Shown: one piece after another, positions 1-64,000 of the stretch
Numbering within the stretch: the stretch's first letter is position 1
Layout of the letters: each line of letters starts with the position of its first letter
Assembly: GCF_025133575.1 (NCBI RefSeq)
Contig: NZ_CP104011.1
Span: 310,001-374,000, forward strand
From: Pseudomonas sp. GCEP-101
GTDB lineage: Bacteria; Pseudomonadota; Gammaproteobacteria; Pseudomonadales; Pseudomonadaceae
Direction: 5' to 3'
Length of the DNA: 64,000 nucleotides
Notes under the pieces: generated by a model
The model's database searches: none
The model's input: the letters and a program-made list of their open reading frames with translations, nothing else
What the model was told of the DNA's origin: nothing
Program-made: the position numbers and the translations under genes

Positions 1-1047
1 GCGGCCCCCGCCCAGGTGAGCGACGCCCAGGCCGCTGCCATCGCCGAGGAATACTTCGGCCAGCGCGGCACGCTGCACCGCCTGGCCGGTGAACGCGACC
101 TGAACTTCCACATCGCCCACGGCCATGGCGAGGACCGCCTGCTGAAGCTCTCCCACCCGCTGGAAGATCCGCAGGTGGTGGACTTTCAGACCCGCGCTCT
201 GCTGCGCGTCGAAGCCCGGGACCCGACCCTGGCGGTGCAGCGCGTCTACCCTGCGCTGGACGGCGAACACCAGATTCCCCTGGTCGTCGACGGCCAGCCG
301 ATGATTGCCCGGCTGTTCTCCTTCGTCGATGGCGTCCCGTTGCACCGCGTGCCGCGACGCAGCCGCGCCCTGCGCGAGCACCTGGGCGACAGCCTGGCTC
401 GCCTCGGCCTGGCCCTCAAAGGCTTCGAGCACCCGGCCACCGCCGGCCACGAATTGCTCTGGGACCTCAAGCACGCCTCGCGGCTGCGCAACCTGCTGCC
501 CTACCTTGAAGATCGCGACCAGCGTGCGCTGGTCGAGCGCTTCCTCGACAACTTCGAGCGCCACGCCCTGCCCCGCCAGGGCTCGCTGCGCGCCCAGGTC
601 ATCCACAACGACCTCAACCCGCACAACGTCATCGTCGATGCGCGGCACCCGGACCAGGTGCGCAACATCCTCGACTTCGGCGACATGGTGCATGCCCCGC
701 TGATCAACGACCTGGGAGTCGCCGCCGCCTACCAGGTGGGCGAACGGGACGCGCCACTGGCCACCGCGTGCGAGATGATCGCCGCGTACCATCGGCGCTG
801 CCCCTTGCTGGCCGAGGAACAGGAAATCCTTGCCGACCTGATTGCCACGCGGCTGATCATGACCCTGAGCATCACCGCCTGGCGCGCCAGCCTGCACCCC
901 GAGAACCGCGACTACATCCTGCGCAACACCCGCCACGCCTGGCAGGCCCTGCAAGGCCTGGCCGGCCTTACCCGGGAACAGGCGCAGGAGCAGATCGCCA
1001 CCGCCTGCGCCCCGCACCCTGCGCATCACCAGGAGCCCCGCCCATGA
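1..1047 (+). CDS. APH-family kinase (hydroxylysine kinase-like), 5' partial
   Basis: Small-molecule kinase of the aminoglycoside phosphotransferase/choline kinase fold. The catalytic loop HNDLNPHN (H-x-D-x4-N, about 195 codons after position 16) and the following LDFGD metal-binding motif are both intact. A GTG at 16 could start the gene, but the frame is open to the window edge and relatives have a few more residues before this point, so the gene is probably truncated by the window. Its TGA overlaps the ATG of the next gene (ATGA), so the two are translationally coupled. Coupling to a class-III PLP enzyme recalls the eukaryotic pair hydroxylysine kinase (HYKK) and phosphohydroxylysine phospho-lyase; the substrate is inferred, and ethanolamine or another amino alcohol is possible. 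Confidence 0.8.
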   Translation, partial: AAPAQVSDAQAAAIAEEYFGQRGTLHRLAGERDLNFHIAHGHGEDRLLKLSHPLEDPQVVDFQTRALLRVEARDPTLAVQRVYPALDGEHQIPLVVDGQPMIARLFSFVDGVPLHRVPRRSRALREHLGDSLARLGLALKGFEHPATAGHELLWDLKHASRLRNLLPYLEDRDQRALVERFLDNFERHALPRQGSLRAQVIHNDLNPHNVIVDARHPDQVRNILDFGDMVHAPLINDLGVAAAYQVGERDAPLATACEMIAAYHRRCPLLAEEQEILADLIATRLIMTLSITAWRASLHPENRDYILRNTRHAWQALQGLAGLTREQAQEQIATACAPHPAHHQEPRP

Positions 1048-2366
1048 CCATGCCCAATGGCTTCAGCGCCGCCGACGCCGAGCGCCTGAGCGAACAGGAA
1101 CGCCACCTGATCGAGCGCCGCGCGCGCCTGCTCGGCCCGGCCTACCGGCTGTTCTACGAGCGCCCGCTGCACACCGTGCGCGGCGAGGGCGTATGGCTCT
1201 ACGACAACCAGGGCAACCGCTACCTGGACGCCTACAACAACGTCGCCTCCATCGGCCACTGCCACCCGCGCGTGGTGCAGGCCATCGCCAGCCAGGCGGC
1301 CGTGTTGAACACCCACACGCGTTATTTGCAGGAAGGCATCCTCGACTACGCCGAGGACCTGCTCGGCACCTTCCCCGCCGGCCTGGACCAGGTGATGTTC
1401 ACCTGCACCGGCAGCGAAGCCAACGACCTCGCCCTGCGCATCGCCCGCCAGTACACCGGCGGCACCGGGGTGATCATCACCCGCTTCGCCTACCACGGCG
1501 TCACCGGCAGCATTGCCGAGCTGTCGCCGTCCCTCGGCGCGGGCATCACCCTCCCCGCACACGCGCGCACCGTGATTGCGCCAGACGCTTACCGGCTGGG
1601 TGCGGAAAACGTCGGCAAGCTGTTCGCCGACGACGTGCGCGCCGCCATCGCCGACCTGCGCGCCCACGGCATCAAGCCCGCCGCCCTGCTGCTCGACGGC
1701 ATCTTCGCCAGCGACGGCGTGCAGGCCGGCCCCGCCGGCTTCCTCACCGAAGCGGTGAAGGTCGCCCAGGAGGAAGGCCTGCTCTACATCGCCGACGAAG
1801 TGCAAAGCGGCTTCGCCCGCACCGGCGATGCCATGTGGGGCTTCCAGCGCCACGGCGTGCAGCCGGACCTGGTCACCCTGGGCAAGCCCATGGGCAACGG
1901 CCAGCCGATCGCCGGCGTGGTGGTACGCCCCCAAATCCTCGAACGCTTCGGCCGCGAGGTGCGCTACTTCAACACCTTCGGCGGCAACCCGGTGTCCTGC
2001 GCGGCGGCCCAGGCGGTGCTCGACGTGATCCGCGATGAACAGTTGCAGGAACGCTCCCGGCGCATCGGCGCCTTCCTCGCCGACGGCATCCGCCGCTTGG
2101 CCGAGCACCATGAACTGATCGGCGACGTGCGCGGCGCGGGGCTGTTCCTGGGCGTCGAGCTGGTCACCGACCGCGGGACGAAAACGCCGGCCGCCGAGCA
2201 GACGCGCCGGGTGGTCAACGGCATGCGCGAGCGCGGCGTGCTGATCAGCGCGGCGGGGCCGCTGGAGAACATCCTGAAGATTCGCCCGCTGCTGGCCTTC
2301 GAACAGGAGCATGCCGAGCTGTTCATCGACTGCCTGGACAAGGCGCTGGCGGACGTCGCGAGCTGA
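1044..2366 (+). CDS. class-III PLP aminotransferase / phospho-lyase
   Basis: A 440-aa fold-type I, class-III PLP enzyme. Visible motifs in order: TCTGSEAND (about residue 119, cofactor phosphate binding), IADEVQSGF with the pyridine-N aspartate near 251, and LGKPMGNGQP with the Schiff-base lysine near 281. Length is normal. The start at 1044 overlaps the kinase stop by 4 bp. Class III includes omega-aminotransferases and the ethanolamine-phosphate/phosphohydroxylysine phospho-lyases (AGXT2L family). The coupled upstream APH-type kinase favours the phospho-lyase reading: kinase makes a phosphorylated amine, this enzyme eliminates phosphate and ammonia. Alternative: an ordinary diamine or beta-alanine transaminase. 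Confidence 0.85.
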   Translation: MTMPNGFSAADAERLSEQERHLIERRARLLGPAYRLFYERPLHTVRGEGVWLYDNQGNRYLDAYNNVASIGHCHPRVVQAIASQAAVLNTHTRYLQEGILDYAEDLLGTFPAGLDQVMFTCTGSEANDLALRIARQYTGGTGVIITRFAYHGVTGSIAELSPSLGAGITLPAHARTVIAPDAYRLGAENVGKLFADDVRAAIADLRAHGIKPAALLLDGIFASDGVQAGPAGFLTEAVKVAQEEGLLYIADEVQSGFARTGDAMWGFQRHGVQPDLVTLGKPMGNGQPIAGVVVRPQILERFGREVRYFNTFGGNPVSCAAAQAVLDVIRDEQLQERSRRIGAFLADGIRRLAEHHELIGDVRGAGLFLGVELVTDRGTKTPAAEQTRRVVNGMRERGVLISAAGPLENILKIRPLLAFEQEHAELFIDCLDKALADVAS

Positions 2367-2382
2367 AACGGAGCACGGCGCA

Positions 2383-2432
2383 GGATACGCACGGGCGCGG
2401 CCCTGGCCCTGCAGTCCGCGCGTATCCCTTTT
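2383..2432 (+). terminator. possible terminator after the aminotransferase
   Basis: GGATACGC (2383-2390) pairs with GCGTATCC (2420-2427) and is followed by CTTTTG. The loop is long and GC-rich, so it may hold a second small stem. It lies 17 bp after the aminotransferase stop and before the minus-strand gene end at 2457. Confidence 0.45.
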
Positions 2433-2456
2433 GCCGTCATGCCGGGGCGCGGCAGG

Positions 2457-2915
2457 TCAGAAACGCACCCCGACGTTGACCATCGCGGCAGAGGTACCCA
2501 GCACCACCAACTCGGTACCCACCGGACCCAGGTGCGCACCGACCGAAGGAATGATCGCCGGCGCCACGCCGTAGCGGTTCAGCGGGATCTTGTCGCGATA
2601 CTCACCGTGATAGCCCTGCAGCGCGCCGCCGGTGACCTTGGCGTAGAACGGCGTGCCTTCCCAGTCGAAGCGCTTGCCGGCGTAGACATAGTTGGAACGC
2701 TGGCTGAAGGAGTTCCTGAAGGTCGCACCACCGAACACGATGCCATCGGCGCGGTTGCGCTCCAGGCCGATCAGGTTCTGGTGGTTGTTGTGATCCGGGT
2801 CGTTGCTCCAGTGGGTGGTGTACACGCTGGTCTGCAGGTACCAGAAGCCCCCCTCCTCGGCCATGGCGGTGCCACAGCCGAGCAGGGCCAGTGCAGCGAT
2901 CAGCAGGCGGCGCAT
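2457..2915 (-). CDS. small outer-membrane beta-barrel-like protein
   Basis: 152-aa exported protein of unknown function. An N-terminal signal peptide (MRRLLIAALALLGCGTAMA, then EE) is followed by a glycine/aromatic-rich body with alternating hydrophobic strands and a C-terminal phenylalanine (VNVGVRF), the usual ending of outer-membrane barrels. Similar Pseudomonas proteins are sometimes labelled sn-glycerol-3-phosphate transporter, for which I see no support; a PagP/PagL-size barrel is a better structural guess. I chose the ATG at 2915 because AAGGGGG lies about 8 nt upstream; an earlier ATG at 2933 overlaps the preceding stop (ATGA) but would put charged residues before the signal peptide. 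Likely co-transcribed with the SlyB-like lipoprotein gene upstream. Confidence 0.65.
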   Translation of the reverse strand: MRRLLIAALALLGCGTAMAEEGGFWYLQTSVYTTHWSNDPDHNNHQNLIGLERNRADGIVFGGATFRNSFSQRSNYVYAGKRFDWEGTPFYAKVTGGALQGYHGEYRDKIPLNRYGVAPAIIPSVGAHLGPVGTELVVLGTSAAMVNVGVRF

Positions 2916-2929
2916 CCTGTGTGCCCCCT

Positions 2930-3391
2930 TCATATCGTCACGCGGCTGTTGCCGTTGACGGACATGATGCGAACGCGATCACCCACGCGGAACTGCTGGT
3001 TCGCGTCCACCGCCTGGACGTAGGCCCGGGTGCTGCCGTCGTCCTCGCGGACGACGATCTCGACGCCCTGGGTTCGGGTCACGCCTTCTTCCACCGCCGA
3101 ACCGGCCATGCCGCCGGCGACACCGCCAAGAATCGTGGTGATGGCCTGGCCACGGCCGCCGCCGATGGAGCTGCCGGCGATGCCGCCGACCGCCGCGCCG
3201 GCCAGGGTGCCGATGGGCGTCTTGGTGCCCTCGATCTGCACCGGGCGCAGGGATTCGATGGTGCCCATGCGGACGTTCTGCACGGCGCGGGCATCGGCAC
3301 GGGAGTAGGACGAGCCCGACAGGTCGGAGGCGCAGCCGCTCAGCAGAGCGGCACTGGTGAACAAAGCAGTCAGCAGCGTGGAACGGTTCAT
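2930..3391 (-). CDS. SlyB/Pcp-like glycine-zipper lipoprotein (copy 1)
   Basis: 153-aa outer-membrane lipoprotein. Lipobox LLSGC places the acylated cysteine at residue 20. A central glycine-zipper 2TM region (about residues 60-100, GAAVGGIAGSSIGGGRG and similar) is followed by a small beta domain ending RVGDRVRIMSVNG. This is the SlyB/PcpY architecture, a family known to stabilise the outer membrane and to be induced under PhoPQ in enterics. A paralogue lies at 16284-16748, sharing long identical stretches such as QNVRMGTI and REDDGSTRAYVQ. The promoter holds five phased GTTCAG-type repeats (see 3448-3496), which the paralogue lacks. Confidence 0.85.
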   Translation of the reverse strand: MNRSTLLTALFTSAALLSGCASDLSGSSYSRADARAVQNVRMGTIESLRPVQIEGTKTPIGTLAGAAVGGIAGSSIGGGRGQAITTILGGVAGGMAGSAVEEGVTRTQGVEIVVREDDGSTRAYVQAVDANQQFRVGDRVRIMSVNGNSRVTI

Positions 3392-3430
3392 GGTGATTAC
3401 CTCGAGAGGCTTTCAGAAAAGGATGGCGAA

Positions 3431-3496
3431 AGCCTACAGAGGCCCCCCTGAACTCCCACTGAACTCTCCCTGAACCAACGCTGAATGAAGCTGAAC
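3431..3496 (-). promoter_or_regulatory. five phased GTTCAG repeats plus -10, PhoP-box-like
   Basis: Plus-strand CTGAA(C/T) units start at 3448, 3459, 3470, 3481 and 3491, i.e. spacing 11, 11, 11 and 10 bp, one helical turn. Read on the gene strand they are GTTCAG-N5-GTTCAG units. The last unit is separated by exactly 11 nt from TAGGCT (3431-3436), a plausible -10. This geometry (direct hexamer repeats with 5-bp spacers replacing the -35) is that of OmpR-family response-regulator promoters, PhoP in particular. The regulator identity is inference. Confidence 0.7.
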
Positions 3497-3506
3497 GAGA
3501 CCCTCG

Positions 3507-4436
3507 TCAACTTTCCAGGGCGACCAATTGCATCCGGCTCCGCTCGAACCAGCGCAGCAGGTAGTCCGCCAGCAGTTGCGTGCGACGCGGCAGGCGGCTC
3601 TGGTACGGATGGATGAGAAACACCGGCTGGGTCCGGGTCTGGTAGTCGCGCAGCAGCCAGACCAGACTGCCTTCAGCCAATTCCTGCTGAATCATGTAGG
3701 ACGGCAGTCGGCTGATTCCTGCACCTGCCAGTGCCGCTTTCTTCAGCAAGGTGTAGTGGTTGCTCGCCAGCAGCCCGTTCACCGTCACCCGGAACAGCTC
3801 GTGGTGGCGCTGGTACAACCAGACATCGCTGTCCTGGTAGTGCGTGTTCTGCAGGCAGGAATGCCCGGCGAGGTCCGCCGGCGCCTCCGGCACGCCGTGC
3901 TCGGCAAGGTAATCGGGCGTCGCGCAGGTCAGCTCCTGCAGGGCAAAGAGCGGTCGTGCCACCAGGCGCTCGTCCACCGCCAGGTTGCCGGAGCGGATCG
4001 CCAGGTCGAAACCGTCGGCCACCAGGTCGCGGCGCTCGTTGGACAGGTCCAGTTCCAGGCGAATCTCCGGGTACCGGCGGGAAAACTCCATCAGCCAGGC
4101 GTCGAAAAAAGTCTCGCCCAGGGACACCGGCATGCTCAGCCGCACCTTGCCCTGCGCCTCCTCCTGCAATGCCAGCACCGCCCGCCGCGCCCGCGCGGCC
4201 TGGGCATTGAGCGCCTGGGCCTCAGGCAGCAGCGCGGCGCCCGCGGCCGTCAGCGACAGGCGCCGCGTGGTGCGGTGCACCAGCGTCGCGCCCAGCGCCT
4301 GCTCAAGCGCGGAGATCCGCTTGGACAGCTGGCCCTTGCTGCACCCGAGCTTCTCCGCCGCGCGGGTGAAGCTGCCGCACTCCAGCAGGACGGCGAAGGC
4401 GGAGAGGTCTTGCAGATCGCTGGCGATTGTTTCCAT
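3507..4436 (-). CDS. LysR-family transcriptional regulator
   Basis: 309-aa LysR regulator: N-terminal winged helix-turn-helix (about residues 8-66, SFTRAAEKLGCSKGQLSKRISALE), then a two-lobed effector-binding domain containing RLSMPVSLGETFF and DLAIRSG, typical of the CrgA-like subgroup. Divergently transcribed from the short-chain dehydrogenase at 4530, which is its likely target. The 93-bp gap between the genes holds a CTGAAG/CTTCAG palindrome. The effector cannot be read from the sequence. Confidence 0.9.
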   Translation of the reverse strand: METIASDLQDLSAFAVLLECGSFTRAAEKLGCSKGQLSKRISALEQALGATLVHRTTRRLSLTAAGAALLPEAQALNAQAARARRAVLALQEEAQGKVRLSMPVSLGETFFDAWLMEFSRRYPEIRLELDLSNERRDLVADGFDLAIRSGNLAVDERLVARPLFALQELTCATPDYLAEHGVPEAPADLAGHSCLQNTHYQDSDVWLYQRHHELFRVTVNGLLASNHYTLLKKAALAGAGISRLPSYMIQQELAEGSLVWLLRDYQTRTQPVFLIHPYQSRLPRRTQLLADYLLRWFERSRMQLVALES

Positions 4437-4492
4437 ATGAAAACCAAAGGTTATCGATTGGCAGGATTATCTGAACAGGAGACCACTCTACT

Positions 4493-4508
4493 CTGAAGCC
4501 GTCTTCAG
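4493..4508. promoter_or_regulatory. palindrome in the LysR/SDR divergent promoter region
   Basis: CTGAAG-CCGT-CTTCAG, a perfect 6-bp inverted repeat 21 bp before the dehydrogenase ATG. The place suits an operator or start-proximal regulatory site for the divergent LysR protein; it could also be a 5' leader hairpin. Confidence 0.4.
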
Positions 4509-4529
4509 CCACATCCCTTCGGAGCCTTC

Positions 4530-5129
4530 ATGAAAATCATCCTGATCGGTGCCAGCGGCACCCTCGGCCAGGCCGTCGCCAACGAACTGGGCCCGCGCCA
4601 CGAGATCCTCCGCGTCGGCCGCAGCAGCGGCGACTATCGCGTGGACATCACCGACAGCGCCTCGATCCGCGCGCTGTTCGAGCAGGTCGGCGGTTTCGAT
4701 GCGCTGATCAGCGCGGCCGGCAAGGTGCACTTCGGCGCACTGGCGGAAATGGGCGAGGCGGAAATGGCCGTTGGTCTCAAGGACAAGCTGATGGGCCAGG
4801 TGAACCTGGTGCTGATCGGCAGCCAGTACGCCAACGATGGTGCGTCCTTCACCCTCACCAGCGGCATCCTCAGCGAGCAGCCCATCGTGCTCGGCAGCTC
4901 GGCCAGCCTGGTCAACGGCGCGCTGGAAGGCTTCGTGCGCAGCGCCGCCCTGGAACTGCCGCGCGGCCAGCGGATCAACGCGGTCAGCCCGAACGTGCTG
5001 GTGGAGTCGATGGAGGGCTATGCGCCGTTCTTCCGCGGCTTCAAGCCGGTGCCGGCCGCCGACGCCGCCCTGGGCTTCGCCCGCAGCGTGGAGGGCAAGC
5101 AGAGCGGGCAGGTGTACAAGATCTGGTGA
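4530..5129 (+). CDS. short-chain dehydrogenase-like protein lacking YxxxK
   Basis: 199-aa Rossmann-fold protein with an N-terminal dinucleotide motif GASGTLGQ (residues 8-15) and the SDR-type NAG-like segment ISAAGKVHFG. CGGAG sits 7 nt before the ATG. At the place of the catalytic Tyr-x3-Lys, the helix reads SASLVNGALEGFVRSAALEL, where canonical enzymes have YxASKAALEG, so both Tyr and Lys appear substituted (Ala and Asn by alignment). It may bind NAD(P) without classical SDR chemistry, as in other short atypical SDRs. Divergent from a LysR gene. Confidence 0.8.
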   Translation: MKIILIGASGTLGQAVANELGPRHEILRVGRSSGDYRVDITDSASIRALFEQVGGFDALISAAGKVHFGALAEMGEAEMAVGLKDKLMGQVNLVLIGSQYANDGASFTLTSGILSEQPIVLGSSASLVNGALEGFVRSAALELPRGQRINAVSPNVLVESMEGYAPFFRGFKPVPAADAALGFARSVEGKQSGQVYKIW

Positions 5130-5159
5130 GGGCCGCTCCAGGGAAACTCCGACGCTCGG

Positions 5160-5297
5160 ACTCCCTCTCCCTAACCCTCTCCCTGATGGGAGAGGGGACC
5201 CTATGGTGCAGGATGAAACCTCAGCATCAGCCGGCACGGACAGCTCCCTCTCCCTTCGGAGCGGGGCGCGTAGCCAGGGCGGGGAGAGGGAGGAGCC
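5160..5297. repeat. dispersed palindromic repeat, copy 1
   Basis: Member of a roughly 120-140-bp repeat family whose ends read CCCTCTCCCTAACCCTCTCCC and the complement GGGAGAGG(G)CTGGGG, with a core containing GGTGCAGGATGAAACC and CATCAGCC. Other copies lie at 6552-6684, 18460-18575 and 51137-51256. Here it separates two convergent genes and can fold into GGGAGAGG hairpins that may act as a bidirectional terminator. Confidence 0.75.
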
Positions 5298-5334
5298 TGG
5301 GCACGGCACTCAGGGAGAGGACACAGCGAGTCAG

Positions 5335-5733
5335 CTATTCGCTCTTGCCGGCGTAGCACACCGGCGAACTCCCCTCGCCCTGCTTCTCCAGCTCGTCTTC
5401 CAGAAACTCGGCCAGCACCCGGGCGTTGTTGTGCTCCTCATCCTTGGCCGCATACAGCAGCGTCAGCGTGCCCTGCCGCGCGAGGTCGAGCAGGCCCATC
5501 CAGTGCTCCGGGTGGGCGTTCAGTTCGCCGTGGTACGCCTGGCGGAAGTCCTCGAACAGACTCGGGTCATGGTGGAAGCGCTGGCGCAGTTCGCTGGACG
5601 GCGATGCCTCCTTGGCCCACCTCGCCAGGTGCAGGTTTTCCTTGCGGATGCCGCGTGGCCACAGGCGGTCCACCAGCACCCGCTGGCCGTCTTCCTGCGC
5701 CGGCGGCTCGTAGGCGCGCTTGCAACGAATCAT
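5335..5733 (-). CDS. DUF488 family protein
   Basis: 132-aa cytoplasmic protein of the DUF488 (YeaO-like) family: RVLVDRLWPRGI near residues 18-29, the AKEASPSSELRQRFHH segment, and TLLYAAKDEEHNNARVL near 90-106, all hallmark stretches. Function is unknown; the family is often linked to metal or stress contexts. The ATG at 5733 has GAGGAGG 8 nt upstream, so longer upstream extensions of the frame are not used. Confidence 0.85.
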   Translation of the reverse strand: MIRCKRAYEPPAQEDGQRVLVDRLWPRGIRKENLHLARWAKEASPSSELRQRFHHDPSLFEDFRQAYHGELNAHPEHWMGLLDLARQGTLTLLYAAKDEEHNNARVLAEFLEDELEKQGEGSSPVCYAGKSE

Positions 5734-5808
5734 CCGAAATCCTCCTCGTCGGCTTGAGGTGGCCGGCTTCGCTGGGTAACGTGGGCGCACTTTCGAGGAG
5801 CCCGTTCC

Positions 5809-6477
5809 ATGCGATCCAGCCGTTTCATTCTGTTCAGCCTGCTGCCCCTGTTCGCCGCCTGCCAGGTGTGGACGCCGAACAAGACCGATCTTAACGCCTC
5901 CACCCGCCTGCAGGGCGAGCTGAGCCGCCAGGACGGCAAGCTGGTGTTCCGCAGCTGCACCGAGCAGCGCCGCTTCAGCATCGAGGACACCGGCAACACC
6001 GGCCTGCCCCGCGATGCGCTGGAGATGTTCAACGACGGCGCCACGTCGCTGTACGCCGACCTGCGCGGCAGTTTCAGCGGCAGCAGCGCCCAGGGCACCG
6101 ACGGCAAGCTGGAGGTGGCCAAGGTCTATCGCCTGCAGAACGAAGGCGCCGGCTGCGACGACCCGAACTTCAAGCGCGCGGTGGTCCGCGCCCACGGCAA
6201 CGAGCCGGGCTGGAGCGTGCTGGTCAACGGCCAGGGCATGCTGATCGAACAGCCGGGCAAGCAACCGCTGGTGCTGCCCTACATCGCCGAAGGCGTGCCC
6301 GACGGCAGCACCAGCTACTCCAGCGAAGCCAACGGCGAGAAGGTCGAGCTGTGGGTCGCCCCGGCACGCTGCCAGGACGGCATGAGCGGCGCGCTGAGCA
6401 ACCTCTCCGCCGAGCTGCGCCTGGACGACAAGGTGATGCGCGGCTGCGCCTATCCGGGCGGCTCCAGCGGCGATTGA
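5809..6477 (+). CDS. COG3650-type lipoprotein
   Basis: 222-aa predicted lipoprotein with lipobox LFAAC (Cys18). The body contains RSCTEQRRF near residue 48 and HGNEPGWSVLVNG near 131, the signature of the COG3650/NlpE-HslJ-like envelope lipoproteins, plus a conserved C-terminal AELRLDDKVMRGCAYPG. Probably a small beta-barrel copper/stress-sensing-type domain at the outer membrane; no enzyme motif. Divergent from the DUF488 gene (75 bp apart). Confidence 0.75.
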   Translation: MRSSRFILFSLLPLFAACQVWTPNKTDLNASTRLQGELSRQDGKLVFRSCTEQRRFSIEDTGNTGLPRDALEMFNDGATSLYADLRGSFSGSSAQGTDGKLEVAKVYRLQNEGAGCDDPNFKRAVVRAHGNEPGWSVLVNGQGMLIEQPGKQPLVLPYIAEGVPDGSTSYSSEANGEKVELWVAPARCQDGMSGALSNLSAELRLDDKVMRGCAYPGGSSGD

Positions 6478-6503
6478 TCGACACCACGCAGGTCTGCTGA
6501 CAA

Positions 6504-6684
6504 CGCAGGAGCGGACTCCGTCCGCGATAGGCCCGCATCGCGTCGGGGCTCGCCCTCTCCCCTGCCCTGGCTGCGCGCCCCGCTCCGAAGGGAGACGGAG
6601 CTATCCGAACCGGCTGACACTTCGGCCCCACACCACACCGGACGGTCCCCTCTCCCTTCAGGGAGAGGGTTAGGGAGAGGGAAG
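6504..6684. repeat. degenerate REP plus dispersed palindromic repeat, copy 2
   Basis: A REP-like GCAGGAGCGGACTCCGTCCG (about 6508-6527) followed at 6552-6684 by the second copy of the CCCTCTCC/GGGAGAGG repeat, in the opposite orientation to copy 1. The copy again lies between two convergent genes. Confidence 0.7.
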
Positions 6685-6737
6685 AACCCAGCCACGAACT
6701 TTCTAGAGAAAACAGTTGCTCCCACGCGGCGGGAAAC

Positions 6738-6989
6738 TCAGACCAACAGCCCCGCCGCCATCAGCCGCGCCTTGAGCACGGCAAATTCCCCGTCATATTC
6801 CCAGTAGGCCAGCCGACCGTCGCTGGCGGTCACCAGCACGTACTTTTCGCTGATCGACTGGATGCGCTCGATACGCACCAGCTTCTCGACGAAGTCCGGG
6901 TCCGACACCTGCTCGATGACCTCGCGGTTCTGCTCGTCGTAGCCGTGCATGATGAACGCGGCGCGTACCTTCAGGCTGATGAAGCTCAT
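6738..6989 (-). CDS. conserved small protein, unknown function
   Basis: 83-aa protein (MSFISLKVRAAFIMHGYDE...) without signal peptide or membrane segment; mixed alpha/beta composition. The ATG at 6989 has ACGGAGAA 6 nt upstream and overlaps the racemase stop (ATGA), so it is the third gene of a PLP-enzyme/racemase operon. No recognised domain; possible accessory factor of that pathway. Confidence 0.7.
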   Translation of the reverse strand: MSFISLKVRAAFIMHGYDEQNREVIEQVSDPDFVEKLVRIERIQSISEKYVLVTASDGRLAYWEYDGEFAVLKARLMAAGLLV

Positions 6990-7702
6990 GCGGGTTCTCC
7001 GTGAATGGCAGCGTCGGCCGCCTGCAGGGCATGGAGCGCCGTGGTGTCGAACAGCGGCACCGAGGCGTCCGGCGGGCCAACCAGCAGGGAAATCTCCGTG
7101 CAACCGAGAATCACCGCCTCGGCGCCCTGCTCCACCAGCGCGCCGATGATGCGCCGGTACTCGTCCCGCGATTCGTCGCGAATCCGCCCCAGGCACAGCT
7201 CCTCGTAGATGATCCGGTGCACGACCCCGCGATCGGCCTCGCTGGGCGTCAGCACCTTGAGCCCGAACCGGTCCACCAGGCGGTCCTTGTAGAACGCCTG
7301 CTCCATGGTGAAGCGCGTGCCCAGCAGGCCGGCCGTGGAGACGCCCGCCGCGCGGATCGCCTCGGCGGTGGGGTCGGCGATGTGCAGCAGCGGGATATCC
7401 ACCGCCGCCTCGATGGCCGGCGCCACCTTGTGCATGGTGTTGGTACAGAGCACGAGGAAATCCGCCCCCGCCGCCTTCAGCGAACGCGCAGCGTCCGCCA
7501 GCACGCGGCCGGCAGCGTCCCAGTCGCCGGCGTGCTGCAGACGCTCGATCTCGTGGAAGTCCACGCTGTACAGCGCGACCTTCGCCGAGTGCAGGCCGCC
7601 CAGGCGTTCCTTGATGCGTTCGTTGATCTGCCGGTAGTAGGGAATGGTCGATTCCCAGCTCATGCCGCCGATCAGGCCGATGGTTTTCAGGGTTACCGCC
7701 AC
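6986..7702 (-). CDS. aspartate/glutamate racemase family protein
   Basis: 238-aa cofactor-independent racemase-like enzyme. N-terminal KTIGLIGGMSWEST and LVLCTNTMHKV (first catalytic cysteine near residue 83) and VILGCTEISLLV (second catalytic cysteine near 194) define the Asp racemase (YgeA/RacD-like) family with both cysteines present. I favour the GTG at 7702, which has GGAG 8 nt upstream; an alternative GTG at 7711 overlaps the previous stop. It follows a cysteine-synthase-like gene directly, so the pair may act on the same amino acid. Whether it racemises Asp, Glu or another amino acid cannot be told from sequence. Confidence 0.85.
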   Translation of the reverse strand: MAVTLKTIGLIGGMSWESTIPYYRQINERIKERLGGLHSAKVALYSVDFHEIERLQHAGDWDAAGRVLADAARSLKAAGADFLVLCTNTMHKVAPAIEAAVDIPLLHIADPTAEAIRAAGVSTAGLLGTRFTMEQAFYKDRLVDRFGLKVLTPSEADRGVVHRIIYEELCLGRIRDESRDEYRRIIGALVEQGAEAVILGCTEISLLVGPPDASVPLFDTTALHALQAADAAIHGEPA

Positions 7703-7707
7703 AGGCT

Positions 7708-8808
7708 TCACTCCAGTTCGATGCAGGGCAGATCGCCGGGCAGCGCCGCGCCGTGCTCGGCGCATTGGCGCACGGCCTCGATCAGCGGATCGAGGTCGAA
7801 GCCCTGGGATATCAGCCACAGCGGGTTGTAGTAGGTGGTTTCGTAGCGCTCGCCGCTGTCGCAGAGAATCGCCACCACCGAGCCGCTTTCGCGCCGCGCG
7901 ACCATCCGCTGCGCCACCAGCAGCGCGCCGATCAGGTTGGTGCCGCTGGAGCCGCCGACCCGCCGGCCCAGGCGCTGGGCCAGGTAGTGCATGGCGGCGA
8001 GCGACAGGTCGTCCGGCACCTTGCAGCAGGCATCGAGCACGTTGGGCAGGAAGGACGCCTCCACCCGCGGCCGGCCGATGCCCTCGATGCGCGAGCCGTA
8101 GCTCAGGGTCAGGTCGCGGTCGCCGGTCCTGTAGGACTCGAAGAACACCGAGCGCTCGGCATCGGCGCAGAGCACGCGGGTGTCATGCCGACGGTAGCGG
8201 GCGAAGCGCCCCAGGGTCGCCAGGGTGCCGCCGGTGCCGGGGCTGGAGACCAGCCAGGCCGGCTCGGGGAAGCGCTCGTGGCGCATCTGCTGGAAGATCG
8301 ACTCGGCGATGTTGTTGTTCGCCCGCCAGTCGGTGGCGCGCTCGGCGTAGGTGAACTGGTCCATGAAGTGGCCGCCGGTTTCCTTCGCCAGCCGCTCGGA
8401 CTCGGCGTAGATCTGCGTCGGGTCTTCCACCAGGTGCGCCTGGCCGCCGTAGAAGGCGATCTGCGCGATCTTCTCCTTCGAGGTGCTGGCAGGCACCACG
8501 GCAATGAACGGCAGGCCGACCAGGCGGGCGAAGTACGCCTCGGAGATCGCCGTCGACCCGCTGGACGCCTCGATCACCGGCGCCCCCGGCTTCAGCCAAC
8601 CGTTGCACAGCGCATAGAGGAACAGCGAGCGCGCCAGGCGGTGCTTGAGGCTGCCGGTGGGGTGGCTCGACTCGTCCTTGAAGTACAGGTCCACGCCCGG
8701 CAGGCCGGGCATGTCCAGGGGGATCAGGTGGGTATCGGCGCTGCGCTGGAAATCCGCTTCGATGATGCGGATCGCCTCGCGGGTCCAGTTGCGTTCCTGG
8801 GCAGCCAT
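7708..8808 (-). CDS. PLP-dependent cysteine synthase-family enzyme (desulfhydrase-like)
   Basis: 366-aa fold-type II PLP enzyme. The Schiff-base lysine is in PTGSLKHR (Lys55), a substrate loop in SSGSTAIS, and the phosphate-binding region in [11 protein letters not shown]. The region [14 protein letters not shown] follows near residue 292. It is longer and more divergent than CysK/CysM and resembles the Cds1/L-cysteine desulfhydrase-like branch; substrate uncertain. AGGAG precedes the ATG at 8808. First gene of an operon with the racemase and the 83-aa protein. Confidence 0.85.
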
Positions 8809-8846
8809 CGTGTCGTTCTCCTGGCAGGGCATGCGGTTCAATGGGT

Positions 8847-9752
8847 TCAGTCCAGCACACCGGCGGGCGATGTGGGCGGCGCGCTGCGCCACTGGCTCAA
8901 GGCGACGCCGGCGAACACCAGGCCCGCAGCCAGCGCCTGCTGGCCGCTGAGCACTTCGCCCAGCAGCAGCGCGGCGAAGATCAGGGTGAACACCGGGATC
9001 AGGTTGATGAAACCGGTCGCCTGGCTCGCCGGCAGGCGGCTGACGCCGAAGTTGTACAGACCGTAGGCGCCGACCGTCACCACGCTGCCCAGGTAGGCCA
9101 GGGCGAACCAACCGGTCGGGCCGGGCGCCGCCGGCACGCCGGAGGTGGCCAATGCCAGCGGCAGGAAGAACACCGAGCCGATGAACGCCTGCATGGCGGT
9201 GAGCATGAAGGGCGAATAGCGCGCCGACAGGTGCTTGAGCAACAGGGTGTAGCCGGTGGCGCAGAGCATTGCCAACAGTTCGTAGAAATTGCCCAGCAGC
9301 GGGTTGGGCGCGTGGCGGTCCGGCTCGCTGGCCAGGGTCAGCCAGAGCGAGCCGAGCACCGCCAGGGCAAAGCCCAGCCAGGTGTTGCGGGCGATCGTCT
9401 CCTGCAGCAGGAAGAATGCGCCAACCGCCACCAGCAGGGGCAGCAACGCGGTGATCATCCCCGCCTGGGCGGCGCTGGTGTGCTGCAGCGCGAGGGACTC
9501 GAAGATGAAATACAGGCACGGCTCGCAGGCGGCCAGCGCCAGCAGCCACCGCCAGTCGCCCGGACGGTAGTCGATGCGCCCGCGCCAGCGCCAGGCGGCG
9601 AGGAAGATCAGGCTGCCCAGCGCCATGCGGGCGAAGATCACCCACATGGCCGGCAGTTCCTGGAAGGCGAACTTCAGCGCGATGAACGAACTGCCCCACA
9701 GCGCCATGGCCAGCACCAGGCACGCAAGGGCGAACGGCCGGGATTGCTGCAC
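8847..9752 (-). CDS. EamA/DMT-superfamily transporter
   Basis: 301-aa inner-membrane protein with two tandem EamA repeats (about residues 9-145 and 160-290) and about ten hydrophobic helices, starting [20 protein letters not shown]. Typical metabolite exporter of the 10-TMS drug/metabolite transporter superfamily. It is 38 bp upstream of the PLP-enzyme operon on the same strand, so it may export a product of that pathway (cysteine derivatives or D-amino acids); this is inference from position only. Confidence 0.85.
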
Positions 9753-9851
9753 GGGACGCTCCAGTGAAAAGGTCCCCGGAGTATAGGAGGCGCGCCCTGG
9801 CGGCCGACAGGTACAGAATCACAGGGAAACTGTATGGGCTGGATTCGAACT

Positions 9852-9929
9852 GTAGGAGCGAGCTTGCTCGCGAACAAACCCACCGGCGGCTCCTGCGCTG
9901 GGGCGGTTCGCGAGCAAGCTCGCTCCTAC
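9852..9929. repeat. REP pair (BIME-like)
   Basis: Two 24-bp REP units in inverted orientation, 9852-9875 and 9906-9929, with core GAGCGAGCTTGCTCGCG. Typical Pseudomonas REP doublet in a gene-free stretch upstream of the EamA gene. Confidence 0.9.
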
Positions 9930-10036
9930 GAAGAGCCAATGCCTTGCCCCTGGCTTTTAAAGGTTTCCAGAGAAACACCCGCACGCGCCGAATGCCCCGT
10001 TCAGGAGGCCTTGTTGAATTGGAGTTTCAGGGGTTG

Positions 10037-10258
10037 AGCGACATGGATGTCGCGAGAGCCACGATGGGCCAGGGACGGCCCCTCGTGGCGTGCCCCGGAA
10101 ACTTCGATTCAACGCGGGAATTTTCGCCTAAGCGATAAACCGGATGTCCGGGGCAAGACCTTTGCCTACTTTGGGTGGGGCGGCCATCCGCCGTTTGGCA
10201 AAGTAGGTCGCCCGAGGGGGCGAAACAAGAAGGCGGGCATGGCCCGCTCCTACAATGG
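10037..10258. repeat. multi-stem structured intergenic element
   Basis: Gene-free segment with several perfect inverted repeats in series: GCGACAT/ATGTCGC (10038-10053), GCCACGA...TCGTGGC (10058-10089) enclosing GGGCC/GGCCC, CCGG/CCGG (10140-10151) and CCTACTTTG/CAAAGTAGG (10165-10207), ending with a REP-like half (GGGCATGGCCCGCTCCTAC). I recall similar sequences scattered in Pseudomonas genomes. Short frames in it look non-coding. Together with the REPs it fills 9753-10314. Confidence 0.65.
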
Positions 10259-10314
10259 CGTGCAGCCTGGTGTTCCCTGGTGGGACCAGATCCGCCCGCG
10301 GACAAGGTCCAAAA

Positions 10315-10644
10315 TCATTCCCAAGGCTTACCCTTGGTCCCCCGCTCCACCGGCACCCGCTGCTGCATCGCCGCCTTCGCCAGCAGGTGCGCGCTCACCG
10401 GCGCGGTGATGAAGAGGAACACGGTGATCAGGATCTCATGCAGGCTGACGCCCTCGCCGCGCGCGCTGAAGTACAGCAGCGACGCCAGCACCACCCCGCC
10501 CACGCCCAGGGTGGAGGCCTTGGTCGGGGCGTGCAGGCGCGTGTAGAAGTCCGGCAGGCGGTACAGGCCGATGGCGCCGAGCAGCGCGAACAGGCTGCCG
10601 GCCAGCAACAGCAGGCAGACCAGCGCTTCGATCAGAACATTCAT
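10315..10644 (-). CDS. phaG: monovalent cation/H+ antiporter subunit G
   Basis: 109-aa MnhG/PhaG subunit: three hydrophobic helices with the family core GLYRLPDFYTRLHAPTKAST (residues 26-45). Last gene of the pha (mrp/sha/mnh) operon; its ATG overlaps the phaF stop (ATGA). Inner-membrane accessory subunit of the multisubunit secondary antiporter. Confidence 0.93.
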   Translation of the reverse strand: MNVLIEALVCLLLLAGSLFALLGAIGLYRLPDFYTRLHAPTKASTLGVGGVVLASLLYFSARGEGVSLHEILITVFLFITAPVSAHLLAKAAMQQRVPVERGTKGKPWE

Positions 10645-10910
10645 TCGATGATGTCTCCGCGCAGGAGGAACTTGCACAGGGCCACGGTGCTGACGAAGCC
10701 CATCACCGCGATCAGCAGCGCCGCCTCGAAGTACAGGCCGCTGCCCTTCCAGATGCCGAACAGCACGATCAGCGCGATGGCCTCCACCGACAGGGTGTCC
10801 AGCGCGAGGATGCGGTCCGCCACCGACGGCCCGCGAATCAGCCGCGCCACGGTAAGCAGCACGGCGATGCCCAGCAGCGCCAGGCAGATCGGGATCACGA
10901 GGCCGAGCAC
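10641..10910 (-). CDS. phaF: monovalent cation/H+ antiporter subunit F
   Basis: 89-aa, three-helix PhaF/MnhF subunit containing RGPSVADRILALDTLS. GTG start at 10910 with AGGAGG 7 nt upstream; the start lies inside the end of phaE, and the stop overlaps phaG, giving tight translational coupling. Confidence 0.9.
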   Translation of the reverse strand: MLGLVIPICLALLGIAVLLTVARLIRGPSVADRILALDTLSVEAIALIVLFGIWKGSGLYFEAALLIAVMGFVSTVALCKFLLRGDIIE

Positions 10911-11395
10911 GGGAACACCTCCTTGAGCGGCGCCTCGTAGCGCGCCTTGATGTCCGCCACCAGCGCCTGCGGGTCCGGCACGTCGATGCCATGGACCAGC
11001 AGCGTGCGGCGGTCGGCGGAGAGGTCGGCGGAACAGGTGCCCGGGGTCAGGGTAATGACGCTGGCGAGGATGCTGATGGCCAGGTCGTCGGTCAGCTCCA
11101 GGGGAATCTCGACGAACCCCGGCTGCAGGTTTGCCTTCGGCCCCAGCACCAGCTTGGCCACCTGCAGGTTGGCCACCACGATGTCGTAGAGCACCAGGCC
11201 GATGAAGCGCAGCAGCAGCCCAGGCCGCTGGATACGCGGCGCGGCCAGCAGCAGGTTGCGGCACAGCAGCGGAATCGCCAGGCCGAGGAAGGCGCCGAGC
11301 AGCCAGTGGCCGAGGGAGAAATCGTTGACCAGCAGCAGCCAGCTCACCAGCAGCACGCCGCTGAGCAACGGATGCGGAAGGATGCGCCGGATCAT
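10895..11395 (-). CDS. phaE: monovalent cation/H+ antiporter subunit E
   Basis: 166-aa PhaE/MnhE subunit: two or three N-terminal helices (LLSGVLLVSWLLLVNDFS) followed by a cytoplasmic domain with SVITLTPGTCSADLS and LLVHGIDVPD, the family signature. Overlaps phaD by 4 bp (ATGA) and phaF by 16 bp. Confidence 0.93.
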   Translation of the reverse strand: MIRRILPHPLLSGVLLVSWLLLVNDFSLGHWLLGAFLGLAIPLLCRNLLLAAPRIQRPGLLLRFIGLVLYDIVVANLQVAKLVLGPKANLQPGFVEIPLELTDDLAISILASVITLTPGTCSADLSADRRTLLVHGIDVPDPQALVADIKARYEAPLKEVFPCSAS

Positions 11396-12888
11396 GCGCC
11401 ACCTCCCAGCAGGATCGCCTGGCGATACAGCCCGGCGTCCAGCAATTGCGCCGCCGTGGCCTGGGCATACGTGAGCAGCGGCCGCGCGGCGACCACCATC
11501 AGCGGCGCGCTGGCCAGCAGGCCGACGGTCGCCAGCAGCTTCACCGGCTCGCGCTCGGCGCTGCCCAGCACGGTATTGCCGGTGCGCCAGAACAGCGTGC
11601 TGCCGGCGCGGCTCAGGGCGACGATGGTCACCAGCCCGCTGATCAGCACCACGCTCCACAGCGCGATGGCTTCGCTGCCGCCACTCACCGAACGCAGCAG
11701 CATCAGCTTGCCGAGGAAGCCAGACAACGGTGGCAGCCCGGCAACCGCGATGGCGCCGAAGAAGAACGCGCCGCCCAGCAGATGCGGTTGCAGCAACGCC
11801 GGCCCCTGTACCAGTCGGCCGCCCTTGTCGCCGCGCTGGCGGGCGATCAGGTCGGCCAGCAGGAACAGGCCGCCGGCCACCCAGATGCTGTGCAGAAGGT
11901 AGTAGAGCGCAGCGGCCAGCGCCTCCGGCGTGCCCAGGGCAACGGCCGCCAGCAGCGTACCGGCGGACACGACGACCAGGTAGGACAACAGCCCTTGCAG
12001 CGTGGTCGCGGCCAGGGCGCCCAGCGCACCGGCGACGATCCCGGCCAGCGCCAGCGGCCACAGCCAGGCTTGCGCGAGGTTCGCCAGCTCGCCGGCCTGC
12101 TCGCCGAAGATCAGCGTATAGACGCGCAGGATCGAATAGATGCCGACCTTGGTCATGATCGAGAACAGCGCCGCCACCGGCGCACTGGCCTCGGCGTAGG
12201 CCTTGGGCAGCCAGAAATACAGCGGCAGCAGCGCCGCCTTCAGGCCGAACACCACCAGCAGCAACAGCGCCGCGGCGCGCACCAGCGGTGCCTGTTCGGC
12301 GCTCAGTTGCGCGACGCGCTCGGCCATGTGCGCCATGTTCAGGGTGCCGGTGATGCCGTAGAGCGTGCCCACCGCGATGAGGAAGAACGCCGAACCGACC
12401 AGGTTGAGCACCACGTAGTGCACGCCCGCGCGCACCCGCCCTGCCCCGCCGCCATGCAGCAGCAGCGCGTAGGAGGCGATCAGCAGGATCTCGAAGAACA
12501 CGAACAGGTTGAACAGGTCGCCGGTGAGGAACGCCCCGTTCAGGCCCAGCAGCTGGAACTGGAACAACGCGTGGAAGCGCTTGCCGCGCCGGTCGTCGCC
12601 GCGCACGGCGTAGATCAGCGACAGGCTGGCGAGCAGCGCGGTCGCCGCGATCAGCAAGGCGCTGAGACGGTCCAGCACCAGGATGATGCCGAACGGCGGC
12701 TGCCAGTTGCCCAGCGCGTAGAACTGCACCACGCCGCTGTCGGCCTGTTGCAGGAGCACGGCCGACAGCGGCAGCAGCGCCAGGGTCGCGAGCAGCGACA
12801 GGCCACGCTGCAGGCGCTCGCCCACAAGCAGCAATGCGCAGCCGGCGAACAGCGGCAGCAGGACGGGCAGGATCAGCCAGTGGTTCAT
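11392..12888 (-). CDS. phaD: monovalent cation/H+ antiporter subunit D
   Basis: 498-aa NuoN/NuoM-like proton-translocating subunit with about 14 helices; contains GAFLTGDLFNLFVFFEILL and the conserved lysine helix near SAPVAALFSIMTKVGIYSI. Homologous to complex I antiporter subunits. Overlaps phaC by 4 bp and phaE by 4 bp. Confidence 0.93.
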   Translation of the reverse strand: MNHWLILPVLLPLFAGCALLLVGERLQRGLSLLATLALLPLSAVLLQQADSGVVQFYALGNWQPPFGIILVLDRLSALLIAATALLASLSLIYAVRGDDRRGKRFHALFQFQLLGLNGAFLTGDLFNLFVFFEILLIASYALLLHGGGAGRVRAGVHYVVLNLVGSAFFLIAVGTLYGITGTLNMAHMAERVAQLSAEQAPLVRAAALLLLVVFGLKAALLPLYFWLPKAYAEASAPVAALFSIMTKVGIYSILRVYTLIFGEQAGELANLAQAWLWPLALAGIVAGALGALAATTLQGLLSYLVVVSAGTLLAAVALGTPEALAAALYYLLHSIWVAGGLFLLADLIARQRGDKGGRLVQGPALLQPHLLGGAFFFGAIAVAGLPPLSGFLGKLMLLRSVSGGSEAIALWSVVLISGLVTIVALSRAGSTLFWRTGNTVLGSAEREPVKLLATVGLLASAPLMVVAARPLLTYAQATAAQLLDAGLYRQAILLGGGA

Positions 12889-13229
12889 CGGCCCTCCTCC
12901 CCATTCTTGTCATCGAGAGTGCCATCGACATGATCACTGCCGGTTTCCGCCAGCCCGCGCAGCGCCAGTACGATGACGAAGGCGGTCATGGCGAAGCCGA
13001 TGACGATGGCGGTCAGCACCAGCGCCTGGGGAATCGGGTCGCCGGCATTGGCGACCTGGCCGATCACCGCCGGGTCGCCGGCCAGCCGGCCCATGGCGAA
13101 GAGGAACAGATTGACCGCGTAGGACAGCAGGGTCAGCCCCAGCACCACCGGGAAGGTGCGCGCCCGCAGCAGCAGGTAGACGCCGCTGGCGGTCAGCAGG
13201 CCGAGGGCGATGGCGAACAGCGCTTCCAT
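12885..13229 (-). CDS. phaC: monovalent cation/H+ antiporter subunit C
   Basis: 114-aa NuoK-like three-helix subunit (VLGLTLLSYAVNLFLFAMG; DPIPQALVLTAIVIGFA). The ATG overlaps the phaAB stop by one base (TGATG). The charged C-terminal tail is normal for the family. Confidence 0.93.
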   Translation of the reverse strand: MEALFAIALGLLTASGVYLLLRARTFPVVLGLTLLSYAVNLFLFAMGRLAGDPAVIGQVANAGDPIPQALVLTAIVIGFAMTAFVIVLALRGLAETGSDHVDGTLDDKNGEEGR

Positions 13230-16027
13230 CAATGCGCCTCCTTGGACAACATCGGCTCCGGCGGCGCCGTGAGCGAACCGAGGCCGGACAGAATCAGCAG
13301 CGTCGCGCCGACCACGGTGAAGTACACGCCCAGGTCGAAGAGCATCGCCGTGGCCAGCTCGATGTCGCCCACCAGCGGGATATGGAAGTGACCGAACGCC
13401 GAGGTGAGGAACGGGAAGCCGAAGCACCAGGCGCCCAGCCCGGTCAGTCCGGCGATCAGCACGCCGAGGCCGGCGAGGCGGCTGTAGTCCAGCGGCAGGC
13501 GCGTGCTCACCCAGCGGCTGCCGCAGGCGATGTACTGGAGGATCAGCGCCACCGAGGTGATCAGCCCGGCGATGAAGCCGCCGCCCGGCAGGTTGTGGCC
13601 GCGCAGGAAGATGAACACCGACACCAGCAGCGCCAGCGGGAGCAACAGGCGCGACAGCGTGGCGAGGATCGGCGGGAAGCGGTCGGTCGCCCAGGCACGG
13701 TCTTCGTCGTCGCGCTCGCGGCGCAACAGGCGCAGGCCGTCGAGCAGCGCGAAGATGCCGACCGCGGCAATCGCCAGCACGGTGATCTCGCCGAGGGTAT
13801 CGAAGCCCCGGAAGTCCACCAGGATCACGTTCACCACGTTATGCCCGCCGCCACCGGAGACGCTGTTCTCCAGGTAATAGCCGGCAATGCTGTCGTAGGG
13901 GCGCGTGAGCACGGCGTAGGTCAGCAGCGTGACCATCACCCCGGCGCCGATGGCGACCGCGAAATCGCGCAGGCGGCGCAGGCTGCTGGAGGTCTTAGGC
14001 GTGCGCGCCGGCAGGTAGTACAGGGCCAGCATCAGCAGGACCATGGTCACCACTTCCACCGACAGCTGCGTCAGCGCCAGGTCCGGCGCGGCGAAGCGGG
14101 CGAAGGCCAGCGCCACCAGCAGGCCGGCGATGCTCAGGATCACCAGCGCGGTCAGGCGCTGGCGATGGAACCAGACAGTGAGCGGCCCGGCGATGGCCAG
14201 CAGCACCAGGCCCAGGGCGGTGATACCGTCCAGCGGCGTCTGCGCCCGGTCACCTTCGACCGTGGGCAGCGGCGCCAGGCCGGCGAATACGACGATCACC
14301 GCCGCCAGCACCAGCAGCATGGCGTAGCGCTGCAGCGAGCCGTTCTCCAGGTAGCCGGTCACCCGCGCGGCGCAGCGCACCACGCGCTGCACCTGCTGTT
14401 CGAACACCTGCTTGGCGTCCATCGCCGGCAGCCCGGCGTACCAGTCGAACAGCGGCTTGCGCAGTACATACAGCAGCACGCCGCCGGCGGTGGCGACGAA
14501 GCTCATGATCAGCGGCGCATTGACGCCGTGCCAGATCGCCAGGCTGTACTCGGGCAAGGCGCCATTCAGGCTCGATGCGGCGGCCCCGGCCAACAGCGGG
14601 CCGACCGTGAGCGACGGCAGCACGCCCACCAGCAGGCAGATCAGCACGAGGATTTCCACCGGCACCTTCATGTAGCGCGGCGGCTCGTGCGGATGCGGGT
14701 TCGGCAGGTTGATCGGTTCGCCGTTGAAGAACACGTCGTGGATGAAGCGCACCGAGTAGCTCACCGAGAACAGCGCGCCGACGGTGGCCAGCGCCGGGAT
14801 CACCCAGTTGAAGCTGCCCATCATGTTCTGCGCCAGGGTCTCGCCGAAGAACATCTCCTTGCTGAGGAAGCCATTGAGCAGCGGCACGCCGGCCATGGAC
14901 GCCGACGCCACCATCGCCAGCACGGCGGTGTGCGGCATGTACTTCCACATGCCGTTGATGCGCCGCATGTCGCGGCTGCCAGTCTCGTGGTCGATGATCC
15001 CGGCGGCCATGAACAGCGAGGCCTTGAAGGTCGCGTGGTTGATGATGTGGAAGATCGCCGCGACGTTGGCCATGGGCGAATCCAGGCCGAACAGCAGGGT
15101 GATCAGCCCCAGGTGGCTGATGGTCGAATAGGCCAGCAGGCCCTTGAGGTCGTTCTGGAACAGCGCCATGAAGGCGCCCATCAGCAGGGTCGCCAGGCCG
15201 GTGAGGCTGACCAGGTAGAACCACAGGTCATTACCCGAGAGCAGCGGGTAGAGCCGCGCCAGCAGGAACACGCCGGCCTTCACCATGGTCGCCGAGTGCA
15301 GGTAGGCCGACACCGGCGTCGGCGCCGCCATCGCATGGGGCAGCCAGAAGTGGAACGGGAATTGCGCCGACTTGGTGAACACGCCCAGCAGCACCAGGCA
15401 CAGCGCCAGCGGGAACAGCGGGCTGGCCTGCAGCACCTCGCGGGCGCCGAGCACCGTGGAAAGCTCGAAGCTGCCGACCACGTGGCCGATCAGCAGGATG
15501 CCGGCCAGCAGCGCCAGGCCGCCACCACCGGTGACCGCCAGCGACATGCGCGCGCCCTTGCGGGCATCCGAGCGATGGCCCCAGAAGCCGATCAGCAGGA
15601 ACGACGACAGGCTGGTCAGCTCCCAGAACACCAGCATCAGCAGCAGGTTTTCGCTGAGCACCACGCCGAGCATGGCGCCCATGAACAGCAGCAGGAAGGC
15701 GAAGAAGCGCCCCGCGGGCTCCTTCTCCGACAGGTAATAGCGGGCGTAGAGGATGACCAGCAAGCCGATACCGAGGATCAGCAGGGCGAACAGAAAGCCC
15801 AGGCCATCCAGGCGCAGGCTGAGATTCAGGCCCAGCTCCGGCAGCCACTCCAGGCGCTGTACCTGGGGCGCGGCGCCCAGCACCGAGCGCTGGCCCAGCA
15901 GCAGGATCAACCCGGCGAGCGGCACCAGGCCCGTGGCGGCGGCGCAGGCGGTACGCCCGAAACGCTCGGCCAGCAGCGGCAGCAAAACCCCGAAGAAAGG
16001 CAGCGCGATGATCAGCGCCAACGTCAT
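13229..16027 (-). CDS. phaAB: monovalent cation/H+ antiporter subunit A/B fusion
   Basis: 932-aa fusion of the NuoL-like A subunit (residues about 1-780) and the B subunit at the C-terminus, as in the six-gene Pha/Sha systems of Pseudomonas and Rhizobium. Antiporter-core residues are visible in [20 protein letters not shown] and [36 protein letters not shown] lies 7-8 nt before the ATG at 16027; a frame extension to 16057 lacks such a site. First gene of the operon, with the promoter presumably in 16028-16210. The complex exports Na+/K+ in exchange for H+, for salt and alkali homeostasis. Confidence 0.93.
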
Positions 16028-16212
16028 GACCCACTCCTTTTCACCGCCGAACGGCAAGCCAGCACACCACCCCGCGCCCGAGCGGCCGGTGTAGGAAAAC
16101 GACGATTATCCATATCTATCGATTTCACGTCATGGATTGAATTATTACGAAAATGAACGTTTGGGCCGCGCCGGCCGTGCGCTGCGGCGAAATTTACGAT
16201 CCCCCAAACGAT

Positions 16213-16245
16213 AGCGCGCGACAGTCGATGTGACTGTCGCGCGCT
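16213..16245 (-). terminator. hairpin after the second SlyB-like gene
   Basis: A perfect 14-bp stem, AGCGCGCGACAGTC / GACTGTCGCGCGCT, with a 5-nt loop, 38 bp past the stop of the minus-strand lipoprotein gene. The following T-run is weak (ATCGTTTGG), so it may also be an mRNA-stabilising hairpin. Confidence 0.65.
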
Positions 16246-16283
16246 GGATTTCGCTGGCTGCCGCGAACGGCAGCCGGTACCGG

Positions 16284-16748
16284 TCAGTGGCTGACGCGGC
16301 TGGTGCCGTTGACGGTCAGGATGCGCACGCGCTCGCCGACACGGAACACGGCGCCTTCGTCGACCTGCTGAACGTAGGCGCGGGTGCTGCCGTCGTCTTC
16401 GCGAACGGTGATTTCCACGCCCTGGGTACGGGTCAGGCCTTCTTCGGTGGCCGCACCGAGCAGGCCGCCGGCCACGGCGCCGATGATCGCAGTGACATAG
16501 CTGCCCTTGCCGCCACCGATGGCGCTGCCGCCGATACCACCGACCGCGGCGCCGGCCACCGAGCCGATCGGAGTCTTGGTGCCTTCGATTTTCACCGGGC
16601 GCAGGGCCTGGATGGTGCCCATGCGAACGTTCTGCACGGTGCGTGCTTCTTCACGGGTGTAGGTGTCACCGGTCAGGCTGGACTGGCAACCGCCGAGGGT
16701 CATGGCCAGGGCGGCGAAAGTCACGGCGATGAGGGCAGTTTTACGCAT
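16284..16748 (-). CDS. slyB: SlyB/Pcp-like glycine-zipper lipoprotein (copy 2)
   Basis: 154-aa lipoprotein, lipobox TLGGC (Cys21), glycine-zipper core GAAVGGIGGSAIGGGKG and the same C-terminal beta domain as the copy at 2930-3391. GGAGG stands 8 nt before the ATG at 16748. The position beside glycerate kinase and the pha operon matches what I recall for slyB in P. aeruginosa (near PA1053), so this is probably the ancestral copy. No GTTCAG repeats precede it. Confidence 0.87.
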   Translation of the reverse strand: MRKTALIAVTFAALAMTLGGCQSSLTGDTYTREEARTVQNVRMGTIQALRPVKIEGTKTPIGSVAGAAVGGIGGSAIGGGKGSYVTAIIGAVAGGLLGAATEEGLTRTQGVEITVREDDGSTRAYVQQVDEGAVFRVGERVRILTVNGTSRVSH

Positions 16749-16939
16749 TAGGGAACCTCCAAGTAGGGCTACGACTATTAGACTCCGACGGCAACCCACC
16801 TGTCACGCCAGGTCTTGAAACAGCTGATCTCGATTCAGCTTTCGTACAGTTTGTGCCAAAGGCGCCGAAAACGCCTGCTCTGGCTCAGCTTTTCCGGCAT
16901 TAGTATCGATTACGCTGGCGCGCCTGGCAGGAGCACTCC

Positions 16940-17176
16940 ATGGATTATTTCATCATCGTCGTCACCACCGCCGCCGGTCTGTACTTCCACTGGTGGATCT
17001 ACTGGCGCATCCGCCGCTGGATGGACCGCGACCTGGCCCTGTCGCTGGCCGGCGACGATCCGCACAAGCGCAGCTACCTGCTCGAACGCCTCGCCGACGC
17101 CAAGCGCCAGAAGGTGAAGCGCCGCGACCTGCCCGACTGGCTGCAACGCGCTGCCGACGACTACCGCGCCGCCTGA
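16940..17176 (+). CDS. small single-TM protein, unknown function
   Basis: 78-aa protein: one N-terminal hydrophobic segment (YFIIVVTTAAGLYFHWWIYW) and a basic cytoplasmic tail rich in Arg/Lys/Asp. AGGAG lies 8 nt before the ATG. Its 3' end overlaps the convergent glycerate kinase gene by 16 bp. No recognised domain. Confidence 0.7.
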   Translation: MDYFIIVVTTAAGLYFHWWIYWRIRRWMDRDLALSLAGDDPHKRSYLLERLADAKRQKVKRRDLPDWLQRAADDYRAA

Positions 17177-18300
17177 GCCAGCGACCAGAACCGCGCCAGC
17201 GCCTCGGCGCGGTGTTCCAGCTCCTGCGCCGCCCGGGCGCAGGCCTCGGCCAGGGTGATCGGCCCGGGCGCCAGGCTGAACGCCGCCTCGATGCCCGCCT
17301 CGCGCAATTGCGCCAGGCCTTCGCCGACGCTGCCCGCCAGTGCGATCACCGGCACGCCCGCGTGGCGGGCGACATGGGCCACGCCCACCGGCGTCTTGCC
17401 GTGCAGGCTCTGGCCGTCCAGCCGCCCCTCCCCGGTGATGACCAGCGACGCACCAGCCAACGCCGGCTCCAGCGCCGACAGCTCGGCAATCAGCTCGATG
17501 CCGGGACGGAAGCGCGCCTTGAGAAAAGCCCGACAAGCGAAGCCCAGGCCACCGGCGGCGCCGACACCGGGGAACAGGCTGTGATCCTGCCCCAGCGCGA
17601 GTGCGGCGATTTCGGCAAGGCGCTTGAGCGCCGCGTCCAGTTGCCGGACCTGTGCCGGGCTCGCCCCCTTCTGTGGGCCGAAGACCGCCGAAGCGCCGTG
17701 GGCACCGCAGAGGGGATTGTTGACGTCGGCCGCGACTTCGATCTCGACCGTTGCCAGTCGCGGGTCGAGGTTCGACAGGTCGATACGCGCCAGTTCGGCC
17801 AGCCGAGCACCGCCTGCGCCCAGCTCGTTGCCCTGGCCATCCAGGAAACTCACGCCCAGCGCCTGCAACAAGCCCAGGCCGCCGTCATTGGTGGCGCTGC
17901 CACCCAGGCCGATGATGATCTTCCGCGCGCCGGCATCCAGCGCTTCACGAATCAGCTCGCCGGTGCCGCGGCTGGTGGTGCGGGTGGCGTCGCGCTGGGC
18001 CTCGGGCACCCAGTGCAGGCCGCTGGCGGCGGCCATCTCGATCACCGCCGTGGCGTCGTCCAGCCAGCCCCAGTGGGCCTTCACCGGCTGTTCCAGCGGA
18101 CCACAGACCTCCCGCTCGCGGCGCTCGCCCGGCCGCGCCGCCAGCACCGCGTCCACGGTGCCTTCGCCGCCGTCGGCCATGGGTCGCAGCAGGGTTTCGT
18201 CGCCGGGCCGCGCGCGCAGCCAGCCACGGGAAATGGCCTCGGCGACCGCGGGGGCGGAGAGGCTTTCCTTGAAGGAGTCGGGGGCGATGACGACTTTCAT
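17161..18300 (-). CDS. glycerate kinase (GarK/GlxK family)
   Basis: 379-aa kinase of the GarK/GlxK family, converting D-glycerate to 2-phosphoglycerate (or 3-phosphoglycerate in some members) in glyoxylate/glycerate metabolism. Signature segments: MKVVIAPDSFKESL at the N-terminus, PMADGGEGTVDA near residue 40, IIIGLGGSATNDGG near 126 and ITGEGRLDGQSLHGKTPVGV near 283. Full length. Convergent with the 78-aa gene. Confidence 0.93.
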   Translation of the reverse strand: MKVVIAPDSFKESLSAPAVAEAISRGWLRARPGDETLLRPMADGGEGTVDAVLAARPGERREREVCGPLEQPVKAHWGWLDDATAVIEMAAASGLHWVPEAQRDATRTTSRGTGELIREALDAGARKIIIGLGGSATNDGGLGLLQALGVSFLDGQGNELGAGGARLAELARIDLSNLDPRLATVEIEVAADVNNPLCGAHGASAVFGPQKGASPAQVRQLDAALKRLAEIAALALGQDHSLFPGVGAAGGLGFACRAFLKARFRPGIELIAELSALEPALAGASLVITGEGRLDGQSLHGKTPVGVAHVARHAGVPVIALAGSVGEGLAQLREAGIEAAFSLAPGPITLAEACARAAQELEHRAEALARFWSLAQAAR

Positions 18301-18366
18301 GGGGACAGGTCCGTTGTGCGGGAGGATGGAGGCATCCTACACCGCAGCACGGTTTTCCCGACGTGC

Positions 18367-18575
18367 GTAGGAGCGGACTTTGTCCGCGATGGGTGTGACT
18401 CGCGCCGGAAACCATCGCGGACAGAGACGTCTCCCCCAGGATAATTCAGAGCTCGGACCAGCCCTCACCCTAACCCTCTCCCGCGGGAGAGGGGACCGTT
18501 CGGTGCAGGATGAAACCGCGGCGTCAGCCGGGACGATCTGCTCCCTCTCCCTGCGGGAGAGGGCTGGGGTGAGGG
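18367..18575. repeat. REP-like pair plus dispersed palindromic repeat, copy 3
   Basis: GTAGGAGCGGACTTTGTCCG (from 18367) with an inverted partner near 18411-18425 (CCATCGCGGACAGAG), followed at 18460-18575 by the third CCCTCTCC/GGGAGAGG repeat. This fills the 334-bp gap between glycerate kinase and pdxH, and unlike the other three copies the flanking genes are co-directional. Confidence 0.75.
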
Positions 18576-18634
18576 GAAACACAGGCACGGACTTACCCTG
18601 TTGGTCCTACACCACGCTAACCTGCGGAATAGGA

Positions 18635-19282
18635 TCAGGGCGCCAGGCGCTCCAGCACCCAGGCGCCGTTCTCGACGCGGAAGTTCAGGCGATCGTGCAG
18701 GCGGCTCGGGCGGCCCTGCCAGAACTCGACGCGATGGGGCAGCAGGCGATATCCGCCCCAGAACTCCGGGCAGCTCGGCGCGCTGTCGGCGAAGCGCTTC
18801 TCGGTTTCGGCGAGCAATTGCTCCAGCTCGCCACGGCCGTCGATCACCCGGCTCTGCGGCGAAGCCCAGGCGCCCAGGCGGCTGCCCAGCGGACGCACGC
18901 GGTAGTAGGCGGCGGACTCTTCGACCGAGACTTTCTCGACGCGCCCTTCGATGCGCACCTGGCGTTCCAGGGCCGGCCAGAAGAAGGTCATGGCCGCGCG
19001 CGGGTTTTCCCCGAGCTGCTGGCCCTTGGCACTCTGGTAGTTGCTGAAGAAGGTGAACCCGCGCTCGTCGAGGCCCTTGAGCAGGAGCACGCGGCAGTGT
19101 GGCTGGCCGTCCGCGTCCACGGTGGCGAGCGTCATGGCGTTGGGTTCGACCGGCAGTTGCTCGGTCTTCAGCGCATCCTCGAACCACTGGTTGAAGAGGC
19201 TGAACGGTTCGGCGGGCGCCTGGGCTTCGGTCAGTCCGTCACGGGTGTATTCGCGGCGCATATCGGCCAGGGTCTGAGCCAT
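18635..19282 (-). CDS. pdxH: pyridoxamine 5'-phosphate oxidase
   Basis: 215-aa FMN-dependent PNP/PMP oxidase forming PLP. Family motifs: [23 protein letters not shown] (residues about 48-70), [19 protein letters not shown], and the C-terminal PNPOx dimerisation stretch ending [22 protein letters not shown] with the conserved RL-P ending. AGGAG precedes the ATG at 19282, so the frame extension to 19351 is not used. Downstream of an OmpA-type gene, as in P. aeruginosa. Confidence 0.95.
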
Positions 19283-19390
19283 CGGAAATCTCCTGCAGAA
19301 GAAGTCCTTAAGCTTATCCAGACTTGCGCCTTTGCGCTTGATCCACGACAAGCGTCATTCCGCGCGGAACGACGCTCGGCGTGCGCCGGA

Positions 19391-20185
19391 TCAGTTAGCC
19401 TGGGCGAGCGCCAGCAGGCTGGTGCGCTGGGTCACCAGCACTTCGACACGGCGGTTCAGTGCGCGGCCTTCGGCGCTGGCGTTGTCGGCGCGCGGCAGGC
19501 TGGAACCGACGCCTTTCAGGCGCAGGCGATCGGCGCCCAGGCCGCTGAGGCGGAAGATCGAGGACACCGCCTGGGCACGCTGCAGGCTGACCTTGTCGTT
19601 GGTCGCCTTGTCGCCCGAGCTGTCGCTGTGGCCGAGCACCAGCACGCCGCTTTCCGGGTCGTTCTGCAGCATCTTCGCCACGTTGCCCAGCGGCGCCAGG
19701 GTTACCGGCAGCAGCAGTTCAGGACGCTTGGGGTTGAACGAGCCTTCCACCGGCGCGATCAGCACCAGGGCGTTTTCGCGGCGCTCGACGGTGAACTTGC
19801 TGCCGGCCACCGCATCGCGCAGGGACTTCTCGTGCTGGTCCAGCCACTCCTTGGTGACCTTGGCGCTCTGCGGCTTGGTGGCGGTGTCGGCGCCGGACTT
19901 GCTCTCGCTCACGCCGAACGGCCACCACCAGTGGCCACCGGGCTGCTGGCTGCCGGCATCGGCGACCTTGGGCGCGTCAACGGCTTGCTTCGCCGGTGCG
20001 GGGGCTGCGGCAGTGGCTGCCTGGTCGCCACCGAAGGGCCACCACCCGTGACCGGAACCGCCAGCCGCCGCGGCGCTGTCCGGCGCCTTTGCCTGATCCT
20101 GGGATTGGAACTGGCTGCAGGCGGAAAGGCCGACGCACAGCGCAAGGGTGGAGACTTTCAGCGTACGGGAGAACAGCAGGTTCAT
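19391..20185 (-). CDS. OmpA-family lipoprotein with WWPFG repeats
   Basis: 264-aa protein: signal with lipobox LSAC (Cys23), an Ala/Pro-rich linker carrying two WWPFG motifs (residues 48-52 and 87-91, each preceded by Gly-His), then a C-terminal OmpA/Pal peptidoglycan-binding domain (about 150-255, LVLGHSDSSGDKATNDKVSLQRAQAV and ALNRRVEVLV). The linker motifs are aromatic repeats I do not recognise from a named domain. Probably ties the outer membrane to peptidoglycan. Neighbour of pdxH as in P. aeruginosa (about PA1048). Confidence 0.85.
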   Translation of the reverse strand: MNLLFSRTLKVSTLALCVGLSACSQFQSQDQAKAPDSAAAAGGSGHGWWPFGGDQAATAAAPAPAKQAVDAPKVADAGSQQPGGHWWWPFGVSESKSGADTATKPQSAKVTKEWLDQHEKSLRDAVAGSKFTVERRENALVLIAPVEGSFNPKRPELLLPVTLAPLGNVAKMLQNDPESGVLVLGHSDSSGDKATNDKVSLQRAQAVSSIFRLSGLGADRLRLKGVGSSLPRADNASAEGRALNRRVEVLVTQRTSLLALAQAN

Positions 20186-20405
20186 GGGGTCGATTCCATA
20201 AAGTTGGAACATGAAGGAAGGCCAGGCGCGGCCGGCGAGCGGCGGCACCCTGACTTCAGCAATCGGCTTAAGAGTTGTACATAACTTACTCAGTTGGAAC
20301 GAGATTTTAATCCCGAACTGACGAGCGGCGCATGCCTGCGCGCAGGAGAACGCCGTCACAGCTCGCAAGCGCGACGGCAAAAGCGGACGACCTTAAGAAG
20401 GTGCG

Positions 20406-20427
20406 GCGGGAGGAAGGTTCCTCCCGC
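20406..20427 (-). terminator. hairpin downstream of the serine hydrolase
   Basis: GCGGGAGGAA/TTCCTCCCGC perfect 10-bp stem with a 2-nt loop, 7 bp past the hydrolase stop. The downstream T-run is poor (ACCTTCTTAA), so termination efficiency is uncertain. Confidence 0.55.
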
Positions 20428-20433
20428 TCGTCG

Positions 20434-21579
20434 CTACAGGCAGTCGCCGGCCAGGCGTGCCAGGCGCTGGGCGCGCGGGTCCATCAGCACATACGGGCCA
20501 AGGGTGTTGACGACGAAACCGAAGGCCAGCTCGCGTTCGGGGTCGGCGAAACCGATGGAGCCACCCGCCCCGGGATGCCCGAAGGCCTGCGGGCCGAGGC
20601 CGTAGGTGGCGTTGGCCACAGTCGGCTGGTCAAGCATGCAACCCAGACCGAAGCGCGTACAGGTCAACAATGTTCGATCCTCGCCAATGGCATGTTCGCG
20701 GGTCAGTTCGGCCAGCAGCGCGTCGTCCAGCAACCGGCCCTGCAGCAGGCCGCTGTAGAAACCGGCCAGCGAACGCGCATTGCCATGGCCGTTGGCCGCC
20801 GGCTGCGACATGCGCCGCCATTCCGGCTTGTTGGTGCTGGTGAGCACCGACGGCGGGTTGGTGAAGGCGCGGGTGGATAGCGCCGCGGCGTCGGTCATCA
20901 TGGTGCGCAGCAGGCGTTGCGCGGCGGCGTCGCCCAGGTTGCCCTTGCCGCGGGCGATATGGGCCACGCGAGGGAACTCGGCGTCGTCCAGGCCGATGTG
21001 GAAGTCCAGGCCCAGCGGCCGGGCGGTGCGCGCCACGATGGCAGCGCCCGGCTCGCGGCCGTCGACGCGGCGGATCACCTCGCCGATCAGCCAGCCGTAG
21101 GTGATGGGCGCGTAGCCGTGCTCGGCGCCTGGCGTCCACCAGGGCGTTTCGGCGGCCAGCGCGGAGGTCATGGTCGTCCAGTCGTACAGCGCCTCGGGCG
21201 CCAGCGGCTCGCGAATTGCCGGCAGGCCGGCGCGATGGCTGAGCAGTTGGCGCACGGTGATGCCTTGCTTGCCGGCCTGCTCGAACTCCGGCCAGTAGCG
21301 CGCGACCGGGGCGTCGAGCTCCAGCCGGCCTTCACCCACCAGTTGCAGCGCGGCGACGGCGGCGAAGGTCTTGGTGCAGGAGAACAGGTTGAGCAGCGTG
21401 TCGGCCTGCCAGTCCTGCCCTGGTTCCTTGCCTGCCCTGCCGGCCCAGAGATCGACCACGGTCTCGCCGCCGACCTGGATGCACAGTGCCGCACCGCGCT
21501 CCTGCGGGTCCTCGAACAGCGCGCTGAACGCATCGGCAACGGGGGTGAAGCGCGGATCGCAGTGGCCGTTCAGGGTCAT
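20434..21579 (-). CDS. serine hydrolase, class C beta-lactamase/EstB fold
   Basis: 381-aa hydrolase. The nucleophile motif is SCTK (Ser67-x-x-Lys70), followed by a Tyr motif in GYAPITYGW and a C-terminal HPGAGGS in place of the beta-lactamase KTG, as in EstB-type esterases. No signal peptide is visible, so it is probably cytoplasmic and an esterase rather than a resistance beta-lactamase. CGGAG precedes the ATG at 21579. Confidence 0.88.
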   Translation of the reverse strand: MTLNGHCDPRFTPVADAFSALFEDPQERGAALCIQVGGETVVDLWAGRAGKEPGQDWQADTLLNLFSCTKTFAAVAALQLVGEGRLELDAPVARYWPEFEQAGKQGITVRQLLSHRAGLPAIREPLAPEALYDWTTMTSALAAETPWWTPGAEHGYAPITYGWLIGEVIRRVDGREPGAAIVARTARPLGLDFHIGLDDAEFPRVAHIARGKGNLGDAAAQRLLRTMMTDAAALSTRAFTNPPSVLTSTNKPEWRRMSQPAANGHGNARSLAGFYSGLLQGRLLDDALLAELTREHAIGEDRTLLTCTRFGLGCMLDQPTVANATYGLGPQAFGHPGAGGSIGFADPERELAFGFVVNTLGPYVLMDPRAQRLARLAGDCL

Positions 21580-21696
21580 CTCAAGCTCCGAAAAAGCACA
21601 AGGGCGGGTGGCGCCATTCTTCCAGCGCACCCCGCCCCTGGGAACCCTGCCGAAGGCAGGGTGTGGTCTCACGAATGTCGGATCATCGCGGCGCCG

Positions 21697-23976
21697 TTAC
21701 TGCGACGCCTGCTCTTCCTCACCGCCGTCATCGTTGGCGGGCGCCGGTTTCGGCGCGGGCTCCGGCGCCACCTTGGCCGCGGCGCGGGCCTGCTCGTCGA
21801 TGCCCTTGAGCGTCTGCTGGTTAGCCTTGCGCACGGCATCGACGAAGCCGCCGAACGGCAGGTCGGTGATGCCGACCAGGCCGATATGGCCGTTCTCGCC
21901 ATCGAGCAGGCGGCCGGTCGCCGGCTGGTCGAGGTACTGGAACCAGTGGGCACCGACGATATTCGGCGCCTTCGCCGCCTCGGCGAGGAAGCGCTGGTAG
22001 GCCTCGCCGCGCTGCTGCTCGTTGTATACCTCGGCCACGCCGCCCCAGAACGGCCCGCGGTCGCGGGAGCCGAAGTGGAACTCGGTGATCAGCACGGGCT
22101 TGTCCAGGCTGCGCACGTAGTCGGCATCGAAGCCCTGCTGCGGCAGCGGCACGTAGAGGTTGAAGCTGAGGATGTCGCAGTACTGCGCACAGGAGGCCAG
22201 GGCCTCCGGCGTGCTGACGGCGAAGCGCGGGCCGAGCAGCAGGTGGTTGGGCGCGTGCCACTGCAGCGAGTCCTTCAGCGTCTTGAAGTACTGGTCGGCA
22301 TACAGGCGCAGGAAGGCGCTGTAGTCCTGGGCGATGGCCGGGTGCGCCTCGCTCGGCAGGGGCGCCTGGTAACCCGGCGCGTCGAGGTCTTCCCAGGAAC
22401 CCAATTGCACGCCCCAGGCGTCAGCGAGGTGCTCGTGCTCCTGGTACTTGTCCTTGAGCTGCTTGATGAAGGCGCGCTTGGCCGGGCTGTCGGTGGACAG
22501 CTTGAGCGTGCCGAAGGCCAGGGCGAAGTGCGCCTGGGCATCATCGCCACGACCGGCCCAGGCCAGCTCGTTGTCGGCGTAGTAGCCCAGCAGCCAGGCA
22601 TCCTCGCGGTGGTCGCGGGCAGCGATGGCGATGGCGCGCTCGGCAGCCATGGCGAAGCGCGGGTCGAACGGGTCGGGCATGGCGCCCCACCAGTCGTAGC
22701 CGGTGCTCACCGTGGCGTAATCGCCGCTGATGGACAGCGGCACGCTGTAGGGCAGGCGCGGATCGTCGGCGAAGGCCGGATCGCTCCAGTCGCCCAGGGT
22801 ATTGAAGCCCCAGGAGCCGAGGCGCTGCACGGTGCGCTCGCGCCACGCGGCAGCGGCGGCGTCGCCGCTGAGGCCGCCGTCGGCGCGGAAGCGGTTGGCG
22901 GCGTAGAAGTCGAACCAGCGGCCATTGCCGAAGGCGCGGCCCTGCTGGGCGCCCACGCCGCTGCGGTCGTCGCGCTGGCCGTAGAAGGCGGCCAGCGGCT
23001 CGCCTTCTTTGGGCAGGCTGGCGAACATGTATTCGCGGCCTTCCACGTAGGTCTGGCTGCTGTCGGCGTTCACCGCGTTGACGCCCAGGGACCAGAACGA
23101 ATGGCCCTCGGGTGTCACCAGCCACCAGCGGCCGTTGCGTTTTTCCGTGCGGAAGAAACCGGTGCCCTCGAAGGCCGGGCCGTCCAGCAGGCCGCCGAAG
23201 GCGTCCCGGCCGGGGGCGGGCTGCCACTTCCTGAGTTGCTCGCCTTCGGCTTTCCAGGCGCTGGCCAGTTGCTCGGCGCTCTTCACCTTCTCCGGCCAGT
23301 CGCTACGGGTGGATTGGCCGAAGCCGTCGACGATGCCGGTGTAGGCCTTGCGGTATTCGTCGTTGCCGGCGCGGGTGCCGAAGCGGCCGACGAGGATGTC
23401 CTGCGCCGCCTTGGGCGAGGTCAGGAACAGTTTCACCGCGCCGACCTGGCTGCGGTTCAGCTCGCCGGTGACCTTACTGGCCAGCAGCAGGCGCTGGCCG
23501 TCCTGGGTCACGGGCATCGGTACGCCGGCGCGCATGCCGAAGTCTTCCGGCGCGATGGCGTGCAGCGGGATCACCAGGGTCTGCGCCGGGCCTGGCGGCA
23601 GGGCGATGCTGGCGCGCAGGCCGGGGGCGCCGGCGACGCCTTCGATCTCCACTTCCAGGGTGATGGCCCAGTCCATGGCGTTCTGGATGCGCAGGCTGAC
23701 GCTGTCGGCCTGGGACCAGTCCCAGCTGCCGTTGGACGGCGCCAGGCGCAGGGTCGGTTGCGGCGCCGGGTTGAAGTTCACCCGGCGCAGGATCTCGCCC
23801 TCGGGCGTGGCCTCGGCGGTGGCGCTGGGCAGGTCGGCGTTCTGCGTGGTCACCGTGACCACGGCCATCGGCTTGACGAAATTGAACAGGGTTTCATTGC
23901 CGCCAGCCGACCAGGCCGGGGCACTGGCGATGGCGAGGCTGAGCAGCAGAGGCAGATGCCAACGCGGAGCGATCAT
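21697..23976 (-). CDS. secreted GH50/agarase-like glycoside hydrolase
   Basis: 759-aa exported protein: signal peptide ending PAWSA, an N-terminal beta-sandwich/CBM-like region (about residues 25-210), then a (beta/alpha)8 domain. Candidate acid/base is in YYADNELAW (Asn-Glu, clan GH-A pattern) and the nucleophile in ITEFHFGSRDRG. The layout and DPFDPRF, WDW and FSLGVN segments resemble the GH50 exo-beta-agarase family. The C-terminal 40 residues are Pro/Ala/Glu-rich and disordered. A Pseudomonas of soil or water is not expected to eat agar, so the true substrate may be another galactan or a self-made exopolysaccharide. Confidence 0.75.
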   Translation of the reverse strand: MIAPRWHLPLLLSLAIASAPAWSAGGNETLFNFVKPMAVVTVTTQNADLPSATAEATPEGEILRRVNFNPAPQPTLRLAPSNGSWDWSQADSVSLRIQNAMDWAITLEVEIEGVAGAPGLRASIALPPGPAQTLVIPLHAIAPEDFGMRAGVPMPVTQDGQRLLLASKVTGELNRSQVGAVKLFLTSPKAAQDILVGRFGTRAGNDEYRKAYTGIVDGFGQSTRSDWPEKVKSAEQLASAWKAEGEQLRKWQPAPGRDAFGGLLDGPAFEGTGFFRTEKRNGRWWLVTPEGHSFWSLGVNAVNADSSQTYVEGREYMFASLPKEGEPLAAFYGQRDDRSGVGAQQGRAFGNGRWFDFYAANRFRADGGLSGDAAAAAWRERTVQRLGSWGFNTLGDWSDPAFADDPRLPYSVPLSISGDYATVSTGYDWWGAMPDPFDPRFAMAAERAIAIAARDHREDAWLLGYYADNELAWAGRGDDAQAHFALAFGTLKLSTDSPAKRAFIKQLKDKYQEHEHLADAWGVQLGSWEDLDAPGYQAPLPSEAHPAIAQDYSAFLRLYADQYFKTLKDSLQWHAPNHLLLGPRFAVSTPEALASCAQYCDILSFNLYVPLPQQGFDADYVRSLDKPVLITEFHFGSRDRGPFWGGVAEVYNEQQRGEAYQRFLAEAAKAPNIVGAHWFQYLDQPATGRLLDGENGHIGLVGITDLPFGGFVDAVRKANQQTLKGIDEQARAAAKVAPEPAPKPAPANDDGGEEEQASQ

Positions 23977-24044
23977 TTATCCTTGTCCTCACTACGCACC
24001 GCCAGCAGGCGGGCGCTGAATTCAACCAGGAAGCATTTTCCGCT

Positions 24045-24170
24045 CCGAACTCGAGGATCTTGCGAGCTAGAGCAGAACAAGGCGGAAGCTGGCCCGGAAG
24101 CGGAGTTTACACGCAGTAAATGAGCACTCCGGGCCAGCTTCCAACGCAGTTATGCCGACGCGCAGCTGAT
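24045..24170. repeat. dispersed element with a perfect 15-bp inverted repeat
   Basis: GGAAGCTGGCCCGGA (24084-24098) and TCCGGGCCAGCTTCC (24128-24142) are perfect inverted repeats around a 29-bp loop containing GTTTAC...GTAAA, a second small stem. Flanks read TTGCGAGCTAGAGC and CAACGCAGT. I recall this type of sequence as a dispersed Pseudomonas repeat. It occupies the gap between dinG and the glycosidase gene. Confidence 0.7.
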
Positions 24171-24180
24171 CGAACTCCGA

Positions 24181-26325
24181 TCAAGCTATTTCACGGCGGA
24201 AAGGGGGGAGCGCGTTAAGAATGGCCTTGCCGTAGCGCTGCGTCACCACACGGCGATCGAGCAGCGTAATGGTGCCGCGGTCCTGCTCGGTGCGCAGCAG
24301 GCGGCCGCAGGCCTGCACCAGGCGCAGCGAAGCGTCGGGCACGGCGATCTCCATGAAGGGATTGCCGCCGCGCGCCTCGATCCATTCCGACAGCGCCGCC
24401 TCCACCGGGTCATCCGGCACGGCGAAGGGAATCTTGGCGATCACCACGTGCTCGCAATACGCACCGGGCAGGTCCACGCCTTCGGCGAAGCTGGCCAGGC
24501 CGAACAGCACGCTCGGTTCGCCATCGTCCACCCGCGCGCGGTGCTTGTTCAGGGTTTCCTGCTTGGACAGGTTGCCCTGGATCAGCACGCGCTTGCGCCA
24601 GTCGCGTTCCAGGCCGTCGAAGACTTCCTGCATCTGCTTGCGCGAGGCGAAGAGGATCAGCGAGCCGCGCGAACCTTCGACCATCGCCGGCAATTCGCGG
24701 ATGATCGCCGCGGTATGGGCGGCGGCGTCGCGCGGGTCGGCCTTGAGGTCCGGCACGCGCAGCACGCCGGCATCGGCATGGTGGAACGGGCTCGGCACCA
24801 CGGCGGTGACGGCGGCGCGCGGCAGGCCGGCGCGCATGCGGTAGCGGTCGAAGGTGCCCAGCGCGGTGAGCGTCGCGGAGGTCACCAGCACGCCGTAGGC
24901 CACGTTCCACAGGTTGCGGCGCAGGGTCTCGGCGGCGAGGATCGGGCTGGCGTTGGCCTCGATGTCGTAGAAGGTGCCGCTCTCGGCGAGGGTCAGCCAG
25001 CGCGCCATGGGCGGGCTGTCTTCCGGGTCCTCGCTGGTGAAGGCGGTCCACAGCTCCCAGTTGCCCTGGGCACGGGACAGCAGGCTGCCGAACAGCGGGT
25101 ACCACTCTTCGGCCTGGTGGCTGGCGATGCCGACGCTGCCCTCCCCGTCCATGGCTTCCTTGAGCAACTCAGTCAGGCGGGTGAAGAGGTCGGTGAGCTT
25201 GGCGAACCCTTTCTTCAGTTCGATGCCCATCTCGCGGATGTGCTCGGGAACCACCCCGCCCTCGAAGCGATGGCGCGGCCGCTCGCGGCCCTCCATGTCC
25301 TCGCCGGCACGGAAGTCCCCGACCTCCTCGCAGGCGGTGAACATGAACTGCTGATGCGTGCGCAGCTCGCGGGCGAGTTCCGGCACCTGTTCGATCAGGC
25401 GGCCAAGGTCGCCCGGCAGCGGGTTCTGCGCCAGCAGCTTGGTCAGGTTCTTTTCCACCTGGCCCAGCCAGTCGGCGGTGGCGCGCAGGCGGGTGAAATG
25501 GGCGAAGTGGCCGATGGCCTTGTCCGGCAGGTGATGGCCTTCATCGAACACATAGATGGTGTCGCGCGGGTCCGGCAGGATCGCGCCGCCGCCCAGGGCC
25601 AGGTCGGCCAGCACCAGGTCATGGTTGGTGACGATCACGTCGACCTTGGTCATGCCCTCGCGCGCCTTGTAGAAGGCGCACTGCTGGAAGTTCGGGCAAT
25701 GGCGGTTGGTGCACTGGCTGTGATCGGTGGTGACCTGGGCCCACTGTGCATCCTCGATGGCCTCCGGCCAGGAGTCGCGGTCGCCGTCCCAGCGGTTGCC
25801 CGCCAGGCGCTCGATCATCTGGTTGAACAGCTTGGTGGAGGTTTCGTCCACGTCGATGCGGAAACCTTCCTCCTCGAACAGCTGGGCAGTGGCGCTCTGC
25901 GCCTGGCCTTCCTGCAGCAGGTGGTCGAGCTTGGACAGGCACATGTAGCGCCCGCGCCCCTTGGCCAGGGCGAAACTGAACGACAGGCCGGAATTGCGCA
26001 GCAGGTCGGGCAGGTCCTTGTGGACGATCTGCTCCTGCAGGGCAACGGTGGCGGTGGCGACCACCAGGCGCTTGCCGGCGGCCTTGGCGCAGGCGATGGC
26101 GGCAAGGCTGTAGGCGACGGTCTTGCCGGTGCCGGTGCCGGCTTCCACGGCGACCACGGCGGCATCGCCCAGGCGATGGCCTTCCTCGTCGCTGGCGATG
26201 GTCCCCAGGACCTTGGCGACTTCGGCGATCATCAGGCGCTGGCCGTAGCGCGGCTTGAGTTCCTTGGCCTCGAGGAAGCGCGAGTAGGCGCCCTGGATCG
26301 TGGCCTTGAGTTCGGTGCTGAGCAT
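24181..26325 (-). CDS. dinG: ATP-dependent DNA helicase DinG
   Basis: 714-aa XPD-like superfamily 2 helicase. Walker A in VEAGTGTGKT (about residue 50-60), DEGH box in FDEGHH, iron-sulfur cysteines in CTNRHCPNFQQC plus a cysteine in RGRYMCLSK, and helicase C motifs ILFASRKQM and ACGRLLRTEQDRG. Unwinds D-loops, R-loops and forked DNA; LexA-regulated in E. coli, but I see no obvious LexA box here. The ATG at 26325 gives the family length. Confidence 0.93.
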   Translation of the reverse strand: MLSTELKATIQGAYSRFLEAKELKPRYGQRLMIAEVAKVLGTIASDEEGHRLGDAAVVAVEAGTGTGKTVAYSLAAIACAKAAGKRLVVATATVALQEQIVHKDLPDLLRNSGLSFSFALAKGRGRYMCLSKLDHLLQEGQAQSATAQLFEEEGFRIDVDETSTKLFNQMIERLAGNRWDGDRDSWPEAIEDAQWAQVTTDHSQCTNRHCPNFQQCAFYKAREGMTKVDVIVTNHDLVLADLALGGGAILPDPRDTIYVFDEGHHLPDKAIGHFAHFTRLRATADWLGQVEKNLTKLLAQNPLPGDLGRLIEQVPELARELRTHQQFMFTACEEVGDFRAGEDMEGRERPRHRFEGGVVPEHIREMGIELKKGFAKLTDLFTRLTELLKEAMDGEGSVGIASHQAEEWYPLFGSLLSRAQGNWELWTAFTSEDPEDSPPMARWLTLAESGTFYDIEANASPILAAETLRRNLWNVAYGVLVTSATLTALGTFDRYRMRAGLPRAAVTAVVPSPFHHADAGVLRVPDLKADPRDAAAHTAAIIRELPAMVEGSRGSLILFASRKQMQEVFDGLERDWRKRVLIQGNLSKQETLNKHRARVDDGEPSVLFGLASFAEGVDLPGAYCEHVVIAKIPFAVPDDPVEAALSEWIEARGGNPFMEIAVPDASLRLVQACGRLLRTEQDRGTITLLDRRVVTQRYGKAILNALPPFRREIA

Positions 26326-26447
26326 GGACTTCCCGGGCCCCGGAGCGTGCCGCGAGGACACATCCGGATGCTGGATAAATTTTCAGTGGTTCGAATCGGC
26401 CGCTATGATAGCGCGCTTGACTTCAATCGCCAGCGGAGATCGTCCGA

Positions 26448-26912
26448 ATGACACCCTTTGCCTTCGTCTATGCCCTGCACGTCCTGGCCGCCCTGGTCTG
26501 GGTCGGCGGCATGTTCTTCGCCTGGATGGTGCTGCGCCCGGCCGCCGTCGCCGCGCTGGAAGCTCCGCCGCGGCTGAAGCTGTGGCTGGAAGTGTTCCCG
26601 CGCTTCTTCCGCTGGGTGTGGGCGGCGGTGATCCTGCTGCCGGTCACCGGCGTGGGCATGCTGCACCTGAGCTTCAACGGCATGGCCGGCGCACCGCGCT
26701 ACGTGCAGGTGATGATGGGGCTGTACGTGGCGATGCTCGCGCTGTTCCTGCGTATCCAGGCGCTGCAACTGCCGGAGCTGCGCCGCGCAGTGGGCGCCGA
26801 GGACTGGCCGGCCGGCGGCGCCGCGCTGGGCAAGATCCGCAAGACCGTGGGTCTGAACCTGCTGATCGGCATGGCGCTGGTGGCGTTCGTCGCCGCGCGC
26901 CCGCACTGGTAA
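26448..26912 (+). CDS. CopD-like integral membrane protein
   Basis: 154-aa inner-membrane protein with four hydrophobic helices (residues about 5-30, 52-75, 82-103, 132-150), containing HVLAALVWVGGMFFAW, a CopD/YozB-type start with a conserved His and Trp. A role in copper or haem-related membrane chemistry is family-based inference. Divergent from dinG and followed by a strong bidirectional terminator. Confidence 0.75.
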   Translation: MTPFAFVYALHVLAALVWVGGMFFAWMVLRPAAVAALEAPPRLKLWLEVFPRFFRWVWAAVILLPVTGVGMLHLSFNGMAGAPRYVQVMMGLYVAMLALFLRIQALQLPELRRAVGAEDWPAGGAALGKIRKTVGLNLLIGMALVAFVAARPHW

Positions 26913-26924
26913 GACCCGCACCGC

Positions 26925-26963
26925 AAAAAAAAGCCCGCCCGGTTGCCGGGCGGGCTTTTTTTC
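26925..26963. terminator. bidirectional Rho-independent terminator
   Basis: GCCCGCCCGG (26933-26942) and CCGGGCGGGC (26946-26955) with a 3-nt loop, flanked by A8 on the left and T8 on the right, so it works in both directions. It sits between the convergent CopD-like gene and the glycine-rich gene. Confidence 0.92.
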
Positions 26964-26975
26964 ACGCACCGCGAC

Positions 26976-27740
26976 TCAGAAGCGCTTCACTTCCAGGCGG
27001 CCATCGCTGCCCTTGGCACCTTCCGCACCGCCCTGACCTTCCGCGCCGGGCTTCTCGCCCGCCACCGAATAGAACCAGCAGCCCTTCTCGCTGCTGCGCG
27101 GTCCGGCCTTGCCGGACTTGCCGCCGGCACCGCCGGCTCCGCCTTCCAGGCGCACCTTGACCGTGGCCACATCGAACCGCTCGGGCACTTCCAGGCGCAC
27201 CACGCCGCCGGCTGCGCCGGTCTGGCCGTTGCCGCCGTTCTGGCCGTCACCGGCGGATTTTCCGCTGCCCCACAGGCAACCGGAGGTCTGCGCACTGCCG
27301 CCGTCCAGGCCGTCATAACCCGGAGCGCCGACACCGCCGCGCACGTCGATCAGCAGGTTTTCCACCTGCACGTCCTGCAGCCGCAGCACCAGGTTGCGGC
27401 CACCGCTGGCGGGCTTTTCGAAGCTGCCGGAGCTGCCTTGCGCGGCGATCACGCTGCCGTCGGCCAGATGGCCGTGCTGCACGTCGATCTGCAGCGCCTC
27501 GTTGCCGGGGAACACGCCGATGCGCGCGTTCTTCGCCAGGTCCAGCTCGCCGATCTTCAGTTCCTTGACCCGCGACGGAATCAGCAGCGCGCCTTCCGGG
27601 CCGACGCTGATGCGGTCCAGGCTCAGGCTGTCGCCCTTCACCGGCAGACGCAACACGGTGTTGGCTTCCACCGACACGCTGCCGGCGGCAAAGCAGGCCA
27701 GCGGGGCGCACAGCGCCAGGCCCAGCAGCGACTTACGCAT
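26976..27740 (-). CDS. glycine-rich collagen-like secreted protein
   Basis: 254-aa exported protein. Signal peptide MRKSLLGLALCAPLACFA, then about 100 residues of short beta repeats (KELKIGELDLAKNARIGVF), followed by a glycine-rich C-terminal half with irregular Gly-x-x tracts (GAPGYDGLDGG, GGNGQTGAAGG, GGAGGAGGKSGKAG) interrupted by two cysteines (GCLWG and GCWFY). The ATG lies 8 bp inside the end of the upstream DUF1145 gene. No named domain is recognised; it may be a surface or periplasmic structural protein. Confidence 0.7.
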   Translation of the reverse strand: MRKSLLGLALCAPLACFAAGSVSVEANTVLRLPVKGDSLSLDRISVGPEGALLIPSRVKELKIGELDLAKNARIGVFPGNEALQIDVQHGHLADGSVIAAQGSSGSFEKPASGGRNLVLRLQDVQVENLLIDVRGGVGAPGYDGLDGGSAQTSGCLWGSGKSAGDGQNGGNGQTGAAGGVVRLEVPERFDVATVKVRLEGGAGGAGGKSGKAGPRSSEKGCWFYSVAGEKPGAEGQGGAEGAKGSDGRLEVKRF

Positions 27741-28020
27741 GGGTATCTCCTTCTACGGGGGCAGGGGCCGAGGGCGGCAGGGTAGCGAAGTGGAAGACGC
27801 CGAACAGCAGGATCTGCAGGCGGTCCATGCCCGGATGCGGGCGACCCTGCAGACGCTTGCGCAGCGCCACGACCTCGACGATGTGAATCAGCAGGATCAG
27901 CGCACCCGCCGCGTTGAGCAGCAGGGCGAAGGGATGTGCGAAGGGTTGGATCAGATTGGCCAGCACCGCCAGCCAGAACAACAGGGCAATCACCTTGCCC
28001 AGCCCCAACAACGCTTTCAT
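27733..28020 (-). CDS. DUF1145 membrane protein
   Basis: 95-aa, two to three-helix inner-membrane protein of the DUF1145 (COG3776) family, with NLIQPFAHPFALLLNAAG and the charged RPHPGMDRLQILLFGVFHF segment. Function unknown. Overlaps the glycine-rich gene by 8 bp, suggesting coupled expression. Confidence 0.8.
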   Translation of the reverse strand: MKALLGLGKVIALLFWLAVLANLIQPFAHPFALLLNAAGALILLIHIVEVVALRKRLQGRPHPGMDRLQILLFGVFHFATLPPSAPAPVEGDTHA

Positions 28021-28099
28021 GTAGTGCCCCCGTGTTTTTCTTTGCCGGGGAACATACGCCTCTGCCCCCGGCTATGCCAGTGGCAACCGGGAATGACAA

Positions 28100-28120
28100 A
28101 GGGGGCCACGAAGGCCCCCT
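28100..28120 (-). terminator. hairpin after the OmpA-type gene
   Basis: AGGGGGCC/GGCCCCCT stem with 5-nt loop, followed on the minus strand by TTTGTC. It lies 21 bp past the stop of the OmpA-type gene at 28141. Confidence 0.7.
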
Positions 28121-28140
28121 CTGCACAGGTCACCCCGGAC

Positions 28141-28773
28141 TTACTGGCGGGTGATCTTGATTTCCACGCGACGGTTCTCGGCGCGGCCTTCCTTGGTCTT
28201 GTTGTCCGCCACCGGCTGGCTTTCGCCATAACCGACGACCGACTTGATGCTGCTGGCAGGCACGCCGGCATCGACCAGGTAGTTGGACACGGCGTTCGCA
28301 CGGCGCTCGGACAGTTTCTGGTTGTAGGCGTCGGTACCGATGCTGTCGGTATGGCCGCCAATGTTCAGCTCGGTAGTCGCGGCTTCGCCTTTGAGGCGGG
28401 TAGCGATGGTGTCGAGCTTGTCCTTGTCCTGCGCATCGATCTTCGACGAGTCGAAGGCGAAGTGCAGGTCACGCACCACGATGGTCTCTTCCTTGGGCAG
28501 CGGGGCCGGAGCAGGCTCAGGAGCCGGCGCAGGCGGCGGAACCTCGGCCACTTGTTCGGCGGCACCATGCACCCAGCAGTAGGACGCCCCCAGTACACCG
28601 CCAATCAGGGCTCCCCAACCCGCCCAGGCGCTGCTTTCGATGGAACCCAAACCTGCGCCACCGACACCGCCCACCACGGCACAGGTCGGCCAGTCGGACT
28701 TCTGCAACCCTGCGCAACCGGTGAGCAACGTGCTTACCAGCAGCAGGGGTAAAGCGGTCCTTGTGATGCTCAT
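28141..28773 (-). CDS. OmpA-family lipoprotein
   Basis: 210-aa outer-membrane lipoprotein with lipobox LLTGC (Cys20), a short glycine-zipper-like region (GGVGGAGLGS, ALIGGVLGA), a Pro/Ala/Glu linker, and an OmpA C-terminal domain (about 95-210, FAFDSSKIDAQ, IGGHTDSIGT, NQKLSERRANAV, NRRVEIKI). Matches the Pal/OprF-C domain type that binds peptidoglycan. Corresponds in order to what I recall as PA1041. Confidence 0.88.
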   Translation of the reverse strand: MSITRTALPLLLVSTLLTGCAGLQKSDWPTCAVVGGVGGAGLGSIESSAWAGWGALIGGVLGASYCWVHGAAEQVAEVPPPAPAPEPAPAPLPKEETIVVRDLHFAFDSSKIDAQDKDKLDTIATRLKGEAATTELNIGGHTDSIGTDAYNQKLSERRANAVSNYLVDAGVPASSIKSVVGYGESQPVADNKTKEGRAENRRVEIKITRQ

Positions 28774-28913
28774 AAAGTTATGTCTCCTCTAATGATCGGG
28801 TCTTGACCGACAATTACCGAGTAAAGACGTGACTGACAGAATGCGCCAGCACTAGGCCATATGGGTGTCACACGCTAGTCTTCGTTCATTATTTTTTGCC
28901 TTCGACGAGCCCC

Positions 28914-29402
28914 ATGATTTCGACACGCACGCCACAACAAGCCCTGGCCGCCCTGCTCGCTCGCTACGCACCGCAGCGCCTGCTGCTGGTGGGCGCCAGC
29001 CAGCTCCCGGCGGTGGACGCCTTCCTCGCGGCGCATCCGGATTGTGAGCTGTTTCACGCCGACGCCGGCGCCCTGCCGGCGGAACTGGCCGGCCAGCGCT
29101 ACGACCTCGCGCTGCTGGCCGACTGCCTGGAGCACCTGCCGCGCCGCGAGGCGCAGCAACTGGTGGGCGGCATCCGCAACCTCAACAGCAGCCGCGTGGC
29201 GGTGCTGGTCGACCTCGACGCCGCCCAGGCGCAGGATGCGGACTTCTACGCCCTGGCCATGCAGGCCAGCGAGCGCTTCCAGCGCGACACGCAGGTGATC
29301 ACGCTGTTCACCTACGATCTGCACGAATACAAACAGGTCCCGGACTGGCTCAATGCGAAGTTCTGGGCCAACCCGCAAAACTTCGGCAAGTACTGGTGGT
29401 GA
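28914..29402 (+). CDS. DUF6231-like protein, methyltransferase-like fold
   Basis: 162-aa soluble protein. The N-terminus ([16 protein letters not shown]) and [28 protein letters not shown] look like a degenerate SAM-methyltransferase Rossmann fold (D-x-L-E-H motif), but a full SAM-binding GxGxG is absent. The C-terminus is aromatic ([18 protein letters not shown]). ATG at 28914 is preferred over a TTG at 28896. It precedes the YchJ gene by 2 bp; the two are probably co-expressed. Confidence 0.65.
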
Positions 29403-29404
29403 CC

Positions 29405-29878
29405 ATGATCGAACCGACCTGCCCGTGCGGCAGCGGCCGGCCGTTGCCCGACTGCTGCGGGCGCTTCCACGCCGGCATCGCCGCACCCACCGCCGAGGCA
29501 CTGATGCGCTCGCGCTACAGCGCCTACGCGCTGGGCCTGGTGGATTACCTGAAGGACACTACCCTGCCCGCCCAGCAGCAGGGCCTGGACCTGGACGCGA
29601 TCCGCACCTGGAGCCTGGGTAGCACCTGGCTGGGCCTGGAGGTGGAAAGCCACGAAGTGCTCGGCGGCCAGCCCGAACATGCGCGGGTGACCTTCGTCGC
29701 GCGCTGGCATGACGCCGGCGGCGAGCACAGCCATCGCGAATGCTCCGGCTTCGTCCAGCGCGACGGCCGCTGGTATTTCCTCGACCCCACCGTGCCGATG
29801 AAGCTGGGGCGCAACGACCCGTGCCCCTGCGGCGCCGGTGGCAAGCTGAAGAAGTGCTGCGGTCCCTGGATTGAGTAG
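29405..29878 (+). CDS. YchJ family SEC-C metal-binding protein
   Basis: 157-aa UPF0225 (YchJ) protein: N-terminal SEC-C-type zinc motif [13 protein letters not shown], a central NTF2-like domain ([27 protein letters not shown]) and a C-terminal [17 protein letters not shown]. Function unknown; a zinc-binding role is shared with the SecA tail motif. A GTG 9 bp upstream is an alternative start. Confidence 0.88.
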
Positions 29879-30001
29879 CACAGCCTCGAGTGAGGCGCCG
29901 ACTCGCAGCACTTGGGGGCGTTCGGTGTCTGGGCTAGAATCCGCGCTTTTTTCCGGGGCGGCGGTACTTCGCCGCACCGGCTACTCCTGCCGGACCTCGC
30001 C

Positions 30002-30628
30002 ATGCTGCTGACCGTTCTCTACATCATCGCCATCACCGCCGAAGCCATGACCGGCGCGCTGTCCGCCGGCCGGCGCAGCATGGACCTGTTCGGCGTGGTG
30101 CTGGTGGCCTGCGTCACCGCCCTGGGCGGCGGTTCGGTGCGCGACATGCTCCTGGGCCACTACCCGCTGACCTGGGTGCGCCACCCGGAGTACCTGGCGC
30201 TCACCGCCGGCGCCGCGCTGGTCACGGTATTCATCGCCCCGCTGATGCGTCACCTGCGCTCGATGTTCCTCGCGCTGGACGCCGTGGGCCTGGTGGCTTT
30301 CACCCTGATCGGCTGCCAGGTCAGCCTGGAGATGGGCCACAGCCTGCTGATCGCCGCGGTCAGCGGCGTGATCACCGGGGTCTTCGGCGGCATCCTGCGG
30401 GACATCTTCTGCAACGACGTGCCGCTGATCTTCCGCCGCGAGCTGTACGCCAGCGTGTCCTTCGCCAGCGCCTGGTGCTACCTGATCTGCCTGCAGATCG
30501 ACCTGCCCAAGGAGCAGGCGATGCTGATCACCCTGTTCGCCGGCTTCCTGTTCCGCATGCTGGCGATCCGCTTCCGCTGGGAAATGCCCAAGTTCGTCTA
30601 CCAGGACGACCCGCACCAGGGCGACTGA
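30002..30628 (+). CDS. TRIC-type cation channel (UPF0126/YicG-like)
   Basis: 208-aa, seven-helix membrane protein with the two-fold repeat of the UPF0126/TRIC family: ALGGGSVRDMLLGHYPLTWV and GVFGGILRDIFCNDVPLIF, which hold the conserved GG-x-x-RD motifs. Prokaryotic TRIC homologues form monovalent cation channels. Its stop is adjacent to the convergent gene's stop. Confidence 0.88.
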   Translation: MLLTVLYIIAITAEAMTGALSAGRRSMDLFGVVLVACVTALGGGSVRDMLLGHYPLTWVRHPEYLALTAGAALVTVFIAPLMRHLRSMFLALDAVGLVAFTLIGCQVSLEMGHSLLIAAVSGVITGVFGGILRDIFCNDVPLIFRRELYASVSFASAWCYLICLQIDLPKEQAMLITLFAGFLFRMLAIRFRWEMPKFVYQDDPHQGD

Positions 30629-31162
30629 TCACTCCGCGAGTTTCAGGTGGCTGGTGTCCGGCGCGGGCTTCGCGGGCTCGGGCTTGGCCTGGCCCATGTC
30701 GCTGCCCACCGGGGCGACGCTGAACTGGCTGAGGTCCACCCGCGGCGCCTGGGCCTTGGGTTTTTCGTCCTGCAGGTCGGCGCCCACCGGCGCGAGGCCG
30801 AAGTCCGGCGCATCCACCTCGGCGAACGCCGCCATGTAGCCGTCACGCGGCGCCACGTTCAGGCGTCCCGGCGCAGCCGGCGGCGCGGGTTCGGCCGGCG
30901 GCGGCGGGGCCAGCTCGATTTCCTCGATCGGCGCGTCCATGTCGACCACGTCGACGACGGCGCCGGCACGCTCGATCACACTGCGGTACTTTTCCGCCGC
31001 CTCCGCGTCGAGGTTGTTCTTGATCACCATGCGGCGGCCGGAGAACAGCAGCTCGATGCGCTGGGCGTCGGCCTGGAACAGCCTGGCCAGGTTGGCTTTC
31101 ACCGTGTCGAGCTGAGCACCGGGAACGGTTCGTCCCGAGAAGGCAATCTCATAGCGACTCAT
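30629..31162 (-). CDS. unknown protein with APVG repeats
   Basis: 177-aa protein. An N-terminal alpha/beta region of about 75 residues (YEIAFSGRTVPGAQ, ANLARLFQADAQRIELLFSG, VIKNNLDAEAAEKYRSVIERAG) looks like a module I have seen at the start of Pseudomonas DUF805-type proteins. It is followed by a Pro-rich linker and two repeats of the form FxxAPVGxDxxxxKP (about 121-135 and 147-161), then a short TSHLKLAE end. No transmembrane segment. AGGAG precedes the ATG at 31162, so the GTG at 31168 is less likely. Confidence 0.65.
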   Translation of the reverse strand: MSRYEIAFSGRTVPGAQLDTVKANLARLFQADAQRIELLFSGRRMVIKNNLDAEAAEKYRSVIERAGAVVDVVDMDAPIEEIELAPPPPAEPAPPAAPGRLNVAPRDGYMAAFAEVDAPDFGLAPVGADLQDEKPKAQAPRVDLSQFSVAPVGSDMGQAKPEPAKPAPDTSHLKLAE

Positions 31163-31284
31163 CTTCACTCTCCTGGGTTAACCCGCCGGTTACATTCGGC
31201 CAGTATGGTGCAGCTTCTTTTAACGTAACAACAACTTGCGGCCGAGCAGGTGCTTGGTACACTGGGGCGTCTTGAGGGGTAGAC

Positions 31285-31770
31285 ATGAATTATCAGGCGC
31301 AAATGATAAGAATTTTCAGCCTGTTCTGGCTGTTCAGCCTCGTCTCCGGCTGCGGCTGGATGTCAGGCAATTTCGAGCAACCCGACGTGAAGCTGCAGAA
31401 AGTCGACGTCGTGAAAGCTCGCTTGCTGGAGCAGGAATTCGTCCTGCATTTCCGCATCGACAACCCGAACGACTTCAGCCTTCCGGTTCGCGGCCTGGCC
31501 TACAAGGTCAAGCTGAACGATATCGACCTGGCCGAGGGCGAGTCGAATAACTGGTTCACGGTGCCGGCCAATGGTTACGAGACCTTCGAAGTCCCGGTGA
31601 CCACCAACCTGTGGCGGCACATGAAGTACATCGTCAAGCTGCTGGAAAATCCCGACAAGCCGATCCGCTATCGCCTCGACGGCGAAGTGAAGACCGGCCT
31701 GCTGTTCGGACAGAGCGTGCACATCGCCCGCAATGGCGAGATAATTCCCGGCGATTTCATCCCCGAGTGA
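31285..31770 (+). CDS. LEA2/WHy-domain lipoprotein
   Basis: 161-aa lipoprotein: lipobox VSGC (Cys23) followed by a LEA type 2/water stress and hypersensitive-response (WHy) domain: [28 protein letters not shown] and the strand VPVTTNLW. These domains are linked to desiccation or osmotic protection in bacteria and plants. GAGGGG lies about 8 nt before the ATG; an ATG at 31303 is possible. Followed 8 bp later by a His-rich SEC-C gene. Confidence 0.82.
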
Positions 31771-31778
31771 GCGTCACC

Positions 31779-31979
31779 ATGAGCCAGGAACCCCACGTAC
31801 ACGGTCCGAACTGCAACCACGACCACGATCATGACCACCACCATGACCACGGTCACGTGCACGGCCCGCACTGCAACCACAGCCACGAGCCGGTGCGCAA
31901 CCCGCTCAAGGACGTGGGCCGCAACGATCCTTGCCCCTGCGGCAGCGGCAGCAAGTACAAGAAGTGCCACGGCGCCTGA
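31779..31979 (+). CDS. His-rich SEC-C motif protein
   Basis: 66-aa protein. Residues 7-36 are almost entirely His/Asp/Asn/Gly/Pro ([16 protein letters not shown]), a strong metal-binding tract, followed by a C-terminal SEC-C zinc motif [17 protein letters not shown]. It looks like a small zinc or nickel buffer or chaperone. Co-transcribed with the LEA2 lipoprotein gene (8-bp gap). The family name is PBPRA1643-type SWIM/SEC-C in databases, from memory. Confidence 0.8.
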
Positions 31980-32000
31980 CCCAGGCTTGCGGCACCGCGA

Positions 32001-32027
32001 AGAAGGCCCGCCGAGCGCGGGCCTTCT
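32001..32027 (+). terminator. terminator after the SEC-C gene
   Basis: AGAAGGCCCGC/GCGGGCCTTCT perfect 11-bp stem, 5-nt loop, 21 bp past the stop. The T-run is short (TCTGCTGT). Confidence 0.75.
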
Positions 32028-32163
32028 GCTGTCCGGCCCAGTTGTTCGTCGGCTGCTGAAAATCCCGCCGCGCGTGGCTTGCACAGCAATCCTCGGCTCA
32101 CTAACGTAGCGCCCTTCAAGCGACCACCTTTTCCAGCGACATCTTGTGCAGGAGCACATCCCC

Positions 32164-34704
32164 ATGGCCCCGCGAGCCTTCCGCCGGCTTCCCAGCTTCG
32201 GCCTTGCCGCCACCCTCAGCGCCGCTGTCAGCCTCACCGGTTGCCAGGGCTGGCTCAATGACCGCTACGCAGGCAGCCTGCCGCCAACCTACGGCGTGCA
32301 GCCGATCAAGGGCCTGGCGGACAACGTGTCGATCCGCCGCAACAGCCTGGGGATGCCGCTGATCGAGACCAGCACCTTCCACGATGCGCTCTTCACCCTG
32401 GGCTATGTGCACGCCACCGACCGCATCAGCCAGATGGTCGGCCTGCGCCTCATGGCCCAAGGGCGCCTGTCCGAGATGGTCGGCCCCGGCGCGCTGGAAA
32501 CCGACCGGTTCATGCGCACGGTGAACCTGAAGAAGGCCGCCGATTCACTCTATGCCGGCGCCTCGCCGCGTCTGAAGCGCTTCTTCGAGACCTACGCGCG
32601 CGGCGTCAACGCCTACCTGTACCGCTACCGCGACAAGCTGCCGATGGACCTGGCCGAGTCCGGCTACCGTCCCGAGTACTGGAAACCGGAAGACTCCGCG
32701 CTGGTCTTCAGCCTGCTGAACTTCGGCCTGGCGGTGAACCTGCAGGAAGAGATCGCCTCCCTGGTGCTCGCGCAAAAAGTGGGCGCCGACAAGCTGCCCT
32801 GGCTGACGCCGATCTACCCGGACGAAGCGCTGCCCTTCGAGGAAGCCGAGAAGCTCAAGGGCCTGCGCCTGGACGGCAGGATCGCCGGCCTCGACGCCCT
32901 GGACCGCGCCGCCGGCCAGGTCGCCTCGCTGCAAATGATGGGCGTCGCCGCATCCAACAACTGGGCCATCGCCCCGCAGCGCACGCGCAGCGGCAAGAGC
33001 ATCCTGGCCAATGACACCCACCTGCCGCTGTCCATGCCCTCGGTGTGGAACTACGTGCAGATCCGCTCGCCCAAATACAACGCCGCGGGCGTCTCCATCG
33101 CCGGGGTGCCGGGCGTGGTCGCCGGCTTCAACGGCAAGCTGGCCTGGGGCATGACCATGGTCATGGGCGACAACCAGGACCTCTTCCTCGAACAGGTGAA
33201 GCGCCAGGGCAACAAGCTCTACTACCTCGCCGACGGCCAGTGGAAACCGGCCATCGAGCGCAACGAGACCTTCTTCATCAAGGGCCGGAGCCCGGTCCGC
33301 GAGGTGATCTACGAAACCCGCCACGGCCCGCTGCTCAACAGCGCGCTGGGCGAGCGCAAGCACGACCTGCAGCCGCTGCCGCTGTCCAGCGGCTACGGCA
33401 TCGCCTACCAGAGCATCCAGGGCGAGACCGACCGCACCCTCGACGCCTTCTTCGACCTGTCCCGGGCGAAGAACGTCGAGCAGGCCTTCGACGCCACTCG
33501 CGACGTGCGCGCGATGGCGCTGAACATCGTGTTCGCCGACGAGAAGCACATCGGCTGGCAGGTCACCGGACGCTTCCCCAACCGCAAGGAAGGCCGCGGC
33601 CTACTGCCCTCCCCCGGCTGGGACGGACGCTACGACTGGGACGGCTACGCCGACCCGATCCTCCACCCCTCCGACCAAGACCCGGCGCAGGGCTGGCTGG
33701 GCACTGCCAACCACCGCAGCGTGCAGCCGGGCTACGGCGCGCAGCTGTCCAGTTCCTGGTACTACCCCGAGCGCTACGAGCGCATCGCCCAGCTCGCCGG
33801 CGCCAGCAAGAGCCACGACTACCGCAGCATGATCGCCATGCAGTACGACCAGACCACGCCGTTCGCCGGCAAGCTGCAGGCGATGCTGGACGCACCGGGC
33901 ATGGCGCAGCCGCTGAAGAAGGCCATCGACGCCCTGCCCGCCGACCAGCGCGCACGCGCCCGTGAGGCGCTGGACCGGATCATGGCGTTCGACGGCAAGC
34001 TCTCGGCCACCTCCGGCGACGCCGCGCTTTACGAAGCCTTCCTGCAGGAAAGCACCAAGCAGATCTTCCTGGACGAACTGGGCCCGGAAGACAGCCCGTC
34101 CTGGAAAGCCTTCGTCGAGACCGCCAACCTGTCCTACTCGGCCCAGGCCGACCACCTGCTGGGCCGCGACGACAGCCCGTTCTGGGATGACACCCGCACC
34201 CCGCAGAAGGAAGACAAGCCGGCGATCCTCGCCCGCAGCCTGGCCGCCGCCACCGCCTTCTGCGAGCAGAAGCTGGGCAGCGACCGCCGCGCCTGGCAGT
34301 GGGGCAAGCTGCACACCTACGAGTGGCTCAGCGACAGCACCAAGATGGCGCCGAACCTCAGCGCCGGCGACCGCGCCAGCCTGGGCGCGATCAAGGGCTA
34401 CCTGGACCGCGGCCCCTACCCGGCCGGCGGCGACCACAGCACGTTGAACGTCTCGGCCTACCACTGGGGCCAGGACTTCAATACCTGGCTGATCCCGGCC
34501 ATGCGGATCGTCGTCGACTTCGGGCAGAGCGAACCGATGATCGGCCTCAACAGCAGCGGCCAGTCCGGCAACCCGGCCAGCCCGCACTACGCCGACGGCA
34601 TCGACGCCTGGCTGAAGGGCAACTACATGAGTTTCCCCTTCCAGTCGCAGAACCTGGAGAAGGTCTACGGCGTGAAACGCCTGACGCTGGTGCCGGAAAA
34701 GTGA
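32164..34704 (+). CDS. quiP: acyl-homoserine lactone acylase QuiP-type (penicillin acylase family)
   Basis: 846-aa Ntn-hydrolase precursor. An export signal with a lipobox-like LTGC (Cys27) is followed by the alpha chain, a spacer and the beta chain starting at the autocatalytic serine in [11 protein letters not shown] (Ser about 264). The oxyanion-Asn and substrate segments [27 protein letters not shown] are present. AGGAG lies 9 nt before the ATG at 32164. The full length and the position near the YchJ and dinG block match P. aeruginosa QuiP (PA1032), which hydrolyses long-chain AHL signals. Substrate is inferred by homology; other acyl amides are possible. Confidence 0.88.
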
Positions 34705-34722
34705 TGATCTGAAAAATATTTC

Positions 34723-34816
34723 TCCGGGGTTGGGAACTTGCTTCCCGCCCCGGAATCAGATTTGTCGACTTACTCCATGATCATATTCAGGCACCCTCTG
34801 GGTGCCTTTCTTTTTT
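34723..34816 (+). terminator. two tandem hairpins after quiP, second a strong terminator
   Basis: The first hairpin pairs TCCGGGG/CCCCGGA (34723-34729 and 34748-34754) with an inner GGGAA/TTCCC. The second, AGGCACCC/GGGTGCCT (34789-34807) with a 3-nt loop, is followed by TTCTTTTTT and is a classical terminator. It lies 86 bp before the next ATG, so an attenuator role for that gene is possible. Confidence 0.85.
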
Positions 34817-34901
34817 CCCGCTCCGCACCCGCTGCACCACCCCTCGCACGAACTCTCCTCCGGACGGTACTCCCGCATCCTTCTACCCAGGAGTCTTCGC
34901 C

Positions 34902-35444
34902 ATGTCCGAATCCCTTATCGTCCTCACTGGCGGCCCAGGCGCCGGCAAGAGCACCTTGCTCGACCACCTGCGCCAGCATCACGGCCTCAACGTCGTCCCG
35001 GAAGGCGGCCGCGCCATCATCCGCGAGCAAGTCGCTCGTGGCGGCGACGCCCTGCCGTGGGCCAACCGGGAGGCTTTCTGCCAGGCGATGTTCGAGCACG
35101 CGCTGGCGACGCGCGAGACGGCGCTCGACGCCGGTGGCGTGTGGCTGTTCGATCGGGGCTTGCCGGATGTGCTGGGCTACGCGCGGCTCTGCGGACTGGC
35201 GCCCCCGGAACGCCTGGAATGCGCGGCGCGGGAGCAGCGCTATAGGGCTACCGTCTTTCTCGCCCCCGCCTGGGAAGCCATCTACCGCAACGACGCCGAA
35301 CGCCGGCAGGACTTCGCCGAGGCGCAGCGCACCGCGGCGGTGATGGCCGAGGTGTACGAAGAGCTGGGCTACCGCGTGCTGGAGCTACCTCTGGGCAGCC
35401 TGGAGGAGCGGGCGACGTTCATCCTGGCGCGGATCCCCGTGTAG
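34902..35444 (+). CDS. AAA_28-type P-loop ATPase
   Basis: 180-aa P-loop NTPase. Walker A TGGPGAGKST (residues 9-18), Walker B-like VWLFDRGLPDVLGY near 80-93. This is the small AAA_28/NadR-C/Ttd14-like group of kinase-like ATPases with unknown substrates. The stop codon TAG (35442-35444) is inside a REP element, which therefore forms the gene's 3' end. Confidence 0.8.
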   Translation: MSESLIVLTGGPGAGKSTLLDHLRQHHGLNVVPEGGRAIIREQVARGGDALPWANREAFCQAMFEHALATRETALDAGGVWLFDRGLPDVLGYARLCGLAPPERLECAAREQRYRATVFLAPAWEAIYRNDAERRQDFAEAQRTAAVMAEVYEELGYRVLELPLGSLEERATFILARIPV

Positions 35445-35518
35445 GAGCGAGCTTGCTCGCGAACGGCGCTTGCCGGTGAGCACTGTGCCGTTGCGTTCGC
35501 GAGCAAGCTCGCTCCCAC
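35441..35518. repeat. REP pair overlapping a stop codon
   Basis: Inverted REP units 35441-35464 and 35495-35518 (core GAGCGAGCTTGCTCGCG and complement). The first supplies the TAG stop of the AAA-type ATPase gene. Confidence 0.9.
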
Positions 35519-35553
35519 AGAAACCGACGGTTGCCGCGGACGACGGACAATAA

Positions 35554-35577
35554 AAAACCGGGCCTTGGCCCGGTTTT
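35554..35577. terminator. terminator downstream of dcd
   Basis: AAAACCGGGCC/GGCCCGGTTTT with a 2-nt loop and A/T runs on both sides, 17 bp past the dcd stop on the minus strand; also usable by the plus-strand ATPase gene. Confidence 0.9.
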
Positions 35578-35594
35578 CCACAGCAGCAGCGCGA

Positions 35595-36161
35595 TCAGGC
35601 CTTGGGCAGGGTGACGCCGGTCTGGCCCTGGTACTTGCCGCCGCGATCGCGGTACGACACTTCGCAGGCTTCGTCCGACTGCAGGAACAGCATCTGCGCC
35701 ACGCCTTCGTTGGCGTAGATTTTCGCCGGCAGGTTGGTGGTGTTGGAGAATTCCAGCGTCACGTGGCCTTCCCATTCCGGTTCCAGCGGGGTCACGTTGA
35801 CGATGATGCCGCAGCGCGCGTAGGTGCTCTTGCCCAGGCAGATGGTCAGTACGTCGCGCGGGATGCGGAAGTATTCGACGGTGCGGGCCAGGGCGAAGGA
35901 GTTCGGCGGGATGATGCAGACGTCGCTGTTGATGTCCACGAAGCTCTTCTCGTCGAAGTTCTTCGGGTCCACCACGGCGGAGTGGATATTGGTGAACACC
36001 TTGAATTCGGCGGCGCAGCGCACGTCGTAGCCGTAGCTGGAAACGCCGTAGGAAATCACCCGGCTGTCATCGGCACCACGAATCTGGCGCTCGACGAACG
36101 GCTCGATCATGCCGTGTTCCTGAGCCATGCGGCGAATCCACTTGTCCGATTTGATGCTCAT
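35595..36161 (-). CDS. dcd: dCTP deaminase
   Basis: 188-aa trimeric dCTP deaminase making dUTP for thymidylate synthesis. Core motifs [13 protein letters not shown] (residues about 37-50), [28 protein letters not shown] and [17 protein letters not shown] with the catalytic glutamate are intact. Normal length. Confidence 0.96.
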
Positions 36162-36257
36162 GGCGGGTGTCCTGTGCGGCGGTTGAAAAAAGAAGGCGAA
36201 TCTTACCGGGGCCGGCCCTTTCGGGCAAAGGGCCGGCGGTCACACGCTGGCGCCCGC

Positions 36258-36869
36258 TCAGGGATGCCAGGTCGTGCGCAGCCTGCGCTGGTCCACCGAG
36301 AAACGCAGCCAGTCCTCGGCATAGCCGTCGGCGCAGTCGCACTCCGCACCGGGCACGGCCTCGCGCACAAGGCGCAGGTCGACGCCCGCGGGCGACTGGC
36401 GCAGCACCAGGCTGGCGGTCTTCAGCAGGCCTTCCACGGCGCCCGGGTCGCCCAGGCGCTTGTCCAGCACCTGCAGGGTGGCGAGGTCGAGCAGCAGCGC
36501 ATCCACCACCAGCAGGCCGGGACGGTTGTCACGCACCAGGAGCAGCAGGCCGAGCCCGTTGCCCATGTCCAGCAGCGGCACCGGGTCGCAGGCGCTCGGC
36601 GGGCTGCCGAGCAGGCCGGTGGCGTGGTAGAGGGCGGGCGGTAGCGGCAGCGCCACGCTAGAGCCATCGGCGCGGCGCGCCTGCACGGCCATGTCGTCCT
36701 CGAAGGCATCGCCCGAGGCGGAGCGGAAGTCCAGGGTCACCGGCTGGCCGCCGATCACGCACTGGGCCTGCCAGTTGGCGCCCTCGTCTTCGCCCCGGGC
36801 AGCGGAGCCAGCAAGGCCCAGGCAAGCCGCCAGCAGCCAGCCGGCGGCGCGTTTCGCATCCTTGCGCAT
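36258..36869 (-). CDS. secreted protein of unknown function
   Basis: 203-aa exported protein with signal peptide ending AGSAARG, mature start EDEGANWQAQCVIGG. The body has a beta-rich region (GQPVTLDFRSASGD) and a C-terminal cysteine pair (GAECDCADGYAEDWLRF). No recognised domain. It is 15 bp downstream of the mrp gene on the same strand, so likely in its transcript. Confidence 0.65.
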   Translation of the reverse strand: MRKDAKRAAGWLLAACLGLAGSAARGEDEGANWQAQCVIGGQPVTLDFRSASGDAFEDDMAVQARRADGSSVALPLPPALYHATGLLGSPPSACDPVPLLDMGNGLGLLLLVRDNRPGLLVVDALLLDLATLQVLDKRLGDPGAVEGLLKTASLVLRQSPAGVDLRLVREAVPGAECDCADGYAEDWLRFSVDQRRLRTTWHP

Positions 36870-36884
36870 GGTGCTCCCTGCGGT

Positions 36885-37979
36885 TCAGTCGTCGCTGATG
36901 GAGATGTTCGGCAGGTCCGGCGCAGCCTTCTCGCTCAGGGCGATGCGGGCGCCGACGCAGCGCGCCATTTCCTGGTAGATCATCGCCAGCTGGCTTTCCG
37001 GGTCGGCGATCACGGTGGGCTTGCCGCCGTCGGCCTGCATGCGGATGGCCATGGACAGCGGCAGCGACGCCAGCAGCTCGACGCCGTACTGCGCGGCCAG
37101 CTTCTCGCCGCCGCCTTCGCCGAACAGGTGCTCGGCATGGCCACAGTTGGAGCAGATGTGCACGGCCATGTTCTCCACCACGCCCAGCACGGGGATGTTG
37201 ACCTTGCGGAACATCTCCACGCCCTTCTTGGCGTCCAGCAGGGCCAGGTCCTGCGGGGTGGTGACGATCACCGAGCCGGCCACAGGGACTTTCTGCGCCA
37301 GGGTCAGCTGGATGTCGCCGGTGCCCGGCGGCATGTCGATGACCAGGTAGTCCAGGTCGTTCCAGGCGGTCTGGGTGATCAGTTGCAGCAGCGCGCCGGA
37401 TACCATCGGGCCGCGCCAAACCACCGGGGTGTTGTCGTCGGTGAGGAAGGCCATGGACATGACTTCCACGCCGTGAGCCTGCAGCGGGACGAACCACTTC
37501 TGCTCGCGGATCTGCGGGCGGGTGCCCTCGGGGATGCCGAACATGATGCCCTGGCTCGGCCCATAGATGTCGGCGTCGAGGATGCCCACCTTGGCGCCTT
37601 CACGGGCCAGCGCCAGCGCGAGGTTGGCGGCGGTGGTGGACTTGCCCACGCCGCCCTTGCCGGAGGCCACGGCGATGATGTTCTTGACGTTGCTCATGCC
37701 CGGCACCTGGGCCTGGGCCTTGTGCGCCGCTATGTGGATCTCCACCTTGACCTGGGCGGAGTCGACGCCGTCCAGCGCTTCCAGCGCCATCTGCACGGTC
37801 TGCGCCAGGCCGTTCTTGAACAGGCCGGCGGCGTAGCCCAGCTCCAGGGTCAGCGCGACGCGCCCGCCCTGGATGTCCAGCTCGCGCAGGTAGCCGGCGT
37901 CCAGCAGGTTCTGGCCGGTGTGGGGGTCATTGATCTGGCGGAGAAGGTTTTCCACCGTGGCTCGGTTGGCGGCGCCCAT
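36885..37979 (-). CDS. apbC: iron-sulfur cluster carrier Mrp/ApbC
   Basis: 364-aa Mrp/NBP35-family P-loop ATPase. An N-terminal MIP18/DUF59-like domain (about 1-85) is followed by the deviant Walker A ASGKGGVGKSTTAAN (about 105-119), the CSNCGH cysteine pair (about 275) that binds the transferred [4Fe-4S] cluster, and QADGGKPTVIADPESQLA. Full length. Divergent from metG, as in P. aeruginosa. Confidence 0.94.
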   Translation of the reverse strand: MGAANRATVENLLRQINDPHTGQNLLDAGYLRELDIQGGRVALTLELGYAAGLFKNGLAQTVQMALEALDGVDSAQVKVEIHIAAHKAQAQVPGMSNVKNIIAVASGKGGVGKSTTAANLALALAREGAKVGILDADIYGPSQGIMFGIPEGTRPQIREQKWFVPLQAHGVEVMSMAFLTDDNTPVVWRGPMVSGALLQLITQTAWNDLDYLVIDMPPGTGDIQLTLAQKVPVAGSVIVTTPQDLALLDAKKGVEMFRKVNIPVLGVVENMAVHICSNCGHAEHLFGEGGGEKLAAQYGVELLASLPLSMAIRMQADGGKPTVIADPESQLAMIYQEMARCVGARIALSEKAAPDLPNISISDD

Positions 37980-38067
37980 GGGTACTCCCGATGAAAGACT
38001 GAGCAGAATGGGCGGGTATCTTACGCCTGTCGCCGCGGCCTTGCTCGGGTCATCGGGTGGAAGCCGG

Positions 38068-38141
38068 GTTCGCGAGCAAGCTCGCTCCTACGAAGAGCGC
38101 CAACTCTGCATGAACCTGTAGGAGCGAGCTTGCTCGCGAAC
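38068..38141. repeat. REP pair between mrp and metG
   Basis: Inverted REP units at 38068-38091 and 38118-38141, here with the complement first. They sit in the 286-bp gap between the divergent mrp and metG genes; the metG promoter must lie right of 38141. Confidence 0.9.
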
Positions 38142-38265
38142 AGCCCGAGCGCCTGATGCTCAAAGGTGAATTTGCCCCTACAGCCAAGCGGCCCACGGAT
38201 GAAAATTTCCCCTCGCCCCTATATAGTTGCCGATTCCCTCGTTTTAACCGGAACGGCCGATCATC

Positions 38266-40296
38266 ATGTCCGAAGCCCGCAAGATCCTCGTCACCAGCGC
38301 CCTGCCCTACGCCAATGGTTCGATCCACCTGGGTCACATGCTGGAGTACATCCAGACCGACATCTGGGTGCGCTTCCAGAAGATGCGTGGCAACCAGGCG
38401 GTGTACGTGTGCGCGGACGATGCCCACGGCTCGGCCATCATGCTGCGCGCCGAGCGCGAAGGCATCACCTCCGAGCAGCTGATCGACGGCGTGCGCGCCG
38501 AGCACATGGCCGACTTCGCCGACTTCATGGTCGACTTCGACAACTACCACTCGACCCACTCGGACGAGAACCGCGAGCTGTCCTCGGCCATCTACCTGAA
38601 GCTGCGCGAGGCCGGCCACATCGCCACCCGTCCGGTGACCCAGTACTTCGACCCGGAAAAGCAGATGTTCCTGGCCGACCGCTTCATCAAGGGCACCTGC
38701 CCGAAGTGCGGCACCGCCGACCAGTACGGCGACAACTGCGAAGCCTGCGGCGCGACCTACTCGCCCACCGAGCTGAAGGACCCGAAATCGGCGATTTCCG
38801 GCGCCACCCCGGTGCTCAAGGAGTCGCTGCACTACTTCTTCAAGCTGCCTGACTTCCAGGAAATGCTGCAGCAGTGGACCCGCAGCGGCACCCTGCAGGA
38901 CTCGGTGGCCAACAAGCTCGCCGAGTGGCTGGATGCCGGCCTGCAGGAGTGGGACATCTCCCGCGACGCGCCCTACTTCGGCTTCGAGATCCCGGACGCG
39001 CCGGGCAAGTATTTCTACGTCTGGCTGGACGCGCCGATCGGCTACATGGCCAGCTTCAAGAACCTCTGCGCCCGCCGTCCGGAGCTGGACTTCGACGCCT
39101 ACTGGCAGCAGGGCTCCGACGCCGAGCTGTACCACTTCATCGGCAAGGACATCGTGAACTTCCACGCGCTGTTCTGGCCGGCCATGCTCGAAGGCGCCGG
39201 CTACCGCAAGCCGACCGCGCTGAACGTGCACGGCTACCTGACCGTCAACGGCCAGAAGATGTCCAAGTCCCGCGGCACCTTCGTCAAGGCGCGCACCTAC
39301 CTGGACCACCTGGACCCGGAATACCTGCGCTACTACTACGCCTCCAAGCTGGGCCGCGGCGTGGACGACCTCGACCTGAACCTCGAGGACTTCGTGCAGA
39401 AGGTCAACTCCGACCTGGTCGGCAAGGTGGTCAACATCGCCAGCCGTTGCGCTGGTTTCATCCATAAACTGAACGGCGGAAAGCTGGCAGTTGGCTTCCC
39501 CGATACTCAACTCGATAAGCAGTTTGTAGAAGCAGCTCCCAGCATCGCAGATGCCTATGAGAAGCGTGACTTTGGGCGAGCGATGAGAGAAATCATGGCA
39601 TTGGCAGATGTGGCAAACGCGTATGTAGCTGAGAAAGCACCTTGGGCATTGGCCAAGGCTGGATCAGACGCGCTGGCGGTTGGAGTCTGCACGACCGCCA
39701 TCAATCTGTTTAGGCAATTGATTGTGTTCCTCAAGCCGGTACTCCCGAATTTAGCCAAAGCATCCGAGGAGTTCCTGAATATCGCCCCGCTAGCTTGGGA
39801 TGACCACAAGACCATCTTGCTGAACCACCAACTGAACCCGTTCAACCCGCTGATGACCCGTATCGAGCCCGCGAAAATCGAAGCCATGATCGAAGCCTCC
39901 AAGGAAGACCTCGCCGCCGCCAACCAGCCCAAGGGCAATGGCGAACTGACCAAGGACCCGCTGGCCGCGGAAATCAACTTCGACGCCTTCGCCGCCGTCG
40001 ACCTGCGCATCGCGCTGATCGAGAAGTGCGAGTTCGTCGAGGGCGCCGACAAGCTGCTGCGCCTGTCCCTGGACATCGGCGACGAGAAACGCAACGTGTT
40101 CTCGGGCATCAAGAGCGCCTACCCGGACCCGAGCAAGCTCGAAGGCCGCCTGACCCTGTACGTGGCCAACCTGGCCCCGCGCAAGATGAAGTTCGGCGTC
40201 TCCGAAGGCATGGTCCTGGCTGCCGGCCCCGGCGGCGAAGAGATCTACCTGCTCAGCCCGGACAGCGGCGCCAAGCCGGGCCAGCGCGTCAAGTAA
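38266..40296 (+). CDS. metG: methionyl-tRNA synthetase
   Basis: 676-aa class Ia synthetase. HLGH motif in [12 protein letters not shown] (near residue 23), zinc-knuckle cysteines CPKCG and CEACG (about 145-162), KMSKS at about 331-335, anticodon-binding helical domain (about 390-540) and a C-terminal Trbp111-like dimerisation/tRNA domain (about 570-676, [27 protein letters not shown]). All key motifs are intact. Between about 39470 and 39835 (residues 402-523) the codon use changes markedly (GCA, GTA, AGA, TTG, TTT, TTA), while the frame stays open; see findings. Confidence 0.96.
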
Positions 40297-40321
40297 GCAT
40301 CGAACGGCAAGGAGGCCAACG

Positions 40322-41119
40322 ATGAAACTGCACCACTGGGCAGCGCTCGCCCTGAGCGCCGCCCTCGCCGGCTGCGGCGCTCCCTCGGAGCACGGTGCCG
40401 GTTCCGGCGCCGCTTTCCAGGGGGAAGCGGCGAAAGCCGGATCCTTCCTCGCCTATGAACACCAGGTCGGCATCCGCCTGGCCAGCGAGCGCATCGACGC
40501 GCAACTGGCCGCCTCCCGCGACGCCTGCACCCAGGACCGCTTCGGCCCGTGCGAGCTGATCGCCATCGAGCAGAGCGGCGACAGCCAGGGGCGCAACGCA
40601 CAGCTGGTGGTGCGCATCGTTCCGGACGGCGTGGAAAAACTCGTTGCCCTCGCCGCAACTGGTGGACAGCTGCAGCGCCGCAGCACCCGCGCCGAGGACC
40701 TCGCCCAGGCCGTCAGCGACACCCAGCAGCTGCGCGACCGGCTGGAGCGCGAGTACCAGACCCTGCAGGGTTTCCAGGGCCGCAAGGACATGAGCGTCAG
40801 CGACCTGCTGGCCCTGGCCAAGGCCACCGCCGAGGTCGAGCAGCAACTGCACGCCGCCCGCCAGGACGCGGCCCAGCAGCAACGACGCATCGCCACCAAC
40901 CTGCTGACCCTGGACTTCTCCAGCGACTACCAGCCCACCGGACGCTGGTCGCGCATTGGCGAAGCCTTCGGCCATTCACTGGACGAACTCACCGACGGCA
41001 CCGTCAACGCCATCCAGGTGGCCGCCTTCGGCCTGCCGCTGCTGGTGGTGGTGCTGATCGCCGCCCTGATCCTGCGCTGGCTCTGGCGCAAACTCGGCAC
41101 CCGACGCGCCGCGAACTGA
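40322..41119 (+). CDS. DUF4349 lipoprotein with C-terminal TM helix
   Basis: 265-aa protein: lipobox LAGC (Cys18), a conserved middle domain, a coiled-coil stretch (about residues 120-190, QLRDRLEREYQTLQGFQGRKD, ATAEVEQQLHAARQDAAQQQ) and a C-terminal helix LLVVVLIAALILRWLW with a basic tail. This DUF4349 layout (lipoprotein at one end, membrane anchor at the other) could bridge or span the inner membrane. First gene of a four-gene operon; 25 bp after the metG stop, so it may also read through from metG. Function unknown. Confidence 0.8.
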   Translation: MKLHHWAALALSAALAGCGAPSEHGAGSGAAFQGEAAKAGSFLAYEHQVGIRLASERIDAQLAASRDACTQDRFGPCELIAIEQSGDSQGRNAQLVVRIVPDGVEKLVALAATGGQLQRRSTRAEDLAQAVSDTQQLRDRLEREYQTLQGFQGRKDMSVSDLLALAKATAEVEQQLHAARQDAAQQQRRIATNLLTLDFSSDYQPTGRWSRIGEAFGHSLDELTDGTVNAIQVAAFGLPLLVVVLIAALILRWLWRKLGTRRAAN

Positions 41120-41121
41120 CC

Positions 41122-41457
41122 ATGAAGAAATCCAACATCGTCTTCACCACCCTGCTCACTGGCGGGTTGCTCTACAACGTGTTGCACCACAATCCGGTGT
41201 ACCGCGACCTCTATGCCAACCGCGAGGACTGCCTGAAGGACTGGGGCAACACGCCCAACGCCTGCGAGCCGGAATCGTCCAGCAGCAGCGGTGGCGGCAG
41301 CAGTTACACCAGCAGCAGCTCCGGGCGCTATCGCGGGCCGAGCTACGAGGACGGCTCGCGGCCGCAGACCGCGCAGAACTACCAGGTGCAGTCACGCCAG
41401 TTGGTCACCCGGGGCGGTTTCGGCCACTCGGGCGCGCGCTTCTCCGGGGGTGGCTGA
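41122..41457 (+). CDS. YgiB/YjfM-like (DUF1190) small exported protein
   Basis: 111-aa protein: N-terminal hydrophobic segment (VFTTLLTGGLLYNVL), then YANREDCLKDWG (compare the YATREDC core of E. coli YgiB), a Ser/Gly-rich linker and the C-terminal LVTRGGFGHSGARFSGGG, also a YgiB hallmark (VTRGGFG). Unlike YgiB it has no lipobox cysteine, so it is probably membrane-anchored by its N-terminus. Two bp after DUF4349, and its stop overlaps the next start by one base (TGATG). Confidence 0.75.
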   Translation: MKKSNIVFTTLLTGGLLYNVLHHNPVYRDLYANREDCLKDWGNTPNACEPESSSSSGGGSSYTSSSSGRYRGPSYEDGSRPQTAQNYQVQSRQLVTRGGFGHSGARFSGGG

Positions 41458-42572
41458 TGCGGCGCCTGGCCATGACGCCGCGCCCCGACTGGCGCGAGCG
41501 CTGCGAGGCGGTGGGCTTCACCTTCCACAGCATCGACGGTCTGTACTGGGACGAGTCGGTGGCCTACGAATTCAGCCTCGAGCAGATCGAGACGCTGGAA
41601 GCCGCCAGCGAAGACCTGCACCAGCGCTACCTGGAATGCGTGGAATGGGTGATCCGCACCGGTCACTTCGAGCCCTTCCACCTGCCGCCGGGCGCCCGCG
41701 AGGCGATCATCCGCTCCTGGCAGCGCCAGGACCCGAGCCTCTACGGCCGCTTCGACTTCGCCTGGAATGGCGAAGGCCAGCCGAAAATGCTCGAGTACAA
41801 CGCCGATACCCCCACCGGCCTGCTGGAAGCCAGCGTGGTGCAGTGGCAATGGCTGAACGACGTGAACCCCGCCGCCGACCAGTTCAACTCGCTGCACGAG
41901 AAGCTGATCGCGCGCTGGAAGGCCATCGCGCCGGACGGCCTGCTGCACTTCACCGCCATCGACGGCCACGAGGAAGACACCGGCAACGCCCTCTACCTGC
42001 TGGACACCGCGCACCAGGCCGGGCTGCCGACGCGCTACCTGCCGGTGGAGTTCATCGGCCACCACGCCGGGCGCGGGACCTTCATCGACCAGTACGAACA
42101 GGACATCCGCCACTGCTTCAAGCTCTACCCCTGGGAATGGCTGCTGCAGGACAGCTTCGCCGAGCACCTGGAACGCAGTGACATCCGTTTTGTCGAGCCG
42201 GCGTGGAAGCTCCTGATGTCCAGCAAGGCCATGCTGCCGATCCTCTGGAAGCTCAACCCGACGCATCCCAACCTGCTGCCGGCCAGCTACCGCCAGGACA
42301 TTCCCGGCCACTACGTGCGCAAGCCGCTGTATTCCCGCGAGGGCGAGAACATCCGCATCGTCGCCGGCGACCTGCAGCTGGAAAGCGACGGCCCCCATGC
42401 CGACGCGCCCTGCATCTACCAGGGCTATGCGCCGCTGGCCAACCACGGCGACAACTACGCCGTGCTCGGCTGCTGGGTGATCGACGGCCAGGCCGCCGGC
42501 CTGGGCATCCGCGAGGACGCCAGCGCCATCACCCGCGACAGCAGCCGCTTCGTTCCCCACTATTTCGTCTGA
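41457..42572 (+). CDS. YgiC/YjfC-like ATP-grasp amide ligase
   Basis: 371-aa member of the glutathionylspermidine synthase-like ATP-grasp family. The family motif EYNADTPTG is near residue 118, and the ATP-binding KPLYSREGENI near 290; LWKLNPTHPNLLP lies in between. E. coli YgiC and YjfC have this fold and are encoded next to YgiB/YjfM and DUF350 proteins, exactly as here. An N-terminal amidase domain like that of full GspSA is absent, so it likely ligates an amine to a peptide or protein; substrate unknown. ATG overlaps the upstream stop. Confidence 0.85.
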   Translation: MRRLAMTPRPDWRERCEAVGFTFHSIDGLYWDESVAYEFSLEQIETLEAASEDLHQRYLECVEWVIRTGHFEPFHLPPGAREAIIRSWQRQDPSLYGRFDFAWNGEGQPKMLEYNADTPTGLLEASVVQWQWLNDVNPAADQFNSLHEKLIARWKAIAPDGLLHFTAIDGHEEDTGNALYLLDTAHQAGLPTRYLPVEFIGHHAGRGTFIDQYEQDIRHCFKLYPWEWLLQDSFAEHLERSDIRFVEPAWKLLMSSKAMLPILWKLNPTHPNLLPASYRQDIPGHYVRKPLYSREGENIRIVAGDLQLESDGPHADAPCIYQGYAPLANHGDNYAVLGCWVIDGQAAGLGIREDASAITRDSSRFVPHYFV

Positions 42573-42581
42573 AGGACCGCC

Positions 42582-42980
42582 ATGAACCTGCTGCAGACCC
42601 TGCCCAACTTCCTCGCCTATTTCGCCTCGGCCCTCGGCCTGTTCGGGCTGTTCACCAGCCTCTACATCCGCCTGACGCCCTATGCGGAAATCCAGCTGAT
42701 CCGCCAGGGCAACCTCAGCGCCGCCGTGGCGCTGGTGGGCACCCTGCTGGGTTTCGCCCTGCCGCTGGCCAGCACCATCGCCCACAGCGTCAGCCTGGTG
42801 GACATGCTGATCTGGGGCGCGATCGCCATGCTGGTGCAGGTGCTGGTGTTCCTCGGCCTGTCGCGCCTGGTGCCGGAGCTCAAGGGCGGCATACAGAACG
42901 ACACCCTGGCCCACGGCGTCTTCCTCGGCGGCGCCTCGCTGTGCGTGGGCCTGCTCAACGCCGCCTGCATGACCTACTGA
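42582..42980 (+). CDS. DUF350 (YjfL-like) membrane protein
   Basis: 132-aa, four-helix inner-membrane protein of the DUF350 family (related to E. coli YjfL), with LNFLAYFASALGLFG-type N-terminus, RLTPYAEIQLIRQGNLSAA (first loop), LLGFALPLASTIAHSVSL, and DTLAHGVFLGGASLCVGLLNAACMTY. It is a frequent partner of YgiC/YjfC-type ligases. Nine bp after that gene, its 3' end overlaps a convergent gene by 7 bp. Confidence 0.85.
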   Translation: MNLLQTLPNFLAYFASALGLFGLFTSLYIRLTPYAEIQLIRQGNLSAAVALVGTLLGFALPLASTIAHSVSLVDMLIWGAIAMLVQVLVFLGLSRLVPELKGGIQNDTLAHGVFLGGASLCVGLLNAACMTY

Positions 42981-43504
42981 GCGTCGTCACACTCCACATC
43001 CGCCGCGCCCAGGTGCTCGAAGCCTTCCAGGTAGAGGCAGGAGGCATCCGCCGCGCAGTCCTGCAGCGACGCATTGCTCAGGGTGCCCCGTGACGCGGGG
43101 TCGTCCAGGTTCACGTCGGGGAAGATGTCGGCCACTTCCTCGGCGGTCATGATCCGGTCGAAGGTGACGTTGATCGATTGCAGGCGACCGTATTCCCAAT
43201 CCAGCTCAACCTCGGCAATCCGGGGGTCGAGCTGGCGCACCAGCGCGTCGGGTAATTGCGGGCCGGCATAGCTGAGGTCGGTGTTGTGACAGGCATCGCC
43301 CCAGTCGCTCAGCTTTTTGCTGGCGGCGCAGCTGAATTGCGCGTCAGCCTTGCCGGTGCGCTGCTCCAGCTGGCAGGCGAAATCGGCGACGCCCATGCGC
43401 GGCCAACTGAGCAGGTCGGCAGTCGTGACAGGCGCAGCGCACGCCAGGCCGCTGGAAAGCACCAGGCTAAAGGCAATGAAACAGCGGGTCAGGCGGAGGG
43501 GCAT
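42974..43504 (-). CDS. secreted protein of unknown function
   Basis: 176-aa exported protein. Signal peptide (RCFIAFSLVLSSGLACA) followed by VTTADLLSWPRMGVADFACQLE and a second half with several cysteines (CAADASCLYLEGFEH, VECDDAQ). The ATG at 43504 has GGAAG upstream; an earlier ATG at 43516 lacks one. No recognised domain. Convergent with the DUF350 gene and divergent from ccdA. Confidence 0.6.
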   Translation of the reverse strand: MPLRLTRCFIAFSLVLSSGLACAAPVTTADLLSWPRMGVADFACQLEQRTGKADAQFSCAASKKLSDWGDACHNTDLSYAGPQLPDALVRQLDPRIAEVELDWEYGRLQSINVTFDRIMTAEEVADIFPDVNLDDPASRGTLSNASLQDCAADASCLYLEGFEHLGAADVECDDAQ

Positions 43505-43613
43505 GGCAGCTTCCATGAAGGGAACGACGGGCGTCGGCAGCCGGGAATAGTCCCTCCGTCGCCCCTGCAACCGCAAGCTGTTTACCTCGTAGGAAGATTG
43601 CCTGCGACCAGCC

Positions 43614-43634
43614 ATGCGCATAACCTATGCGCAT
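43614..43634. promoter_or_regulatory. candidate CcdA operator upstream of ccdAB
   Basis: ATGCGCATA (43614-43622) and TATGCGCAT (43626-43634) are a perfect 9-bp inverted repeat with a 3-bp spacer, and each ATGCGCAT half is itself an 8-bp palindrome. It lies 17 bp before the ccdA ATG and its GGAGG, where a ribbon-helix-helix antitoxin would autorepress. Confidence 0.65.
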
Positions 43635-43651
43635 CCACCGTGGAGGTGCCC

Positions 43652-43897
43652 ATGCACACGACCTACGACCCCCAGGCACCGAAGAAAGCCACCAACCTGA
43701 GCCTCAACAGCGACCTGCTGAAACAGGCCCGCGAGCTGGACGTGAACCTCTCGGCGGTGCTGGAAGAGGCGCTGGCCGACGTGGTCAAGGAGCGCCTCGG
43801 CCAGCGCTGGCTGGAGCAGAACCGCGACGCCATCGAAACCTACAACCAGCACGTCGAGGAAACCGGCGTCTTCAGCGACGGACTGCGGAGCTTCTGA
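43652..43897 (+). CDS. ccdA: CcdA-type antitoxin
   Basis: 81-aa protein with an N-terminal ribbon-helix-helix (residues 11-50, KATNLSLNSDLLKQARELDVNLSAVLEEAL) and a C-terminal toxin-binding tail (RWLEQNRDAIETYNQHVEETGVFSDGLRSF) that matches CcdA. GGAGG lies 7 nt before the ATG. Its TGA overlaps the next start (TGATG), so the toxin is translationally coupled. Confidence 0.9.
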   Translation: MHTTYDPQAPKKATNLSLNSDLLKQARELDVNLSAVLEEALADVVKERLGQRWLEQNRDAIETYNQHVEETGVFSDGLRSF

Positions 43898-44208
43898 TGC
43901 AGCAGTTCGACCTCTACCAGAACGCCAATCCCCGCACGCGCGAGGCGATCCCGCTGCTGCTGGACGTACAGAGTGACCTGCTGGCCTCGCTCAATACCCG
44001 CATGGTCATCCCGCTCAGCCGCGCCAAGGGCCTGGCGGGTATCCACCGGTTGATGCCGGAGGTGCGCGTGGGCGATGAGACGCTCCTGCTGCTGACCCCG
44101 CAGATGGCCGGTATCGCCCGGCGCGAGCTGGGCGAGCCGGTGGGCAACCTGGCGCACCTGCGCCGGGAGATCATCGCCGCCATCGACCTGCTGATCAGCG
44201 GAATCTGA
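43897..44208 (+). CDS. ccdB: CcdB-type toxin with altered C-terminus
   Basis: 103-aa CcdB-family protein (QFDLYQNANPRTREAIPLLLDVQSDLL; VIPLSRAKGL; LLTPQMAGIARRELG). In the F-plasmid toxin the last three residues Trp-Gly-Ile poison DNA gyrase; here the protein ends LLISGI, i.e. Ser-Gly-Ile, with the Trp replaced. The protein is full length and the fold looks intact. It may be attenuated, inactive, or act on a variant gyrase. Confidence 0.88.
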   Translation: MQQFDLYQNANPRTREAIPLLLDVQSDLLASLNTRMVIPLSRAKGLAGIHRLMPEVRVGDETLLLLTPQMAGIARRELGEPVGNLAHLRREIIAAIDLLISGI

Positions 44209-44251
44209 GCATGCACACCCTCCGCCCTTGCCCTGCTGACGGTCGCCGGCC

Positions 44252-44836
44252 ATGACCGAACTCGCCCTGATCCTGGTCAGCGCCATCCTGGTGAACAACT
44301 TCGTGCTGGTGCAGTTCCTCGGCATCTGCCCGTTAATGGACGTGTCGCGCCGGATCGAAACGGCACTCGCCCTGGCCCTGGCGACTACCTTCGTCCTCAC
44401 CCTTGCCTCGGCGCTGAGCTACATCCTGCAGCGCTACGTGCTGCAGCCGCTGGACGTGGAGTTCCTGCGCACCATCGGCTTCATCCTGGTGATCGCCATC
44501 GTCGTGCAGTTCACCGAACTGCTGGTGAACAGGACCAGCCCGCTGCTGGCCCGCACGCTGGGCATCTTCCTGCCGCTGATCACCACCAACTGCATCGTGC
44601 TGGGCGTGGCGCTGCTCAATGCGCGCAAGGCCGAGTTCGGCTTCTTGCAAGCGACTTTCCAGGGCTTCGGCGCCGGCCTGGGCTTCACCCTCGTGCTGGT
44701 GCTGTTCGCCGCGCTGCGCGAGCGCATCGCCCTCGCCGACGTGCCCAAGCCCTTCCAGGGCGCGGCCATCGGCATGATCACCGCCGGGCTGATGTCCCTG
44801 GCGTTCATGGGCTTCAGCGGGTTGCTCAAGCCATGA
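44252..44836 (+). CDS. rnfA: electron transport complex subunit RnfA
   Basis: 194-aa, six-helix inner-membrane subunit of the Rnf/Rsx complex, similar to Nqr[23 protein letters not shown] and [16 protein letters not shown] are diagnostic and contain the cysteines that bind an intramembrane [2Fe-2S] centre. First gene of the operon; the 43-bp gap after ccdB leaves little room for a separate promoter beyond ccdB. Confidence 0.95.
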
Positions 44837-45387
44837 TCGCCGCACTGTTGATCATCCTGCTGTGCGTTGCCGGCGTGGTGGCCCTGCGTCTGGCGGCGGC
44901 GCGCGGGCATGTCGCCGGGGAGTCCATCGCCGGGCAGATCAATGACCTGCTGCCGCAGACCCAGTGCGGCCAGTGTGGCTACGCCGGCTGCAAGCCTTAC
45001 GCCCAGGCCATCGCCGAGGGTGACGCGATCAACAAGTGCCCGCCCGGCGGCGCCGCGACCATCGCCGCCCTTGCCGAGCTGCTGGACGTGGCCCCCCTGC
45101 CGCTGGACGCCGCCGAGGAGACGCCGCCGCGCGTGGCCTACATCCACGAGGCCGAGTGCATCGGCTGCACCAAGTGCATCCGCGCCTGCCCGGTGGACGC
45201 CATCGTCGGCGCGGCCAAACTGATGCACACGGTGATCGTCGACGAATGTACCGGCTGCGACCTGTGCCTGGAGCCCTGCCCGGTGGACTGCATCGAGATG
45301 CGCGAACTGCCGGTGCGCGTCACCGACTGGACATGGCCGCTGCCGCAGGGCCGGCTGATCCACAGCGACAAGGAGCAGGCGGCATGA
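44833..45387 (+). CDS. rnfB: electron transport complex subunit RnfB
   Basis: 184-aa membrane-anchored iron-sulfur protein: one N-terminal helix, an Fe-S domain with [13 protein letters not shown] and C-terminal two 4Fe-4S motifs [15 protein letters not shown] and [15 protein letters not shown]. Entry point for electrons from ferredoxin. ATGA overlap with rnfA. Confidence 0.95.
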
Positions 45388-47708
45388 ACGCGCAGGTCTG
45401 GCGCTTCCCTGGCGGCCTGCAACTGCCGGCCAACAAGCAGCAATCCACCGCCGCGCCGATCCAGCAGCCGCCGCTGCCGCGCCGCCTGGTGCTGCCGCTG
45501 CAGCAGCACATCGGTGCGCCCGCCGTGCCGTGCGTCGACGTCGGTCAGCGCGTGCTCAAGGGCCAGCTGATCGCCAACGCCGGCAGCGCCATCAGCGCCG
45601 CGCTGCATGCGCCCACCTCCGGCACCGTGGTCGAGATCGGCGAGCAGCCCTACCCGCACGCATCCGGCCTGTCGGCACCAGCCATCGTGATCGACAGCGA
45701 TGGCGCGGAAGAGTGGATCGCTCTCGACCCCGAGCCGGAGTACCGATCTATCTCCGGGGTCGAACTGCTGGAGCGCATTCGCCAGGCGGGCGTCGCCGGC
45801 CTCGGCGGCGCCGGGTTCCCCACCGCGGCCAAGCTGGCCTCCCGCGCCCAGGAGGATCTGCACACCCTGATCGTCAATGGCGCCGAGTGCGAGCCCTATC
45901 TCAGCGCCGACGACCTGCTGATGCGCGAACGCGCCGCCGAGCTGGTGCAAGGCATCGAGGTGCTCATGCACATCCTCCAGCCGCAGCAGGTGCTGCTCGG
46001 CATCGAAGACGACAAGCCCGACGCCATCGCCGCCGTGCAGGCCGCCATCGGCGAACGCCCCATTCGCCTGCAGGCGGTGCCGACGCGCTACCCGTCCGGC
46101 GGCGAGCGCCAGCTGATCCAGTTGCTCACCGGCCGCGAGGTGCCCTCCGGTGGCCTCCCGGCGGACATCGGCATGCTCTGCGTGAACGTCGGCACCGCCG
46201 TCGCCGTGGCTGATGCCGTGCTGCGCGGGCGCCCGCTGATCTCGCGCATCACCACCCTGACCGGCGCCGCGCTGGCGCGCCCCTGCAACGTCGAAGCGCT
46301 GATCGGCACGCCGGTGGGCGAACTGCTGGACTTCGCCGGCCTCGACCACGCCAGGCTGGACCGCCTGCTGCTCGGCGGCCCGCTGATGGGCGACAGCCTG
46401 CCCTCGCTGGACGCGCCGCTGATCAAGACCGCCAACTGCCTGCTGGCCGCCACCCGCGAGGAACTGCCGCCGCCCGCCCCAGCGATGCCGTGCATCCGCT
46501 GCGGCGACTGCGCGCAGGTCTGCCCAGCCAGCCTGCTGCCGCAGCAGCTGTATTTCTTCGCCGAGAATCATCCGCAGCTCAGGGCGCACAACCTGTTCGA
46601 CTGCATCGAATGCGGCGCCTGTGCCTACGTCTGTCCATCGAGCATTCCACTGGTGCAGCACTACCGCGCCGCCAAGGCCGAGATCCGCGCGCTGGAGCAG
46701 CGCCAGCTGAAGGCCGAGCATTGGCGCCTGCGCTTCGAACAACGCCAGGATCGCCTGCGTCGCGAGGACGCGCAGCGCGCCGCCAACCGCCTCGCCCGGC
46801 AGGAGCGCGCCGCGTCCGTGCAGGACGAGCCGCCCGCCGTCGCAACGCCCGCCACTCCCGCCGCGCAAGCGGTGATCGAACGGGTGAAGGCCGAAAAGGC
46901 CGTGGGCACCGCGACCGACCAGCTCAAGCGACTGAAGATCGAGGCGAGTATGGCCCAGGTCGCGCTGAACAAAGCCGAGAAGCAACTGGCCAGCCACGAC
47001 ACCGAGCAACTGCGCTCCCAGGTGGCAGAGCTGCGCATCGCGGCCCAAGAGGCCAAAGCCGCGCTGGCCGCTGCGCACGCGCAGAACGCCAGTGCGGAGC
47101 CGGCCCCCACTGCGGCGCCGATGGACAACGAGGCCGCGCTGAAGAAAGCGAAGCTCGACGCCGCCATGGCCCGCGCCCAGTTGAAAAAGTCCGAGAAAGC
47201 GTTCGGCGAAACGCCCAGCGATGAACAGCGCGCCACTCTCGCCTCGCTGCGCGCGGAAGTGGAACGCATCGAGGGCCGACTCCAGCCATTGCAGGGAACC
47301 GCCATGCCGAGCGAACCGCACACCGCCCAGCCTGCCGACGGCATCCTCGCGCTGCGCCAGGCCAAGCAGGCCTATGTCGCCCAACGCGACGCCCTGCGCA
47401 CGGCCGAGCGCGAAGGCGCCAGTACCGGGGAGCTGGACGCGATCCGCGAGACACTCGCCGCCGCCGAAGCCGCCCTGCACGCCGCCGAGGACGCCAGCGG
47501 CAAGGCGCCGCCGGACCTGGTGCGCACCGACAAGCGCCCGGTGAGCGCCGCCCTGCGAGCCGCCAAGACCGAACTGGCCTACGCCCGCGCCGACCTGAAG
47601 AAGCTCGAACGCGAAGGCGCGGACGAAGCGGCCCTGGCCGTCGCCCGCGAACGCCTGCAGGCGGCCGAGCGTGCCGTCGCCGACGCCCAGGGCGAGGTGC
47701 GCCCATGA
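45384..47708 (+). CDS. rnfC: electron transport complex subunit RnfC with long C-terminal extension
   Basis: 774-aa NADH/FMN-binding subunit homologous to NuoF. N-terminal RnfC barrel ([14 protein letters not shown]), FMN/NADH region ([16 protein letters not shown] near residues 133-148; [16 protein letters not shown]), two 4Fe-4S motifs [17 protein letters not shown] and [18 protein letters not shown] (about 371-423). Residues 424-774 form an Ala/Lys/Glu-rich coiled-coil extension with repeats of the form ALxxAKxxLAxAxAxLKK. Such extensions occur in several gamma-proteobacterial RnfC/RsxC. Confidence 0.95.
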
Positions 47709-48745
47709 AGCTGCCACGCATCAGTTCGCCCCACGTCACCGGCGCGAATCGCACGCAGAAGGTCATGCTGACCCTGCTGGTCGCCTGCGCACCGGGCGCC
47801 CTGGTGCTGATCGGCCTGTACGGCGTCGGCACCCTGTTCAACCTGCTCTGGTGCAGCCTGCTCGCACTCTCCACCGAAGCCCTGATGCTCAGCCTGCGCG
47901 GCCGCCCGGTGACCTTCTTCCTCAAGGACGGCAGCGCGCTGGTCACCGCCGTGCTGCTCGCCCTCGCCCTGCCGCCCTATTCGCCCTGGTGGCTGAGCGC
48001 GGTCGCCACGGTGTTCGCGCTGATCTTCGGCAAGCACCTGTACGGCGGCCTCGGGCAGAACCCGTTCAACCCGGCCATGGTGGGTTATGCCGTGGTGCTG
48101 GTGTCCTTCCCGCAGCAGATGAGCCAGTGGCCGGCGGCGGACAACGCCCTGGGTGTCGTCGAGGGCCTGCGGCAGATCCTCGGCTTCGCCAGCCAGGGGC
48201 CGGATGCCTGGGTCGGCGCCACCGCGCTGGACGTGGTGCGCAACAACCACAGCCTGACCATGGAGGAGCTGCTGGCACAGTCCCCCGCCTTCGGCAGCGT
48301 CGGCGGCCGCGGCGCGGAGCTGGTCAACCTGGCCTTCCTCGCTGGCGGGCTGTTTCTGCTCTGGCGCAAGCTGTTCACCTGGCACGCGCCGGTGGGCATG
48401 CTCGGCGGCCTGTTCATCATGAGCCTGCTGTTCTGGAACGGCACCGGCTCCGATTCCCACGGCTCGCCGCTGCTGCACCTGTTCAGCGGCGCGACCATGC
48501 TCGGCGCCTTCTTCCTCGTCACCGACCCGGTGTCCGGCGCCACCAGCAACCGCGGCCGGCTGCTGTTCGGCGTCGGCGTCGGCGTGCTCACCTACGTGAT
48601 CCGCGCCTGGGGCGGCTACCCCGATGGCCTGGCCTTCGCCGTGCTGCTGATGAACCTCGCCGCACCGACCCTGGACTACTTCACCCGCCCGCGCACCTAC
48701 GGGCACAAGAAGCCCGAGCGCGGCTTCCAGGCAGGCGACCAATGA
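47705..48745 (+). CDS. rnfD: electron transport complex subunit RnfD
   Basis: 346-aa inner-membrane subunit similar to NqrB, ten helices, with the FMN-attachment region [22 protein letters not shown] (threonine of GAT). ATGA overlap with rnfC and rnfG. Confidence 0.95.
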
Positions 48746-49368
48746 CGCCCAGGAGTGCCGTGGTGCTGGGCCTGCTGGCGCTGACCGCCGCGGGCATCGT
48801 CACCGGCGTCCACCAGCTCACCGCCCAGCGCATCGACACCGCCCAGCGCGAGTTCCGCGGTCGCCAGGTGCTGGAACTGCTGCCCAGGGGCAGCTACGAC
48901 AACCATCCGCTGGAAAACGCCGTCAGCACCTTCGATCCCAAGCTGCTGGGCCGCGACGAACCCGCGCCGGCGTATATCGCCCGCCAGGCTGGCCAGGCCA
49001 CGGCCGTCGTGCTCCAGCCCATCGCCCGGGATGGCTATGGCGGCTCGATCCAGCTGCTGGTGGGCGTGACCGCCCAAGGCCGGCTGCTCGGCGTGCGCGT
49101 CGTGGCGCACCATGAGACGCCCGGCCAGGGTGATCGAATCGAACTGGGCAAGAGCGACTGGCTGCACGGCTTCAACGGCCGCTCGCTGGGTGACCCGACC
49201 GACGCGGGCTGGAAGGTGAAGAAGGATGGCGGCCAGTTCGACCAGTTCGCCGGTGCCACCGTCACGCCGCGCGCGGTGGTCAAGGCAACGCACCTGGCGT
49301 TGCAGTACTTCGACGCGCACAAGGCGGAGCTAATGGTTCCCGCGACCTCGGGAGAACAGCATGAATAA
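48742..49368 (+). CDS. rnfG: electron transport complex subunit RnfG
   Basis: 208-aa subunit: one N-terminal helix and a periplasmic FMN-binding domain with [16 protein letters not shown], the site of covalent FMN on the second threonine of the (S/T)GAT-type motif (first position is Ala here). [13 protein letters not shown] is also conserved. Overlaps rnfD and rnfE. Confidence 0.93.
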
Positions 49369-50074
49369 CCCCGGCTACCGCGACATCGCCCTCCAGGGCC
49401 TGTGGAAGAACAACCCCGGCCTGGTGCAGCTGCTCGGCCTGTGCCCGCTGCTGGGCACCAGCAGCTCCATGGTCAACGCCCTCGGCCTGGGCCTGGCGAC
49501 GATCCTCGTGCTGGTCTGCTCCAGCATCAGCGTGGCGCTGCTCCGTGGCACGCTGAGCGAAGCCGTGCGCCTGCCGGCCTTCCTGCTGATCATCGCCAGC
49601 CTCACCACCTGCGTCGAACTGTTGATGCAGGCCTGGCGCTACGAGCTGTACCAGGTGCTGGGCGTCTTCGTCCCGCTGATCGTCACCAACTGCGTGATCC
49701 TCGGCCGCGCCGAGTCCTTTGCCGTGAACAACAGCGTGGCGCGCTCGGCCTTCGATGGGCTGATGATGGGCCTGGGCTTCGCCCTCGTCCTGCTGGCCAT
49801 CGGCACCCTGCGCGAACTGCTCGGCCATGGCACCCTGCTGGCCGGCATGGACCTGCTGTTCGGCCCCGGCGCAGCCGGCTGGACGCTGCAGATTCCCGGC
49901 TACCAGGGCCTGTTGCTGGCCGTGTTGCCGCCCGGCGCCTTCCTCACGCTGGGCCTGCTGATTGCACTGAAAAACCGTATTGACGAAAGCCTGGCGGAGC
50001 GCGCCAGGGCGCCAGCGGGCGACAGCCCTGCGACCGAGCGCCAACGCGTCCGCGTGACCGGAGTGATCGAATGA
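49361..50074 (+). CDS. rnfE: electron transport complex subunit RnfE
   Basis: 237-aa NqrD-like inner-membrane subunit, six helices: [20 protein letters not shown] at the start and [20 protein letters not shown], carrying the two cysteines of the membrane iron-sulfur centre. Overlaps rnfG by 8 bp and nth by 4 bp, the canonical order rnfABCDGE-nth. Confidence 0.94.
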
Positions 50075-50709
50075 ATGCCGCCAAGCGCGCGGAGATTTTC
50101 CGCCGACTCAAGGAAGACAATCCCAACCCCGAAACCGAGCTGGCCTACAGCACGCCGTTCGAACTGCTCATCGCGGTGCTGCTCTCCGCCCAGGCCACCG
50201 ACGTCGGGGTGAACAAGGCCACCGCCAAGCTCTACCCGGTGGCCAATACCCCGGAGGCGATCTACGCCCTCGGCGTGGAGGGGCTGTCGGAGTACATCAA
50301 GACCATCGGCCTGTACAACAGCAAGGCGAAGAACACCATCGAGACCTGCCGCATCCTCATCGAGAAGCACGGCGGCCAGGTGCCGGAGAACCGCGAAGAC
50401 CTCGAAGCCTTGCCGGGCGTGGGCCGCAAGACCGCCAACGTAGTCCTCAACACGGCGTTCCGACAGCCGGCGATGGCCGTGGACACCCACATCTTCCGCG
50501 TCGCCAACCGCACCAACATCGCGCCGGGGCGCAACGTGCTGGAGGTGGAGCGCAAGCTGCTCAAGTTCGTGCCCAAGGAATACCTGCTGGACGCGCACCA
50601 CTGGCTGATCCTGCATGGCCGCTACGTCTGCAAGGCGCGCAAGCCGCAGTGCGGCAGCTGCCGAATCGAGGACCTGTGCGAGTACAAGCACAAGACTTCC
50701 GACGATTGA
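50071..50709 (+). CDS. nth: endonuclease III
   Basis: 212-aa bifunctional DNA glycosylase/AP lyase for oxidised pyrimidines. Helix-hairpin-helix LPGVGRKTANVVLN with the catalytic lysine, the catalytic aspartate in VDTHIFRV, and a C-terminal [4Fe-4S] loop C-x6-C-x2-C-x5-C (CKARKPQCGSCRIEDLC). ATGA overlap with rnfE. Confidence 0.96.
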   Translation: MNAAKRAEIFRRLKEDNPNPETELAYSTPFELLIAVLLSAQATDVGVNKATAKLYPVANTPEAIYALGVEGLSEYIKTIGLYNSKAKNTIETCRILIEKHGGQVPENREDLEALPGVGRKTANVVLNTAFRQPAMAVDTHIFRVANRTNIAPGRNVLEVERKLLKFVPKEYLLDAHHWLILHGRYVCKARKPQCGSCRIEDLCEYKHKTSDD

Positions 50710-50816
50710 GCGTTATGGGAAAATTCCGTCAGGGTGATTGAAAAAATCTTTTTTACCGCCCACGCCTTTGTCGATATAAGGGGCGCCAACACACCCCGTG
50801 TTGTGGAGTGCACCCA

Positions 50817-50999
50817 ATGGCAAACGACAAAGAAGACCTCGAACTCGAGGACGATGTCAGCACAGACGACAGCGATGACGCTGCCGAAGCCTCGGTAGAG
50901 GTCGCCAAGACCAACCTGACCAAGCGCCGCATCATCGACAATTACCTGGAAGAACGTCGCCTGCAGCGCCAATTGTCCGACTACGATTTCGATCTGTAA
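50817..50999 (+). CDS. PA3496-family small acidic protein
   Basis: 60-aa protein, acidic N-terminal half (EDLELEDDVSTDDSDDAAEA) and basic C-terminal helix (TKRRIIDNYLEERRLQRQLSDYDFDL). It corresponds to P. aeruginosa PA3496, which databases call a putative envelope integrity protein. GGAG lies 9 nt upstream of the ATG. Followed by a strong terminator. Confidence 0.85.
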   Translation: MANDKEDLELEDDVSTDDSDDAAEASVEVAKTNLTKRRIIDNYLEERRLQRQLSDYDFDL

Positions 51000-51027
51000 G
51001 CCTTCTCCCAAGCGAAGTACCTGCATG

Positions 51028-51057
51028 AAAAAGCCCCGCAATCTGGCGGGGCTTTTT
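51028..51057 (+). terminator. Rho-independent terminator
   Basis: AAAAAGCCCCGC/GCGGGGCTTTTT with a 6-nt loop, 28 bp past the PA3496-type gene. Confidence 0.93.
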
Positions 51058-51136
51058 GTTGGCGCTCGCTGCGCAAATTACGCTGCAGGAACGCGCCATG
51101 CGCGATCCCGGAAATAGCCGCTTACAAGGTCAAGAG

Positions 51137-51256
51137 CCCCTCAGCCTAACCCTCTCCCGCAAGCGGGAGAGGGGACTGTTCGGCGCAGGTTGAACCCACA
51201 GCATCAGCCGGCACGATCTGCCCCCTCTCCCTCTGGGAGAGGGCTGGGGTGAGGGT
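51137..51256. repeat. dispersed palindromic repeat, copy 4
   Basis: Fourth copy of the CCTAACCCTCTCCCGC ... GCGGGAGAGGGG ... GGGAGAGGGCTGGGGTGAGG family, closest to copy 3. Lies between the convergent PA3496-type gene and ppnN. Confidence 0.75.
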
Positions 51257-51304
51257 GAACCCCAGCCCCGGTATATCCAGGAGCAGATAGCTGCCCCGAC
51301 AGGA

Positions 51305-52696
51305 TCACACCGCGACGCCCACGCGTTGCACCACCCGGTAGCACGGTTCATACGCCGCGCCGCCCGGCAGCTTCATGCGGTGCTGCTCGACGAAGGCCTG
51401 CAGCAGCGCATCCAGCGGCTCCATGATCGCCGCGTCGCCGTGGATCTCGTACGGGCCGAACTCCTCGATCATGCGAATGCCACGGTCCTTGACGTTGCCG
51501 GCCACGATCCCGGAGAACGCCCGGCGCAGGTTCGCCGCCAGCTCGTGGGGCGGCACGTCGCGGCCCAGGTCGAGACCGGCCATGTTCTCGTGGGTCGGCT
51601 CGAACGGGCGCTGGAAGCTCTCGTCGATCTTCAGCAGCCAGTTGAAGTGGTAGGCATCGTTGCGCTCGCGGCGGAACTGCTTGACCCGCTTGAGGCCGGC
51701 GCTCATTTCCCGCGCCACTTCCGCCGGGTCGTCGATGATGATGCGGTAGCGCCGCTGCGCGGCTTCGCCCAGGGTGGCGCCGACGAAGGCGTGCAGTTGC
51801 TCGATGTACGCCGCCGCGCTGCGCGGGCCGGTGAGCACCAGGGGGAATGGCATGTCCTGGTTGTCCGGGTGCATCAGGATGCCCAGCAGGTAGAGGAACT
51901 CCTCTGCCGTGCCGACGCCGCCGGGAAACACGATGATGCCGTGGCCTACGCGGACGAAGGCCTCCAGGCGCTTCTCGATGTCCGGCAGGATCACCAGTTC
52001 GTTGACGATCGGGTTCGGCGCCTCGGCGGCGATGATCCCGGGTTCGGTCAGCCCAAGGTAGCGTCCATCGGAGATGCGCTGTTTGGCGTGGCCGATGGTG
52101 GCGCCCTTCATCGGCCCCTTCATCACGCCCGGGCCGCAGCCCGTGCAGACGTCGAGGCTGCGCAGGCCCAGTTCGTGGCCGACCTTCTTGGTGTACTTGT
52201 ACTCGTTGGTGCTGATGGAGTGGCCGCCCCAGCACACGACGATCTTCGGCTCCACCCCGGCGCGCAGGGCGCGGGCGTTGCGCAGCAGGTGGAAGACGTA
52301 GTCGGTGATGCCGGCCGAGCTGTCCAGGCCGAAGCGCCGGCTGTTCAGGGCATTCTGGGTGTAGACGATGTCGCGCAGGGCGCTGAAGAGCATCTCGCGG
52401 GTGCTGGCGATCATCTCGCCGTCGACGAAGGCGTCAGCCGGCGCGTTGAACAGTTCCAGGCGCACGCCGCGGTCCTGCTGGTGGATTTCCAGCTCGAAGT
52501 CGCGGTAGGCGTCGAGAATGTGCTTGGCGTTGTCGATCTGGGTGCCGGTGTTGAGGATGGCCAGGGCACACTGGCGGAAAAGTTTGTACGTGCTGCCAGA
52601 GCCCGCTTCGCTGAGCTGGTGGACTTCACGCTGGGAGAGGGTTTCAAGGCTGCCCTTGGGGCTGACCGAGGCATTGTTTACCGGTCTTGGGGACAT
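51305..52696 (-). CDS. ppnN: pyrimidine/purine nucleotide 5'-monophosphate nucleosidase
   Basis: 463-aa LOG-family enzyme (E. coli PpnN/YgdH) cleaving nucleotide monophosphates at the N-glycosidic bond during stringent response. LOG core with GCGPGVMKGPMKGA, catalytic FPGGVGTAEEFLYLLGIL, and N- and C-terminal flanking domains (DUF4478, DUF3412 types). The long form distinguishes it from the ~190-aa LOG proteins. (p)ppGpp regulation is known for E. coli and presumed here. Confidence 0.9.
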   Translation of the reverse strand: MSPRPVNNASVSPKGSLETLSQREVHQLSEAGSGSTYKLFRQCALAILNTGTQIDNAKHILDAYRDFELEIHQQDRGVRLELFNAPADAFVDGEMIASTREMLFSALRDIVYTQNALNSRRFGLDSSAGITDYVFHLLRNARALRAGVEPKIVVCWGGHSISTNEYKYTKKVGHELGLRSLDVCTGCGPGVMKGPMKGATIGHAKQRISDGRYLGLTEPGIIAAEAPNPIVNELVILPDIEKRLEAFVRVGHGIIVFPGGVGTAEEFLYLLGILMHPDNQDMPFPLVLTGPRSAAAYIEQLHAFVGATLGEAAQRRYRIIIDDPAEVAREMSAGLKRVKQFRRERNDAYHFNWLLKIDESFQRPFEPTHENMAGLDLGRDVPPHELAANLRRAFSGIVAGNVKDRGIRMIEEFGPYEIHGDAAIMEPLDALLQAFVEQHRMKLPGGAAYEPCYRVVQRVGVAV

Positions 52697-52937
52697 GCTG
52701 TATTCCTTGACGATGGAAGCCGGGCGCCGAAGCGCGGGCCTTCCGATAAATCGATGCGGCCGTCCGTTCGGCCGTCATTGCCGGGGGCGTCGCGGCGGGG
52801 ATTCTCCTGCCCGCAGCGCGCTCCTTCTGACTCTGACAAGCGAATGGCGGAAACTGCTTCCGCAATCGACGCGTCCGGCGTCGATGCCTCCTGAGTATGA
52901 ACGCTGCGATGACGTTCTGATGACGCCCTGCAAAAGA

Positions 52938-52964
52938 AAAACCCCGCCAGGTGGGCGGGGTTTT
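52938..52964 (-). terminator. terminator downstream of gloA
   Basis: AAAACCCCGCC/GGCGGGGTTTT perfect stem, 5-nt loop, with T-rich follow-up on the minus strand, 29 bp past the gloA stop. Confidence 0.9.
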
Positions 52965-52993
52965 CCGGGAACGCGCAGGCGGCAGGCGAAGGA

Positions 52994-53386
52994 TCAGTCC
53001 TTGCGCTGCGGGCTCAGCAGCTCGATCTTGTAGCCGTCCGGGTCCTCGACGAAGGCCAGGATGCTGGTGCCGTGCTTCATCGGCCCCGGCTCGCGGGTGA
53101 TCTTGCCGCCGCGGGAGCGGATGTCCTCGCAGGCCTTGTAGACGTCGGCCACTTCGAGGGCGATGTGGCCGTAGCCGGTGCCCAGCTCGTACTTCTCCAC
53201 ACCCCAGTTGTAGGTCAGCTCGATGACGCTGTTGTCGTCTTCGTTGCCGTACCCCACGAACGCCAGGGTGAACTGGCCGTCCGGATAATCCTTGCGGCGC
53301 AGCAGGGTCATGCCCAGGACTTCGGTGTAGAAGGCGATGGATTTTTCCATGTCGCCGACGCGCAGCATGGTATGCAGCAGTCTCAT
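52994..53386 (-). CDS. gloA: lactoylglutathione lyase (glyoxalase I)
   Basis: 130-aa glyoxalase I detoxifying methylglyoxal with glutathione. Metal ligands in order: His5 (LLHTMLRV), Glu in NSVIELTYN (about 56), His in GYGHIALEV (about 74) and Glu in GYKIELL (about 122). Short, Ni-type bacterial form. GAGGAAAG precedes the ATG at 53386. Confidence 0.95.
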
Positions 53387-53467
53387 CGGTTCTTTCCTCA
53401 TCAGGTGCCCGGAGTGCGGGCTTATAAACACAAACCCCGGCTCGTGGCCGGGGATTGTTGTTCTACT

Positions 53468-53532
53468 GTAGGAGCGAGCTTGCTCGCGAACCGCGCAAAA
53501 AGCAAAAGCTTCGCGAGCAACTCGCCCCTGCA
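53468..53532. repeat. REP unit with degenerate inverted partner
   Basis: REP at 53468-53491 and a decayed complement at about 53510-53532 (TTCGCGAGCAACTCGCCCCTGC), just past the argG stop. Confidence 0.8.
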
Positions 53533-53540
53533 GGGATCGC

Positions 53541-54758
<1,218 letters not shown>

Positions 54759-54890
54759 GCCACTCAACTCCACGGGGGTTGTCACGAAAGGGACCGATTC
54801 TACTGTCCGCTCGGAGTAATTTACAGAGGGGCGACAGCTTTTGACGACAAAGCGACAAAATCTATCATCGGTGCGACCCGATGCCGCGAC

Positions 54891-55889
54891 TCAGCCCTTG
54901 GGCGCTGCGGGAGGCGCGACAGGGGTCTTGGCCGCACTGGCGGCCGGTGCGCTCGGTGCGGCGGGGGCAGGCGCGCTGGGCGCCGCGGCGGGCGCCGACG
55001 GGGCTTCGGCGGGCGGCTCGTCGACCACCGCCTCGCGGGACAGGTTCACCGTCACCCGGCGGTTCAGCGCGCGATTGGCGGCGGAGTTGTTCTTCACCAG
55101 CGGGTAGCGCTCGCCATAGAAGCGCACGGTGATCTGCGATTCGGCCACGCCATTGGCCTTGAGGTAGTCCATGACCGCGATGGCCCGACGGCGCGAAGCT
55201 TCGCGATTGGCCAGGCGGTTGCCGCTGTTGTCGGAATGGCCGTCCAGTTCGATGCGGTTCACCGTCGGGTCGGCCTTCATGTACTGCAGGATGATGTCCA
55301 GCTTGGCACGGCCCAGGGCATCGACCTCGGTGCCGCCATCGGGGAAACCGACCTGGCTCTGGCGCACCTGGTCGAAGTTGACCGGTAGCATTTTCGTCGA
55401 ACAGTCCTGGAACTGCGCGTAACCGTCGGCGAAACGGGTGGGCAACAAACGCACCAGCAGATTCTCGCCCGTGCGCGTGCGGTGGCGAACTTCCGGCGTG
55501 CGACCCTCCAGCAAGCCACCCAGCAGGCGCCCGGCCTGCTGTTGGGTACTGTTGAACGGCACGTCCCCCGAGCCCACCCGCACGGAGCCCAGGTTCAGAT
55601 CGCCCTGCCCCGGGCGCCACGGTGGCGCCGCGGCCAGCAAGGTCGCAGAACCGCTGCCCAGCCAGCCCTGCTGGGATTTCAGGCGGAAGGTCGGCTGCTC
55701 GCCGGCGCGCCAGACGAACTCGCCGACGCCGAACCCGCCGACATTCTGCGACAACCGGCACTCGAACTGGTCGCCCGCCACCGTCCATTGCGCATTTTCC
55801 AGGCGCGGCTGGAAGGTCAGCCCCCAGGCCGGCAGGCTGGCGCACAGGGTGAGCAGGAGAACGGAAGGCTGGCGCACGGCGGCATCCAC
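54891..55889 (-). CDS. motY: MotY-like flagellar motor / OmpA-domain protein
   Basis: 332-aa exported protein: signal peptide ending PAWG, an N-terminal beta domain (MotY-N, about 25-150) and an OmpA peptidoglycan-binding domain (about 170-285, IELDGHSDNSGNRLANREASRRRA, NRALNRRVTVNLS). It has a C-terminal Ala/Pro tail of about 45 residues (APSAPA repeats). Position next to argG and pyrC matches P. aeruginosa PA3526 (MotY), which anchors stators to peptidoglycan for motility. Confidence 0.87.
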   Translation of the reverse strand: MDAAVRQPSVLLLTLCASLPAWGLTFQPRLENAQWTVAGDQFECRLSQNVGGFGVGEFVWRAGEQPTFRLKSQQGWLGSGSATLLAAAPPWRPGQGDLNLGSVRVGSGDVPFNSTQQQAGRLLGGLLEGRTPEVRHRTRTGENLLVRLLPTRFADGYAQFQDCSTKMLPVNFDQVRQSQVGFPDGGTEVDALGRAKLDIILQYMKADPTVNRIELDGHSDNSGNRLANREASRRRAIAVMDYLKANGVAESQITVRFYGERYPLVKNNSAANRALNRRVTVNLSREAVVDEPPAEAPSAPAAAPSAPAPAAPSAPAASAAKTPVAPPAAPKG

Positions 55890-56015
55890 ACAGATAAATA
55901 GGCGTCCCAGTTTCTATCGGTCGGCCTCGGCAAAACTTGATAGCGAGTGCCGGCGGCGGCCTTTTCCGGTAGCATTTCACCCTCTTCCCGCTGCAACCGC
56001 CTCCCTGGAATCCGC

Positions 56016-57062
56016 ATGTCCGACCGCCTGACACTCCTGCGCCCCGACGACTGGCACATCCACCTGCGCGACGGCGCCGCACTCGCGCAAACCGTCGGCG
56101 ACGCCGCCCGTACCTTCGGCCGCGCCATCATCATGCCGAACCTGGTGCCGCCGGTGCGCAACGCCGCCGAAGCCGACGCCTACCGCCAGCGCATCCTCGC
56201 CGCCCGTCCGGCCGGCAGCCGCTTCGAGCCGCTGATGGTGCTCTACCTCACCGACCGCACCAGCGCCGAGGAAGTCCGCGCCGCCAAGGCGTCCGGTTTC
56301 GTGCACGCCGCCAAGCTGTACCCGGCCGGCGCCACCACCAACTCCGATTCCGGCGTCACCAGCATCGACAACATCTTCCACGTGCTCGAAGCCATGGCCG
56401 AGGTCGGCCTGCCGCTGCTGGTGCACGGCGAGGTCACCCGCGCCGAGGTCGACGTGTTCGACCGCGAGAAGCGCTTCATCGACGAGCACCTGACCCGCGT
56501 GGTCGAGCGTTTCCCGACGCTCAAGGTGGTCTTCGAGCACATCACCACCGGCGATGCCGCCGCCTTCGTCAAGACCGCCCCGGCCAACGTCGGCGCCACC
56601 ATCACCGCGCACCACCTGCTGTACAACCGCAACCACATGCTGGTCGGCGGCATCCGCCCGCACTTCTATTGCCTGCCGATCCTCAAGCGCAACACCCACC
56701 AGGAAGCCCTGCTGGATGCAGCCACGAGCGGCAGCCCGAAGTTCTTCCTCGGCACCGACTCGGCCCCCCACGCGCGCCACGCCAAGGAAGCCGCCTGCGG
56801 TTGCGCCGGCTGCTACACCGCCTACGCCGCCATCGAGCTGTACGCCGAAGCCTTCGAACAGCGCAAGGCGCTGGACAAGCTGGAAGGCTTCGCCAGCTTC
56901 CATGGCCCTGACTTCTACGGCCTGCCACGCAACAGCGACCGCATCACCCTCGTCCGTGAGGAGTGGGAAGCCCCCGCCTCGTTGCCGTTCGGCGACTATG
57001 ACGTGGTCCCGCTGCGCGCCGGTGAGAAACTGCGCTGGCGTGTGCTGGAGACCGAGGCATGA
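56016..57062 (+). CDS. pyrC: dihydroorotase
   Basis: 348-aa class II dihydroorotase of pyrimidine synthesis. Zinc ligands in DWHIHLRDG, the carbamylated lysine in [17 protein letters not shown], and [19 protein letters not shown]. The ATG at 56016 fits the family length. Overlaps the next gene by 4 bp. Confidence 0.95.
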
Positions 57063-57739
57063 GTGACGAGAACGAAATCTTCGAAGAAGAACTCGACGGC
57101 TCCTTCCCGCCCGGCCCGCGCCATCCGATGGCACGCCGCTTCCGCGGCTACTTGCCGGTGGTGGTGGACGTGGAGACCGGTGGCTTCAACGCCGGCACTG
57201 ACGCCCTGCTGGAAATCGCCGCCGTCACCATCGGCATGGACGAAAGCGGCTACCTGTTCCCCGAGCACACCTACTTCTTCCGCGTGGAGCCCTTCGAAGG
57301 CGCCAACATCGAGCAGGCCGCCCTGGAGTTCACCGGCATCAAGCTGGACCATCCGCTGCGCATGGCCGTGCCGGAAGAGCAGGCGCTGACCGAGATCTTC
57401 CGCGGCGTGCGCAAGTCGCTGAAGTCCAACGGCTGCAAGCGGGCGATCCTGGTCGGTCACAACAGCAGTTTCGACCTGGGCTTCCTCAACGCCGCGGTCA
57501 ACCGCAGCGGCGTGAAGCGCAACCCGTTCCACCCCTTCTCCAGCTTCGACACCGCCACCCTCGCCGGCCTCGCCTACGGCCAGACCGTCCTGGCCAAGGC
57601 CTGCCAGACCGCCGGCATCGAGTTCGACAACCGCGAGGCCCACTCGGCGCGCTACGACACCGAGAAGACCGCCGAGCTGTTCTGCGGCATCGTCAACCGC
57701 TGGAAGGAATTCGGCGGCTGGATGGAAGACGATCACTGA
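57059..57739 (+). CDS. rnt: ribonuclease T
   Basis: 226-aa DEDDh exonuclease trimming tRNA and other stable RNA 3' ends. Exo[15 protein letters not shown], Exo[13 protein letters not shown] and Exo[13 protein letters not shown] with the catalytic His/Asp. ATGA overlap with pyrC. Confidence 0.95.
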
Positions 57740-57756
57740 TCGCGCCGTCCGACATG

Positions 57757-57783
57757 AAAGCCCCGCAAGCGCGGGGCTTTTTT
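57757..57783 (+). terminator. terminator after rnt
   Basis: AAAGCCCCGC/GCGGGGCTTT stem, 4-nt loop, followed by TTT. Confidence 0.92.
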
Positions 57784-57812
57784 ATTTCTCACGCCAAACC
57801 GACCAGCGGCCT

Positions 57813-57897
57813 GTAGGAGCGAGCTTGCTCGCGAACAAGGCTTACCGGCCCGCTCGCGGTTCGCCGGGGCAGGGTTCGCGAGCAAGCTCGCTCCTAC
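57813..57897. repeat. REP pair between rnt and peroxiredoxin genes
   Basis: Inverted REP units 57813-57836 and 57874-57897 between two convergent genes and their terminators. Confidence 0.9.
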
Positions 57898-57907
57898 GAA
57901 GAGCCAT

Positions 57908-57932
57908 AAAAAAGCCCCGCCTGGGCGGGGCT
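57908..57932 (-). terminator. terminator after the peroxiredoxin gene
   Basis: AGCCCCGCC/GGCGGGGCT with 2-nt loop, followed on the minus strand by TTTTTTATGG. Confidence 0.88.
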
Positions 57933-57951
57933 CCTTCATGCACTGGCAGCC

Positions 57952-58554
57952 TTACAGCTTGCCGGCGTTCTCGGCCAGGTAGGCGGCGACGCCTTCGGGC
58001 GAAGCGGTCATGCCCTTGTCGCCCTTCTTCCAGTTGGCCGGGCAGACTTCGCCGTGCTCCTCGGTGAACTGCAGGGCGTCGACCAGGCGCAGCAGCTCGT
58101 CCATGTTACGGCCCAGCGGCAGGTCGTTGACGATCTGCGAACGCACTACGCCGTTCTGGTCGATCAGGAAGGCGCCACGGAAGGCCACGCCACCTTCGGA
58201 TTCAACGTCGTAGGCCTTGGCGATTTCGTGGGTGATGTCGGCGGCCAGGGTGTACTTGACCGGGCCGATGCCGCCCTTGTCCACCGGGGTGTTGCGCCAG
58301 GCGTTGTGGGTGAAGTGGGAGTCGATGGAGACGCCGATCACTTCGACGTTGCGCGCCTGGAATTCAGGGATGCGGTGGTCCAGGGCGATCAGCTCGGACG
58401 GGCAGACGAAGGTGAAGTCCAGCGGGTAGAAGAACACCAGGCCGTACTTGCCCTTGATGGCTTCGGACAGCACGAAGCTGTCGACGATCTCGCCGGTGCC
58501 CAGCACGGCGGCCACATTGAAATCGGGAGCTTTCTTACCTACGAGTACGCTCAT
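57952..58554 (-). CDS. AhpC/Prx1-type peroxiredoxin
   Basis: 200-aa 2-Cys peroxiredoxin. Peroxidatic cysteine in FTFVCPSELI (about residue 51) with the upstream Pro/Thr, and the resolving cysteine in GEVCPANW (about 171) near a YF-type C-terminus variant. It reduces hydrogen peroxide and alkyl peroxides. Divergent from bfd, fitting a shared iron and oxidative-stress context. Confidence 0.94.
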   Translation of the reverse strand: MSVLVGKKAPDFNVAAVLGTGEIVDSFVLSEAIKGKYGLVFFYPLDFTFVCPSELIALDHRIPEFQARNVEVIGVSIDSHFTHNAWRNTPVDKGGIGPVKYTLAADITHEIAKAYDVESEGGVAFRGAFLIDQNGVVRSQIVNDLPLGRNMDELLRLVDALQFTEEHGEVCPANWKKGDKGMTASPEGVAAYLAENAGKL

Positions 58555-58757
58555 TTCCTTCTCCTTGATGGTGAGGCGCTAGGGAGCGAAAAGCCTGCTG
58601 CCCGGTCGAAACTGCCGGGCTTGAAGGGCTGCCGCTCAGTGGGGCAGTCATCATACACCGCAACACGCCACGCCTTCATCCATGCGGGTTTCAGCGCTAA
58701 GCCACTGAGCGATCAACCATTTATCGGAGACCGCCAAAAGTGACCCGCACAAATTTT

Positions 58758-58786
58758 GACAATCATTCTCATTATTATTAGTATCG
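58758..58786. promoter_or_regulatory. Fur-type box upstream of bfd
   Basis: AATCATTCTCATTATTATTA (58761-58780) is a strong match to Fur hexamer arrays (read on the minus strand AATAAT AATGAG AATGAT). It lies about 35-60 bp before the bfd ATG, so bfd is very likely iron-repressed; this arrangement is well known for bfd genes. Confidence 0.85.
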
Positions 58787-58820
58787 CTTCCAACAACCCC
58801 ACAGCGACTGTAGTGCAACC

Positions 58821-59036
58821 ATGTACGTCTGCCTCTGCAACGGTGTTACCGATACCCAGATCCGCGATGCGATCTACGACGGCGCCTGCAACTATCGCGA
58901 AGTGCGCGAATGCACCGGCGTCGGCACCCAGTGCGGCAAGTGCGCCTGCCTGGCCAAACAGGTGGTTCGCGAGACCCTCGGCGAGCTGCAGAGCGCCCAG
59001 GCGATGAACTACAACCTGGCCTACGCGGCGGGTTGA
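58821..59036 (+). CDS. bfd: bacterioferritin-associated ferredoxin
   Basis: 71-aa [2Fe-2S] ferredoxin with the four ligands Cys4, Cys6, Cys38 and Cys41 in YVCLCNGV and GTQCGKCACL. It delivers electrons to BfrB to release stored iron. Upstream Fur box and downstream terminator are present. Confidence 0.96.
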   Translation: MYVCLCNGVTDTQIRDAIYDGACNYREVRECTGVGTQCGKCACLAKQVVRETLGELQSAQAMNYNLAYAAG

Positions 59037-59076
59037 GAAAGAAGACCGCTGATCGATTCAGCCGCCTTTGCGAAGA

Positions 59077-59102
59077 AACCGGGCCCCTGCCCGGTTTTTT
59101 TA
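59077..59102 (+). terminator. terminator after bfd
   Basis: AACCGGGC/GCCCGGTT stem with 4-nt loop followed by TTTTT. It separates bfd from bfrB. Confidence 0.9.
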
Positions 59103-59191
59103 TGTCTGTAATTCAGGTGGTTAGCGCCAAGTTGCGGAATGAAAACATTCGCATTCATATTCCTTTTTATAACAAATTCAATGACTTATAT

Positions 59192-59220
59192 TTGACACAT
59201 GGTTATAAGGTGGCGAGAAT
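59192..59220 (+). promoter_or_regulatory. candidate sigma-70 promoter of bfrB
   Basis: TTGACA (59192-59197), 17-bp spacer, GAGAAT (59215-59220); 36 bp before the bfrB ATG. Immediately upstream lies an AT-rich stretch with GGAATGAAAACATTC and an ATTCC partner (59136-59163), a possible regulator site. Confidence 0.55.
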
Positions 59221-59256
59221 TTCACTCTCTCCCACTCCACACGGCAGGACCCCGGC

Positions 59257-59733
59257 ATGAAAGGCGACAAGAAAGTCATCCAGCATCTGAACAAGATCCT
59301 CGGCAACGAGCTGATCGCCATCAACCAGTACTTCCTGCACTCGCGCATGTGGAACGACTGGGGCCTCAAGCGCCTCGGCGCGCACGAGTACCACGAGTCC
59401 ATCGATGAGATGAAGCACGCCGACAAGCTCATCGAGCGCATCCTGTTCCTGGAAGGCCTGCCCAACCTGCAGGACCTGGGCAAGCTGCTGATCGGCGAGA
59501 ATACTCAGGAAATGCTGCAATGCGACCTGAACCTGGAACTCAAGGCCTGCAAGGACCTGCGGGAAGCGATCGTGCATTGCGAAAGCGTGCATGACTACGT
59601 CAGCCGCGACCTGCTCAAGGACATCCTCGAGTCCGAGGAAGAGCACATCGACTACCTGGAAACCCAGCTGGGCCTGATCCAGAAAGTCGGTCTGGAAAAC
59701 TACCTGCAGTCGCACATGCACGAAGACGACTGA
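59257..59733 (+). CDS. bfrB: bacterioferritin BfrB
   Basis: 158-aa heme-containing ferritin that stores iron in a 24-mer. Ferroxidase ligands Glu18 ([10 protein letters not shown]), Glu51 and His54, haem ligand Met52 ([10 protein letters not shown]), and later EEEHIDYLE. bfd is the adjacent redox partner gene. Confidence 0.96.
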
Positions 59734-59781
59734 TCAGGAACGGGGCACCGGCGCTGTTGTGGACGCCGGTGCCCTTCCCTT

Positions 59782-60945
59782 CTAGGCGTTCGCCTTCGGC
59801 GGACGACGCACCAGTGACGCCTTCAGCACCAGCCCGGCGCACAGCCCCACCACCACCAGCAACGCCAGGCGCAAGCCCACGTGCTCGGCTAGGAAGCCGA
59901 TCAGCGGCGGGCCCATCAGCAAGCCGCCATAGCCGAACGACGCCACCGCCGCCACGCCGCGCGAGGGTTCGACGCCCGGACGGTTGCCCGCCGCGCCGAT
60001 CAGGATCGGCACCACCACCGACAGTCCCGCCCCCACCAGGGCAAACCCGGCAATCGCGCCCACGACCCAAGGGCTGAACAGCGCCAGCAGCATGCCCACG
60101 ATGGCCAGCAGTGCCAGGTTGCGCACCAGCGCCTCGTCGGCGAAGCGCACCCGCAGACGGTCGCCAAACAGCCTGCCCAGCACCATGGTCGCGGAGAAAG
60201 CGGCGAAGCCCAGCGCCGCGAGGCGTTCGGACGCACCCAGCACCTGGTGCAGCAGCAAGGCGCCCCAGTCGGCGACCGCCCCTTCCGAGACGAACGCACA
60301 CAGCGTCAGCAGCCCCAGGCCCATCAGCGCCGGCGGCGGCAGGCGCCAGCCACGTCGGGCTGGCGCCTCCTCCTCCTTGGGCTCCGGACGGCCCTCGAAC
60401 AGATGACGGGCGAAGAACGGCAGGATCGCCACCGCGATCAGCGCCAGCAGGCTGAAGTGCCAGATCGGTGCCAGGTCGGCAAAGGCCGCCGCGCCCACGG
60501 CTCCCACCAGGCCGCCCAGGCTGTACATGCCATGCAGGCTGGAGATGCACGGGCGACCGAGGCGCCGCTCGACTTCCACCGCCTGGGTATTCATGGCCAC
60601 GTCCATGGTCGCGAAGGTCAGGCCGACGGCGAGGAAGCCCGCCGCCAACACCCACACGTCCTGCGCCAGCCCCAGCAGCGGGAAGGTCGCCATCAGCGCC
60701 AGCCCCGAAATGAGGGTGATCGCCCGACTGCCGTAGCGGCGCACCAGCGCACCGGCAAAGGCGAATGCCAGCAGCGCACCGAAGCCCGCGCCCAGCAGGG
60801 CCTGGCCCAGTTGCTGCTCGTCCACCCCGGTCATGCTCTTGAGCGCCGGCACGCGCCCCATCACGCTGCCATGGACCATCCCGCCCATGGCGAAGCAGTA
60901 TCCGCACGCCCAGCGCGCGGCGTTGGCCCGCGTCTGTTCAGTCAT
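59782..60945 (-). CDS. MFS transporter
   Basis: 387-aa, twelve-helix major facilitator of the YbjJ-like type: GYCFAMGGMVHGSVMGRVPALK near the start, RRYGSRAITL after helix 2, GVEPSRGVAAVASFGYGGLLMGPP near the end. Substrate unknown; family members export sugars or drugs. A start at 60945 (MTEQTRA) with GGGAAG upstream is preferred over the longer frame to 60978. Confidence 0.88.
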   Translation of the reverse strand: MTEQTRANAARWACGYCFAMGGMVHGSVMGRVPALKSMTGVDEQQLGQALLGAGFGALLAFAFAGALVRRYGSRAITLISGLALMATFPLLGLAQDVWVLAAGFLAVGLTFATMDVAMNTQAVEVERRLGRPCISSLHGMYSLGGLVGAVGAAAFADLAPIWHFSLLALIAVAILPFFARHLFEGRPEPKEEEAPARRGWRLPPPALMGLGLLTLCAFVSEGAVADWGALLLHQVLGASERLAALGFAAFSATMVLGRLFGDRLRVRFADEALVRNLALLAIVGMLLALFSPWVVGAIAGFALVGAGLSVVVPILIGAAGNRPGVEPSRGVAAVASFGYGGLLMGPPLIGFLAEHVGLRLALLVVVGLCAGLVLKASLVRRPPKANA

Positions 60946-60963
60946 CTTTGTTTCTTCCCAAAA

Positions 60964-60991
60964 ACAAAGCCCCGCCAAGGCGGGGCTTTGT
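60964..60991 (-). terminator. terminator after grxD
   Basis: ACAAAGCCCCGCC/GGCGGGGCTTTGT with 2-nt loop, then T-rich on the minus strand. It sits between grxD and the MFS gene on the same strand. Confidence 0.9.
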
Positions 60992-61008
60992 GCAACAGCA
61001 CGAAAGAC

Positions 61009-61335
61009 TCAGGCGTTGGCCTTGCCTACGGCTTCCTTGATCAGCGGTTGCAGCTCACCCTTTTCGAACATCTCGGCCAGGATGTCGCTGCCGCCGACCA
61101 GCTCACCGCCAACCCACAGTTGCGGGAAGGTCGGCCAGTTGGCGTACTTGGGCAGGTTGGCGCGGATTTCCGGGTTCTGCAGGATGTCGACGTAGGCGAA
61201 CTTCTCGCCGCAAGCCATCAGAACCTGCGCGGCGCGGGACGAGAAACCGCACTGGGGAGCGTTCGGCGAACCCTTCATGTACAGCAGGACAGGGTTGTTG
61301 GCGATCTGCTCTTTGATGGTATCGATGATATCCAT
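61009..61335 (-). CDS. grxD: monothiol glutaredoxin Grx4
   Basis: 108-aa monothiol glutaredoxin with CGFS active site (Cys29 in PQCGFSSR), glutathione-binding residues in NWPTFPQLWVGGELVGGSDI. Carries [2Fe-2S] clusters between scaffold and targets. CGAGGAAG precedes the ATG. Confidence 0.95.
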   Translation of the reverse strand: MDIIDTIKEQIANNPVLLYMKGSPNAPQCGFSSRAAQVLMACGEKFAYVDILQNPEIRANLPKYANWPTFPQLWVGGELVGGSDILAEMFEKGELQPLIKEAVGKANA

Positions 61336-61467
61336 GAACTTCCTCGGCTGAACGATCAGATACTGATCCGGCAGGCGCCACGGTGGGCATTGGCCGGCAC
61401 GGTACCGCGCATTGTACTGCAAAGCCGAGCACTACGCTCGGCTTTGCAGGTGACGCGCGTCAGCTCG

Positions 61468-63561
61468 TCAGGCCGCTTCGACTTCCACCGGCACACCGTT
61501 GAGAGCGGTGTTGCCGGAGAGCGCATCCAGGTGGCGCTCGTCGGTCAGGTCGTTGGCGCTGGCACCGCCCTGCTCGCGGGCAATGGACAGCTGCACGCCC
61601 GGCCGCCCGTGGCCCCAGCCATGGGGCAGGCTGACCACCCCGGCCATCACGTCGTCGCTGGCGGCCACCTCGATCTCGATGCTGCCGACCCGCGAGCGCA
61701 CGCGAACCTTTTGCCCATCCACCAATCCGCGCGCAGCCAGGTCCTGCGGGTGCATCAGCAATTGGTGGCGCGGTTTGCCCTTCACCAGGCGGTGATAGTT
61801 GTGCATCCACGAGTTGTTGCTGCGCACATGGCGGCGACCGATCAGCAGCAGTTGGTCGTGCGCCGGCGAGGGGGTATCGGCGAAGCGGCGCAGGTCATTG
61901 AGGAAGATCTCCGGCGCCGCCTCGATGCGACGGCTGGCGGTCTTCAGGCGCGGCGCCAGGTTCGGTTGCAGCGGGCCGAGGTCCAGCCCGTGAGGGTGCT
62001 CGCGCAGCCGCGCCAGGTTGAGCTTGTGCTCGCTGGCATCGCCGTAGGGGCCGAAGCGCAAGCCCATCTCGATCATCTGCTCGGGCGCCATGGTCGGCTT
62101 GAGCTCTGCGCCCAGGCGCGCGGCGTAGGCCTTGGCCAGGCCGACGAAGATTTCCCAGTCGTGCAATGCGCCGTCAGGCTTGGGCAGGACCGCCTCGTTG
62201 AAGCGGGTGACATTGCGCACCGCGAAGACGTTGAAAGTGGTGTCGTAGTGATCGTGCTCCAGCGGCGCGGTGGGCGGCAGGATCAGGTCGGCGTAACGCG
62301 TGGTTTCGTTGATGTACAGGTCGACGCTGAGCATGAACTCCAGGCCGTCCAGCGCCTGCTCCAGGCGCCGGCCATTGGGCGTGGACAGCACCGGATTGCC
62401 GGCGACCGTCACCAGGGCGCGCACCTGCCCCTCGCCTTCGGTGAGCATCTCCTCGGCCAGCGCCGCCACCGGCAGCTCGCCGCCGTACTCCGGCAGACCG
62501 GACACGCGGCTCTGCCAGCGGTTGAAGGCGCCGCCCGCGGTAGTCGCCACCAGGTCCACCGCCGGCGTGGTGCACAGGGTGCCACCGACGCGGTCGAGGT
62601 TGCCGGTGAGCAGGTTGATCAGCTGCACCAGCCACTGGCAGAGGCTGCCGAACACCTGCGTGGAAACGCCCATGCGTCCGTAGCAGACGGCTTTGTCGGC
62701 GGCGGCGAAGTCCCGCGCCAGTTGGCGAATCTGGTCGGCCGGCACACCGCAGCGCGCGGCCATGGCATCGACCGTGAACGGCGCCAGCGCCTTGCGCACG
62801 TCCTCCAGGCCGTTCACCGGCAGCCCGGTGTCGCGGGTCAACCCCTCGCTGAGCAGCGTGTCGAGGATGCCCAGCAGCAGCGCCGCGTCCTCGCCGGGGC
62901 GGACGAACAGGTGCTGGTCGGCGATGGCCGCCGTTTCGGTGCGGCGCGGGTCGACCACCACCAGCCTGCCGCCGCGCGCCTTCACCGCCTTCAGGCGTTT
63001 CTCCACATCCGGCACGGTCATGATGCTGCCATTGGAGGCCAGTGGGTTGCCGCCCAGGATCAGCATGAAGTCGGTGTGATCGATGTCAGGGATCGGTATC
63101 AGCAGCCCGTGGCCGAACATCTGCTGGCTGACCAGGTGGTGCGGAAGCTGATCGACGGACGTGGCCGAATAACGATTGCGAGTTTTCAGCTGGCCGAGGA
63201 AGTAATTGCTGTGGGTCATCAGCCCGTAGTTGTGCACGCTGGGGTTGCCCTGGTACACCGCCACGGCATTGCTGCCATGGCGCTCGCGGATGTCCGCCAG
63301 GCGCGTGGCGACCAGCTCGAAGGCCTCGTCCCAGCCAATCGGCAGCCATTCGTTACCGACCCGGCGCACCGGCTGGCGCAGGCGGTCCGGATCGTTCTGG
63401 ATATCCTGCAGCGCCACTGCCTTGGGGCAGACGTGGCCGCGGCTGAAGCTGTCCTGAGCATCGCCCTTGATCGAGAGGATACGGTCATCCTCGGTCTCGA
63501 TGGTCAGGCCGCAGATGGCCTCGCAGAGATGGCACGCACGGTGGTGGAGAGTCTTGCTCAT
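61468..63561 (-). CDS. molybdopterin-dependent oxidoreductase (formate dehydrogenase-like)
   Basis: 697-aa DMSO-reductase-family protein. N-terminal [4Fe-4S] loop C-x2-C-x3-C ... C (HLCEAICGL, HVCPKA, residues about 9-55), then MGD-binding domains with VYQGNPSVHNYGLMTHSNYFLG, LGGNPLASNGS, and a C-terminal molydopterin-dinucleotide domain RSNNSWMHNYHRL, PHGWGHGRPGVQLS. It is like the stand-alone FdhF-type oxidoreductases; substrate unknown. No accessory subunits are adjacent, so it may work with a soluble partner. Divergent from argF. Confidence 0.88.
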   Translation of the reverse strand: MSKTLHHRACHLCEAICGLTIETEDDRILSIKGDAQDSFSRGHVCPKAVALQDIQNDPDRLRQPVRRVGNEWLPIGWDEAFELVATRLADIRERHGSNAVAVYQGNPSVHNYGLMTHSNYFLGQLKTRNRYSATSVDQLPHHLVSQQMFGHGLLIPIPDIDHTDFMLILGGNPLASNGSIMTVPDVEKRLKAVKARGGRLVVVDPRRTETAAIADQHLFVRPGEDAALLLGILDTLLSEGLTRDTGLPVNGLEDVRKALAPFTVDAMAARCGVPADQIRQLARDFAAADKAVCYGRMGVSTQVFGSLCQWLVQLINLLTGNLDRVGGTLCTTPAVDLVATTAGGAFNRWQSRVSGLPEYGGELPVAALAEEMLTEGEGQVRALVTVAGNPVLSTPNGRRLEQALDGLEFMLSVDLYINETTRYADLILPPTAPLEHDHYDTTFNVFAVRNVTRFNEAVLPKPDGALHDWEIFVGLAKAYAARLGAELKPTMAPEQMIEMGLRFGPYGDASEHKLNLARLREHPHGLDLGPLQPNLAPRLKTASRRIEAAPEIFLNDLRRFADTPSPAHDQLLLIGRRHVRSNNSWMHNYHRLVKGKPRHQLLMHPQDLAARGLVDGQKVRVRSRVGSIEIEVAASDDVMAGVVSLPHGWGHGRPGVQLSIAREQGGASANDLTDERHLDALSGNTALNGVPVEVEAA

Positions 63562-63729
63562 GGCTCGCCTCGTTGTTGTTGTCGCCAGCCGCTCGTGGCG
63601 CTGGTCGTGGGGTCGCAGAGCACTATGGAACGTGGCCCGGATTCGCACCACCAGCTTCTGTCGGGTGAATCCCCGGGCATCAGGAACGACCATGGAGAAT
63701 GCCCGGCCGACGGGGCCTTGGGGCTAAAC

Positions 63730-63759
63730 TTGCGTATATCCGTCATTTCCTTATAGGAT
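63730..63759 (+). promoter_or_regulatory. candidate argF promoter
   Basis: TTGCGT (63730-63735), 18-bp spacer, TAGGAT (63754-63759), followed by a leader of more than 100 bp to the ATG at 63877. The 315-bp region 63562-63876 between the two divergent genes holds no other gene that I can support. ArgR control of argF is known in Pseudomonas, but I cannot place the box with confidence. Confidence 0.4.
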
Positions 63760-63876
63760 CGCGCCTTCCCCCATTTTCCGCTCCATGCGGTCCCGCCGCA
63801 GGTTCAGCCCGTTTTTTCTCACGAAAGCCGGTCGGTACCTCGGCCTGATTCTGAGAATAAGTAGTAGGTACGAACC

Positions 63877-64000
63877 ATGAGCGCACGTCACTTCCTCTCG
63901 ATGCTGGATTACACGACCGACGAACTGCTCGGTCTGATCCGCCGCGCCACCGAGCTGAAGGGCCTGCGAGACCGAGGCGTGCTCTACGAACCGCTGAAGA
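63877..64000 (+). CDS. argF: ornithine carbamoyltransferase, 3' truncated by window
   Basis: First 41 codons of an anabolic ornithine carbamoyltransferase: [20 protein letters not shown]..., which matches the N-terminal helix of bacterial ArgF. The rest lies outside. Arginine biosynthesis, in the same pathway as argG. Confidence 0.88.

Follow-up and report, generated by a model that had tools for sequence, protein, structure and literature searches.

A conserved array of four to seven PhoP-box hexamers upstream of slyB1 in Pseudomonas, a predicted multi-unit PhoP operator

The window, a stretch of 64,000 nucleotides from Pseudomonas sp. GCEP-101 (contig NZ_CP104011.1, positions 310,001 to 374,000), carries two slyB paralogues. 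slyB1 (2930–3391, minus strand) encodes a SlyB-like lipoprotein with a glycine zipper (PF05433, E 5e-8, above the cut-off), the translation of which contains an LSGC lipobox and a glycine-zipper 2TM domain. It is directly followed by an outer-membrane protein gene (2457–2915, minus strand), and this adjacency is conserved. The product of the latter had no match in Pfam or NCBIfam; its AlphaFold model consisted of eight beta strands with a mean pLDDT of 81 (12 sequences), and the best PDB match was PagP 1thq (E 2e-4) with a TM of only 0.54 and OmpA close behind. The protein, a probable lipid A-modifying enzyme, is referred to here as PagP-like, not as PagP. No terminator-like site was found in 2300–3600, and slyB1 and the PagP-like gene, which the earlier note does not mention, probably form one operon. 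A LysR-type regulator gene (3507–4436, minus strand; PF03466/PF00126) lies upstream of slyB1, and no Rfam element was found in the region. At three other loci (L089, L098, L101) a PagL-like (lipid A deacylase) gene was seen near slyB1, downstream of it, by eye only.

On the minus strand, the sequence upstream of slyB1 was read directly as GTTCAG-CTTC-ATTCAG-CGTTG-GTTCAG-GGAGA-GTTCAG-TGGGA-GTTCAG-GGGGGCCTCTG-TAGGCT. It contains five RTTCAG units (3448–3496) with start-to-start distances of 10, 11, 11 and 11 bp from distal to proximal. The core is formed by GTTCAG at 3448–3453 (unit 1, nearest to the promoter), 3459–3464 (unit 2) and 3470–3475 (unit 3) and by ATTCAG at 3481–3486 (unit 4), each 11 bp from the preceding one; the distal unit 5, GTTCAG at 3491–3496, follows after 10 bp. 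Unit 1 is separated by 11 nt (3447–3437) from the probable -10 hexamer TAGGCT (3431–3436), which is located about 40 nt from the ATG of slyB1 (3391). The layout given in the earlier note, with five units spaced by 11, 11, 11 and 10 bp and the nearest one 11 nt from a -10, was therefore exact. TAGGCT was present in 17 of the 18 slyB1 loci of the genus, and all the named loci have TAnnCT or a variant close to it. A -35-like partner of TAGGCT was not found, nor was any sigma70-type promoter in 2300–3600.

RTTCAG occurs in 65 copies on both strands of the window, 60 of which are solitary, and forms one five-unit chain. Among 300 windows simulated by a first-order Markov model with the dinucleotide composition of the window, none had a chain of more than two units. 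In the 6.23-Mb genome, exact RTTCAG-N5-RTTCAG was detected eight times, three of these overlapping within the array, and exact three-unit matches were detected only in the slyB1 array. The reversed motif, used as a genome-wide control, gave no three-unit matches even at three mismatches. Since the simulated chains never exceeded two units and the genome has no other exact three-unit array, the array is not explained by chance.

The slyB1 loci were gathered by similarity of the SlyB1 protein and not by the motif, which avoids circularity; a conservation count on motif-selected loci is biased, and the protein-found loci were used instead. Four exact units at 11 bp, unit 1 included, were present in 18/18 genus genomes and in 16/16 named loci with a slyB1 orthologue. 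In the protein-found loci, 23 of the 24 unit columns were invariant versus one to two of the 15 spacer columns; for the named loci plus the window, the latter figure was 1 of 15 (permutation p < 1e-5). Unit 4 begins with G in the other slyB1 loci. The core was kept also in P. alcaligenes and P. alkylphenolica, in which slyB1 adjoins neither a LysR nor a PagP-like gene, and in the protein tree one clade with 100/100 support held all array-bearing loci and none of the slyB2 type. The distal units, in contrast to the core, vary between species: zero to three of them, at 10 bp spacing and with CTTC or GTTC-like spacers, were found in the slyB1 loci of the genus, and unit 5 is present in 17 of 18. 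The array length among the slyB1 loci of sister species is four to seven units. The conservation of all five units in relatives had been named as a check; the constant part is the four core units.

In P. alkylphenolica (L064, L065), slyB1 and its four-unit array lie in an unrelated neighbourhood, and in L064 slyB1 is followed by a tyrosine recombinase-like gene; a horizontal transfer of the gene together with its operator is possible. In another genome (G182:C24:184812-184872), the array consists of six exact units, among which an 11-bp repeat (GTTCAGCGTCG) recurs several times without change; this looks like a recent tandem duplication of a unit. Arrays were found also without slyB1. In one genus member lacking the gene, a six-unit array sits before the PagP-like gene, and in G011 five units at 11 bp precede the PagP-like gene without a -10 at 11 nt. 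Two species with PhoP and the PagP-like gene, but without slyB1, have decayed arrays of one to two units, so that retention of the PagP-like gene does not in every case require a full array.

The box GTTCAG-N5-GTTCAG, given in the earlier note as that of P. aeruginosa PhoP, agrees with the published consensus GTTCAGNNNNNRTTCAG, the R of which corresponds to the A/G variation of unit 4 (PMC3156716). Three overlapping exact matches of the direct repeat GTTCAG-N5-RTTCAG were found in the array. The PhoP ChIP-seq motif of strain PA14 is G/ATTCAG, and PA14 slyB (PA1053) and pagP (PA1343) are bound by PhoP (ChIP-seq, EMSA), activated by it (lacZ) and induced at low magnesium (PMC7916210). The main text of the eLife binding atlas gives no PhoP motif (PMC8041468). 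The genome studied here has an oprH-phoP-phoQ operon (G000:C1:3829441-3832125); the best NCBIfam models of its regulatory genes were PhoP and PhoQ, with scores below the curated cut-offs of these enterobacterial models. Its oprH promoter carries GTTCAG, GTTCAG, CGACAG and GTTCAG spaced by 11 bp, with TAACCT after a further 11 nt, and this register of four positions with a degenerate third one is repeated in nearly all members of the genus. The third unit of the oprH promoters (L218–L240) is mostly CGACAG or GGACAG and alike across most of the genus, suggesting that the weak position is maintained. Exact four-unit arrays were detected in 189 of 399 Pseudomonadaceae genomes, among which P. aeruginosa was not identified, and the reversed control gave none. 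Of 30 such loci read, 25 were before OprH and/or PhoP, two were before slyB1, and three were left unassigned by a simple gene caller. The earlier note held five copies to exceed the usual two-unit box; the published box has two units, and at the chief PhoP promoters of this family a number above two is often seen.

Several other repeats were noticed. An mgtA-like gene for a P-type cation ATPase is preceded by an exact two-unit PhoP box (L034:1501-1517), and a three-unit RTTCAG array with one mismatch (L016:1501-1528) points away from the neighbouring RND-type efflux gene. In L017 (1501-1539), TTAAG-type repeats (PmrA/BqsR-like) abut RTTCAG repeats before a gene for a small BOF-like protein, possibly a two-regulator site. 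L017 and L045 look TTAAG-type (PmrA/BqsR) and were left out of the count of PhoP sites. The other exact two-unit boxes of the genome, L006 (near algD), L007 and L008, have no clear target and may be due to chance.

PhoP orthologues were found in 23 of 25 genus genomes. The two PhoP-less ones (G004, G013) are also without OprH, slyB1, the PagP-like protein and any three-unit array, and retain slyB2; two-unit matches in these genomes, of which there are only two, numbered 0 and 1. The slyB2 upstream sequences of G004 and G013 match those of P. jinjuensis and P. schmalbachii (L082, L093), and the two genomes represent a natural loss of the PhoP system. The PhoP link proposed for slyB is supported: the array tracks PhoP, the genome has oprH-phoP-phoQ, and slyB of PA14 is a bound and activated PhoP target.

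slyB2 (16284–16748, minus strand; PF05433, E 5.5e-7) was present in 25/25 genus genomes. It adjoins an mnhA-like gene, and from this neighbour we take slyB2, not slyB1, to be the likely counterpart of P. aeruginosa PA1053. Direct units were absent upstream of slyB2 in 12/12 genus loci read. The statement of the earlier note that the paralogue at 16284 has no repeats is correct for the array but overlooks an inverted one-mismatch box, ATTCAG-N5-GTACAG (16833–16849, plus strand), which faces the divergent gene at 16940. As read toward slyB2, it is CTGTA(C/T)-N5-CTGAA(C/T) about 100 bp upstream. The inverted box had an 11/12 match in 10/10 PhoP-carrying genomes read and was at background level in both PhoP-less ones; by our own arithmetic, such a 10 versus 2 split across 12 genomes has a chance of 1 in 66, a figure that is weakened by shared descent. 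A sigma70-like promoter of slyB2, GTGACA-N18-TCTAAT (16777–16806, minus strand), was present in 12/12 genus slyB2 loci read, and GTGACA-N17/18-TCTAAT, which is near the sigma70 consensus, was visible also in the wider slyB2 alignment. Salmonella PhoP boxes are active also in reverse orientation, at 30-58 nt upstream of the -10 (PMC3335776). Considering these and the conservation of the inverted box, slyB2 probably keeps a weaker PhoP input. The proposed split of the two lipoproteins by regulation would therefore be graded rather than absolute: a strong PhoP array at one gene and a sigma70-like promoter with one box at the other.

Judged from the sequence, the array is very probably a multi-unit operator for PhoP that switches on slyB1 and the PagP-like gene. 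In the presence of low magnesium or cationic peptides, PhoQ would phosphorylate PhoP, and PhoP dimers would occupy adjacent hexamers head to tail on roughly one face of the helix. As in Salmonella architecture I, the proximal unit, 11 nt from the weak TAnnCT -10, would replace the -35 element, and PhoP would recruit RNA polymerase to slyB1 and to the PagP-like gene that follows. The core of four units, which offers room for two dimers, would be the required operator, and the distal 10-bp units would probably raise the occupancy at lower levels of phosphorylated PhoP, as the second box does in Salmonella architecture II. Cooperative or graded binding of PhoP, as suggested in the earlier note, is plausible for such an arrangement. 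For slyB2, basal expression and a weaker PhoP response are expected from the sigma70-like promoter and the single inverted box.

It is possible, but unlikely, that only the two proximal units function as an ordinary PhoP box, the rest being remnants of tandem duplication that persist through recent descent. Two units make up the published Pseudomonas box (PMC3156716), one related promoter retains two, and the distal units resemble (GTTCAGCTTC)n. In most species, the LysR stop codon is about 20 bp from the core in arrays of five units, 30 bp in those of six and 37 bp in those of seven, and an increase of about 10 bp per unit is what slippage would produce. For the distal units this explanation is viable, as their unit columns are hardly better conserved than their spacer columns. 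The four core units, however, are invariant in about 17 diverged loci and several genomic contexts while the spacers change, and four-unit arrays recur at oprH-phoPQ in the family.

If the array is a PhoP operator, the distal units may have a role of their own. The longer LysR-stop distance per extra unit suggests growth by duplication of helical turns. At 10.5 bp per turn, seven units at 11-11-11-10-10-10 deviate from one face by no more than 51 degrees, and seven units all at 11 bp drift to 103 degrees; the 10-bp distal spacing may have been selected for helical phase. We tentatively suggest, with doubts outweighing confidence, that the promoter is an evolvable rheostat, in which the fixed four-unit, two-dimer core would confer PhoP dependence, gains and losses of distal helical turns would determine how sensitive and how steep the slyB1-PagP response is, and the 10-bp spacing would cancel the phase drift of the 11-bp units.

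That the main binder is another OmpR-family regulator, such as PmrA, BqsR, ParR or CprR, is quite improbable. Hexamers repeated directly every 11 bp are typical of this family as a whole, and TTAAG-type sites overlap RTTCAG elsewhere in the genome (L017); nevertheless, the same array is found at the phoPQ promoter and is missing from the PhoP-less species, and PA14 mutants in PmrA, BqsR, ParR and CprR have unchanged slyB and pagP expression (PMC7916210). A repressing array, or one acting as a terminator or other element of the LysR gene, whose stop codon lies 10 bp before it on the same strand, is hardly credible, as there is no terminator-like or Rfam match, the core persists at loci without a LysR neighbour, and the 11-nt spacing to the conserved -10 is that of Salmonella PhoP-activated promoters (PMC3335776).

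The predicted PhoP operator shares its hexamer, spacing and targets (oprH-phoPQ, slyB, pagP) with the P. aeruginosa PhoP box, but the latter is described as two units, and here a four-unit core is joined by up to three distal units with a spacing of 10 bp. In P. aeruginosa, pagP and slyB are two separate ChIP-seq targets (PMC7916210), whereas here the second slyB copy and the PagP-like gene would share a promoter. Salmonella and E. coli architectures I and II have direct repeats, a 5-nt spacer and slyB and phoP targets in common with the array (PMC3335776). The box of architecture I lies 11-12 nt from the -10, as at Salmonella slyB, phoP and mgtA, and the distance was 11 nt in all slyB1 loci read; in architecture II, a second upstream box increases the output (PMC3335776). 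Their hexamer is (T/G)GTTTA, in one box or two separate boxes, unlike the contiguous phased run here. The complex operators of Streptomyces PhoP likewise have variable counts of 11-nt direct repeats bound head to tail, but the regulator, the sequence and the signal (phosphate) are different (PMC4415409). With architecture II and the multi-unit Streptomyces operators as precedents, this is a known kind of site. The literature searched, most subscription journals lying outside it, contained no description of four to seven contiguous PhoP units that are conserved throughout a bacterial family.

At the principal PhoP promoters of the family, the two-unit Pseudomonas box appears to make up only half of the operator. 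The slyB1 arrays, which vary from four to seven units while the promoter is otherwise constant, form a natural series in which the number and phasing of sites can be related to the dose response, and the species that lost PhoP are its natural control. slyB1 and slyB2 would represent a paralogue pair with PhoP-driven and mostly basal expression, respectively.
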